The translations under genes and the position numbers were made by a program. From contig NW_026570246.1 of NCBI RefSeq assembly GCF_019649055.1, positions 310,001 through 374,000 on the forward strand: a stretch of 64,000 nucleotides of DNA, in the 5' to 3' direction. The notes under the pieces are model-generated. The model did not search any database. It was not told the origin of the DNA and saw only the letters and a list, made by a program, of their open reading frames with translations. The number at the start of each line of letters is the position of its first letter. Position 1 is the first letter of the stretch. Source of the stretch: Paramacrobiotus metropolitanus. Taxonomy: Eukaryota; Tardigrada; Eutardigrada; Parachela; Macrobiotidae. This document shows, piece by piece, positions 1 through 64,000 of the stretch.

Positions 1-87
1 GCTTTTGTTGGTAGTTTTTTTCGGGTTTTCGTACAATATTTCCTAGAAAATATATTTTCGACCAAAAAATAAAGCACTTATTTGTAG

Positions 88-1193
88 GTCGAGCAGAACC
101 TTTAAAAAAGTTCAAGCAGACAACACTGTATGGAGAAATCGCCGTAACCGAGGGTTCGGATGATGACGGCTCCTTTAATTCCGACGATTTGACCGATGAT
201 GATGGTGTTCGGTCCGCCGGTAGCGATGAGGACGATGATTGTGATGCGAAGGAGATTATTCCAACAAAAGACCGGAAATCAGCGCCGACGCGCCACCAGA
301 TTATGGCCAGTCGACGTGTGATTTGGTTCCGACAGAATACATTCCGCGGCGCATCATCCGCTTCTAGTCAGGAAAGTCGCACCAACGATCTGGATTCCAG
401 TGTTGAGCTGATCGAGGCGGAATCTTCGGTAATGCACGCATTTAATTAACGCTTTACGCATTATTTACACATTTTACAGTTGCTCAGTCAGTGCGTTACT
501 TTGGGACCGGACAGCGAAATGAAAAGTCTTTTTGAATGTTGTTAAATGATCCCGGAAGACTTGTGGTTTATTAGCGCAGTGGGTTCGCTTAAGGGTGTTT
601 TTTATCGTGACTTGTTTTAATATTTGCTGATTTACAGACATCTGATTCTGCGCGTGGTTCGCAATCTTCCATCACAGATGAACGAAGACATTTATCAGCA
701 GAACTTATTACACCGACGTCGCTTTGTACCCGAACAAAACGAAAATATCGCCGAAATTATTCGATTAAGAAGTATCTGGTAATGAAAACTGAGAGCACGA
801 TTGAGGATAGTCGGAATGATTCTACGGTCTCCCAATCAGTACGTGTTATGTATATCTTTTAGATCTTTTATCTATACATTGATTCACTTATATTGGCTCG
901 CATTGGATGGTGTAAAATGTAGCCTTTTCGGATGAACTGAGATCCTGCAAATCATTTTATTCAAAGAGCGGGAAAAACTCAAATTTTTACAGCTTGTATT
1001 GGCAGCTTTTGGTATGGCACCTTTATTTTAGACAGCCAACACAACCATTATCGTTTCTGATTCTGACGACGATGTCGACGAAGGGTCATCATCGCAGAAT
1101 CCGACTGACATGGAGTGCTCGAAGCCAATTGTTCTGGACAGTTCGACCGATAATATTGAAGATATTAACGATGCTGATTGTGAACAGGACTAG
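88..1193 (+). CDS. 3' part of an acidic, serine-rich protein with SUMO-interaction-like motifs
   Basis: Three exons join in phase: 88-428, 638-838 and 1032-1193 (stop TAG). Acceptors are TTGTAG, TTACAG and TTTTAG; donors are TCG/GTAATG and TCA/GTACGT. The 5' end lies outside or at the very edge of the window, so about 235 residues are visible. The first exon is rich in D, E and S (SDDDGSFNSDDLTDDD). The second has a basic patch (RTKRKYRRNYSIKKY). The last carries two hydrophobic-then-acidic motifs, IIVSDSDDDVDE and PIVLDSSTDNIEDI, which match the known pattern of SUMO-interacting motifs. No catalytic domain is visible in this part. A nuclear, SUMO-binding role is inference from the motifs alone, and I cannot name the family. 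Confidence 0.6.
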
Positions 1194-2455
1194 GACTGAT
1201 CGGTTTTGCCTTCCTACTTCAGGTTGTCTATATCGCATTGTAGTTATAAAGAAATACTTAGTTTTTACGGTGACGGCCTTGTACCAGAAATTTTTCGGGT
1301 TTGGAAGTGTTTTTACCTTTGCGTCATTTTGTTGTTTTATAGTGTTTATAATTGTGTTTGTAAATCCTTCTTCTCCGTTTGTATATGTCCCTGCAATTTT
1401 GTTGACGGCATTGTACGAGTGTCAGCAGTGATTTGGATGGTAAATCGCAATTCAAAACAGGCATACGACTAGCAATAAATGACTTTATCAATGGAATTTA
1501 TCATTGTGGGAAAAAAAGTACTTCGTATTTGCAGTTGAATCTGGAAGGGTTTTAAGTCTGAAGTGTGGACACCGCCTTTTTTTCAACTGGTGCTTTGTTT
1601 TGGCGAAAAAAACAGTTTTGCTCCCCGAGGCGTTTTGTGTATTTGGTCTAGCTGTTGACTTACAGTTTTTTTCACGAAGTACTCTTTTGAGCGTCCTCAA
1701 ACTGACCTTATTTCCAAGCATCTAGAATCGTTCCTGGATTTTTGGTTGAATTAGGTTGTTTTCCATCACTGCCACGACTCGCTCTATCGATGCCTTCGCT
1801 TTGGAAAGTGTTTCTCGCGTTGTCATAACCAAAACTCGATTAAGTTTATGCTCAATAAATGCGCAAAAGAAAAGAAAGCTTTAAGAAGATTGGGGAAACA
1901 TGCGCCATGTGGTTCGGCAGAAAAATAAAATGCCATGCCGCCAACTTGGCGCGAACGGGGTGTATTATGATGATCATATGAATGAGCTTTGTTTTTCATT
2001 ACCTGATTGCTTTTAAGTTTTATGAAGTTTCAGTTAGCGTAATAACAACATTTCAGCGTAAGTAGTAACATTTTGGTTGCCAATGACTTCATCATGCACT
2101 CATTTGACATTTTTTTTCTCCCGGTCAGCTTAGTATCTGTTATGATTACGAAATTTTCATTATCAATTAAGTGAGCTATCTTACACTATTTAGTAATCTT
2201 TATTTTAATGGCGGTCTAAACAATACGGTTAAGGCGGCACGGTATAAATAATACACGAATGTTTGCAGTTATTACTTAATACAAGTTTACAATCTAAATA
2301 ACACGAATATTATATACGATATCGTGTACTTTAGAAACTTTCGCCTGCAAATTGATCTGACTAGTTGGCATAAAGAGGTTCCATAAGAATATCTGCTGGC
2401 CTGAGTTTTTTGTAATTGTTGCGACCTATATGTAAGCTGGATATCGGCAATCGAA
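1194..2455. other. Intergenic spacer, about 1.26 kb
   Basis: AT-rich DNA between two plus-strand genes. Short open frames on both strands have no splice context or family signature. It probably holds the 3' UTR of the upstream gene and the promoter of the next. Confidence 0.5.
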
Positions 2456-3254
2456 ATGGGAGACAGTTCCGATGCCTCACGCTCTTCGGATTGTGTACGA
2501 AAACGTTTGGAAGAACTCAAGCGGAAGCACGATTCCTGTATGTACACTGCCATTGACAAAGAACTACAAATCTCTCGTGCGGATGACTTAGCCCAAAGTA
2601 CGGAACAATTTATCATTTAATTGGCGGAGATTTATAATTACTTTCAGTTTTTGTTTGTCCGAATGTATGTATTTGTAAATGGCAATCGCAGCTGCAGGAT
2701 ATACACCGCTTAAAGATTTGCAGAATACCGTTCCGTATCGAATCTGTGTACGGCTCCAGCTTCCGGTGATCGACCAACACTATTTTGCACACCGAATAAT
2801 ACCCAACCCCTTCCGGTTTTTGATTCAGTAGAAGCTATCAGATCCGAGGTAATGGAGCTATTTAATTCCCAACACAGTACTGACAACAATGTCAAGTAAA
2901 TATCGGAATATCACATTACTGATTTATTGTTATTACCTATCATAGTTCAGATTGCAAAAGTAAATTTGTTTATCATAACGGTATCGCAAAAAGGTGAAAT
3001 TTGATGTTCATTCATGAAGCAAGCGGTATCCGATTGGCGTGCAAAATTTTTATTTCGGCAGGCATTACATAAACCGTTTACGTTACAGTTCAAGCAACTT
3101 GAAAAAGGATTAAATGAACTCGCAGAAGAATTACTTCCTGCCAAACGCAAAAATGACATGCAAAAGGTATGCACACAAAGTCGAGCAGCTATATACTGCA
3201 GAGGATAATCAGAATTTGCCAAGTTTGACGTCTGGACATTATAGGAACCACTGA
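2456..3254 (+). CDS. Small predicted coiled-coil protein of unknown family
   Basis: Five exons can be joined in phase: 2456-2597, 2724-2895, 2946-2959, 3024-3166 and 3204-3254, giving 173 residues from ATG to TGA. Donors are AAA/GTACGG, CAA/GTAAAT, AAA/GTAAAT and AAG/GTATGC. The 14-nt third exon and the poorly marked acceptor at 3023 are the weakest parts. The protein starts MGDSSDASRSSDCVRKRLEE, has a charged N-terminal helix, a Ser/Thr/Pro middle, and a likely coiled coil near the C-terminus (QFKQLEKGLNELAEELLPAK). The shape is that of a small adaptor or complex subunit, but I do not recognise the family. An open stretch at about 3290-3513 could be extra coding sequence if the final exon is spliced differently. 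Confidence 0.45.
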
Positions 3255-3586
3255 CCAAAACCTGACGAAAAAACCACTTTAGAAACGGCAATCACATATG
3301 CGACCGATTTGATTCAGCCGACAGCCAGTTCAGCTCTCCATGTGACTTATGAACAAACCGGAATAATTTCTTTGATATCCGATTGCCAATGTTCCGGTTT
3401 AACCATAGTATGTTTTTGCAACTAAAGCGCTTCATTTCCCGTAGCAGGATCTGCAGATCTTAATTCATCCTTGCTCTTTCGTTTCTTGTACAAGCGTTTG
3501 ACTTCTGATAACCGAGTAGTTTTCACGTTGGCAAAATGGATCAAATACCTATAAAAATTCCTAATTAATCCACGTCCAACAAATGT

Positions 3587-6201
3587 TCAAAATTCAAGCA
3601 GCAATGACAGATCCCAGAAACAGAAGTACTGTACTAACTTTTCAATAAGTTCTTTCACAGTGCGCGAGACAAATGGCCTAATGTTGTTAAGGCCAGCTGC
3701 TAGAGCCTGAAGGTTTGGAAGCAGGACAAGATGGTTATCCTGAGGCTTGCTCGGGGATGTGCTGATACTGGCAAACTGAAATTCAGCAAGCATTGCATGT
3801 ATTTTAAACGCAGAAAACAGTATTCGCCGAAAGCAACAGTTTTGATAGAAAATGTTTAATAACTGATCGTTGTACTGAATCTGCGAGTAATCATATAACT
3901 AAACGTTTCCGCACGCCACACTGTTAAAAAAACAGCTGTGCAGTTAATCAAATCACTCTTCTTAATTTGTCGATTGAATTAACCGATAATAAGGTCATAC
4001 CATTTTTAAAAAGGCAGACTTACCACTTTCCAAATACGTAAAATCGATCCCCACAGTCTCATGCAATCACGTCGACTCACAGGCAACACCAAAGCCTCGC
4101 GGACAACTTCATCCACAAACGTAACAAACCGGGTCAGGGTTTTTTCGACGTTGACATCCGCAGCCGATGACGCTACATAAAGCTGCACGAACATTTCTGT
4201 GGCGGCACATCTTCGTTTCTTCTCGTCATCGTTACATTGAATCTCTAACTCCCATAAACGCGGCAAATAGCCCTCAAAGTCGAAGATCATTCGGTGTAAG
4301 CAGTCAAGAACGGACAATTTCTCGTTCAAACTTTCGCTAGCACAGAATGTAGTCAGGAAAATATCATACACATCTTCTACAAAAGAGTCGTCATAGGCGA
4401 GCAACAGCAGAGATACGTTGTGAAGTGATGCAAAACGCAATTTAACGGATGAAGCCGGATCACGAAGAAAATCATATGCACGCTGAGTAACACCCGGGAG
4501 AGGTTCCTATATCACAGACTGAAACTGAAAGCCTGCCATTCTTTAACAGCAAAACCGATGTTCATTCAGCGGTTTTTAACCAAAAGGTTCAACTGCATTG
4601 TTCAAGTTAAGTTAAAGTTGCATTATGGCAAAGTAAGTATCGTACTACACCGCATTAGTAAAATGCACCAGATGTTTAACAGATGGCGAAGCTTATTTTA
4701 ATTTTGAAGTATGCGATAGAGAATTCAGTTTTTTGAAGTTTTTTAGCAGAGGCTCTTACCAAAACGTTCTCCTCAAAACTGCGACAAATTCCGAACGCTC
4801 GCTCGGCAAATTGCACATCAACTTTCGCTGCAGATGGGGCTACTTCCATGTCGTCATTGTCATAATCATCCGATAACGATGGCAAAAACAATTCGTAAAC
4901 AGTAGAACAAAGGCGGGTTTCCTCATTTCTGCTCCATGGTGAAATGACATATCTGTACTGCAGAACAGGATCGGTCAATAGTTGACGCGGATGGGTCGGC
5001 GCATTCATCGTCTTCCACCATACATGGAAACTTTTGGGCTGGGCTAGCGCAATCGGCGGATGGTGACCAGTGTAGCCGTCGATTATCATTCGGGGAAAAT
5101 TCTGATCCGGTGTGTTATCCGCAACGGGCAGCTTAAACTGATCACGATATTCTGGAAATTTGCCCACCTGGCGAAAAGATTCGGGGAGATCTTTCCGATC
5201 GGGACGATATGGTCGGAGAGAGTGGAGAGCAGCGATGGTGCTCTGCTGAAGCGCCGGGGATAAATGCCGGGTGCGATGAAGACGGCAACGCTTTAGTTCG
5301 TCCAAATGACTGTTGGGAACGAGACCTTCTTTGCGATAAAACGCCACCAACATTCGCTGAATCCATGGGCCCAGCTGGGGCATCCGGGCATATGTGGATA
5401 GCAACTGCAAATTATCGTCCTTTCTTAGTCCGGGAATTTTGAAAACTGACTAATTTTTGTGAATTTTGAAAATTGACTATTTTTTCGCAACAATTTACGA
5501 CATTTCCATCAGCTTTAATCTACAACAAAATCATAAAAACTCTTAAGAATCACTTTTTTATACGTATTTGAAACCCCAAATTTATGATTTTAACAGTTTT
5601 AAAGTCCAGATTTTATCCAGTTCCACTTTAGGAGATGCAGCTTCAGATGCTGAATGTTGACTGAGCCCCTGCTGTTCTACCTCGCATTTCTTAAATTAAT
5701 TTTGCTATTGCCACAAAATTACAGTTAAAGGCTGTCCCCCGTATACTGCGAAATTAGTCACTACTTACTTACGCATGCTCCAAACCTCTTTTTTTTGTTG
5801 CCAATGTCACTGTAACCCTGATAATAAAATATTTCATATGTTTGCTTAAGGGCACGGCTACTCACTGGTATAAGGGTGCGGAACGTACGCATCGTATCCT
5901 GTTGGTACTGAGCATGCGGACCATCAGCAGGTCCACAACAGTACTCCACACAGTGGCACAGCGCCTCCAACATGGCAGGACACACCTGCCGATCTGACAG
6001 CAGTTTCCCCGTTGCAATGCCCGCCACAATCTCGTGCATGGCCTCACTGGATATGTGCAGAGGTGTATGTATCGGCGCAGAATCCTGCGGAGTGGAGGAG
6101 GGAGAAGACATTACAATGGACAGAATTTTATCGAAGGACTGCAACAAAGGGGCTTCCGCTGCCACGGCAGAGTTCGGAGTGGAGCTGGATTCACTATCCA
6201 T
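3587..6201 (-). CDS. Predicted alpha-helical (HEAT-like) protein, unknown family
   Basis: Four exons on the minus strand, all joined in phase 0: 5773-6201 (start ATG), 4760-5404, 4024-4506 and 3587-3775 (stop TGA), giving 581 residues. Donors are TGC/GTAAGT, TTG/GTAAGA and GTG/GTAAGT; acceptors are TTGCAG, ATATAG and TTTCAG. The N-terminal 40 residues are Ser/Pro/Ala-rich and probably disordered. The rest looks like packed amphipathic helices (FASLHNVSLLLLAYDDSFVE, LWELEIQCNDDEKKRRCAAT), with a Trp/Pro-rich loop in the middle (SFHVWWKTMNAPTHPRQLL). No catalytic motif, signal peptide or membrane segment was seen. The helical pattern suggests a scaffold subunit of a larger complex. The last exon may instead splice on at LEKL/GTACAG. 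Confidence 0.6.
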
Positions 6202-6772
6202 TTTTCGATTATAATCACGAAACAGGCAAACAAAACACTAAAGCAACATGGGAATTTTTACATGGTCAAATGTATAAAAGCATCGGGAAAACGAAGTCCG
6301 TGTACTATAAAGACATAAACCGGCATAAACTCATAAAGAAGATTTTTTAAAATTAAAAACAATGAGAAAAAATTAATTAAAAAATTGTAAACCAGTGGAC
6401 CACTGGTTTACAATGAAGTGCAGAAGTTTGCCGTTGATTTCGATCAGCTCGAGCGCTCGCCACTCACAACGTATTTCGCGTGATGCAGTAGCGTAGTACA
6501 TAAGTGTGCGCAAATCCAGGACCCTTCAAGTCTTCGACCAAATATGCCGATTCGCGACCGCCCATGGGAGAGTTCAACTGCTTACCTATTCGAGGGCGGC
6601 GTTTACCAATCCTCTATTACTTGTTGTATCCAAACCGTACGGTGTTCGCTGCAGTTTGACTTGATTGATTTGTGTGTGTGTTGTGCATTATGTGAATCAG
6701 TTTTGAGTTTTTAACAATTTTGAAAGTTCCCCAATCAACCTTAAAGATTAGCGAAGCATTTGACGGTTGAAA
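6202..6772. promoter_or_regulatory. Divergent spacer between the helical-protein gene and SRSF1
   Basis: The two start codons are 571 bp apart and point away from each other, so this spacer should hold both promoters and 5' UTRs. A perfect 31-nt palindrome lies inside it at 6384-6414. I saw no clear TATA box. Confidence 0.5.
6384..6414. repeat. Perfect palindrome, 15-bp arms, 1-nt centre
   Basis: The arm ATTGTAAACCAGTGG is followed by a single A and then its exact reverse complement CCACTGGTTTACAAT. Transcribed from either strand it would fold into a near-loopless hairpin. It sits in the divergent promoter region upstream of the SRSF1-like gene. Confidence 0.9.
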
Positions 6773-9087
6773 ATGAGCGGAAAGTCCAGAATTTATATCG
6801 GCAGGTTGCCAAAGCATTGTCGCGAAAAGGATGTTGAAGGTATGTGGAGAATTGAGTGGCAGTCAAATTTGTGTGCTGCCGTCAGGCGTCCGCAGCTCCA
6901 AAGCTCCTAGCCTCTTATAGTCTTACAGCTTTTTGTGTAAATTGCGTCAGATTGTTTTCTTTTCCGATCTTGCTGCGAATTGTCGTAATTCGATCTTACT
7001 CTGCGATCCATGAAGGGAACACATTCTTTATTACAGATTTGTTTCGCAAGTATGGGACCATCGAGCACTTGGACTTCAGGACCAACAAAGAACGCGAACC
7101 ATTCGCGTTCATTGATTTCTCCGATCCCAGGTAGGGCAAAAATTTAGAAAGCATTATTTGGGATTAAAAAGTATGTATTTCGGAATTTTTGAGGTGGTTA
7201 CTAAATAAAGAGTAAATTAAATAAGGGCGGTAGCTTAGTTGAGGAGCCGCTTAGCGGAGAACTTGGTTTCGACTTTTCTCCTTGCGCTGTAACAAAGAGC
7301 GTCTACGACTCTACTTACTCTACTATTGAATTGTTATTAAATCTAAATTTTAATCAAAAAGCTAACTTGGCAAGCCTTACTGGTATTTAATTTTATTACG
7401 GGTGCTTGAGTGATTGTTCTACGTAATATCACAGCAAACGGAAAATGTCCTGTTTTCTGCCTTTCCTTTATCCCTTTACGAATTTCGTTCAGTGAGCGCT
7501 AGATTTCTAACAAGTAAAGTAAGCTGTAAGCTCATGCGATTTCTACCACGGTGGAAGTTTTCGAATCGGCTTCGATTTTGAAGACTTACGGTAACTTATA
7601 AGAAGGTGCCTAACTTAATAAGCGAAGGTTCCGCTTTTCGTTGTCCTGCTACCATGGTGATAAAGCGTTAAAAATTAATTTTTGATTGAAAAATCAAGCC
7701 AAAATCACCGTATAACCTAAGTAGTACTTTAAACTTCAGACAAATTTTCAGAATTCCTTCGTTCATCTTGTTGTGCTGATCGAATAGCTGAAGTAAATTG
7801 ATAATTTGAATTGAGTCATCGCGAAGAAGATTCCGCTTGTACTCATCCATGAGGTGAGCCGTGGTACGATAGTTGATTTGAGCGAGCGTTAAATTAAGGA
7901 GAACATCTCAGTGGTGAAAAAGCAATATATTTCCCACATAGTAACACACTGCTGAAGATGCAGTATCTGTCTGAATGTACAAAATTCCGATCTACTGAAG
8001 GATTTGATACGAACAAAATATTGTTTTCCTTGTGACGCATTTTAAAGTCTTTTGAAACATAGGGACGCCGAAGATGCGATACGTGGTCGCGATGGATACG
8101 ATCTGGATGGTGCTAAAATCCGTGTAGAGTTCCCACGTTCATTCCGTGACCGCGAAGAGAGTCGTGGCGGCTATCGTAGCAGCGGGGGCTTCAGCCGGTC
8201 TAACCGCGATGGTGGATTCCGATTCAACCGTAATCGCTACGATAACACCATGCGCCGCTCGCAGAATCGTGTTATCATTACTGGTAAGACATTTTGCATT
8301 TTTTTCATAGCTGTTAAACGCGCTGTAAATTACATAAACGTGCAGTTGTAAATTACATAAACGATATGTTGGGCAAAAGGCAGCACGTGCTGGTTAGGAT
8401 TTTGCATACTTGTTTACATCAGGCATCGAAGCACCGCTTTTGGGATTATTGTTGTTTGTGTTCTTTTTCTTCGTTGGGTTTTATATGTATGCACTTTTTC
8501 GTAGAATGAAATGTAATAACTGAGTGAAATGTGATAACTGAGTTACTTGAAATACCGGCCTTGAAATGTGTTAATGCGTCACTAATTATTTTGTCCACGA
8601 TAACAGGTTTACCGCCTTCTGGCAGCTGGCAAGATCTGAAGGATCATATGCGGAAAGCGGGCGATGTCTGTTATGCCGATGTATCCAAAGACGGCACCGG
8701 AGTTGTGGAATTTGTTCAGGCCGAGGATATGCGTTACGCTGTGAAGAAGCTGGACGATACCAAATTCCGTTCGCATGAGGTACGAAAGAAAACATCATCT
8801 GTAATCGTAGCACAATACACTGTATAAATCGATTGAAGGGAGAAACGGCGTACATTCGCGTTCGAGTGGATGATCGCAACGGCGGAGGCAGCGGTGGAGG
8901 AGGTGCGCGCCGTTCCCGGTCCGGCTCGCCGCGGCGTCGCAGTCGGTCGCCCATTGATCGTCGCACACCGGATGCCAATGGACGCGATCGGGAGACTAAA
9001 CGCGAACGTTCGCCGTCGCATTCGCGGAGCCGCTCGGCGCATTCCCGTTCGCGCAGCGTTCACTCGCGCTCGCGTAGCCCTATGTAA
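6773..9087 (+). CDS. SRSF1: SR-family splicing factor, SRSF1 (SF2/ASF) orthologue
   Basis: Five exons: 6773-6839, 7037-7130, 8063-8283, 8607-8779 and 8839-9087, giving 267 residues. An N-terminal RRM opens with [18 protein letters not shown] and has the RNP1-like stretch [17 protein letters not shown]. An Arg/Gly-rich linker follows. The second, pseudo-RRM contains the invariant [10 protein letters not shown] that defines SRSF1-type proteins and binds GGA. The tail is an RS domain ([16 protein letters not shown]). In other animals SRSF1 binds exonic enhancers, recruits U1 and U2AF, and shuttles out of the nucleus. The 0.93-kb second intron is long for this window. The RS tail is shorter than in vertebrates. 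Identification is firm. Confidence 0.95.
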
Positions 9088-10614
9088 ATCCTAAGCCGTG
9101 GGATCGGCGTAACTGGATTAAGGCAGCCAGGAATACTGTCACACTTGACAATTTTCAATCATGGTATACCGCATTTTGCTATCAATTCAATTAGGCTCGA
9201 GTATTGTTACCCGATAACTGTGCTTTGTGACTTTTGCTTTTTTGCTGTTGGTTATTTATTTAATTCTGGACGTTTACTACACATATGACTTTAGTATGCC
9301 CTGCTCCTGTTTGGTCTAATTGGTGTCCACTTACGTTTTCTCAGACTCTTTGTTCTCTGCCGGAATGGATGCGTAAATGAGATGATGTTGAGATGATGAA
9401 TGATGATGCACGCACTGATGATGATGATGTTAGGCTTTAGGAGGATGACTGTTTACGGTTGGGCATAAAGGTGGCGTGGGATGGCTGCGTGGTTGAAGAG
9501 CGATGGGTTGAAGTCGTGAAGAGGTCTTGGCGGGTGGTTAGATGGGTGGAGTGTGTGGATGGTGTAGGATAAGGATGCAATCTGGAGAGAAGAGTACTGT
9601 GTATGGTGGATGTAGGAGACACAATGTGGTACGATGGTGGGATTAGGGTGCGTCGGGATATAGTCGGAGGATGGGATGTAGAAGATCCGATGGGTTAATG
9701 TAGGAGAGATTTTCGGGCTGGTGTTGACGTGCCGTGTTATCCTTGTTTTCGTGATTGTAACGTTGCGGGTAAGTATGTTTGTTGGGCTGCGGCATCCAGG
9801 AGGGATGGATACTGTCTTCCGCCTCGTCATACTTCGTTTTGGATGGTTACAAGATTTAAGGTAATTCCTGTCTGCTTTAAGTATAGCATTTGTGATTGCT
9901 GGGTACAATAAATTAAAATATTGGTAGCATGGTAAATGGTGTATGTTTCTGACTCTGACTTGGTTATTTTTCCACGCAGTGGATAAAAACACTGGAATCC
10001 CGAAAGCGTTGTCGCCTGGAAGCCGTCGATGAACCAGCAAGTCCTTCTTTCATTTGGTTTTCTGAGGTTTTGGTTTTCGTGGTGCTTGCATTGATCGATA
10101 CATGGAACGATAGATGATGGAATCTGTTTTTGATTCCGCCGTGTTTTTTTCGCGTTGATGTAATGATATGTGAATTTACTGCTACGATTTGTGATTTTGC
10201 TTTAGCGGCACGGATCACACAATTTATAAGCATTTGTAGCTGTTGCTGATAATATTATGCCTTGCCTGCATTTCCTCGTGCTGTGTATTTCGTACTGGTA
10301 GAAAAGTAATTAAGAAATACAAGCATTTGTTGGTATCATCTGAAGAAATCCTTCAACACATAAAGAACTCCTTGACGAATCATTGAGCAAAAATCAACTC
10401 AATAATTTGAACGGGCTAAGACAACCTTACAGCAGACTCAAATCCTTTTTTTTTGCAGTAAACGTATTATAACGAAGAACTTAATGGCGGCATTGACGGG
10501 CCATATTACTCGTGCGAAAGCTACTAACCTGCTACTGTTGTTACAACACAACGTAAATAAATAATTATGATTCGAAGAAATTTACAACGGTCGAGATTTT
10601 TTGTGCACTCACAC
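9088..10614. other. SRSF1 3' UTR and spacer, with an apparent 3' UTR intron
   Basis: About 1.5 kb without a supported gene. From 9370 to 9720 the plus strand is strongly G- and GT-skewed and includes GAT/ATG simple repeats (9375-9430). A consensus donor, GGG/GTAAGTATG at 9769, and an acceptor ending CACGCAG at 9979 would define a 211-nt intron downstream of the SRSF1 stop. Long frames on the minus strand here are by-products of the skew. Confidence 0.4.
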
Positions 10615-13600
10615 TTAAAAATTCTCCCATGAGAAGTCAAACTTGTTAACAGCGCAATGTTGCCGGATTTCTCGGCTGAGCTGTTGGCTGCCACAAAAGA
10701 ATACTCGGACTTGACCTTTCCCCGAATGGGCAATCGCGTCAAATACCTCACTCCATTTTGGCCGACCGGTTTTTGTCTGGCTTTTTAATCCTGTCAGGAT
10801 ATCTGTCCGCGTTTGTTTATAATAGAGATTCATGCCCAGTGACAAGCCCACCGCAGACGTACGACGGCCCTGTAAAAGACAAGTCATCCTGTAAAGAAAA
10901 GGGCATGTTGTATTGTTTGAAGTTTCCCGCGATAGCCAATTCAGAGAAAATGAATATGTACGAGTAGTAATATGCAGTATACTGTACTCACTATACTGTA
11001 ACACAGCAAAACCGAACGTTGCTCATGATCAGTTTAGGTCGATATGTATCATAATAATATTAATGATTTAGTTTTATTTGTGCATAATTGCTACATTCAC
11101 ATTGTATAATATAATATACAGATATATATATCTGTATATATAATCCAGCGAAATTATTATTCGTTTCTGCATTAAATTCCAACACAATGCGTAGTATTAG
11201 CACTATTATCAGTGGTACCTTGGGCACGGAGGTAATATAAATCTGTGCGGTTACAAAGTTTTCGCCGGGATGATTAGCATTTTCCAGAGTAATCTGCTCT
11301 CGCTCCCATTCTTCCAGCAAATCGATAAACCACTGTATGCTCGTTTGATCGCGGCAGACCCAAATAAAGTCGACCTTTTTTAATTTTTTCGCGGGCCGCT
11401 TATACATCGTTACTGCATTGTTCGTAAAGGGCACCTCTTTGTCGCAGTGCGGACACTGCACCCGGTTGCGTCGGAAATGGTGAATGATGCTGCCCAGAAT
11501 GGACGCCATGGGTGTGATGCCGATGCCGGATCCGATGAGTACGGCGTGCTCCGTGTCGAAGATAGCCGCTGTAGACGTCCCGTACGGTCCATCAATGCAT
11601 AATGGGATGGGCGAGGCCAATGGAATGGAAACTTTATCCAAGTTGTTCTTAAACTCCAGCGACTTAGTTTGTTTGTTTTCCTTATACTTCTGGGATTTTC
11701 TTTTAGAAATTCTGTGGAGAACGGTGACAGCATCTAAATCTTTTACGATTTCTGCGCGAAATTTTTCCACGGATTGCTGGCCGACCACTACGGGGGTGCA
11801 CTTTTCTTGTCTCTTTAGGTAGTTGTAAAGTTGAGTTGTCCAGTTTCCCACAATGCGAATGTGCAACCATATATAATCTGCATAGCAAAAGACGTGACAG
11901 GTAAGCCAAACAAACCAGCATATTTTTATAGTAAACTAATTGTAATTGTTTCACACGCATATGTAACTTAATGTTCCTGTAATAATGGGTACTCGTAGGG
12001 TTCGATAGAATTTACTGATTGTTTCTACTTATGTAATTGTTTCACACGCACATTAAATAGAATCACAGTAACTGGCTTTTCTCCGTCAATCGCGCACCTA
12101 CTCAGTAATGTGTGTGTTAAAAATGTGTGAAATGTGTTAAAAAGTTGCAGTAAGTAACAACACCGCAAAAACAACAATACTAAAATCTATACGAGTACCG
12201 TATAAGCTTGTACCTTTGATTTCGGGAGCACTGCTTATTGTAAAAGGGTGCCATTCGTGCCACGACACAGCCGGTATTTTCACGAAAATAAAGTCTCCTG
12301 GATTGTGGACGAAATTCTTCGGACGTTTGATGATAAGATGAATAACCTGTAGAAGTATATGAAATACAGTACAGTTTCGGATATTGTTAAACTTTAAAAA
12401 ATGGCTTCTTTGTGGGCCGAATGCTATACCGGGCATAGTATGTACAATGTAAATCACAGACAGATTATTACTGTGGCTTAATAATTTCCGCGATGATTAC
12501 AGGGTACCAGACCAAAAGGCAAGTACTGGGATCACGCTCTGGCCGCTGGCGCCCGCAACATACCTGTGATGGTAATAGTGTCGCTTCTGTTATTTCAGCC
12601 GTTGAATTCTTGGCCGCTACGTAATATTTGTGGCACTTTTCCACAATCAGCAACATAGCAAAGAACAAAAAATATTTCCAAAAATTTCGGGAATGGAAGA
12701 TTAAAACAATCCAAAACAAGAAAGTCAGCTTGTGGAACCAGTAGAAGACCTGTTGAGAGCGAGAGAATATGTATGCATACATAAATCGCGATAGAACTAT
12801 ATACAGATATAATACATACCTACTTGATTAAACAGCATTATGTACTACTAACGCAACATACGTATCTGTATATGCACTCCAATTAGCCTAAATTGGTGCA
12901 CAATCATGAATAACTTTAATTATTGTCCGAAGATGTTCAACGGTTTATATGATCGTAAGCTTAACGGTAACTTTTTTTATTCAGTAGGAGTAGGTTATAT
13001 ATCGTTCCAGGTCAAAAATTATGTTTACCTGAAAATGTCGAGAGTGGCGAACCGTGGGTAACGAAGATAGCACGATCACAAGAAAAACTGCGATGATTAT
13101 CCAGCCGGTAATCGGTGCCAAACCATGGAATAATCCATAAGGAATATACTGCTGAGGAACGAAGAGATAGTCGATCAACGAACTAGATGAATTCTTCGTT
13201 GCGTTGTTAGTTATGTGGAGGACAGCTGCAAGACATAAGGCTTGTATAGGTGTGCATCATATAATTATGTAGTAATCAAGATTTGTTTAGCAAACGTGCA
13301 ATTTGTGCAGATAAGCGATATGTGACTACGCCTTGTACACGCATTTCCCGGCATGACCTTACCGTTGAAATTCATAATGTGCGCCACCGTGTGGCCCAAA
13401 CCGGCAACACCGATGCACACTGCGCATATGATGTGGAATTTCGGGAGAGCATCCAGGGGCAGACAGGAGATCCACTTCGTTCTGCGCACAATGGTAACTG
13501 TCCAGTGTAGAATGGGCAGTATTATTATGCTGCAGTTGATATCCAGCACCATACCGAACCCCTTTGCAACAGAATAAATGTATCTTCCTGCAGTCATTTC

Positions 13601-14881
13601 CGGATTTGACACATATGCCACCGACATCCCAACCGCGAACAGTAGCATACAGAAAAAAACATAAATGATGAGAATCACAAACTCGCTGGCGTAAGAGGAA
13701 AATGTTAACTGAAGACGTTGCACTGCAGCCTTTGCGCTTTCTTTCAGTTTTGTTGCATTTGGTCTGTAGGGATTAATAAAAGCAAGAGATCTGTTGGATA
13801 CAAACTTAAATAGTCGTCGTTCGAACTGCGCGTAGTACGATACAAATGTTATGATTGATACATGTTTCTACGTAGTACATAATCATATTGTAATCGAATA
13901 CTGATTTTTATAATTTGAAATCTGACAGGTACTAACTATATAGTGAAACTAACGTAACTACCTGATACTGCAAAATTTACTGCTACGCGCAATATACGAG
14001 TACCGGTATATCTATACAGATACATATGTACAGTAGCTGTATTGTACATACCGCGGAGGATTTGAAATTGCACTGCTAGATTGAGCGGCCTCTGATTGTA
14101 AGAAAGGGTCTCCGGTGTTGATGTCAGGAAGGTAGCTTTGCATCAGTATGCAGAATTCCTCCTCGCTCAGCATTCCATTGGAAGGTATGGATGCTGCGTC
14201 AAAAACATTATTAACCATCGTGATAGCCTTTTCGCTAGTAATTTGCAATCTGCAGTCGGAGGCTTCTTGAATAATGGATTCCATTAAATCCTCACGACTT
14301 AAAAGACCATCATGATCACGGTCGTAAGACTGAAAAACGGCCGACACTGTTGATACCGGTGGGCTTCGTAAAGCTCCGGAAACTTCCTCGGGCACAGGAT
14401 TTCTGAAATCAAGTCTTTGATCCTTAATTATCTTAATATTTTATAACTTTCCTCTAGTGCAAGTATTCAACAAAAAGCTAGCTTAATTTTTTGTGGTTGT
14501 TCAAGCTAGAATGTTAATTAACAAAGGTTACTTTTACTGCCTGGTCACTACGTACAGGTGAGCGTGCATTCAGTATAATGTTTAATATCATTCGATCGGT
14601 AACCGCTTTAATACTGGAAAATACTCGTACGTAGTTGAAATGTCACTGTCGCCAGTTGAAAATTTTCTCGAGAAAAGCAATGCAATTTTCAAAATTTTCT
14701 ACCGTTCACCATTTGCATAAGAAAGTGTCACACGCTTGAGGTTTCAGCTCTGTATCAAACTGTACGAACTGCCAAAAAAAGGTCGATCTGTTAACCATGT
14801 AGTATGTATTACAATAATATTCCTGTGCACGTACCTGGTCTTGGCAGAACTGGATAAATGCGGGAAAATCTCCAGTATCAT
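10615..14881 (-). CDS. NADPH oxidase, NOX5-like, copy A
   Basis: Eight exons in phase: 14835-14881 (proximal first exon), 14052-14402, 13363-13763, 13029-13225, 12564-12749, 12214-12346, 11219-11877 and 10615-10869, giving 742 residues. One clear EF-hand loop lies at residues 43-54 ([12 protein letters not shown]), followed by a degenerate one. Six membrane segments follow, with haem-ligand histidines in FH..(x13)..HTVAH and in FYWFH..(x12)..H. The FAD site is [10 protein letters not shown]. The NADPH site has [24 protein letters not shown] and FFCGS, and the chain ends in the family's terminal ENF. The enzyme should pass electrons from NADPH across a membrane to oxygen, making superoxide under calcium control. 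Copy B lies just downstream with matching exons. A second possible first exon lies at 15718-15764. Confidence 0.92.
11114..11139. repeat. AT-rich perfect palindrome in an intron of NOX copy A
   Basis: A 26-nt perfect palindrome centred on GATATATATATC, flanked by ATATACA and TGTATAT. It lies in the last intron of the gene. Being nearly pure AT with dinucleotide runs, it may have arisen from microsatellite slippage. Confidence 0.7.
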
Positions 14882-15717
14882 TTTATAAGTTGTAGATTTT
14901 AAAATAACAATTGACAAAAATTGTTTCAAAAGGACTGAAAAGAAGAAACGTGCTCTTTTTTAAAAACCCGAGCAGTTTAAAGTGTAAGCAGTGCAACAAT
15001 AGTTATACCCAAGTAAATCAAACTGTAGATGTGCAAATTTAGAAACCAGATGTTATAATATGACGGCACAATGACTACGGAAAAAACAACTCAGTGGGAC
15101 ATGTATTTATACTGCTGAATTAGGAGCATTTCCGAATGCAGTACTATTAATCATCTGATCTGCATTATGCTGTAATTGTACATCCCCTTCATATTGTGTG
15201 ACCCGCCGTTTCTTCGACGGGAATACATCGACCGTCACCAAGCTGAACACACACAATGTCTACACGTTGTAAATTAACGTCTAGCTACTACTCATAGGGC
15301 ACTTTGCCAAACTGTCATTCAGTCGAAATGAAACCCTGTCGTCAGAACACGAAGTCGACCATCGAAGTCGGCGTTGCGCACAGCATAATTAATTCAGAAC
15401 TTCCGATTAGTGAGATGTACAGGTAGCTCGAAGGGACACATGTCAATGGCACCTTTTAAAACGAAAAAATAAAACGCTACAATCTGCAGTATACCGGATG
15501 TTCTACAGTACAAATACGCAAATGCATCATCCGTTTCCCATCGTTTTCCAAGCATTGACAATTGATGAATCCAATGTATTTACGATGACGACTGACAAGA
15601 ATTAACTATCAACGCATTTGCTTTTAGCCGGCTGCGAGAAGTTGGCTGACACCATCTGCATTCTGCAATACCTATGTCATCACGAAAGGTCGATTTTATA
15701 ATGCAGAACGTACGTAC
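14882..15717. other. Duplicated 5' segment of NOX copy A
   Basis: Sequence between the two candidate first exons. The part next to the proximal exon (about 14882-15010) resembles the part next to the distal exon (about 15765-15890), consistent with a tandem duplication with a period of about 883 bp. No other coding signal was seen. Confidence 0.5.
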
Positions 15718-15764
15718 CTAGTCTTGACAGAATTGAATAAGTGCGGCAAAATTTTCAAAATCAT
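15718..15764 (-). CDS. Second (distal) candidate first exon of NOX copy A
   Basis: A duplicate of the proximal first exon (14835-14881), with the same 47-nt length, the same ATG and the same donor in the same phase (AG/GTACG). It encodes MILKILPHLFNSVKT, against [15 protein letters not shown] in the proximal copy, so either would splice in frame to the EF-hand exon at 14402. Similarity continues upstream, including a TATA-like TTTTTAAATAAG on the minus strand. It could be a real alternative promoter and exon or a decaying duplicate. Confidence 0.5.
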
Positions 15765-17360
15765 CTTTGCAAGATTTATTTCAGAAGGGCAAAATGTGCA
15801 ATGCCGCTTATTTAAAAACGCAAGCTCGTTGAAAGCGTAAGCCTTTCACAACAATCATGTCCACCAATACAGACAGAACAAGAATTTCTAAATTTGGGAA
15901 CCAAGGATGATTTTTAAAGGCCGATAGAGTGAATACGTTAAAAAAAACCTAGGTAACGTTTATATATATTTCTGTATCAGGGGTAATGTGATGTAATAGT
16001 TGTCCGATCAGACTTATGCAGTGCAATATACGGTGCCTTGTGCTAGTTGTATTACACTAATACTTTGTATATTTGAATCATAACCACCGTACGTATCCGT
16101 AGAGAGTTGTCGCTCTCTACGCACCTATAAAACAATTAAAAGATTGATGATGTTATTTATCATTCGCACAGCAAAAACTGTAAAAAACACTCGTCTGGTT
16201 TTTGCAGTGATACGCACTAACCATAAGACGCCGTCTTCCCTTCCCTATTTCTCCACCCTCCTAGAATAATTAGAAAATTAATGTCGTGCAAAACATTGTG
16301 AAACAATCGCCTGGGCTTGGCTGCTACCGACGTCACGGTCTATGAATAAATTTTATGTACGCTATTGGCTATAGCCTAAAGCCCAGGACAATAACAGTCG
16401 CATGGGCTCAAAATTTTCTCTTTTGCAATAATGTTTTTCGAACTTTTACAACTTTTTAATGCGGAAACAATATATTCGATTTTTTTATAACATTCTCTGT
16501 TGCAGATTTCTAACAATTTGGCCCACTGTTTTTATAAGAGCGCTTTAGATTGGTCAGACAGTTTCCAGTTTACGCTTTCCGATTATTAGAGTAGTGATTA
16601 AATCCCAAAATTAAGCAAGGATGTATGTGTGGCAGTAAGTTTTAGATTGGTAAATGTAATTGCCGTGTAACCTGTGTACATGTATTTACCATCATTACCA
16701 TGTGACTACCAGTACCATGACGCGGGGTGCTGGACTTCCGTATTTCAAAGAACCATTAAAGAGATGCGCAGTAAATGTGCAAGGCTACTTATAGGACGAC
16801 AACATGGAACAAACCGCGAATGACGAAAAACGTAAACAAGGTCACTATGAAAAACGCATACGGTACTGATGGAGGTTGTTTAAGAAATGTAAATGTGGCT
16901 GCATCATGGATCATGCATGAAGGAAACATGGAATTAACATGAATCGTAAACTAAAAGTGATGAAGAACGTAAACAAAGTCAACCTGAAATTAGTCACAAT
17001 ATATCCACTCGGAGTTTCAGACCGCCGTAAAAATAAACCGGTCTATCTGTACATGTGCGTGTTATGGGTTCGTTTTATGGGATACAGTACACTTACTGTT
17101 TGCATAAACCCAGAATTCTTTCTAAATTAAAATTTAATATTTAGAGTACAAATACCGGATCCGATCTGCCTATAATAATGCATTGCTCTTTACCGACATA
17201 GTCCCGACAACGCAAAATTTATAGCTGACCTTTAAAGTTTGAATACCCACAGACGTCGGACATGCTGATGCGATGTCTCTTTTATAACCATAAAACATAT
17301 TATGTTTAAGTACGTAACAAAATTAATGAAATAACAATTTCGAAAGACAGCAACTGGAAT
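15765..17360. other. Spacer between the two NOX genes
   Basis: About 1.6 kb, AT-rich, holding the upstream region of the distal NOX A first exon. A small open frame at 16939-17130 lacks splice context and family signature, and I take it as chance. Confidence 0.5.
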
Positions 17361-20300
17361 CTAAAAATTCTCCCATGAGAAATCAAATTTGTTCAGGGCA
17401 CACTGTTGACGAATCTCCCGACTAAGCTGGCGGCTCCCACAGAAGAATACGCGAACTTGACCTTTTTGCGACTTTGCGATTGACCCAAATACATCATTCC
17501 ATTTAGGCCGGCCCGTTCTTGTTTGGCTTTTTAAACCGGTGAGGATATCCGTCCGCGTTTGCTGGTAATGTAAGTTCATTCCCAGCGAGAGACCGGCGGT
17601 GGATAGACTTGTCTTCTGAAAACATTTTTATCGGTTTTATTAAAATTACACATTGTAACCGAACACGTTAGCGTAATAGCAAAGCAAAAGGAACAAATTT
17701 AGCTTTAACGAATACAGTACCTTCGGCCCGGAAGTGATATAAATTTGCGCCGTAACAAAATCCTCATTGGTGTTGTACACAGTCTCCAGCGTGGTTTGCT
17801 CGTGTTCCCATTCTTTAAGCAAGTCAATAAACCACTGTATGCTCATCTGATCCCGGCACACCCAGATGAAATCCACTTTCTTCAACTTCGTCGCCAGCCG
17901 GTTGCACATGGACAGATCGTTGTTGATGAAGGGGACATCCTTGTCGCAGTGGGGACATTTCATACGGTTGCGCCGGAAATGATGGACGATGCTGCCCAGG
18001 ATGGCTGCCATGGGTGTGATGCCGATACCGGAACCGATGAGGACGGCGTGTTCGGTGTGGAAGATGGCCGCCGTGGAACTGCCGTACGGCCCATCGATGA
18101 ACACCGGAATGGGTGTGGCTAGTGGGAACGATGAGACCGTGTTGCTTTTTGTAATGCTGGCTTCGTGTTGGGCATTCGCGTAATTGTTTTCTTCGAATTT
18201 GGGAAAATGGTTAACACTGAGTTTACGTAGAATAGCGATGGCCGTAGGATCCGACAGGACATTGGTGCGCAGATTTTGTAGAGACTGTTGGCTAATCAGC
18301 ACGGGACGGCGTTTCTTTTGCCGCTTGAGATGTGTGTACAGTGCTTTTGTCCAGTTTCCTACTACGCGAATGTGCAGCCATATGTTATCTGCAAAGAACA
18401 CTGGAAATGTCATAATGCTATAAAGGAAAGCAAATTTTAATTAACGAATTATAATCAAATATTTATGCATGTTCCGATCTAGGCTCATCTAGCGGGCACA
18501 TGAAACAATATTTTGCTCCGCACGACAAACCCAGAATGTTTTACTACGATGACTTATCATATCTGCTTTTAAATACAGTGAAGTACTCAGTCTGTTGCTG
18601 TTGCTTCAATCTCACCATCAAGTTCAGGTGCGCTGGAAATTGTAAAAGGATGCCATTCATGCCTGGCAACTGCCGGTATTTTGACGAAGACAAAATCTCC
18701 CGGGTTATGGGCGAAATTTTCGGGTCGTTTAATTGTTAGATGCATCACCTAACACGATGGAAAACCTGGATTTACTTAGCTGCGTTGAGGATTAGTACAT
18801 TATCATGGTTGTGTTACAGTATATTGCCAGCATTACCAGTACCGCTGTCTGGGCTTCATTTTCATACCTGTGAAGGCAACAGTGTCGCATGAATTATTTC
18901 CGCAGAAGAATTTTTCTTCCCAACGATGTAGTATTTACGTAGCTTTTCCACAATCAAGAGTACTCCGAAGAAACAAAAATACTTCCAAAAGTTGCGCGCG
19001 TGCAAGATAAGAATGAGCCAAAACACGTAGACGAGTTTATGGAACCAGTAAAACAACTGTAAGAAAAATCTTTGTTAGTCGGACAATCCAGACGTAGCCT
19101 TTCGCGTACGAGTAATAAGATTAAAGTTAACAGATATTTGCTTAACTGGAGACAGACCAAAATTAATATCAGTTTAGACAAAAATGCATATATACGAGGA
19201 CGAGTAAGTACATAAACTGAAGCTTAACACAGACCTGAAAATGTTGAGTCTGTCGGACGATTGGTAGCGAAAACAATACAACAGCAACAAAGATCAGGAT
19301 CAGGATCCAACCAGTAACAGATGCTAGCCCTTGAACCAATCCTGGCACGTCATGCCGGGGAACGAAAAGATACTCTGACAGCGAAGGAGAATCTTTTGGA
19401 TTCATCTCAATCATCTCTAAAAACAGTTAACTATTTCACTCACGTATAAAAGAAAAAACTATCTAATTAGCTACACGTATGGCTATCATAAAGAAATGAT
19501 TTGCTTCCTAAACGAACATCGCTAAGGATAAATTATTCTTGATTACCAACTCCTGGAATTCGGCCAGATTATAAATACTATATTAAATATATATAAATAT
19601 TATATTATTACAGAATATATATTCGGCCAGATTGTATATAATGCGTAAAGATTTGCACACATACCAGCAAAATTAACGATATGAGCCACGGTGTGGCATG
19701 CACCGGCAATACCAATACAAATTGCACATGTAATATGGAATTTTGGTAAAGCATCCAGTGGTAGAAACGATCCCAGCCCGGTCTTTCGCACAAAGGTCAT
19801 CGTCCAGTGCAAAATCGGCAGTATTATAATACTGCAGTTGATATCCAGTATCATACCGAAACCCTTTGCAACCAAATAGGCGTACATTCCATGTACGGAT
19901 TCGGGATCCTCCAGATAAGCCACAGCGGACCCGATGAAGAATAAAAGGACGCAGAACAAAATGTACACCGATAGGACAATGATTTCGTTCTTATATGGAA
20001 TCAGCTTCAATTTAACAGATCGCATAACAGATTCTGGTTTGGATTTCCATGCAAAAGTGTCGACTCTAAAATCATCAAGATGAGAAGATCTATACTTAAT
20101 GAGTCATGATCAAGCACTTAAATACTAAACTCAATTGCTCAAAATTTCGTTAATGACTACTATAAATAGATTTAGAGTTTCAGTTAGCATCTCGGTTCTT
20201 AACTTACTTATTTTATTACAGTACTCACTAGTACTAATGCACAAATACTACCCGTACCTCACGTATACCGGTACACGTAGTGCAATTTTAATTTTCTTAC

Positions 20301-20665
20301 CGATTTCCAGGATTTGATGGCGGTGTAACGGTGGTACCAGGGCTGCAAGTAATGTGAATGCCAGCATTAGCGTCGTTATGTGGAAGATAATCCTTCATCA
20401 ATGCCTGGAAATCATCTTTGCCCAGCATTCCATCGGCCGGTATGGCAGCTGCATCAAACACGGCATGGACCAGCTGCATGGCTTTTTCAGGAGATATATC
20501 CAACTGGTAGTCCGTGGCTTGCTTAACGATGGCTTTAAACAGGTCATGACGGCTCAAGAGCCCGTCATAATCGTAATCATAGGACTGGAATATGGTGGAC
20601 AGTGTCCGTGGAGGCACCGGGTGTGGCGCACTTGATACTGCTTCCGGCAACCGCATGGCGGCCAT
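17361..20665 (-). CDS. NADPH oxidase, NOX5-like, copy B
   Basis: Seven coding exons in phase: 20301-20665 (ATG), 19665-20065, 19235-19416, 18868-19056, 18616-18748, 17721-18388 and 17361-17615, giving 730 residues. The architecture matches copy A: an EF-hand loop (DYDYDGLLSRHD), six membrane segments with paired histidines (HTVAH; FYWFH..H), an FAD motif ([10 protein letters not shown]), NADPH motifs ([24 protein letters not shown]) and terminal ENF. Exons of 401, 133 and 255 nt are the same length in both copies. The first coding exon extends to an acceptor at 20672, so there is probably an upstream 5' UTR or N-terminal exon that I could not place. The predicted product is calcium-regulated superoxide. 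High conservation of all functional motifs argues that both copies are active. Confidence 0.92.
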
Positions 20666-20672
20666 TCTGCTG

Positions 20673-22360
20673 CTGAAATGATATGAAAAATGAGAGTGTA
20701 TTAAGTAATGCATGGCACGCATTCGTCTACATTCTATTGTTACATGCGAACATATTTTTTAAGATTTAGCTCATCACCATTTTATGCAAATCGGCGTTAT
20801 AATATACGTATACGCTTGCCATGGTTAGTGACTTTCGAGTTATATATTGATCATGAATATCTTTACATCAGTGTGTGTAAGAAATGCCGATGCCGGTCGT
20901 TCATATATTGTGCATGTAATGTTACCAACCATGTTATGTTTCCGTTTACATCGACATCAAAACCACTTTACAATAATAAGAAACGACAAATGTGCGCTAT
21001 CGAGTAGTGGTCAGTCGGTCTGGTTGTGGCTGCAATATGATTATATCTACTTATTTTAAGGGATGTCTTTAGCTAAATATTAGCGAAATACGTACTATAA
21101 TAAAAAGTAGCAGGCAGCAGCAAAATCGGCATTCAAGATTAAACTAGACAATAAAAGTTGTACCGCACTATCAATATTTTTGAAAGTAATTATGCGCAGA
21201 GCAATAGTTATTAGAAACAGATGCATAAAGCCGAAAGGGTATATAATATTTACCATTTGTTCGCTGGCAAAAGTGTACATGAAGCTCGTTTTACATAAGC
21301 TTTTATAACAATACACACTGGGCACTGAGTCACCAAAAACTAACACAGCGCTTACCCATCTTTATATATTTACTTACCGAAATCCGTTAAAAAGGTCAAG
21401 AGGGTGTCCTGCAATCCTGGCAAATCAAGTTTTTTTCCTGGAGTGGGGGATGTCTGTGATAACATGAGTACCAAAGTCATCCGAGCTTATGTTATTCCAG
21501 TTGCAACGTACTCGTATTAGCCGGACTAGCACTTGCCGTGATGGATCAGGGTTGCCCCGGACTGCCGGTGCGTTGGACAGGTACAGCGCATTTGTACTCT
21601 TCGGCTGCCACATAACAATACCGTGTGGTCGATGACTTATTTTTCCCGACCGAAAACCAATATTAGGAATAATCAGGCCTAAATAGTTCCTGTTCCGATG
21701 TTCCGCTACACCGCTGTAAAACATGGCATCGATTCATCTTGTGCAGTTCTGCCAAGCACTCGCACCTTTTGTCTAATTTGTCACGTGTGACGTCGGTATT
21801 GGGAATAAACATATTTGCTTAGAATAGCTGACAGAATTTCTGGTTGATGACTCCGCAGCAAAAATGCTCTTTTTGTTGAAGTCGAAGGTCGTCAACAAAT
21901 GTCTAGGAACTGAAAATCTGACATTTACGCCTATTCCAAATAACTGCATCGTACCAGCGGTCATTTCGGGAAGTAAGATTTCGAAAGGCGTTTATCAATT
22001 GAATTTTTTTAAAATACTGAATACGTATGCAACTGACATTTCCAGGATGGAGACTGCTCTAAACAAGTACGTATACTCGCACTGAAAATTCACGATCAGT
22101 ACAAGGTACTTACCTAAACGGTCCTAATGATGAACAGTTTAACTTACTGAACTTACATACCGGGAATTCATAAGAAATTTTAAGCGTTGCACCGCTTTAC
22201 TTATAGTACTGTACTTTTATCAACAATAAAAGTTTTTTTATTATAATAGTGACCAAGCTTGTGAATTCCTAAAGGGTTTGTCCATATCTGAACAATGCAC
22301 AAACTACAGCATTAAGTACAGTAACAAAACGTCTAATATGAACTGTTTGCGGTTGCGTTT
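20673..22360. other. Spacer upstream of NOX copy B
   Basis: About 1.7 kb that should contain the NOX B promoter and any non-coding first exon. No frame here joins NOX B in phase. The spacer ends at the poly(A) side of a retroelement fragment. Confidence 0.45.
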
Positions 22361-23230
22361 TTTTTAACACACTACTTTATTGATCGAATACAAAGATAAG
22401 CACAATTCACAAAAGAAACATCACATCCTAATATTAACAAACAGCAGAAACATGCGGCCGGATTACAGAGAACATTTGATCTAAATTAGCCGAGGCCGGT
22501 GCCGTTCCCAGGATGGATGCCGCGTTTCCACGTTGAATTTCGATGCTGAACCTCTGGTGCAAAAACTCCGTTGCACGTTTCTCGCCTGTTCCATGCCAGA
22601 TCATCTTGCCCACTTCGCTAATCAGCCGGGAGGCTTCCGGTCCGAGTGGCCCCACTGTCTCCACGCCGACCGCTCGGAACAGGTAATCGTGAGTGATGCT
22701 CTGGTACTTCTCGGCTTTTTTCCGTTCGGCCTGAGCCGCTGCTGCGCCGGCTTGCGTGGATGTTCCAGCGATATGGGAGAGAGCCATTGTACACACGCAT
22801 GTCACATCCCATGTTAACATTTTGCCTCGCTCCCACGGTACTAAGGTGACACCGTCAGGGCGTAGGCCGTTGGTTCGCGATATTCCCAAAGGCTCGAGTT
22901 CAGTCTCAATGGTGGCTGAGGCGAAAGCTCGTTTAAGCGTGGCATTTAAGCTTCTATGTCTAGCCTTCCGGCCCCGACTTTTCTTGCAGTTCAAGCCGTG
23001 GTAACCTCGAGCGTCCACCCATTCATTGCAGATACATCGGTGCGGAGTTGCGATCGGTGTGCCCAGGCGCAGGCCAACAGCAATTCGAAGTGCGGAATCG
23101 TTTAAAAGATTCCCCAGGGATGCAGCTGGTAGAGCATCTAGCCACGCTCCGTTGTCCTTGGTGCTTACACCTAGAAGCCGGGCTTGGTTGCGTTTATAAG
23201 TACTTACGAGTAGTATACTGTACTAGTAAT
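22361..23230 (-). mobile_element. 5'-truncated non-LTR-type retroelement fragment
   Basis: On the minus strand an open frame runs from about 23220 to the stop at 22434. It starts beyond the first ATG (at 23018) with NQARLLGVSTKDNGAWLDAL, continues through LRIAVGLRLGTPIATPHRCI and YHGLNCKKSRGRKARHRSLN, then RPDGVTLVPWERGKMLTWDV and QRGNAASILG. This order is familiar from the region downstream of reverse transcriptase in a widespread group of animal retroelement proteins. An AATAAA and a short A-run (reading minus, ending at about 22361) follow the stop, as expected for a retrotransposed 3' end. The reverse transcriptase itself is absent. About 260 residues remain without a stop, so the insertion is probably recent or the fragment is under constraint. 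Confidence 0.65.
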
Positions 23231-23711
23231 GAATGTTTTGTAAGTCCCGAAACAATGGTTAATACCATCTTCTACTAGTAGGTAACTGCCGTCAATGGGA
23301 GGCTGCTTCCAGATTACAGATATAGTACTCGTACTGTAATAAGTAAGTACCTATAGAATCTCCAAGACTCCCTCACAGTCATTAAGATAAAATCGACAGA
23401 AATTCAAAATTGCATTTCAAAATCAAGGCTGATGAAAAGTGGAATAGTTTAAAACTGTTAACTCCACGGTTTATAATTCTTTTAGTTTCGTTTCAGAACG
23501 TAAATTTGAGATGCAAAGCACGTATTTTATTTGTTTTAATCTGTGGAGTTTTTAGAGAATGCACTGATCAAGGAGTGCTTCGCAACAATCCGCTGGTAAA
23601 TCTTTTATTTCATGTCTTCGCTTGTCACTTATGGTTAGCTTTCTTAAGAAGTTAAGAAGCTAAGCGAGAGTGTTTAATTTGTATCCGTCGATTGCTCAAC
23701 AGCTGTGAATC
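23231..23711. other. Spacer upstream of COA7
   Basis: About 480 bp between the retroelement fragment and the COA7 start. It should contain the COA7 promoter. No coding feature was supported. Confidence 0.5.
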
Positions 23712-25005
23712 ATGACAACTATAGAGGGATTTCAGTCGAGAGAAGATGTGGAGGAGTATTTAAACAATCTGGGAATCGAGTACAGATTTCAGTGTTATTC
23801 CGAGCGGCGACCAGACGGTGAGTGCGGGAATACTTCGTCGCTAGCGACCTACTCGTAGTAGTATCTGTAGACTGTAGCGCTGGTTCCTTACTGAGTCGTG
23901 AACTGACTTTGTGACTGGCATGTTTAATAAATATCTGCCCATGGCAGCATCGTTAGCGTAGTTGTTTCGTTAGTGTTTGGTGTTTGGGAACAGCGTAAAC
24001 CTTGTAAAAGATCGACATTTTTGTCTGCCACTAATTTCGCTTTTACAGTTTTACTGCAACATTTTGCAGGATGCCACAGACTTGGTGAATTTCTGGAAGC
24101 AGTACGGAATGACTACGAGAAGGCTGCCGTGGTTTTCCAGCAGAATTGCGATGCCAATAATTTTACCAAAAGTTGTTTCAAGTTTGCCAACTACAAAATC
24201 GTTGGTCGAGGTGAGAATTTAATTTATTTATTTTATTTTGATTAATTTAATTTATTTTAATCCTGCTTACAGTACGGTGTACTGCACAGTGCATAGTATT
24301 AGTGCCTATTAAACCGCAAAGACTGTGCGATTATGATAGTATCACGTTATTTTACCGCAGAAACATGTAGAACTTGTCAAACCTAATATTACGCTTGCTT
24401 TCTTAATGTTTGACTTGATTAATTATAGAGTATTTATTTCATCTGAAATGATTTACGTTAGAATGCATTGATATTCTGATAGTGAGAAAAAGCCGTGTGT
24501 TGTGTAAGCAGTTACTTTACCTGTAACATTTTAGTGTCGATTATTGTGTCGTTTAGGTTGTACATCCGACCGACAATTGGCATTACAATACCACAAACAA
24601 GCATGCGCCGGTGGACATCCTGTCGGATGCTATCAAGCGGGTGTGCTCCAGCTGGGGGAACACGGCCTCGAAAGAAATCTACCTGAAGCGCGAAAGTACC
24701 TACATTTAGGCTGCGAGAAGGACGACTCGGAGAGCTGCTTCCTTTTAAGCACCAACTATTTAAACGCCCAACGGGACGATGCCCATCCGGTCAACGCCGA
24801 GGACGACGCCAAAGCCTTCTATTATACAAAACGCGCTTGTGATCTCAATCACATGTATGCCTGTGCGAATTTGCATCAGATGTATAAGAAAGCGATTGGC
24901 TGCGGTGCCGATGAAGAGGCGGCCAGGATGGCTAAGAAGAAGGCCATCGCCCTGCGGGATCTTTACCGACCCGGTGCACCTTCCATTGTTTTTGGGGAAC
25001 AGTGA
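23712..25005 (+). CDS. COA7: Cytochrome c oxidase assembly factor 7 (Sel1-repeat protein)
   Basis: Three exons: 23712-23817, 24070-24210 and 24557-25005, joined in phase 1, giving 231 residues, close to the usual length. The N-terminus MTTIEGFQSREDVEEYLNNL and QCYSERRPDGCHRLGEFLEA match the COA7 N-terminal pattern. Sel1-like repeats follow, each with paired cysteines (ALQYHKQACAGGHPVGCYQA, ARKYLHLGCEKDDSESCFLL, AFYYTKRACDLNHMYACANL). In animals COA7 is a disulphide-rich helical repeat protein of the mitochondrial intermembrane space, needed for complex IV assembly. No cleavable presequence is seen, as expected for import by oxidative folding. Confidence 0.93.
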
Positions 25006-25599
25006 TTGTTGTGATGGTTTTGTATTGTTGATGCTTTGTCTCTTGGGCTGAATGGATTTTTGTTTATTGTGCTGTATGCTGTGAAATATAGAACTTGTTC
25101 CATGAAACGAACGAAAATGGATTGTTTGAGTAACTAAACGAAACTACCGACTTCTCGTGTAAAAGTAGTTAAGTAGTATACGGAGCCATTATTACAGGTT
25201 GTGTCTTCGTGTGCAGCGATGCACTGGATCTGATTTCATTTATATCAGTTTCTATCTCGCTGGCCAGCTCTCTGAGTGAAAGGTTTATTAATAATTGGAG
25301 ATGCATTTCGTAAACCCGTAAATGTAGGCATTTACTGTTTTCACCAAAATGTAAATAACCATTTGCCAACCATAAGCAATTTTATGTACAGCACTCCCTA
25401 GAAAAGCATTAGCAATCACCCGTCCGGTTTCATAAATTACGTACTATAACTGGCATTGCCGCCAGTTGTAGTAATATTGCTACTGATGTCTGTGTACAGA
25501 CTATATCACAAGTTGATTTGGGAAAGAGCATTTCGACAGAAAACCTAGGAACCGGAAAACCGTGATCAGTGTAAAGGAAATTTGCTTCCTTCGCATTTT
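25006..25599. other. Convergent 3' spacer between COA7 and alkaline phosphatase
   Basis: About 590 bp between the stop codons of two convergent genes, holding both 3' UTRs. No further gene was seen. Confidence 0.5.
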
Positions 25600-28500
25600 T
25601 TAACGCCCATGTCGACGATAATTGGAATCAATGTTTTGCTCCAGCTCTTCTTCGACATCGTCAGTGACTTTGCAGTGCGCACCCGATCGCTTCCGGTAGC
25701 AACCGGCGTAGTCCATGGCATGCGCAATATAATTCTGTTCGTGTAGAGTATGGAATAAATGCGCAAATGGACCACGGGCATAAATCGCCACATCTTCGCC
25801 GCCGTGCGATTCAGAGCTCAGGGAAATCAAGGCCTCTTGCTGGAAATCTTCGTGCTCTGTGGAAGCAAAAAATTTATTGCTATTTTCAAATCCTTTTTGA
25901 GTTTTTAACAAGAACCGAGTATAAAACTACTCGTAAAGGTAACAAACACTGTGGACCGTAGCGTATGCCCTTACCGGTATCCACATGCGTCAGATCTCTG
26001 CGAGGTAATTGAGTTATCGCACCAGGACCATTTGCATAGGACAGGGTGGTATACGGCAGTCGGCTTTTATCTTTCCCGGCCAATTTCAATATCGAATTTC
26101 CTAAAGCATAAACATTGCGAATTGCTGCTATTATTAAAACAATAGTAACAGTAGCATGATAATTTTTGTTTAACGCTTACCTCGCTCCGGATAGCCAACA
26201 ATATTTAAGGTATGAGAATGATCAGCGGTAACTGCGAAGCAAATAACATCGATAAACATCGCGGAACAGATACAAAATTAGTTTTTTTCATCCATACCGA
26301 CAATGAGCGTATCCTCCAGAGGCACCATTTTGAGAGCGTTTGAAATTGCGTTATCAAACTCGAGCAGCTCATGCAGAGATAATTTCGCTTTTCCGTCATG
26401 ATGAGCATGATCTGTGAATCAAACATAATGAAACCGCTAAACGAAAAAATTAAATCGTAATAATCACGAAATGCCGCTAGTAGGCAATTACCGATGCGTC
26501 CTCCTTCGACCGCCAAGAAAAATCCTTGCTCATGTTTGGACAGCAGCTCAATGGCTTTGCGGGTCATTTCGGTGAGGGATGGTTGAGATCGAGAGGTGCG
26601 GTTTCTCTTTAATTCGTATTCTAGATGGTCATCACTGAATAATCCTAAAGCAAGCATCTTTTTAATGAATTTCTTGTTGACGTGAAACAACATGTTGTAC
26701 GTGCGGAACGCACCAAGAACGTAGTCGGTATTTTCCGGTGTCAGAGCACTCAGCTGATCCCGGGTTGTGATTGAGTGAGCTTTATCACCAAGCCCGTCGG
26801 CGATTTTGTGAGTCTTCCATTTCCGGAAGAGATTCTGGCCATCCAAGCGGTATCCTAACAAGAGAGCGACAGACGACAGTTAATAACTTCCCAGTCCCAG
26901 ACTAATTCCTATAGGCGCATCTGTCGGCTTCTGACCATATTTAACAACGGGCGTATGCTGCAAAGTTGCAAACTGACCTTTCTTTCCGGAACCAGAAGCA
27001 GACAGCTCGTTATTCGGCGTAAATTTTCGCAGTCCCCCACCAAAAATAACCTGAAGTTATATACAAATATTAAATTATCGGACATTCGTTTGTTCTTTTC
27101 ATCTTCTTTGTGCTTTCGAGCGCAATGAGTAAAAAAAAGCGTCAGTTAGTATTCTGGGTGCCGACTGTATAGCTGGAAAACAATAATTCCTATGAGAGAT
27201 GTAATTAAAATTGTGTTTAATAAAACCGCGTCCTACACTAAAATAGCCATAGCAAAAATTTAAAATTTCCCGAACGCGATGTTCGAGTCACCATTATATG
27301 CGGTGCTTGTTCATATATAGCTGCAGCTTGGCGCTTGCAAGAGGTTTTGCAAATTGTAATCTGGAAGCGTTACTAATTCTGAGACCTTCATACTGGTAGT
27401 TATCATTGGTGTAACCGGTATGAATGTTATCACTTTTCACCTCCTTGGTTTATAGACCTCCTTATTAATTAAATACTTGTGCTGCGTATCAGTATCGCAT
27501 AACAATATGTATCTGTACCTGATCTAATGCTCTAACTGACCTTCTAAATCAGACAGACACCGATATGATTATCAACGCCATGGCCACTCACATTCGCTCG
27601 TCTTCCCGGATTATTGTCGATCATCTGCTTGGCGATATCGGCGCACTGCCTGCGATCCTCCGCCGGAACATCCGCATCCGCTTCCCAGTCGCGATCCGGC
27701 GAGTGTGCATAAGTGGCAGCCGGTGTGGCATGCGTTATCCGCGTCGTCGTCACCAGTCCCGTGGCCTTGCCGGCATCCTGCGCCCACTCCAGGATGGACG
27801 TGATGGCGTGGTCTTTCGTTGCCGAGTTGCAGTCACCCAAACGCACAGTGCTGTCCACTCCGATGACGCCCATGGCCGCTTTCTGACCGCAGAAGTATGC
27901 AGTGGCAGTACCCGCGGAATCGGGTGTCTGGTAGTTGTCATTGTATGTCTACCCGGCATAAATCATGGGAATGAGTAAATAAGCACTGATGTGAAGGCAA
28001 ATATTGAAATGTACTCGTATTTAAATTGCATATTTAGCACAATTTCTTGCAAAGGTTAAAGTACATATAGAAGGCGGCATTTTATATCGGCATGAAAAGA
28101 AACCGCGCATTACAATGCAATTTTATCAGAGACTGAAAAACGGTGTATGTAAGTAGTAAGTAAGTACTGTATTAGTTCGTACATATGCCCGTAAATCATT
28201 TATTTAGTTACTTTGCGACTGCCTGATTCCCGGAATCGGTGCTGATACTCTCCATAAACAAAATCTGAAATTTAGTTCTGGCATCTTATTTAAATTTGTA
28301 GCTTACTTTAGCCAGACCCATGTGAGGAAACTCTTCGAAGACCAGCGATCCCTCCTCGCCATTGTGCCCGTGCTGTTGGCCTTTGTAGATTCGGCCAGCG
28401 GTCAGCGTGGATATGCCCATTCCATCTCCCAGGAAGAAAATAATATTCTTGGCTTTCTTCGTATTCAGTTTCACTTCCAGTGCTTTGCGCAGCTCTTCTT

Positions 28501-29173
28501 CTCCTATTCTATCCCATTCTTCCGGTGCTAATTAAAATACTGCACATTGTTATTCAGGCCGTAAGGCAAGGAAAAAGATAATCAGTCAAGCACACATGTT
28601 AATTATTATCATATCCTATGGTAGTTTAATGCTTCCAACTAGCTGGTTTATAGACTGCAGAAGTAAACATCCGCACTCATTATTTTACGATTAGACGTCG
28701 TAGAAATAAATTATAATATTTCGCATAAGTTATGCGCTTAAAATGATTTGAAAAAAATTGAAAAACATCAATGGGTATTTATGGTTATACTGCAGCTGCC
28801 GTAGCATACGCGACTCTAACTCGAGCATAAAGGAAACAGCTTAAAATTTACGGTCTCAAGTCACAACCAAATGTGGATAGCAATATAACAGAGAGAAATT
28901 TTATAAGGAAGTAAAATATATACAGAAGTACATATCGGTGATCAACGGATGTGAAGTGCCCGCAAAACATACACTGCAATTACAGATTTTTTTAAATTTG
29001 ATATTATAAGTAGCCGTCACTTTAAAACTGCTTTGTGCTCGAATGCCATCAAAGCAAAGAATATAACGCTGTCGTAACGTATAAATAAGGCACTTACTTT
29101 CCGCTCTCATCAGGCCAAAATCAAGAACAGCAGCGGCGCCGAAAACGAATAAAATCCAGAACACTGGCTTCAT
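25600..29173 (-). CDS. Alkaline phosphatase, secreted
   Basis: Eleven exons in phase: 29098-29173, 28307-28527, 27592-27948, 26978-27050, 26714-26854, 26492-26644, 26298-26411, 26181-26231, 25975-26100 and 25600-25856, with one short 69-nt intron at 26645-26713; this list is the full ten-exon chain if that intron is counted once. The product is 522 residues. A signal peptide (MKPVFWILFVFGAAAVLDFG) leads. Metal and catalytic motifs are all present: FFLGDGMGIST, TPDSAGTATAYFCG with the nucleophilic serine, THATPAATYAH, EGGRIDHAHH, VVTADHSHT and SESHGGEDVAIYARGPFAHL. It hydrolyses phosphate monoesters with two zinc ions and one magnesium. The tail after GCYRKRSGAHC is short and hydrophilic, with no GPI-anchor signal. 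Confidence 0.93.
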
Positions 29174-30306
29174 TTTTTCAGAACTGAACAACTTTCAGCA
29201 CTAACAAAGGGAAGACATACGAATGAGCAGCGACGCTTCCGCCAGCAGAATTACGGAAAAACAGCAATAACCCTTGTTTGCTTTTTGCAGGTGACAAGAC
29301 GTTAAACCGCCAACTTTCGCCGTTTGCTGCCAGCTTAAGTTAACCGATACCAGAAAACACAGGTGCGATAACCGAAAAATATTATCAACGGTGTGCTAAT
29401 CGGGAAAAATTTGCCTTCGTCATGAAGTTTAATGGTGATAATCCACACGGTGATTGTTGTTTCCGTTGATTCCATAATCACCGGTTTCCGTCGCGGTAGA
29501 CTAATCTTTATATTAAACGCGCACGCGATATCGCCGCTGAACTTCGATCCTTATTGGACGCACGTGAGCAAATTTCATCACACAAATTCACTGCAGTAAA
29601 CAAACCAGTGCAAATCGGAGTTATTCCGACAATGCAACGCCCGGTTTCGTAAAACAATGAATGATGAAAATTATTGTATTTTGTTGTACTGGTGCGTGCG
29701 TCGTGTTATTAGTAAGCGAATGCCAGAAGCTTGCGGTCATATGTGTAAGAAATCGTTCAATGGAAAAACAATACCATATAAGTAACCGCGAAGAAGTCAC
29801 AGCCTATGTAATGCATTCCGTGTAAGAAAAATTACAATAAGGTTATAAGAATAAAATCTGAGCATTTACGAAAAACTATTCGTAAATTTCTGACAAAGAA
29901 AATCAAAACGACGTCAGGAATTCTTGGTATTACGACGGCTAAAACATACACTGCCTTACGACCAAAGGGATGGCGGTTACGGTTTTCCTTCACCATACAG
30001 GCTGAAACATATGCCCCTCTGAAACCGCAGTCAAAAAATGTTGATCTGCAAACTTGAAATCCTAAATTTTAATTCTTACAGTAGCTTCAGGTTTTCCACC
30101 TTTTTATAAGTTTTTGGATTTGAATAAGATCTTTGACATAGAAATATTATTTTAGTGCGCATTGATAACAGATTCAGGAACTGACTATCCTGCGCCGTAA
30201 TCCGTGGCGATACTAGCCAATAACACCACTGTTACACTTATCCAGTCGTCGAACGATTTCGACAAGTTCGTGATCATCCTGTTTTAGTGTGTTGCTTCTT
30301 GTTTCC
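29174..30306. promoter_or_regulatory. Divergent spacer between alkaline phosphatase and SYF2
   Basis: About 1.1 kb between two divergent start codons. It must hold both promoters. An in-frame alternative ATG for alkaline phosphatase (MFSSEK in front of MKPVFW) lies at 29191. No other gene was supported. Confidence 0.45.
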
Positions 30307-32195
30307 ATGATGGAGTCTGTTGATGATTCTTCATATCGTGACGAACATGATGTGGAATCAGTGGAGACTGGTCAGAGTGTCCATCCCGTGGAAAACACTA
30401 ATGTGGATGACGACATTGGGAAGGAAGAAGCCACCTCTTCGCAGGGAACATCTTCTGGTTCTTGTGCGAAAACCAAACACGAGGAGCGCATGAGAAAGCT
30501 GCGGGCACTTCACATGAAGCGGGTACGAATTTACAATCGCATAATTACTCTGTCAGCTACGCCGTGCGTTTCGCTTCATCGGTTTCTGCTCACTGTTGGT
30601 GTTAGTTGAATATCACAGGCTTGAATTTCACGTCTGTGAGGGTGATAATTCAGTTTTACATGGCCAACATGTGGTCCTTTATGGCTTTATGCGATTACAG
30701 CGCATTTGGTGGTTTCGACTGGTTTGTTTAACTGGTACTCTGCTTCCATAATTCTATGTTCAAAACTTTTTTTCGTTGGTATTTCGTGCAGCCTGCGACA
30801 TCGGTGCTTATCTTCAGATTTTAGTATGGTGTCTACAAATCGTTCTTTATCTGGTTGTATCACTTGTGTGTTTTAGAATGAGGCGAGGAGCTTGAATCAT
30901 AAAGATGTGGTTGCTGAAGATTATCAGAGAAAACTCCCGAAGAACTGGGAGGCAAAGCGCGCTCGAATGGAATGGAAACTGGACGATGAAGAGAAACGAA
31001 AGGTATGAAATGTAATTTGCCCGTAGTGTAAAGTTTAAACTGACATTTATAGAATTGGTGAAAGTGTGATAAGTTGATAACTGATCGCGGGATTTTGTAA
31101 GATGGGTTTTCGTTAGTTAATAGCCATTCTATAGACTGCAGGGTGAATATTTCTGGACATGAGAACGTTTTATATTAACTTTCTCACAAAGGGGAAAATT
31201 TTCACATCGCGTTTTGGTTTATTATCGTTGCGTTGTTCAGTGCTAAATTGGAACCGTCGCATTTTGATGCCGTATTTTGTCAAAGTTGATCGTGGAGGTT
31301 TTATACCACTACTGAGTGCGAACGGTGAATTGTACTGCACTTCATTTTCTGATACCTTATGAGTTATCTTATTAGCGAGCGCATAAATTTGTTGTGGGCA
31401 GTATGCAGTTGTCATTTATTCACTTGTCAGTAGATGCATATTTTACATTACACATTGTGTCTGGTTAATTAATGGAAGTCGTCGTTTCTTACACGGTTTT
31501 ATTTATTATACAGGATGCAGAAGAACAAGGCGAAGATTATGACCGTCTGAGAATGCTGGATGTTACCGCAGCGGAAGCCAGTGCCATGGATGCCAAGAAG
31601 AGGCGGAAGAAGAATCCCGATATGGGTTTCTCTACATTCGAAGACGCAACGATAAGGCAGTACGATAGCCTTACGAGGAACATCAAACCGAATTTCAAGA
31701 AATATGAGCAACAAAAGGAAGAACTGTACGATGCACGGTTTACTTCCATTTATTTTTTAGAATGCCCTTGTAAATTAATTATTATTGTTTCACCACGGAC
31801 GGCGCTCCACTACGATCCTGACTTGTTTCGTATTTTTGTTAGGGGCGATAAATTTTATGCATCGGCCAGCACGATACTACATGACGAAGTTAAGGATAGT
31901 CCAGAAGCCATTGAACGTTTAGTGGACGATGTAAAACACCAGTACGTGCATGTTGGAGCTACCGAAACTTGCATTTTGTGAAGTGAGAATACATACTGTA
32001 ACCTGAGTCTGTCTGAATGATGATTTTAGAGCGGAAAGAAGGGCCAAGTTCAGTCGGCGGCGTGCATACAATCCTGAATCTGAGATCGATTATATCAACG
32101 AAAAGAATATGAACTTCAATAAGAAACTGGAAAGATTTTACGGACAGTACACGTCGGAGACGAAGCAGAATTTGGAAAGAGGAACGGCGGTTTGA
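30307..32195 (+). CDS. SYF2: Pre-mRNA-splicing factor SYF2
   Basis: Five exons: 30307-30522, 30877-31002, 31514-31725, 31843-31941 and 32030-32195, giving 272 residues. The first 50 residues are acidic and Ser/Thr-rich. The helical SYF2 core follows: [74 protein letters not shown], then [20 protein letters not shown] and [19 protein letters not shown] at the C-terminus, all hallmarks of the family. SYF2 is a component of the Prp19-associated spliceosome, joining the catalytic core. The donor of exon 3 (AACT/GTACGATG) is chosen by phase, because it alone joins to the [15 protein letters not shown] exon in frame. The start is the first of two consecutive ATGs. Confidence 0.93.
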
Positions 32196-33571
32196 TTTGT
32201 CTGATGGTCATTGGGCGAAGCTACTGTACATTGATGATTACCTGTGGAATAGGCGTACTTATCGTGCTTTGAAGTTTGAATGATGGTTCACATTCGAAAC
32301 GACTTTTTATTAACTGAGCATCATGAAAGATATAAACAAGGCATTAGTAAAAAATAATTTTTCTTTGGCGAACATCTGGTATGACAGCAGAATTTTGATG
32401 AGTACTTACAACTCAGTTCTTGGAATTCGTATGAAGATATTGTTGCTTATTTTTAATAATCTGACTTATGTCTACAGTTTTCTTGTTGGACAGTGGGCGT
32501 ACTGTGACGGACTACAATTATGTACAATATTCTCCAGTGTTTTGCAAATTAATTGCTATCGATAATCAAAAAGAGAAACTTACTACAAAGTGCACGATAA
32601 GTACAACCTACACTCTGCATATACGCACCTTGATTAAGTACTAACCTGACCCTTCGGAGCCGGTAAGATTTTAGTGAAAGCCTCCAGTAAAATGTTTCTT
32701 AATAATTTTACAGTACTTCTTTTGTTTGTCAAACTTTTTGTTAAAGTTTTATAAGGAAAACTGGAAAATAATCATTATCTACGTAAAATTTCTTGTTCAT
32801 TGTGCTTTGTCCGCTTATCGGTTGGCCAACTCGCGGATAGGAAAATAACCACCACACGCGCTCGATGATACTTTTATCGATTTTCTTCCGGTTTCGCCGT
32901 TGTTTTCACGAACGCTGCAACATCTGAAATCTGCTGCTGAAATCCTAGAGTACGTAGCTGCTAATTTTGAATTCATTTTCTCTTGAAAATTGTAATATCA
33001 AAAACTAAATGTTATGAAACGGCTAAAATATTTTACTGTTTATAATATCTGTATAATAATTACGTTGTTCTGACACGATAATACTCGTAATACTGTAGTT
33101 ATCCGTATTTTTTATCAACCGTAGCTTTTCACTGACCTCAGACAGATTCGATTTCAAGTTTTTTCCCTAATTTGAAATTTCAACGCCTTCAACTTAGCGA
33201 CAACTGAGTTTATTTCGTGCCAGCATAACTGCTTAAAACGCACTCCAAAAACTATAAAATGGAATGTGCTCAAATCAGGAGAAAAAGCATTACAATACTA
33301 CGAGCACAGTGCTCAATACAGCAGCTGACATTAAAGCTATACACTTCTACAACGAGATCGCTTTGGAGAAAAACTCGCCACGTCCAAAACAACAATTTCA
33401 CAGATGTGCCCCATGTTCCACAATCATCAGAGCTCATCACTCGAAAAACTTAAAAACTGAGAACTGTACAGGCGATAAAATAAAAACCGAGAAACGGGTT
33501 TGCCGTTCCACCATGCAAAAAACGTACATCAAAAAGGACGAAGCCGCATACCACTCACGACCCCTCCATTC
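32196..33571. other. Spacer, about 1.4 kb
   Basis: AT-rich DNA between SYF2 and a convergent minus-strand micro-gene. Small open frames (33259-33596) overlap on one strand without splice borders or homology signature, and nothing is supported. Confidence 0.5.
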
Positions 33572-33826
33572 TCATCCCATGAACATAATAACATAAATAA
33601 TGGCGGCAGAAAACATCCAGGAAATCCCAATCAATCCAGTCATACGCAGATAGTCCAGGTAGCTCAAATCGTCCATCGATCGCTGCAGTCGTCCGTAAAA
33701 AGAACGCTCGTCCAAATACTCCCTGTGCAGCGTCGTCCATTCCTTCACGTCGTTCTGTCCTTCATCTGCCTTTTGGTCGGAGTTCTTTCCATTGGATTCT
33801 TGTGGGGTTTTGCGCGATTTAGCCAT
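33572..33826 (-). CDS. Single-exon micro-protein with one membrane segment
   Basis: An 84-residue frame on the minus strand. The start has a favourable context (AAAATGG). The N-terminal 25 residues are Lys/Gln/Asn-rich and hydrophilic. A charged amphipathic middle (EWTTLHREYLDERSFYGRLQ, then RSMDDLSYLDYL) follows. The last 22 residues (GLIGISWMFSAAIIYVIMFM plus G) form one transmembrane helix at the extreme C-terminus. That layout suits a tail-anchored or small organelle-membrane protein. Composition and order look like a real protein rather than chance, but I cannot name the family. Confidence 0.55.
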   Translation of the reverse strand: MAKSRKTPQESNGKNSDQKADEGQNDVKEWTTLHREYLDERSFYGRLQRSMDDLSYLDYLRMTGLIGISWMFSAAIIYVIMFMG

Positions 33827-34763
33827 TTTAAAGTGTCGACGGTCACGCAGTACAGAAACAGAGTACTATAAATGATTGGCGTTTTAAGAGAGCCTACAAG
33901 TTTATCAGTCTTCAAACTTTTAAGTTTACCAGTGTTCAAAATTTTAAAGTGCACCCAGCTGATCGGCGGTCAGTACTTCGACTGCACAACCCGGGCGCAA
34001 TACTGGTGCTTACATAAAATAAGCAATACATAACAATAAATTATAAGCACTACTTTATGCGGATGTATGCGGAATTCCGTAGAGGAACGTGCTTACGGCT
34101 TAATTATGACAAGAACTTACTTGAAAGTTGAAACCTACAATGAACAATGTGTTGACAAGGTTTCCGATCGTCCACGGTGCCCAGTTATTACAGCACAACA
34201 ACTGGTAAACCTGGAGGTCCCTGAGTTATAAGCGGATGTTTATTTGCAAATAGGTAGTTGCGGTAGTAAAAATTAAGAATTAAGCGATTATCAAAAATTT
34301 AGCAATCGGAATCTCATGGAATGATGAAGCAAACAAAAATCGTACGCCACTCACGCCAACGCTGCCCAGAGGCGTAGCGAGCAGTCAAATTCCGAGCACA
34401 TACAGTAGGCTGTACGAGTATGACTAAATGTTTCCAAATTAATTGTTTTCTGCACCCGGCTGACAAAATTACAATTTCAATTTGGGTATGACCCAAAAGA
34501 CTGAATTTCACATCAACAACAAGAACAAAAAAACCTTGTTATCGGGAAAAATGTTTTAAATATTATGATTCATGATGGCAAAAAGCAAAGGAAAGCAAAG
34601 GAACCACTCTAGTACGAGTACAGTAATAAGTTTCTTACTTTCTATAAACTGTGCAAATAGTGATCTGCCTTTTACATTTTCTATTATGTAAAATTGTGCT
34701 AGTGTAGAAATTTCCTGATATTATGTAAGTCGTGTAATTATATACAAAGTTCGAATTAAAATT
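33827..34763. other. Spacer, about 0.94 kb
   Basis: No supported gene. It contains several copies of the TACGAGTA-type word found throughout the spacers of this window. Confidence 0.45.
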
Positions 34764-34934
34764 TTATAAGCCATTGTTGGCTTGTTGTTGATTTTGTTGT
34801 TGTTGTTGGCTTGTTGAGACCTCAGCCTTCTGAACATTGCTACCATCCGTAAACAACAAAAAAATTACGCATACCACTATTTTTATTATGATCAATAACA
34901 AAATAACTGCAAAACAATCGCGAAAGCGCCGCAT
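34764..34934 (-). CDS. Doubtful small ORF with one membrane segment and Gln-rich tail
   Basis: A 56-residue frame beginning MRRFRDCFAVILLLIIIKIV, continuing with a hydrophobic stretch and ending in a Gln/Asn-rich tail (STSQQQQQNQQQANNGL) coded by imperfect CAA repeats. The frame is open further upstream, so it could be a terminal exon. Simple repeats and low complexity make chance a real possibility. Confidence 0.25.
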   Translation of the reverse strand: MRRFRDCFAVILLLIIIKIVVCVIFLLFTDGSNVQKAEVSTSQQQQQNQQQANNGL

Positions 34935-35215
34935 GTCTATAAATCTGCAAACCTTACAGTTTAAAAGGCCCCTGGGATTTAAAGGGTACGAGTAAGTAAT
35001 AAAAACGACAGTAGGAGAATTCCTGCGTTCGTTTACAAATAATATATACAATTGTACACAGAGCACCATTTGTTGTACTGTTGTACAAGGTGAAACATAC
35101 GAGGTGAAACGTCAAGACAAAGCCAGAACCCTTCTACAAAATTTATGAACGTAAAGGCCGTCTTAGCCTTACATAAATCGATCACAACATGCAGCCCACT
35201 GATCCCAGTGGAAGT

Positions 35216-36698
35216 CTACACCTCATCCTTAGCCGAAGGCCACTGGTGCTTGGCACTGGTCAGCGGCACATACATCACTCCCATGAGGTTCTTGGACGTT
35301 ACTGTTCCATCCTGGGCTTTATCAATCTGCTGCAGTTCTTGAGCTCCACCTTCTGGTCCGACGGGTACGATCATGCGGCCCCCTGGCTTCAACTGATCCA
35401 GCAATTCCTGCGGCACTTTGGCCGCGGCCGCACCCACATGGATGGCATCATATGGACCGTCTGCCGCATATCCCTTGCGACCATCGCCCGTGACCAGCTT
35501 AATGCGTCCGGAATCTAGGAGGTCGGCGTCGTCTTTCTTTATGTTTTCACGGGAAAGATTAGTCAGTTCTGGCAGATGATCGATGCCGACGACTTTCCCG
35601 GAACGTCCAACCATATGGGCCATGGCCGCAGTTAAATAACCGGACCCGCATCCGACATCCAGTGCATTATTACCTGAAGGAAAGGGATATTAGGACACCT
35701 GCTACTTACTTGAATGCAGCAGCCAGCAGCACACTTCTTCTAGTACTATGTAAACTTCTTGACGAAAGTCAGTAATTTCGTAAGCAAATTTCGTAAGCAA
35801 TATAAATCAAACTCAAAACACCAGCAAGGGAACAGCAAACATCAAATATGAAATATGAATAACACCCGACGACTTTGATGGACTACAAAGAATTACCGCC
35901 GCACTGAATGGGATGAGCAATATGACGTAGTCAGCGGAAATTCCCACGCTCATGTCTATACAGTGCATTGTACAGTTTACCCCTACAACATGCCTGGGAA
36001 GCGTATTACTGCGTAAACCAACGTCCAACAGTATTTTATTTTTGATTATTTCAAAATTAATGGTCTGTAGTTCTCTGTCTTCGCTCCATTACTGCAGTGC
36101 AGTAATGGAGCGAAGTTAATTTTTACATTCGTCTTTTAACAACTTTGTTACAACAGTCTGCAAATACTTCAAAATCTAAAGACGCTAATAAAAGCTGCTA
36201 TTTATTACTCACAGACGAAATTAACAAAAAGCAAGTTTTCGCCTACCTTCTTTTAGTTGGTCTACAAGCAGCTCAAGCGCCGATGCATGCATGTGAGGAG
36301 CACTGCAAGTAACCTTCAGTAAATGCTACTTCGAAATAAAACGAAAGTACAAAGCAAAACCCTTTTGGCCTTTCAAAATTATTAAAATTCACATCCTACA
36401 AATCGCGGGATACGACAAAAAGACAAGAACATAATTCTACTGCTCGACAATTTACCTTATAGTTACTCCGAATCCGATGCTCTGGAAATGCAGAAAATTA
36501 TAAATAGGCTACCAAAACGTAGTAAAACTTCATTTCGAAATTCACCTGTGGGGCGTCCATGTAAGGATGCGTTTGGACGTAATTTTTCCTATCCACCTTC
36601 ATCATGGCTGCCTGGACGCGATCACTTTTGAAGATGCCATACTGCTTCAGCGATTCAATCAGCTCCTGATTGTTGCGTCCTTGCGATCTCCAAGCCAT
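35216..36698 (-). CDS. PCMT1: Protein-L-isoaspartate O-methyltransferase
   Basis: Four exons: 36546-36698, 36456-36481, 36247-36302 and 35216-35673, giving 230 residues, the usual length. It begins [20 protein letters not shown]. The peptide-substrate region reads [20 protein letters not shown] across the first three exons. AdoMet-binding motif I is [19 protein letters not shown], followed by [28 protein letters not shown] and [12 protein letters not shown]. The enzyme methylates isoaspartyl residues in aged proteins, starting their repair, mostly in the cytosol. The 573-nt last intron contains a perfect 37-nt palindrome. A hAT transposon is inserted only 157 bp upstream of the start codon and may affect its promoter. 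Confidence 0.95.
36079..36115. repeat. Perfect palindrome, 18-bp arms, 1-nt centre
   Basis: The arm CTTCGCTCCATTACTGCA is followed by one G and its exact reverse complement. It lies inside the last intron of PCMT1. Unlike the AT-rich palindrome at 11.1 kb it is of mixed composition, so chance is very unlikely. Confidence 0.9.
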
Positions 36699-36855
36699 AG
36701 TAAAAACGTTTCTTGAAAAACTCAGTAAAGCAGACACCATGAAAAGGTGCCACAGAAGACAATCAAAACGGGAGAAACAATTACCACGAATAAGGATCGG
36801 AAGCAAACGAATGGGAAATCTTGTGCGACGCTTCTTTTCCACAGCGTCTGGGCCA

Positions 36856-38162
36856 TAGAGCCCCCAAACAGTATACTGCCATGCCGTATACGGCATACTG
36901 TACGGCAAAACAGTACGTAACCGTAGTAGAAAAAATTACTGTATCGAGAATGCCGTACGTAACAGTAGCAGATTTTATTACGGCAGCTGCAGTACAGTAA
37001 AATATTTTGGTTACGGTATAAAACGGCCAAAATAGGCTCATCCAGAAATTCTGAATAAAATTCCGTGCGCGCTATTAAAATCAATGGTAACTGTTTAATA
37101 GAATAAATACATCCATATAGAATAAATACATCCATAGTAGCACCAACAATACACAATTAACAGGCAGCTGTACCTCACGGAACTGCCATAACTGCAGAGT
37201 AACCGCCGGTCGCATGCCTTCCGCCTTTTACTTCTGCATCGTGACTTTGTCCAGCTTGTGGTGTGCGCTTTGCAGTCGTAGCTTACAGATTGTAGTGAAC
37301 AAAAAACAACTGCAGTACTTTGTTTTGAGCTTGACGTTAACAGTAGCGCGCTGACATGTTCTGTCTTCCTTCGAATGTTTGTCAAAAATGAGTGCTAAAA
37401 GTAATTCGAAGAAACCTACTCTCGAAATCACCATTTCTGAAAATGAAGAGGACACCGATTCTGAAAGTGCCAAAAAGACTGCCGATCAAGAACCCAAGAA
37501 AAAGAAGCGACGCACTCTGCCAGAATCACAGGAAAAAGAACTGTAAGAGCTCTTGAGTACTTCTACTAAAACGTTTGGATGTTTAAAATTTTAAGATTCG
37601 ACACATCGTATTCGTAAGAAATGACATACTGGTTATTACTACTCTATACACATGCTGATGCCCAAATAATATTTAACATTTTCAGAAATCGCTCGCCAAA
37701 AGAAATTGAGGTCGATATCAAAGCAGGTAAAGAACAGGCGGATGAAGTGAGCCGATATCTTAATTTGCCCAGAACACCGGCCGACGATGACATACTGGGT
37801 TTTTGGAAGTCGAAGGAAACTCAATTGCCGGCGTTGACGGCCATGGCATTTTCTGTTTTAGGCGTACCTGCAAGCAGTACCGCTGCTGAGAGGCTGTTCA
37901 GCCAAAGCGGCTACATGATCAATAATCGGCGCACGAGCCTTGACACGGAAACAGTGGATGATTTGCTGTTTGTGAAGTGGAATGCAAATAAAATCTAGGC
38001 TACCGTAAAACTGCAGTACCGTACAGTATTCGGGCCGCTTAAAAATTTGCCGTAGCCGTAAAGTTATGAAAACATGCTGCAGTAGTAGTGCCGTAGCAGT
38101 AGCACAAGAATGGTAATGCCGTACGTAGCCGTACGAAAAAACAGTACTGTTTGGGGGCTCTA
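36856..38162 (+). mobile_element. hAT-family DNA transposon derivative, complete ends
   Basis: A 1307-bp element bounded by perfect 18-bp terminal inverted repeats (TAGAGCCCCCAAACAGTA at 36856-36873 and its reverse complement at 38145-38162). It is flanked by an exact 8-bp target duplication, CTGGGCCA, at 36848-36855 and 38163-38170. Eight-bp duplications and YARNG-type ends are characteristic of hAT elements. Both ends carry many copies of a CCGTA/TACGG word (for example near 36895, 36950, 38050 and 38120), the expected arrangement of subterminal transposase-binding sites. Inside is a two-exon gene retaining only the hAT dimerisation domain. The DNA-binding and catalytic core are missing, so it is non-autonomous. 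Confidence 0.93.
37388..37998 (+). CDS. hAT dimerisation-domain mini-protein carried by the transposon
   Basis: Two exons, 37388-37542 and 37686-37998, join in phase 2 (AACT/GTAAGA, TTTCAG/A) to give 155 residues. The first exon (MSAKSNSKKPTLEITISENE...) is acidic and ends with a nuclear-localisation-like EPKKKKRRTLPE. The second is a canonical hAT C-terminal dimerisation domain: ILGFWKSKETQLPALTAMAF, LGVPASSTAAERLFSQSGY, NNRRTSLDTETVDDLLFVKW. No BED zinc finger or catalytic acidic residues of a full transposase remain. In full-length hAT transposases this domain mediates multimer assembly, so this protein could act as a dominant partner or repressor of the autonomous transposase. That role is inference. 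The open frame and good splice sites are seen directly. Confidence 0.8.
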
Positions 38163-38815
38163 CTGGGCCAGCTGCTGATTGTGGTGAGTCCATCAAAATG
38201 CAACGCTAGACGGTAATTTCGCGCACGGAAACAATTCTCTGTAGAAACCGGAAACAGCACGAGTTTCAGTTTAGAGCTCTTTTCAAAAGAGTTGCTTTCC
38301 AGTCAGTAATACATCCCCCACACTTCGGTAGCTTGATTGCAAAGTTTTGTCGCAGTCTTACGAAATCATTCCAGCGTTCTGGAAACGATATGAAAATTCT
38401 AGGAAGGGCTGGTAAATCACAACAGACCAGACTGCACATGGTCTATATATACAGTACTGTATCAACATCTGTTACGCGCGCGTCGCACTCCACGTTCTTG
38501 TACGCCCTGGTTACGCGTTAATGCGTGTCTGGAAGCCACCGGAAGTCTCCCCCTGTAGTAGAGCACTTGCTTATGTTTTTGTCAGATCGTATCGGCGCAA
38601 AAACAAACGATTGCGATCAGGCTGGTAATGTTACTACGAGTAGTTTGCAAATAATTGTTTATCCACGTAATTTCGATCATATGCATCACACTAATTCTGC
38701 GACAAAAAAGAAAAGCCACTTCCACTGAAATAATATTACATTGATATTATCTTTACATAAAATTAATCCATAAAATCCGTAGTAATTATCTTTCCATAGC
38801 ACTAACTGATAAGTA
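38163..38815. other. Spacer between hAT element and tandem repeat
   Basis: About 650 bp with no supported gene. It begins with the right-hand target duplication of the hAT element and should contain the ancestral upstream region of PCMT1. Confidence 0.4.
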
Positions 38816-39910
38816 CAAGCTGAGCACGGATGAATATTGGCTTACGACTATTTAAAATTACGTCGTATCTTCGTGTGTTGGATTGTGTTGCAAAGTCAGA
38901 ATGGCAAAGCCAGACAGGCTACAGCTACTTATTTAGGATGGTTAATTGCCGGCGGTGAGAATTGTGGGTTGTTGACCTTTTGCCCTAATGTTTTTTGGTT
39001 CATGGTTCGGCTGCTAAGTTTATGCTTATTCTGCTGAATTCTACTGAATCTGAGAAGCTGTTGTAGTGGTTTATCAGTGGGCGAAGTGATTGGTTAAGTG
39101 TTCACTCAGCCAGGGGAGCACAAGAAACGCAGAGGCGAAGCCGAAAATTTTTCTTGTTCAAATTTGTAAAGCTCGTGGCAACAGAGCTGCCCATCTTAGC
39201 CCTATGGCATCCATGGTAACAAGCTTTTCAGTGACCACTGGGCCTACGGCGATCGCAATGGCGAAAGGACAAGAGTCTAAGAACACTCCCCGCACTGGAA
39301 GGATTTTTATTCAATTTAAAGCAAAAAAATCGATTGATTAGAAGCGGAGATCACGCGTTACAATCAGGAGAGGCCGAAGGTCTGCAAGAGATGTTTAGTA
39401 TTCATATAACAAGCTGAGCACGGATGAATATTGGCTTACGACTAGGTACTGTGAATAAGTGAGTTAGGATTTGTTGTTACTACCAGTCGCAGAATAACGT
39501 CGTAGTATTACTGTTTAGTGAACTGGGCTGCAAGATTGACCGAACTGTTGATACAGCTCAGTGCATTGGGCCGCAAGGTGCGACAGTGTCACAGTGATCA
39601 AGTGAAATAGTGCAAGCAGTGATCAAGTGAAATAACAGTGTACTTGAGTTAACAGAGCCCATTTAGCCCAGTAATAACAGCTTGGTGACCAGTGGACTAC
39701 CATGGCATCCATGGTAACAAGCTTTCAAGTGACCAGTGGGCCTACCGCGATCGCGATGGCGAAAGGTCAAGAGTCTAAGAACACTCCCCACACTGGGGGG
39801 ATTCTTGTGCAATTTGAAGCAGAAAAATCGACTGAGTAGAAACGGAGATCACCCGTTACATTCAAGAGAAGCCGAAGGTCTGCAAGAGATGTTTAGTATT
39901 CATATAACTA
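38816..39910 (+). repeat. Two diverged copies of a dispersed repeat with a short conserved ORF
   Basis: A 35-bp block beginning CAAGCTGAGCACGGATGAAT occurs at 38816-38850 and 39410-39444. A second block of about 210 bp occurs at about 39200-39410 and 39700-39910. Each long block contains the same 46-codon frame (39204-39341 and 39702-39839) starting MASMVTSF and including VT(S/T)GPTAIAMAKGQESKNTP. Both then run through GCCGAAGGTCTGCAAGAGAT to GTATTCATATAAC. The order suggests two nested or tandem copies of the leader region of a mobile element. The element class is not clear. Confidence 0.65.
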
Positions 39911-42900
39911 CGAGAACATGCAATGCACAAAATTCAGAAAAAGTTCGGTGAATGCATAAAGGAATTCGGAATGAATAACGTTGGACTTGCTTCGCACATT
40001 GTAGTGTCGGACCACTGTCGGTTTTACATCTGACATGTCAAAGACCGTGTATCTGTATTTTGAGTCCTTGACCATGCACTGGCTAGTAAACAGTAAACAC
40101 ATTGTTCGGCATTCGAACAAACGAAGATACATGTACTGATATACACATCTTACAGTACAAAATTTCATTCAGCATTTCATGTTATTTTACTGCAACGTTA
40201 GACTATAAACCTTGTGAAAATCAATGAGAACAATTTTTAGTATAGTAATTAATGTAAAAGAACTACAATATCTTGTTCTTGAGTAATTGGTGGAAAGATA
40301 TAGAGATGTACAGTAAATTATTACTCAAGCCAAATTATGATGACTTGTACTATAGTTACAAGTTATAAGAACAACAGATACTGAAGTATATGAAGGCTCT
40401 ATAAATTTTGAAATTTAATGCATTCAACAAATTTTATCGTAGTTTTAGTCTTCGCTTTAGCAGAAAAGTTCTTAGCAGTATAACAAAATGGTACCTGTAT
40501 ACCAATTTAATTTTTACCCCGTTAATATCTATATTTCAGAAACGCACTCGCCCCAAATGACGACCGCGTTTACTGGAGAAACTCGAAGAAAACAAATTGA
40601 CGCAATTTAGGGTCAAATTTTCGTTTTCAGTCTGATTTACCGGTCGTACCGTACAAACAGATACAATACAGTCAGTCGAATGGTTTATTAACACAAAATA
40701 ACCGATCTTCTGTAAATTGCGGTAAAATATTCCACCTGGAAATGGGAAAAACACCTGGAAATACCATGCATGATGCAAGTATTTACCGCTTTGGTTTCCA
40801 CAAATTGCATGTTCCACGAAAAAAAGGTACATGCTAACGTATACGGACAGCATGTCAAGCTGGATTCTGGAAAAATTTCACTAAATTCACATCCGAAGCA
40901 GTATCGCGAGTTCGCAACGAAGTTTAATTTAATTTGTTTCATTGTGCTTTGTAGTCGACCTTTTCAGTAGCAATTTACTTTAGAAAAGCCATAAGATGAT
41001 TAAGTACTTCTTAACGATGGTTGTGGTTCGGCTGTAAGGACCACCTACGTGAGCGCACTGGTCAGTTGGCCCGCATGCGTCGGTATTTTGCCATTGACAA
41101 TGTCTTTTTAAACGCTACACTGGTAGGTTTTCAAAGTTAACTAGGTGCAAAATTTAATCCGATTAGTGCCACTTCCATAATGATTTATGATCGGAGCATT
41201 TATCAAACGTTCGTCACTGTTCAATAACAACCAACGTTTACTCCAAAATACAATGAATGTATAATTATATATACCCGACTTTTGTACAGCTGGAAATTGA
41301 CCATGGCGCTAATATCTTCGAATAGCAAAAACTATCTGATATAAAAGTATTATGGACCGTCTGTTGCTCTGTACAACAGTGCGAAATGGAGCGCTTTTTT
41401 GCTGTAGATAAGAAGAAATTAAAATTCTGGAAGGCGGAAAATAAAGATTACAAAACTGTAAAGGCCGGGTGCATCATGACACTTGACGGAATTAGCTGAA
41501 CAATCTCCGATGGCCCATTCAGAATATGGCGAACTTGACTGTCCACTTTCTGCAGATTTCTACCCGATTGACATTTTTACCAACCAGATGCGAAGAGGTC
41601 ATTTTGCAGATTCAAGGAGGCGAAACCAATACGTCATGCTAAGCTCATATATATTTGATTTTCGGATTACGATTTCATGGTCACCGATCTGCAATAAACC
41701 GACCCTTTTAAATAATTTCCTACTACGTACGCCGTACTATGGCATATCCAGTAAAATTCAGAAATTCGACATACGGCAGGGGAAGCAAGAGTGAGATACA
41801 GTAGCAATGTGCAAGAGGATTATGTTTTATGTATAAATTAATGGGATCTTACACCTACATTTTAATCAAACATACGAACTTATGGTTAGTATAATGGCAA
41901 TTGTACTGTCAGTACTCGTACTGAAGAGTACAGAAAATTCACTGAATCACAACGAGTATTCTAGTCTTAGATGTGTATGAGCTTATACATAATCGTTCTG
42001 TGAATTTAAGGTTTTATTCGGCAAAGGTCAGGTAATATTAGAAAAAAGCTTCCATGCGCAGTGGATATTGTTTTAAATGATATGATTTGTGGGAATTAAA
42101 ATTACCTAGTTAGCTGAATGAGCCATATGCATATATGTGCTTATTGTTAATTGTATTTATACGAGTAAATAATACAAGATATCGACAGCAGCAGATCGCG
42201 GTGCGTCTAAATTCTAATTGGCTTATCCTAATTCCTTGTGAGTTAAGCAACTTCCGGCCGATTACATACTGCCATTATGACAGCGAAATCCGCTGATTAC
42301 TATCGGTCTATCATACGGAACAGGAAACTGCTTCGTAACGTGTACCGGGTCATCTTCCCGTGGCGCCATCCGACCATAGTCTCGAGCTCATTTCCGTTAA
42401 TTTATTATGTAGTTTCAAACAATTTCATTAGCGATATGTTTCGCGCTACCATTAGTTTGTTATCAAGTTTACTTACAAACTGTCTTATCGTATATCGTAA
42501 ATACCAGTCATAGCGTCGATACGAATACTGTACTGTATTTGTAAAGAAGGCATCGTACTCGTAGATCACAAAAGTTTTGTGGTATTCGTATTTGTGTTCT
42601 TATAATCCTTGCAGGCCAGCAGCTATTGTGTCAATTAGGAGACGTCGGGAAGTTTCATATCTGTAAAGTTTCTGCAGCTATTCCGCAAAGTGACTTTAGC
42701 TCGATACCGTTAATATCCCTATTTGTTACGCTGATCATAATGTTTTGCTTTGAGCCTCCACGCGATAAGCCAGAAATTTTATTTTTAATCTGATATGTAG
42801 GTAACACTGCCAGACGTAAAAATTATGTCATATTTTCGTTACGAACTGCGAAGGGATAAATCGGGATATTCGGCTTCTATTAAACGTCACAAGATTCAAC

Positions 42901-45900
42901 GATTCACAGCACAGAGGTCGATAATGCAGTAGCATACACATACCTACATCAAATTTTGTACCTGGCTACAATTATTTCTATAACTGCGCAGGCATTAGTA
43001 CAAAGCGCGAAAATTATGTCCAATTTTGTGATGGAAAAGGGTTCTTGTTTTAACTTTATCAGCACATGTAGACCAATCTTTCGTCAGCAGCAGTTAAAAT
43101 TAGAGGAAAAAGCAAACCATATTGAAGCCGTATATATATATCTGTACATTATTGCTCGTGATCAGATGGGTCTTCAGCTACAACTATGTTAGCGGAGCAA
43201 GTAACAAAAAATTAAAAAAGAGCCATGAATTATTAATTATAAAACTACGACAAATGGTTCAGTTAGTATAGTAGAGCTGAGGCTTTCCGGTCATCTCACA
43301 AAATGCTCGAAAAACGTGAAGTTCCAGTCATTTATGACGCTATGCATTGCCGACAACGCGCGGCCTGGCGTTGTATACGGCACCCAGCGTGGTAATACTT
43401 CCAAAAACCTTGGCTTTTCTCTCATCTGCCGGTGGTTCCCCGAATTGAGGTAATTACCTGCCAGGTTCCTCGATGCGCTGGTGGAAGTTGGCGCTCACAG
43501 CTGGATTGGTAAGATCACCCGCCAGTGTGGCGAGTTTTTTCACTATAGAGCACGCTGAGCATAACAGTGACATTGCTATCACCTGTTGTTCACCAGTGCG
43601 TAAGCATACTGGGCACGCAAAACGTTTCCCGCCAATGTTGTACATGGCTGTGCGCGATTCCATCGGTAAGCCGGCTACATTTGGAAAACTTTTTCCTCTA
43701 GACACGCCGTCATCGTACCCCGGGAAACTTCCTGTCATCTCGGCGTGGGAGTAATTAATCAGTTACCACGCCGTTGCTTTAAAATGTCATACTGTTATGT
43801 ACACGCGGCTAGAGGACAAAGGCACACCTAGTGCAAAATAATGTGACCTTAATTGTAATTTGTAAGGTGTACATGTTATGACAAGCGTTTAGTGCGGTAT
43901 GTGCCGGTTGGCGTATGATTCACCGGCAATTAGCTGAGCACCTTGATGTACAAATGTATCTTTGTACTAGAAATTGGTTCGATAATCCCATATTTATCTT
44001 TCGTCATTATGATTTAAATAGCTGGACGATGCAAAGTGATTTAATTTGTCAGTATTACGCATTTCTAGCTAATATCCGTCTATATTTGGGTCGCTACTGA
44101 TTGGGATGTTTGCGTTGTTTACAGAACCGTAAATAAAGTTGCTAAACACCTCTGCCTGCATTAAGCCGATATTTATGTAAATAACTGCAAATGCCCTCGA
44201 AAAATACTGGCGGATATCTCTTTAAGTACACTGAATCATTTTGGGTGGTTCCCTTTAGATATGTTACTAACGCGACTGATAATTAAGTGGATAGTGGCCA
44301 CATTGTTGTAAATATACATAGTCTTAAATGTGCGTCGACAATTTTCCATAAATTTACAGGCTTGTTACAAAGTTATATGGCATTTTCCGCAATGAAGTCT
44401 GGAATGTTTGGTAAAAATCATACCAAGTGACCCGTGGTTATCGTCTCAGTGAACGAATTTTATTTTGACAGGAAACGGAATGCGTGTAGCGAAATTATCC
44501 GGAGAAAAAAATGCAAAGTTTTGTATAACAAGACCGATGCCAAACTCTTAAAAGTTGTAACATTTACTTTGTACTTAGCTTGAGGATAACATGAGGATAA
44601 CATCGTAATATGCATAATACCGCTCAACTATTTTTTTGTTCTCAAGTATTTTTCATAAACCTTAACTTGTCATGCTGGACAGCTGCAGCTGGAGCCACTT
44701 TCCATCTTTCAAAGGTGCCTTATGAATTATATATATTCATGGGCACTGATATCGATAGAAAGTTAAGATTGTTATAATTGATCAGGCAGTATTAAACGAT
44801 CTAAACATTTTAAATTAAAATTTTGTCAAAATGCACAGCCATTTTTTTTCAGTTTTACGGACAGGATTTTATGTAGTTTGGTTATCGCCAGTGCAATACT
44901 TTTCAGTTACAGTAGAAAGGTTCAACTTATGATGTCGGGACTTGGAATATGGCGTCATGCAAAGTTGCGGTGAAACTGATAAATTGTATTAATCCAATAT
45001 GCTCGGACCACACCTGTAAAACATACGCAACTGCATACGCACTTTACTGTACACCTGCAGCATGGCACAGAGCATTCATACAATGCGCTCAAAAGTTCCG
45101 GGACACAATGGACAATCGGACCGGAAATCCTAATACCCACAGTCGTATGATGCACGTATATGCATGCGGTATCTTATAGTGGAGTGAAGATGGAGTTATA
45201 AATCGACAGATGTATGTTGAAATATCGATTGCGCGCCAAAACGGTGTCATGACAGGTTGTGCTACGATTCTTTGACTCGCCCAGCGGCTTTTTATACTGA
45301 CGTCGAAGATTATTCACACAAATTTTTATAATATTTACCAGATAATAAACCATAAAAATAGCTCATAAAAGGTGATGTAAATGCTGTTACTCATATGCGA
45401 TCAATGGATTATGGCGTGTTCTGTTTTCTTTGACGAATGTCCGTGCGGCAGGATACAAAAAGTTCGAGTCACTTTGTGTGCGATTTATTGAGCAATAAAC
45501 TTCTGGTCCATGTGAAAACGTGTAGCAATTAGTAACACCGTAATAATAATAATAATAATAGCTCTAATGAACTGATTTTATTTATATTCACCTGTTTGAC
45601 TTCCTGTTATTTTTATTCTGCAGAAACGTTTATTCATCACTCATCACCAATAGAGATCCCGACGTCTATGACTTAAGGCGCATCACACAAGCTTCCTATG
45701 TTTTATAACGGTAACGGAAGAAACATAACAAAGGCACTAGCGAAAGAGCAAATGTTCTGGAACGTTTTGTGGATGTACTGGCAGCGACATCTTAGAACAC
45801 GGCACTGGACACTGTCCATATAAGTCAGAAATGACTGCACTGTTGGTATGGTCCAGTATGTACAGGTGGCACTGGTCAGAAGCGGCTGTAGTATAGTACG

Positions 45901-48900
45901 AACGTTCATACATGGCCTCTGCACACGCCAATCAAACGGGAAATGGGCGGGCTTAACATCATATTCATGCCGCCGGAAGGCGTTCAGCAAAACTGTTGGC
46001 GTCGGTCTGTAACATGAGCGCTCCTTCATATTTCTGAATATTGGCATCGTACAAGCGCCGTTAAATGTGTGCAGGTAGAGAGATGACGTATCCAATATGA
46101 AATTGCATTTTCATTGTACTTCAACCGGCACATGTATTAAACAATCAATGAAGACCTGTCCACTACGATCGAAAGAAGACGCGCGCCGCGTTCGAAGATA
46201 GGTTTAAGATAGTGCTGGCACGGCGATTTTCTGTTTAAATGTAACAGTTTTTTGGAAAGGTTATCAGTGCAGCGGCGGATTTATCGTTCGAATCCTGACA
46301 GTTCTGAAAGGTTTGCTTATTTGATTAAGCGCACATAGCTGTTGATCAGTGGCTACCTGTGGCAGTCTGCAATAAGCGCTCTCAATCGCGCCGCTCGGTG
46401 CTACGGTGGAATCGGAATTTGTTACAGCCGCTCACCTTACGGCTGTTTTTTTTCCAACCGGCAGACACCAATACGCAAAAGATGTTGATCTGACACGGTG
46501 TCGGCGCCGTAAATATTGTTTATTTGGAAGTTGCCGGTTTCAAAAATTCACTATTCTAAGATCCGCGTTCACACCCGGCCCGAGTATAATACGGAACCAG
46601 CGCTGCTTGCAGCAGTGCGAACTGGTGCGTGTGCGCCGGCGGTCGATTTTACACTGACAGTTCGACGGATGTGGCGGGCTTTATTTTCATCATAAGAAGG
46701 ACTTTACGGATGCCTCCCATGTCGACGGGATCCGTACGCTCCATGTCCCCTGCAAGCTAATGTTTATAAGTCGGTAAGCAATGATTTAACTATGTTTATT
46801 AGTGCCGCAGGATATCCACTAAATCTGGTACGAGTAATAGTTTAAATTAATGTATTTGTGCACTTAAGGATAACCCTTTTTATGAAGAAAAATCCTAAAA
46901 AAAGAGAAATTAGTGAACTATGTAAACTTAGGCAACAGGATTATTGATTATAAAATACCCTCGTAGATTTACTTTTACAGTAATACCAATTATTACTAAT
47001 TTTAGTATTATTTCTGTGCTCTTTCGATTATTTTATTATTGTTTATAAAAACTGTGTTTGTGTGATGAGGGTCACTGATAAGCCGGTAACGTTCGCAGTA
47101 AATTTCACAAATAGATCAAATCATGTAATATGATTCGAGAGCGCGTTGGTCTGCACGGAATATTTATTATTGTTGTGTCCTAGTTATACAGATTATCGGC
47201 AATAAATATTCATTAGTTGTTACGAAGTAACGCTTATTGATGCTGTCTTGGATGATAAGCATATTAACCGTGAGAAACGACTCGGCTACTGTTAACAGCT
47301 TAGAGCTTTTCTTATTGATCTTTAACCCTGGTTAGCACTAGCACTTGCCGTCGCCAGACCCGTTGGATAGTGACTGTATAATTAATAAAGAAATGTAAAT
47401 GGTAATTTCCTGATTTTTTGTCTGTTTGTTTCGTAATAATTTGTAGTTGCGGTGCATGTGACAGGAGGTGACGGTGTGCAGGCAGGTGCAAGACATTTAC
47501 ATTTGTCCGATGTACCGCATCATACTTTAGAGTGCCGCTGCCGCTAATTACCCTCAAATTTACCGGTACATAACCAGCAGTTTATAGAGGAGGTTACCGT
47601 AACTATCTGTACAGCCGAATGCCGTCTGGAATGACAATACAATAAGCCGGTACACCTAACGGTAATCGACTTAAAAAAATAACACGTACCAAGTCGAAAC
47701 AATCCGTTCAATCGGTTTCGTTTTGATTCCATCACGGCGTGCGGGCATATTAAATAAATTGGTAGAAAGATATTACATTTTCTCTGATAAAAGCCTGATT
47801 GACACTGTGATGGGTTTTTCTGATCGGCATAGGGATCTGATTTCGCTGAGCAGGCGTAAAGAGGCTTGAAATGCTCGGTTTACCGAGATTTTTCACCGCT
47901 CTGACAAAAGCCGCTATTGTACATTGGGCATGTATTCGGTTCGTAGTTAATATTGACGCACTGTATTTGTTTTGGAATTGGAAAGCTTATAATCTGACAT
48001 CTTTTATACGGGGGTAGCGTACCAGTTGGCTACTTAAATTTTATTACCGTTACCCATGTTTTACGCCAGTGTAGACGGTTAGGATTAAAAGTGATACTAG
48101 CGTCGTCCCACTTCACGTCAAGTGGACATGTCAATACGTGTATGCTGCAAAAGTATAAAATGAAAAAGAAACTGGCACAACTGGTTATCTTAGAATTTTT
48201 ATAATTTAAATGAATATGCCGTGTTACGGCGTATTTATATGGGAACACCGGTCAAGTTTCCATAGGGCAAACCATTGCACCGAGTAACAGAGTGATTTCC
48301 GCTGCACGTGGTTACGAGTGTTGATTAAGCCTTGTTTATGTGAAAATTAGAGTATCTCGCATAAGAAATCACAACAACTTTCACAGAACAAACCCGGTAC
48401 ACACTACGCGCCTAAATATCGTTTTGTGAGAACGATATTATCACCGGTATGATTCGCGAGAATATGTGTAATTCTGGTGTTCTAGACATCGATTAGCTGC
48501 ACTAATACTGTTATTGCTATCCACACCTTTTGCATGCACAACAAATATGCGTCCGTGTAGCCAGGCGGGAACGTTAAAATGCGAATTGTGGGCTGGTAAA
48601 CGTCACGTTCAAAGTAAGAAAAATTCTATGGTCAGTGTCCCGTTTCCTTTATATTTATCGGCTCGTTAAATATACCGACATTTAACTAAAAGCTACGTTT
48701 TTGTTTGGATTGATGCAGAAAAGAATTGTTTTTGATATAATCAAATTTATGCATTTGTTTTGCCGTAAACTGCAAATCACCTTTATTAATAATCAGGAAT
48801 TCAGCGTTAGCCGAGACAAGGGTGGTAACTTATAAACATATACTGGAAACATGAATAGCGAGCTTTTCCTCGACCGGTCGCCTGTAATTATGTACACGTG

Positions 48901-50800
48901 CAGTTAAGTCCTTGCAATGTTTTTGACAGTTTTTAAAAATGTATGGCGCCAGTTAAAATATGCCGGCCGTAATCCCCGCCACAGCAGGTAGTCTAGCGAA
49001 AAAACAGTACTAGTTAGAAGAGACAAAAACCTATACAATGCGAAAGGCGGCGGCACGGAACGGCGCGGTGGTTTCTCCATCTGTGCTGGTTATTAACTGC
49101 GGAATAATTAAGCGTGAAATATCGATAAATAATAATTAGCTTGTACATTGACTAAATAAGCCGCATAAAAATGTACGCGACACTTGAGATCACAGACCCA
49201 CTCTCAGAATGAGTTGCGAACGTATGTAAGTGGGTCTTAATCATCAACCACAAACACACACAAATGAATACATAAACAGATTGTTTTTGCGCATACCATT
49301 GTGACATGTTGCAGTTGATGATTATCCAAAAACTGCTTACGATTAAATTCACGCATGCCTGCTTTGTGTTTGTGTGTGAGTGTAGCTGTGCGGCGACGGC
49401 ATGGTGTCCGGCGCGACAAATTTAATTGCGCATCAGCCCGGGTGTGTATGTGTGTTTGTTGTTTGTGAAAGATTTTTTATGTGTGATCAGCACGCAATGA
49501 CTTTTATTTACGCTAAAATTGATACGTACAATATAACTGAATTATTAACAGCTGGTTGGCTTATATTGCGGCGGCTTTTCTTCCGAAACTGTGCCAGTCA
49601 CCCCGCTGTGCATTGTTTTGATTGTAGCACGTTTTGCGTAATGCATTTTTGATTGAGTTAGATGAAGAGTGCAGTCATTTGCGGTTTCCACTAATTTATT
49701 ATAGTACATGTCTTACGAAAATTCTGGAATACATGGCAGATTGCGTAAAAAATTACGTGCTTCAAAACAGTTGCTTGTATATTGCCAAATTTTATGAAAA
49801 GAATCGCAAAGAAAGGATTTTGAAACTCGAAAAATATCTTGTTTTTTGCATAAGTTATATATATATTGTGCACCTAAAGTTATCACTGACCTAATGTTTA
49901 AGAGAAAGCTGGTATTATGGCTTTATTAATGTGTTAATGATTTCCCTATATACAATAGGTCCAGTAGAAATGTTATGCGAGCAATTAACATTGCAAAGAT
50001 GCAGTGAGAAGGATGAAAATATGCAGTTTGACCACTGTGACGTCGACCGATTTGGCCACTGTGCGCCATTTGTACGTTGATAAATCAGGGCACAACAGGA
50101 TATGATAGCATTTTAGTGCATTCGGTAAACACTGTTCAGAATTGAGTAGGGCTTTTGAAGTAATCACTGGAGACAATCCATTAAAGAGCTAAGGGATAAA
50201 ACGATCGAGTAACTTGCTTGATCCCTCTTTTGATCGGCAATAGTCACCGTATTCTTCCCTTGAATTGTAATTGAATATTTATGACAAATCAGGCTAGCCG
50301 ATTGGCATATGGCCGAAATGAGAAGAAGACCCACCTGATTCACTCCGTTGTTTAGAAGCATGATTAACAATAAGCGCAGTAATAGGCTATTTTGTATGGA
50401 AACCAGACATTTGATCGTTTCGGCGCGACAGAAAACATTTCAGTTCACGAAATCTCTACGCGGTTTAATCATCGTTCCTTTACCAGACCACTGAGATGGC
50501 AGCAAAGATCTAGCGAAAAAATTAATAAAATTACTTAATTTTATAATCAGACAAACGGCAATATTACCACAAAATTTCTACATTCATCGGTTTCCTTAAT
50601 TAGGCAAATACGAATTGTCGAAATGACCTTTCTGTTGCAGTTATTACTTTGTTATTGCGATTTTTCGTTGTAAAATTGAGTTGTTAGACATAAATTAAGG
50701 AACACGTGGTGGAGAGCAAGATTTTGATAGCGATCGGGTGGAAATTAGCCCGAATCTTAGCGGGCCACCTAGGGCGTTCACCTGGCTGGGGTTCGCTTTG
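39911..50800. other. Gene-poor region of about 11 kb upstream of the FGF gene
   Basis: I found no spliceable chain of exons and no recognisable domain on either strand. Frames near 41410-41795, 42277-42513, 43454-43754, 45703-46095 and 46406-46657 were examined and not supported. Moderately GC-rich patches occur near 43.4-43.7 and 46.4-46.7 kb. A 20-nt (TAA)n run is at 45541-45560. It may hold long-range regulatory DNA for the FGF gene. Confidence 0.45.
45541..45560. repeat. (TAA)n microsatellite
   Basis: About six and a half uninterrupted TAA units. Confidence 0.85.
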
Positions 50801-50810
50801 ATATATAAGG
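50800..50810 (+). promoter_or_regulatory. Candidate TATA box of the FGF gene
   Basis: GATATATAAGG lies 32-42 bp upstream of the proposed FGF start codon at 50842. A TATA box would place transcription start near 50830, leaving a very short 5' UTR, so either the true start or the box may differ. Confidence 0.35.
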
Positions 50811-50841
50811 TCAGCTTAGCGCCCATATACTGCTACCGCTA

Positions 50842-53800
50842 ATGTTAGCGATCTGTTTGGCTGATAAATTATGCGCGTGTTTCAAAAACAGTTTTCCAAC
50901 CTCGTCGACGAATCATAGCACCTCGCGAAATGCGTAGGAGTGATATTGAAATTAACAAAGTATACTGATACTTTATTGGTTTTTAGACTTATCTGGATAG
51001 TGGTCTTCCTTACTGTCTCATCACTCTCTGCCGGTCTCCTAATGGTAAGTTGTAGTAGCTAACGAAGCTAACGAAGTTTTAGATATATACAGGTGAGAAT
51101 TTTACGACTGTGTTTTATGTAACATATTGTGATGGAGGTTTAGTTCGGGACAGAACAGTATTTTGATGTCAGGTGGAAAGCAAACCCCTCACCGTCCTCC
51201 CCTCCCCCCTGCCTACCGACGGCAGACTACGGCCGGTTACGGCGGCCCCCGCGACCAGCAGGAGTCCCTCCGCAGTGCTCTCACTCCGACATTCTTCGAG
51301 GTCACCGCTTCACCGCGCTGAGCCGGAAGAATCTAACAGTATTAACATCCACGCGGACGATGACGAAGAGCACCATCTGCGGCCAGTGGTCATCCGGAAG
51401 TATGCCCTGCATAGCCGGTGTAGTGGGCGGAGTATCCGTCTACTGCCCACCAAATCCAACATGGTCAGGGCCGACGCCCCCTCGACCAATCCTTATGGTA
51501 AGAGAAGCGGGACACCATGTGAATGCGCTCATCATGAAATATTGTTCGGGCTGATATGTTTTCCTTCGATTTTCTCTCGGGTTATCCTTTAAAATTTCAC
51601 ATGTCATGCATGTACAGCAGGGCATTTTGTGGTGTCATTATTCTCACAACCTAGAAAGACGCTCGACTGAATAGAAACACTGGTTCACGTGCACGGCGAA
51701 CACATGCGAGTGCAGTCGGGCGAGATGAGCAGTGCACACGGTTTCCCCGTAAACAACACTGCTGCGGCTCCGCAGACAAACATGCGATTCCATCCCTTTG
51801 AGCGTGTTTAGCTGTGCGGGAGATTATCCAATTGTGCCCAGGCCCATCTATTAAGTAGCACACAGCATTCCGCGCGATCGCCATGCTGCTTCATTGCAAG
51901 CGAGCACGTTGTTGCTTAGTTGTTTGCGCGAGCCGGTGGCGGTTTCTTTTTGCTACCGCTGTAACACATACTTCCGCTTCTTTGGTTGGTCCACTAATTA
52001 AATCCGTAATTACCGGCAATTAACTCATCACGCAAACCCCAGTACCTGGATGATTGTTTGGAAAATCATGTGTGTTTGTGGCCGAGACGAACCAGTGTTT
52101 GTGTGGTGATGCGTTCGCGGTGTCTGACACGTTTTTCCCGTACTTTCCACCTCGCTGCACGCGCACACGGGCTGTATACTGTAGGACGCTACTGGTCACG
52201 CACGCACAAGCAGGCTACCGGACAGTGAAATGCCCATATACAATCAATTATACCGTGCCGATCGCAGCTAGCAGCAGCGGAAAGATGCGTGATTGAGATG
52301 GCGATAATTGCAATTATAAGAGAGTGTGTGTATACACAGGAGCTGTCCATCAAACAACAACTGATAGTGCTGATAAAATTGTTTTCATGCGGCTTAATTT
52401 CCCTATAGAAATATTCATCAGATAACTAAAATATGCAGAAATCACTCACCTTTCTAATGGAATATATTTCACGAACAACGGTTTACTTGCTGACCTTTGT
52501 GACACATTTCTGCTTAAAATTTTTAAATAATTTTTTATCTTAATTTTTCAGGAGTTATTTGGTAAATTTAGGGCGGTGGTATATGCAGAATTCGCCGGCA
52601 TTTTGTGGAAATTCTTTGACGAGCACTGAGCAGGTTTTTAATGCATGATGAGATGATCACAGCGTTCTGATTCATGGAATAGATAATTAGGAAGACTTGT
52701 TGAACTCTGCTGTAAGGAACCCCGATGGGTTGCGAAAAATAGAAAATAAGGGGCCTTTTATGTTAGTATGTAATTAGCTTCGCAGCACTGGCAAAGCCGT
52801 TAGAGACCTGTATCGCTACAGCAAGCCGCGATACAAGAGAGTTATTGACAAAATTATTCCAGTGTTTAGTGTGATGTTGAAATCAACTACAGTCATTTAA
52901 TGTCAAAAGCACTTAAATTCAACGGTCAATTTTCTGGACATCTGCGTAGAAGGTTTTGCGTCCGCGCTGGCTGTAAATTTTCCATTGAAAACGGGACCAC
53001 ACAATCGCTGACGAGAGAGTTACCCCGTAATTAGAACCAGTAATTAAAAATTTTGACAACTGTGGTCACGCATGTTGCGGTGAGGTCAAGTGAAGCGGGT
53101 TTGTTTCGTCAGTGGGGCTTTCCTTCTGGACACGCGTCGATATTGATTTGCGCATGCAGGCGCAATGAAAATCACACCTGCATCCAAACGGAAATCGATG
53201 CAGCTTTGATTCGGTCGTTACGAATAAACGAAAATCCACTGGTCCAACCAAAGCCGCGTACAACTGCAGTCTGCAGTTAATTTTGGTATATCATTTAGTT
53301 TTGTAATCCCTTTATCGTTGTTTGTATAAAACAATATTTTTGTAAAATTAAAAACTTTAATATATTATGCAGTATTATAAACGTTTTACCAATAAATTAA
53401 TGTACATATTATGGTAAGTTGGTAACTGAATAACGTTCATGCGAATACAGTTTTCTTTGGAAACTGGAATACAGACTACATGCTATGCATTATGCACGTA
53501 TGCTCTGAGCTGCGTGACCTGCGGCATTCCACAAGTATCAGTTCTTTATAATTAGCAGATAATCAACCTTACAGAAATTTTGACAGATTAAGGTGCCATT
53601 GTGTCGCGTCAGTGACGAAAAAAACCACTTCGACCACCGATCGCAAACTGTACAGATACATGAAAAAGCTAATTTTCCGCGCGTGCCGACTACTGTGCAC
53701 TATTCACTGCATTCGTGCGCCATTCTCCGCTGATTAACCATTTTTTGACTAGCTGTCGAATATGTTACTGTAGCCTGTTGAACTGATTGTGATTTAAAAT

Positions 53801-56800
53801 TATAACCCGTATTCGGACGCCAAAATCGGAGAGCGAGTCACCAAAATACAGAGAATACAGTATCGTGGTATCATTGTAAAATTTGACAGGGCGCAGTGAT
53901 GCTGTTGGGCAAAGACAAGTTAATTAATCGCAATAACGAGACTTTGTCGGTGAAAGAAGAAGCGCACAGCACAACACCCATCCGCATGGAGCCACTCTCG
54001 CGGGGTGTCCATAGTGTTTTCTTCAGAATCCTCAGCGGGTAGTTCTGTCCATCGGCTTTTGACAATTTAGTTCAATGGACTAAAAAATTTCCTAACCGCC
54101 GCGCGACAGTTTCTCGCTAATGCATGCGACAGTGCAAGTAGCCATAATAATATATTACATTTAATGCTCCTATTATTAAGGTAAAGTGCATGTACAATGA
54201 CCTGTATGAAGTGTAAATATGTACAATCGCTTGGACACTTTTTCTTTAAAATCTCCATTTACAAGTTTAGCCCCAGCGATCAGATTTGACCTTAGGCTAC
54301 GACTGAGCCTTTCGCTGTCTGGGCAGCTGTAATGGCCGCATTTGTGCCAGCATTGAGCAACATCCCTTAATTTTTTACAGCAACTCCAAAATACCCTTAG
54401 GAAGGGAACAATCGCATAAACAAGTATAAATCGTATTATCTGATCAATGTCGTTTATACCTATAATTATTTACGACTTTCCTATATAATCATCCGTGTAT
54501 TAACATAATACGATCAGCCAGTATTGGAGTGGCAGACTAACGCATTCGACAATATCAGAGGACGTTTGCCATGAAAATCTATCGGCAAAAAACGTGATAC
54601 GAGTGCTGTTTTGACCTTGGCATAGCGTTAAATAAGCAGATATAGGTTTCACACCATGTAATTAAAGTGTCACTGGAGGAAGAGAGAAAACACAAGAAAT
54701 TGTTATGGCAGAAAATATTTTGCACTACTTGTACACATATTTCCGGAAGGTTTTTTTGCCGTTTTTCTGACATATTTCTGCTTTGATAATTACAGCTCAA
54801 CTTACAGTCCGATCTGTCCGACCGGGAGAAGTCAGTATTTCCAATGATATCACCCGACTGTTCCTTTGTTTCAATCGCCAAGGGAAACTGATTATGCGGG
54901 TAAGTTAAGCCGCAGCGTAATAACAATAATCATTATTTATTCGCCACTTGGTAATATGATCGGCATGCACCACGTCATGCCTAAGCCTAACCCCTATAAA
55001 CAATTGGCTTCGGGAATATTGAACGATCAATATTTCATTGCGGGTTAATATACACACATCTGCATACGACAACTGCTAATTAGTCCGCTCACTCCGCTAC
55101 ACAGTCGGTTGTATAGTGGAAAATTTTAACCCAACAGATTGTCAGTGTAGACTGATCAATCATGTGAACTGCAAACTCTGACAGAAGGTACAAATGGGAT
55201 GGCCACACGTGTGCGCCCCGTGAGGGGGCGCACAAGATCTAACACCCGGTCGTAACAGCGGGACGACGGGATGCGCGCTGGGCAGAGGGCCGCGGTGCAC
55301 AGCGGATCATCGTCATGGCTAATCAAGCATACTCGCCTTTCGCGCCTCAAACAGCACTGCAGCCATACATTTGCTTATGCAGTGGAAAAATTAAGTCAAG
55401 TATTCCCCACTTGACAGCGCGGTTAAGTTTCAAAGTCATTCAGCTACTCCAAGAACACTTTCTCACCATACTGACAACGGCATTGTTATGCATATATTAA
55501 TCATGGATAACAAACAGATGATACTGTTTTTGTTGTACGACACACTTCATTGGTCGTATATTCACCGTAAACTTCTTCACACTTAACAGTCACTGCACTC
55601 TGCTGCTGTGCCGTTTTTGCCTAAAAATTACCATAAATCAGGACATAACCGTTTCGGCGTTCAGACCGTAATGGATTTCCTTCTGATGCCGATTTCAACA
55701 GGTGGAGTCTCAGTTAAGGACACCTTTAATGGCTGACCATTTAGCCAAAAAGTAAAAGTGCACCGGCGCACCCCAAATGTGCACCGACATCGCAGGAGTT
55801 CGGACCGGCTAAAGTGCCGTTAAATTGAATCTTCGCAGTGAAACCTGTCATTATCTTGTTCGCCCTTTTTTGCCTCCCCGTCCGGCCTGGTTAACAATGA
55901 ATAGACAATGCATTTTTCTTCCCCATCAAAATAGCTCCACTGGGCTGCAGGCCGTCAGGGTCGGTTAGCCGAATGAGCGCCGGTAGACGTATATATATGC
56001 CGCCCGCAAAGGTGACACCGACAACTCGCCGTGCAGGGGGCATTGATCATTGAGGGTTTATTAATTACAGAGTAAACTCCGCTTGGACAATCGCCAACCG
56101 GGCATATACATATACTGCTGATTCTCTCTCTTCCCCTCATCCTGCCGCAAATTACCTTCAAGTGTTAACAGCTTGCAAATTAAGAAACAGTTACACATAA
56201 ACGCTAAGCAACTGTTTCGCTGTGTGCACAGTGAGCGCCTTAATTTCCAGGAAATGAACTGCAGTCCACCGTCGATCATCTAGTGGCAATCGCGAAGGGG
56301 ACACAGCGTAAAACAAAAGAGCGTTGTGTATCTTGTGCAAATAGACGGGAAGTCCATCAAAATGGTTATAGAGTTCATTTTGAGGACTGTGTATATACGG
56401 CGCATTAATGCGCCGCGCTTCCCCGGCAGTCGAAGGTGTTCTTCCTGACCCAGACCAATTTAAGCCCATCCGCAAACAACCACAGCCGATTATTTCCTTA
56501 TTATAATCCAATCTGTTGAAGATTTAGACAGTGTTACAATTCACACAATTTCCGGAATCAAACTGTGAACACGCATGCCTGGGCGTATTTCATAAATTGT
56601 TCACAGAATGTATTATTTTATAAGTGGAAAATCAAATATTCTTCATATTTCATAAGTGAAGTATAGGATTTAGATTTTAATTTAGACCATACATGCACAA
56701 TCAGAAAAATGGCTTTTTAAATTAATTAGTTATAATTTTTTTTTATTTTCAGCCGGAATATCGTGACAAATATTGCGGTTTTCACGAATTAAATCCAAAG

Positions 56801-57118
56801 AAAAGCCATTTTGTGATACAATCCGCATACAACAAGACCTGGTTTGTGGGATTTGGTCGAGACGGCAACTCCCTGCGGGGAGCGGAGTACGTGCGCAAAC
56901 TGGACAAGAATCGTGGTTGTTACAACTTCATGAAGTCCGGCGAAAAGGTCTACCAGAGCATGTCGGACATCTCCCACGAACGCACCGTCCAACAGCACAA
57001 TAATCTCAATCAACTGCTTGATAAGCACCTCCCTAGTCGGAAGTTTTATTCCACTGTATACCCCGGCAGCCGGCAGGCGGCAGCACCGGTGACGACAGCA
57101 AGGAGAAAGACCACTTGA
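50842..57118 (+). CDS. Fibroblast growth factor family ligand
   Basis: Exons 51173-51497, 54796-54899 and 56753-57118 are well supported. Exons 50842-50933 and 50987-51044 are tentative but fit in phase, giving 314 residues. Exon two adds a hydrophobic signal-like core (LIWIVVFLTVSSLSAGLL). A Ser/Pro/Arg-rich linker precedes the beta-trefoil: RKYALHSRCSGRSIRLLPT, then QLTVRSVRPGEVSISND and FLCFNRQGKLIMR, then YCGFHELN and TWFVGFGRDGNSLRGAEYVR. The two introns within the trefoil sit at the same places, in the same phases (1 and 0), as in vertebrate FGF genes. It should be a secreted ligand for an FGF receptor. The C-terminal segment CYNFMKSGEKVYQ and beyond extends past the usual end. The subfamily is not determined. 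Confidence 0.85.
51498..54795 (+). other. First trefoil intron of the FGF gene
   Basis: A 3.3-kb intron between the phase-1 donor TATG/GTAAGAG and the acceptor ATTACAG. Its length contrasts with the 50-350 nt introns common elsewhere in the window. Short frames inside (52054-52296, 53053-53280) are unsupported. Confidence 0.7.
54900..56752 (+). other. Second trefoil intron of the FGF gene
   Basis: A 1.85-kb intron between ATGCGG/GTAAGTT and a strong acceptor with a long T-tract (TTTTTTTTATTTTCAG). No coding feature was found within it. Confidence 0.75.
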
Positions 57119-60100
57119 GACATGCAAATCTCATTCTGGACCACGAATACCAAAAAACATTGGGGAAATGGAATCTCTATATCTCTCTCTCTCTTCTGAA
57201 TCTTGTAAAATTTTTTTTTGCAAAATGGACCATTGCTCCCGGAAAATGGTTCTAACAGTGCTCTGTGATCGTTCCCTTGGAAATGTCCATCAATGTTTGA
57301 TGGCTGACATCCCCTGCAAAAATGCGTTTTAACCGCATATTCGGCATTGACCGCGAAATCCTGCTTGGGCATGGATCGATGGATAGTGCATATTTACCAC
57401 CGAAGTATACATTTTACCTCGCCAATATTCACACATATATTCGCACAATATATGCTGCACCTTTTTCCGTCCAAAGAGGAATTACATCTTCTGCCGGTTT
57501 TATTGATCCAGCCAGAAGTCGCTGAAGATGGACATTAAGTGTATTTTTATGGGCAGCGCGCATGCCGAGTGGTGGGCAATTTGAATTGGGCGAAAACTCG
57601 TGCTTATGCTGGCGGGCGCTTATCAGACATTTATATTATGCCTACAGTGTTTGTCCACTTTGAAGCGTCAACATATCAGTGACCACGCGCGCCAGAGTAT
57701 TCGTGTATAAAATGTGCCGTCATCCTTCAACGGCGGATGTTGTGCTGAAAAGGCAAATGAAAAGTCGGATTTTAAGTGGGCACGGATGCTGCATTACAAA
57801 ACCACAGAGAGTGAAAGACTGGACACTGCCAAGTAAATCAACATCATTAGTTGTCTGTATCGGTTGTTTGATCAGAATCGGCCACATTATGTGTCCATCA
57901 TATTACTGGCCCTGCGCGAAAGATGCCTTGGAGTTTTCTCTCGTTTTCGTATGAATGTGATTTTCACCTCCGATATTTTCCATAACTGACACATTCCACC
58001 GGACACGCATACATCATTCAAACATTTGCTTCACTGCGATGCAGTGATGCGAAAGAGAGAACGCAGAGAAAGCCAGTCTTAACTGACCACCGTCAATGCA
58101 TTAATTCGTACCTGTCCCGATGCATATATACGGCAGCAACAACGCGAGCACAGGATGTTTAGAAAAGCCCATATTTGCCGGACGCCAACAATATTTGCTG
58201 CGACGGAGGAATTGTCGTTTTTTGTTTGCTTTTTGTCTGCAGTCATACCAAAATGCTACGGAGCATTTAAATATAAGGTTTTTTTGTGAAATGTTAAGTT
58301 TAGTGTTTTTGTAAATTATCACAGGGTTGTTTTTATTATTTACGGCGCTACGAGGTTTTAAGGATCTGTTTGTGTGTGCAGGTTGTTGTGCAGCTACCTC
58401 TCCTCGTTACATGGTATGTCGGCGTTGGTTTTTACGGTGAATTGTTTGTTTTCTTTAACTGCATTTCTGTTGGCACAAATATCTCAAGATCCCTATTTAG
58501 TGACGTTATATTTATAATGTATCTCCGCGTTGTCGTGTATGGATTATATACATGCTCAAAAATTGTCTAGAGTTTCGATGTGGTCAATAATATATAAACC
58601 TGATTAACGAGTTTCGAGCGGTTTCATGGTTGTTCAATTGATCCACTTCATACTTTCAAGAGCTAAGGTTAAGCGGGAGCTTTGGCTCATCTATTACCTG
58701 TTCAGCGCCTACTTTTCCCGTTTGTTTATCTAGGAAGAACACACTTAGCAATACAAAGCGGAAACAATTTGCCGATCGCAAAAATGCGCAGCGAGTTTTA
58801 CGTCATGGCACTCACACATACTCTGTACAAATCAAAATACTACACTTATTCCGAAAGCAAAATGCTTACTTAATAAGCTGCAAGTGTTATTTATTTATTT
58901 TGATGCTGATACTCTACCGCACAACTTGTCCGCGTAAAAAAATCGTTACTTAATTAAAGCCAAAGAACTCAAGTAAATGTTTATGAAAAATTGCGTGTCG
59001 CCACATACATAAAGTCGCCGCCGTATATCGCCATAAGCAACACCGTAGACGCTTGACAATTAATCGCAGCCCATGTCCAATTCATTAGTCAGACACAATA
59101 TTGACAGATAGCTTGCGTAACTAATGGTGAAGAATCATTCATCAATTTTGGAAATTTATCATTTTTAATAGAGGTCATAATGCACAGATTGCAACACATC
59201 CGCGCATCGCATTACCCCCAGTACAGCTTTCAGTAACAGAAACCATAGTGCTGTAACGCATACACTATCGCACTAAATATTGGCGCCATCTAATTATACG
59301 AACGACAATAAATAAATTTATTTAGAAAAATGTATGAGCGCGTCAAAAAGAATGAGAAATTGGTGGTCAAATGCATACAGAATAGTTGTTGTGCTGCTAG
59401 CTGTCTGATCATGACCTTCGTCAGGCATTTACGTTATTATCTGTACTGGCTAACCGAATAAGTTCTATCTTTCTCTGCTGGGTATTTCTTTTTGTTTATT
59501 GCATAATTAGAACACCGATTTATCAGAAATCGATAATCAGGGACTGAAAAAATTACTTATCAGTTCATGCAGTCACCGAAATTGGGATACCAGTGCTAAA
59601 TCCACTAAAAAACACCGTATTATATGTATACCAGTACGTATTTTTTATTGCAGCAATACCAGTATCGCTGCATCGGTTTATACAGATTATATTACGCCAA
59701 TTCGAATTAATCGTTTAAAAATTGAATAACCAAATTGAATAACCAAACATCATTGTGTAATACGGATAATGTAAATGTTATTACTATCACGCTAACAAGA
59801 TCTAGATCATTAGCCTAAGAAAATCATAATCGACCGGCGTATAATGACATCAAAACACAAGCAAACATCATACTTATGCTCTGATTGTCGTATGGACGAT
59901 AATTACAAGGATGTGCGAGCATAACCGCCGCGTAATGCATAATAATTTATGGAATTACAAGTCAGCAGAATAATGACTCCTTTCAGGAGTAGCACTCATT
60001 CCGCCAGACTGGACATTCACATAATAAAAAAACACAACCCCATATCGGGCGACATTCCGCGGCTGTAATCCCCAACCAGCGGCCACTAAATTGTATTGCG

Positions 60101-61155
60101 CCGCTTAACACCGAATTGTGCGGCAAATGCCGTCTTCTTAGCGCACATTTCGCCCTTTCATCCAAAACAGGATAATGAGGTAGATAAGCGGTATTGTGTC
60201 TCATTGTCGCCCGCTAAATCCCTCTCATCATGTGCGGAGGAGGATGGGCCCAACACTCTGCGTCGGCTTACGAATGTGTGGTCGTGCACATGCGTGATAT
60301 CTTATCCAGCCGCTTGCCGCTCCGACATCCCGCGTGAGTGTCGCGAGTACGTTTCGCGTAATCGAAAGCTGCGCTCCTTCAAGGTCATAAGAGCTGATTA
60401 ACTACGCTTCAACACGTCGTACAGTTAATTAAGGAAACTTCATTAGGCTACTTCAAACAATAGCATTAACTGTTTATCCACACTTCACATATTATTCTGC
60501 TTTCCCTGAAAACCATCTGGATTAACGCCGCTGCATCGAACAAACACGATCACAGCTTTCGCGGACTCTAGAAGTATCCGCAAAGAAGGCAATAACGCGC
60601 CGAATTGGTCACGGATGCATACGTATACACAAAAATTGGCCACTTTTACTCATCAAAGTGTGCGCTGCAGACTTAGTTATCTTACAACAAAATGTGTGAT
60701 TAAAAACTTAACAACATCAAATAATCTCATGATAAATCCTGCCAAGTATGTCTGGAAAAAACAGCAAATGCGTCCCTCGTACAATTCGTACTCAAATCGA
60801 TAAATTTTTCATGAACTCGTTCTCCTTCTAAAATTGCACAACGAAACGTTTCTGTATTTATTGGCTGCGTATCTTAGAACAGCAACAAATTTCAAAACTA
60901 CATTTATTCATATTTTTCCAGACGGATTCTGAAATTACATAAGAAAAACAATTCCGTTACTGTTATTTCGTCCAGCACAACAAAAGCCAAAGCGCACTGC
61001 TTTTCCGAAAACGTTCTTCTTCCGCCGAAACGTTTTACTTTTCAATCTAAAGCAAAACCTGGAAATGTTCGCTAACAAGACTTTCCCGGCAACGGAAGTT
61101 CAGAGAAATCACCTCCAAACCATCAGGCGCATATTATCCACCACCTTCCGAATGC
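57119..61155. other. Spacer, about 4 kb, between FGF and SMYD5
   Basis: Holds the 3' UTRs of two convergent genes. A CT-rich run lies at 57178-57195. Frames at 57322-57538, 57679-57954, 58370-58570 and 60096-60401 have no splice or family support, and no RNA gene was recognised. Confidence 0.5.
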
Positions 61156-63576
61156 TCATCCGCCTTCCTCCATGGCCTCCTCATCGTCCTCGTCCTCCCA
61201 TTCATCTTCACCGCTCGTCACGTCCGCTTGACTGCTCTCGGCCTGGCACTTGGGACAGGTACAATGGAATAAGTAGTGTTCTCTGTAACAACCACAAGAT
61301 GCCACCATTATCAAATTGCCTGCATCAAAATCCCGCCATTCAAACGCATCCAGACGGAACAGCACGGCCGGCACATAACTTCTCTCTCTTTCGACTTGTC
61401 ATGCGGCATGGACTACCATATGGCATCAGCCATCCCTCCAATAATATTTTCCCTTTCATACCGCCTGACTGCACTTCTTCACCCTCGCTATGCGCCGAAA
61501 CGTGCCCTCCGCCAGGGCTGCCGAGGAAGTACGCCCCAATCAACATACCGTAAAACTTTTTGCCGACTGTGCCGACTCCGCTCCAACTGGCATTCCGACA
61601 GGTAGCTGATGACAATTTCATCGCCGGGATTTATGGGCTGTGTAGCCGTTAAGGTCAACGTAAAATCATTGCTCAAGAAGTTCACCTGGGTATTCGGCTG
61701 GCAGCTGTGATTACCTGTAACAATGATACTATACATAAAACCCATTCCGTGTTTGATCATAAATATTTATTCCAAAATCCGTTATAAACCAACAAATAAA
61801 ATACAAGAAATAAAGCAATCTAAGCACACCGCTTCTCTTCATAACCTCTCACAGAACAAATTAGTCATTAAAATGATTCAATTATCTTGTTAAGTAGATT
61901 GACTACGATTACATAACTTATTTACTAGACAGATTCAGATTAATCGCATTACAGAAAGTGCAATCCGTCTAGGAATTATGAAACACTTCGACTACAGCAC
62001 AGATAAATTTTTACAAAGTCGAATCAAAGCAAAAGAATAAAGCAAGCAGGACAATCTTTTATAGCTGGGTTTGGTAACCCAGATACTCACAGGCACGTTG
62101 CCGCACAAACAGAGCTGAACCTTCGTTATCCATGAATTCTTCTCCTGTTCTATCTTCGATAGCAACGTACACCGCGGTAATCAATTCCGTGGTTTCTTTA
62201 TCGGCATTTGGAAGGTGGTTTACATTCTTTTGCCACATTCCAAAAGATCTGCAACAAAAGAAGAGGAAGCAATAAATAAGCAACTGATATTTATTTTGCA
62301 AACATACTCGGTTCGCGTAGGTTCTAAAAACAGTGTTACATTTTGAAATACTACTCAGCTCTTCAAGCTCGCAATCAGTTTCTGAAGCTTTAAAAAAATA
62401 AGCAGTAACCCGTATGTAACGGATATGAAGAAACAAAATTTTATAAAAAAAGAAAAAACGTCAAGGCTGTCGGGAAAACTCCCGTAATGCAAAATACATA
62501 CATAAATATACCACTATACAATAATAAACAAAGACGTCACTAGAGTCTAGACATTTTGTTATAAAACGTCTAAAAGCAGTTGCTCAATATCAAAATAACA
62601 CGAACGATTATACTGATGCATTTACATTGTTGCACTTACGATGTGCCAATTCCTTGAGCATTCCGTGCGAAGATCGCAAAGAGGGACAGGAAATTACTGG
62701 CGCTCCACCATGATTTAATCGCTTCGTCTTTGAAAGCACTGGCCAGCAACACTCGCATGGCATCCAGTTGAACCTACAATTTTCATATTTTTCATCCCCA
62801 ACTCCCCCGTCGTCGGTCAGACCACCGCGCAGACCTACTTTAAACTGCTCCCCAAGCACTTTATGCGCAATCCCTTCGTCCGCGTTGACCGCATCGCTTT
62901 CGAAGCGGTTCAAGGTTCGCAGCAGTTCTTCGCGGTCCTTCGCGTCCGCTTGCTGATACATGGCCGCCACCTTAGCCATAATCATAATATTGAAGGATTC
63001 CGGTGGGAAATGGATTTCTTTCCATGCATTCCGCAAGATATTCAGTGGATGCGCGGGATCATGCGGATTGTGGCACAGTGTGCGATGATAGCGGCGTGCT
63101 GCTTCGTCCATACAGCTGACAGAACAGTACATCACAGCACACCCCGGACATGACTGGAAATTCTTCGGATTGACCGGATCCAGCTCCGGATGAGGGAGAG
63201 CTAGAGCGGGGATACCGGAGAGACGTTGCGCATTCTCCTGTGCTGTTTCCAGGGGGGATAAACAGTACTCGCACGCACGGTATCCGCAGTCTTCGTTGTA
63301 TGCGAACTGACAGCAGACCAGTGGTTTCTCGTGCAGCACGACATCTCCCTTCTCGAATTTTTTCCGCGCAAAAAGACCGTTCCCCTACATAAGCATAAGC
63401 AGTCTGCAACCGGTATATTAAACTAACAGAACCGATATCATAAAAGCGTTAGGAAGCTCTAAAATGTCAGCGCAAACGAAAATTGTGAAACATATGGAAG
63501 TTCTGAGTTTAAGCAACAGCTACTCAGCGCCTACCTTTCGCGGCCCGCTTTGTCGCTCTTCCGTAAAATCTTCCAT
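61156..63576 (-). CDS. SMYD5: SET and MYND domain protein, SMYD5 orthologue
   Basis: Six exons in phase: 63535-63576, 62839-63384, 62640-62773, 62091-62248, 61549-61714 and 61156-61282, giving 390 residues, slightly shorter than vertebrate SMYD5. The split SET domain opens GNGLFARKKFEKGDVVLHEK. A MYND-type cysteine cluster follows (CEYC, then CPGCAVMYCSVSCMDEAARR). The second SET half has CNHSCQPNTQVNF, PGDEIVISYLSECQLERSRH and the CTCPKC cysteines. The tail is acidic (GEDEWEDEDDEEAMEEGG), a SMYD5 hallmark. SMYD5 is a lysine methyltransferase reported to act on histones and ribosomal protein. A 65-nt intron (62774-62838) is easily missed, because the frame stays open through it but then runs out of register with VQLDAMRVLLASAF. 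Confidence 0.93.
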
Positions 63577-63621
63577 TTCTAGTACTTTATGGGAAGATCA
63601 AAACTAAACCGGCCCTAAATC
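63577..63621. promoter_or_regulatory. Very short divergent promoter between SMYD5 and its neighbour
   Basis: Only 45 bp separate the two divergent start codons, so the promoters must overlap each other or the coding regions, or the right-hand start lies further downstream. No TATA box is evident. Confidence 0.45.
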
Positions 63622-64000
63622 ATGCATGATCAAAATGATAACTTCCAAAATCCAAGTTCCAACAAAAACTGCAAGAACGAAACCCATGCATTTATAGCCG
63701 ATGAGCGATGTGCGGCTTTTAAACTTATGAGTTATGACGATTTCCAAACTTTTGCACTGCCGCCCGTGGCGGACGAATTACCGGAAATAAGTCCTTGTTT
63801 ACGTTTCGGTTTGTCGCGGCTTTCTTTTGTAACGCTGTCAGATGTTTTCGTTCGTTTTTTGAAGATACAGTAATAAGTAATAAATAACAATACCGATCAC
63901 CCAGTTTACATTACTTACTGTTAAGATTCGGTTAATGCTTGTGCAGGAGCGATATGTGATGCGAGTCCGAGATGTGCAGGAGCGCTGGAGTAACTTCGTG
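63622..64000 (+). CDS. 5' end of an unidentified gene running off the right edge
   Basis: An 83-codon frame begins MHDQNDNFQNPSSNKNCKNE and continues ERCAAFKLMSYDDFQTFALP, then LPEISPCLRFGLSRLSF. A possible phase-0 donor at SF/GTAACG would join an acceptor ending TTGTGCAG at about 63950, leading into ERYVMRVRDVQERWSNFV, which is still open at the window end. The N-terminus is Asn-rich and hydrophilic. No family is recognisable from the visible part. Divergent placement 45 bp from SMYD5 supports a real start. Confidence 0.45.

Follow-up and report, generated by a model that had tools for sequence, protein, structure and literature searches.

A duplicated upstream region and first coding exon give a tardigrade NOX5-type oxidase gene two putative alternative starts

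Introduction

Can the promoter and the first coding exon of one gene be copied together, so that a single enzyme gains two separately regulated starts? The question is raised by a locus of the tardigrade Paramacrobiotus metropolitanus, where a 64-kb stretch of DNA, analysed here as a whole and called the window, carries two tandem minus-strand genes, NOX A and NOX B, both encoding NOX5-type oxidases. A first-pass annotation had drawn attention to two short exons upstream of the EF-hand exon of NOX A, each with its own ATG, and had proposed that they are interchangeable and were duplicated along with their promoters. With somewhat better than even confidence, we read the locus as a locally duplicated promoter and short first coding exon, each copy of which would serve as an alternative start of NOX A. 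The features on which this reading is built are collected in Table 1.

Table 1. Features of the NOX A and NOX B locus, in positions of the window
Feature	Positions	Strand	Basis or remark
NOX A exons 3-8 (transmembrane, FAD and NAD domains)	10615..13763	-	junctions by hand against NOX B; Pfam Ferric_reduct, FAD_binding_8, NAD_binding_6
NOX A exons 3-8, individually	13763-13363, 13225-13029, 12749-12564, 12346-12214, 11877-11219, 10869-10615	-	
EF-hand exon (exon 2) of NOX A, to which either exon 1 copy can splice	14052..14402	-	acceptor and phase; Pfam EF-hand_7 at residues 38-104
Homologous block, copy A (exon 1 with its donor and the DNA upstream)	14827..15189	-	blastn against 15710-16039
Proximal first exon (copy A): 15 codons from the ATG, plus 2 nt	14835..14881	-	read directly; in frame with exon 2
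TCAGT, in copy A and not in copy B: resembles an initiator, or, read as TTTCTTCTTTTCAG/T, a splice acceptor	14934..14938	-	acceptor score 7.3
TTTTTAAA block, copy A, TATA-like	14959..14966	-	A of TCAGT lies 30 nt after its first T
Upper TATA site of copy A (TATAAATA, a perfect TATAWAWR), 230 bp ahead of ATG	15104..15111	-	
Homologous block of copy B	15710..16039	-	blastn against 14827-15189
Distal first exon (copy B): 15 codons from the ATG, plus 2 nt; peptide MILKILPHLFNSVKT	15718..15764	-	read directly; in frame with exon 2
TTTTTAAA block, copy B, TATA-like	15811..15818	-	
Upper TATA site of copy B (TATATATA, a perfect TATAWAWR), 204 bp ahead of ATG	15961..15968	-	aligned with TATAAATA
NOX B, tandem paralog, exons 2-8	17361..20672	-	

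Results and Discussion

NOX A is a NOX5-type gene that requires an upstream coding exon

The exon borders of both genes were placed by hand, with each gene compared with the other. At the junctions set in this way, the 12 donors are GT and the 14 acceptors are AG, and both frames stay open throughout, to the common C-terminus SWENF. Pfam identified ferric-reductase, FAD, and NAD domains in both genes, and the EF-hand pair exceeded the curated cut-off of 30 in NOX A only (32.8, vs 22 in NOX B). NOX A thus carries all the domains of a NOX5-type enzyme above cut-off (EF-hand_7, Ferric_reduct, FAD_binding_8, and NAD_binding_6).

Human NOX5 has four EF-hands, and NOX A has one pair. Among proteins of solved structure, the closest to NOX A is human NOX5 (E 1.9e-110), and the alignment starts at chain residue 60, so the NOX A model is without the N-terminal part of the NOX5 EF-hand region. 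We scanned all three minus-strand frames ahead of each gene (14403-17360 for NOX A, 20673-23713 for NOX B) for the EF-loop pattern, and no match appeared. We read the single pair as a shortened regulatory domain inside the NOX5 family, and not as grounds for excluding the gene from it.

The EF-hand exon of NOX A has no in-frame ATG ahead of its first EF loop, and the gene therefore requires an upstream coding exon. NOX B may start at an ATG within its own EF-hand exon.

Two first exons fit the EF-hand exon in the same phase

Both exons named by the annotation can be read directly on the minus strand. Copy A and copy B are 47 nt each, start 883 bp apart, and end in phase 2 at GTACGT donors. TTGATTTCAG directly precedes the start of the EF-hand exon at 14402, and the first base of that exon supplies the third base of an arginine codon common to both copies. 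Joined to exons 2-8, either copy yields a complete, open NOX5-type protein of 742 aa, which bears out the claim that both can be spliced in frame to the EF-hand exon. The two exons align without gaps and are identical at 37 of 47 nt (0.787) and at 10 of 15 residues, with the other five differing. With residue 16 included, the N-terminus has a net charge of +3 in copy B and +1 in copy A; the corresponding hydrophobic moments are 0.40 and 0.26.

Donors were scored with a matrix built from the remaining 12 NOX donors. Copy A (CAG/GTACGT, 10.9) and copy B (TAG/GTACGT, 8.6) rank first and second among the 22 donors that score at least 4 between 14403 and 17360, where the third reaches 7.5. An open phase-2 exon with an ATG occurs at 3 of the 15 donors scoring at least 5, namely copy A, copy B, and a 4-codon one (5.2). 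Lone combinations of an ATG and a donor (score at least 8.5, at least 10 codons) occur at 0.30 per 2.96 kb of one strand, a count that includes both copies, and at about 2 per 2.96 kb with a looser threshold. The donor scan upstream of NOX B found three phase-2 candidates of 10, 3, and 15 codons (scores 5.5, 10.5, and 8.4), the 15-codon one being unrelated to either copy. Since single candidates are not rare, the weight of the argument rests on the homology of the two copies.

The abundance of such candidates at the looser threshold would also fit a gene in which neither copy is the start, as would the residues that human NOX5 has ahead of the point where the NOX A alignment begins. NOX A would then use exons further upstream or a spliced leader, and the homologous block would be a regulatory element or an unrecognised repeat. 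We hold this to be very improbable. The frames upstream of both genes are without the EF-hand loop pattern, the donors of the two copies outscore every other donor in 14403-17360, and searches of the 64-kb window found no third copy of the block: after the two copies, the best DNA matches have E values of 0.22 (A) and 0.56 (B), and in tblastn the two peptides reach no E value below 0.61.

The duplicated block spans exon 1, its donor, and the DNA upstream

Inside the window, blastn aligns the two blocks at 61% over 372 columns (E 4.9e-14). The score of the whole block alignment (453) lies far above the maximum of 216 in 500 shuffles, and with the exon removed the upstream part still reaches 366, where the best of 500 dinucleotide shuffles reaches 176. 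Even the far upstream part (15061-15189) scores 151, with a shuffle maximum of 105. This homology gives good support to the proposal that the upstream region and the exon were copied together. The annotation had suggested aligning the two regions as a check, and the alignment matches 14827-15189 with 15710-16039. Its claim of upstream similarity held, and the extent it gave (14835-15010 and 15718-15890) proved too short, as the similarity reaches about -308 from the ATG in copy A and about -275 in copy B.

Beyond these limits, the similarity ends. The intron side (14403-14828 vs 15291-15711) scores inside the shuffle range, with its score reached by 77 of 500 shuffles, and so does the DNA further upstream (15190-15700 vs 16040-16560), with its score reached by 358 of 500. 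Because both flanks score like shuffled sequence, the alignable block is limited to the exon with its donor and the DNA upstream of it, and we rejected an alignable tandem unit of 883 bp. A long alignment across 14445-15277 does beat all 300 shuffles (901 vs 813), yet tests of its separate parts put the signal in the core.

When the introns are aligned by force, a 10-base word, ATCGACCTTT, appears in both, some way past the donors. Around it, 25 of 31 aligned columns are identical (14834-14780), with one long gap; we did not count this as homology.

Candidate promoter elements differ between the copies and leave two options for the core promoter

With the region upstream of the exon duplicated along with it, and with TATA-like sites in both copies, each copy has a putative promoter. 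The annotation had pointed to the TTTTTAAA block as a TATA-like element. Its conservation in both copies was confirmed; its assignment as the core promoter was not, as perfect TATAWAWR sites are aligned with each other further up. These upper sites are a better TATA match than TTTTTAAA in both copies. TATAWAWR is over-represented across the window (70 occurrences vs 36.7 expected), so a single match means little. The TTTTTAAA block is thus one of two candidates for the core promoter, and the upper TATAWAWR is the other.

A TCAGT about 30 nt after a TATA box has the spacing and sequence typical of arthropod TATA-initiator promoters. Such a sequence follows TTTTTAAA in copy A, and none is present near copy B (15740-16060). 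The distance from TTTTTAAA to the ATG is also shorter in copy B, at 54 bp compared with 85 bp in copy A. If transcription began about 30 nt past the upper TATA, transcripts of copy B would contain a 16-codon frame opened by an ATG ahead of the exon (15858); the only upstream ATG of copy A (15102, 3 codons) lies ahead of the start expected from its upper TATA. We count these three features of copy B, the missing TCAGT, the shorter stretch from TTTTTAAA to the ATG, and the upstream ATG on transcripts from the upper TATA, against the use of both starts.

The presence of TTTTTAAA and TCAGT at 30 nt in copy A only, together with the better donor of copy A (10.9 vs 8.6), would be expected if copy A alone were the working start and copy B a relic of the duplication that is still intact by chance. 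We consider this somewhat unlikely, in view of what copy B has kept. Its exon has no indel in 47 columns, and its GTACGT donor, ATG, TTTTTAAA block, and TATAWAWR site are all retained. How far such retention departs from neutral decay is taken up below.

The TCAGT of copy A can be read in another way. As TTTCTTCTTTTCAG/T, it is a splice acceptor whose score falls inside the range of the 14 NOX acceptors (-4.4 to 11.9) and equals that of many of them, and copy B spliced to this acceptor at 14934 has a frame that stops one base ahead of the ATG of copy A. Copy B could accordingly be the main start, with copy A entered via the acceptor as an internal or 5'-UTR exon, or as a switch, in which B-start transcripts that include copy A would stop just before its ATG and then decay or re-initiate. 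Taken jointly, these versions seem to us quite improbable. The same letters could equally act as an initiator 30 nt from TTTTTAAA, copy B has no acceptor above 3 ahead of it (scan of 15755-15950), and use of the 14934 acceptor is a prediction.

Selection on the exons receives modest support

The exon alignment has 0 gaps in 47 columns, compared with 14 gap events in the 191 columns directly upstream. A gap-free exon has a Poisson P of 0.03, or of 0.08 at a lower gap rate that was assumed and not counted. The ATG, the frame, and the donor are kept in both copies. Half of the 10 exon differences are synonymous, though synonymous sites make up no more than about a fifth of the total (9.5/45), which also argues against copy B as a relic. 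In the same direction, dN (about 0.16) is low beside dS (about 0.91), on just 9.5 synonymous sites. The identity of the exons, at 0.787, hardly exceeds that of the aligned upstream columns (107/142 = 0.754).

In neutral simulations without indels, the ATG, the GT, and a stop-free frame survived in 23% of runs at 21% divergence, in 17% at 25%, and in 11% at 30%. When at most 5 residue changes were additionally demanded, these fractions fell to 12%, 5.6%, and 1.7%. As neutral decay spares an open 15-codon exon with its ATG and GT in 11-23% of runs, which is in keeping with copy B as a relic, the maintenance argument is a modest one, and there is modest support for selection maintaining both exons.

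A second argument concerns the block as a whole. If the 883-bp spacing is taken as a tandem unit, about 520 bp of it can no longer be aligned. When the flanks were simulated with substitutions at the level of the core (25% or 33%), all 200 runs for each flank outscored the real sequence; at 50% divergence, they scored at or below it in 21.5% of runs for the 3' flank and 3% for the 5' flank. Divergence in the remainder of such a unit would thus far exceed that in the block, and this suggests that promoter and exon have been under constraint. The argument falls if the copy was a smaller piece or a dispersed insertion, or if an insertion came later.

The exon duplication probably postdates the split of the two genes

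NOX A and NOX B are identical at 442 of 721 aligned residues, with synonymous sites saturated (pS 0.75), and none of the six introns compared between them scores above all 200 shuffles. Between the exon 1 copies, the roughly 9.5 synonymous sites carry 5 differences (dS about 0.9), and the 35.5 nonsynonymous sites carry another 5 (dN about 0.16). We searched for the copies upstream of NOX B, and blastn gave no match between them and that DNA in either direction. In tblastn, peptide B gave 96 hits, none of them on the minus strand of 20673-23713, and peptide A had none upstream of NOX B among the matches listed. Because the two genes are saturated at synonymous sites and their introns align no better than the best shuffles, while the upstream DNA of the copies still aligns, the exon 1 duplication is probably younger than the duplication that produced NOX A and NOX B, though the small number of sites makes this a rough estimate.

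A model of two alternative starts

We propose that the promoter region and the first coding exon of NOX A were duplicated locally, probably after the split from NOX B. Transcription from either the distal (B) or the proximal (A) promoter would include that promoter's own first exon, whose phase-2 donor would be joined to the shared EF-hand exon; in transcripts that start at B, copy A would lie in the first intron and be skipped. The products would be two calcium-regulated, superoxide-generating oxidases of 742 aa that differ at 5 of their first 15 residues.

From the arrangement of the copies, we infer that both promoters may be active and differently regulated, and that the more basic B terminus may have an effect. 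As a matter of speculation, its charge and hydrophobic moment might alter contact with the membrane. A more elaborate version, in which the choice of promoter would set the membrane site or the calcium level of superoxide output and the copy A acceptor would act as a second switch for distal transcripts, strikes us as rather unlikely.

If both starts are used, the locus would be a clear, small case of a promoter and a coding start copied together. Its relative age could be read against the adjoining paralog NOX B, which has no match to either copy, and a NOX5-type enzyme would gain a further level of regulation.

Comparison with known systems

Work on other tardigrades provides a setting for this gene. 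Genes related to reactive oxygen species (ROS) are reported to be expanded in tardigrades and rotifers (PMC7730656). Hypsibius exemplaris is described as having NOX-5 only, duplicated five times (preprint, PMC13228310). Multiple NOX-5 copies are thus reported there, and NOX A and NOX B form a tandem NOX5-type pair; a first-exon duplication is not mentioned in the portions of the preprint cited here. The same source reports that inhibition of NADPH oxidase lowers stress survival in a tardigrade, and its authors note that the inhibitor has other targets (PMC13228310).

A duplicated first exon in an NADPH oxidase gene is not named in titles or abstract openings among the matches listed in our literature search, which is no proof of absence in print. 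In a search for relatives, NOX A had 27 pattern matches in genome contigs and NOX B had 7 in viral contigs, with 0 confirmed for either gene; both collections are poor in animal DNA, and this absence says little.

Human NOX5 belongs to the same enzyme family as NOX A and has several isoforms: alpha, beta, gamma, delta, and a short form without the calcium-binding domains (PMC6354601). In the passages drawn on from that source, no duplicated first exon is described for these variants, and in NOX A the EF-hand exon is common to both predicted forms.

The closest parallel is found outside the oxidases. In human PGM1, two promoters are paired with first exons that are paralogs of each other and whose products are about 51% identical (PMC7101342); the NOX A exons encode 10 identical residues of 15. 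In both genes, the first coding exon was duplicated locally, the downstream exons are shared, and two N-termini are encoded, although the promoters of NOX A are putative. PGM5, a paralog of PGM1, is without the duplicated exon (PMC7101342), and NOX B likewise has no match to either copy. Both PGM1 isoforms are reported to be biologically relevant and to be conserved in vertebrates (PMC7101342), whereas the use of both starts in NOX A is predicted from its sequence. The upstream DNA of the NOX A copies can still be aligned, a point on which the PGM1 passages are silent. The arrangement in NOX A is best read as being of the kind already described for human PGM1.

Calcium control of NOX B

In NOX B, the tandem paralog of the NOX5-type oxidase gene NOX A, the EF-hand pair scored 22 bits, below the Pfam cut-off of 30. 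Calcium control of this oxidase may therefore be weak or lost. The exon that encodes the pair begins with CAGCAGAATGG, preceded by TTTCAG, and together these possibly form a tandem (NAGNAG-type) acceptor. This candidate acceptor directly precedes a candidate start ATG. Upstream of NOX B lies a 262-aa open frame, for which a Pfam search returned no match at E 0.001, and which looks like a retroelement fragment.

Neighboring genes and repeated sequences

Pieces of four neighboring genes were recognized, and two direct repeats and a near-perfect palindrome were located (see table). The 207 bp repeat has 90% identity, with starts about 500 bp apart; the 36 bp repeat has 100% identity, with starts about 594 bp apart; and the 37 bp palindrome has 97% identity to its own reverse complement. 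The 8-mer TACTCGTA occurred 21 times over both strands against 1.26 expected (maximum of 5 in 100 shuffles), with every site confined to 10959-46836, and comparison of the flanks by eye revealed no longer common unit.

Positions of features in the window
Feature	Position	Strand	Basis
NOX A EF-hand region	14052-14402	-	
NOX B EF-hand region	20301-20672	-	
CAGCAGAATGG, NOX B exon start	20660-20672	-	
262-aa open frame	22434-23222	-	
Sel1-repeat protein, gene piece	24535-25005	+	Pfam
Alkaline phosphatase, gene piece	26205-26879	-	Pfam
SYF2 splicing factor, gene piece	31469-31981	+	Pfam
Protein-isoaspartate methyltransferase, gene piece	35216-35689	-	Pfam
Palindrome	36079-36115		
36 bp repeat	38815-38850 / 39409-39444		
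207 bp repeat	39204-39410 / 39702-39908		

Comparison with human NOX5

The EF-hand region of NOX B looks the same length as that of NOX A, which is shorter than its counterpart in human NOX5.
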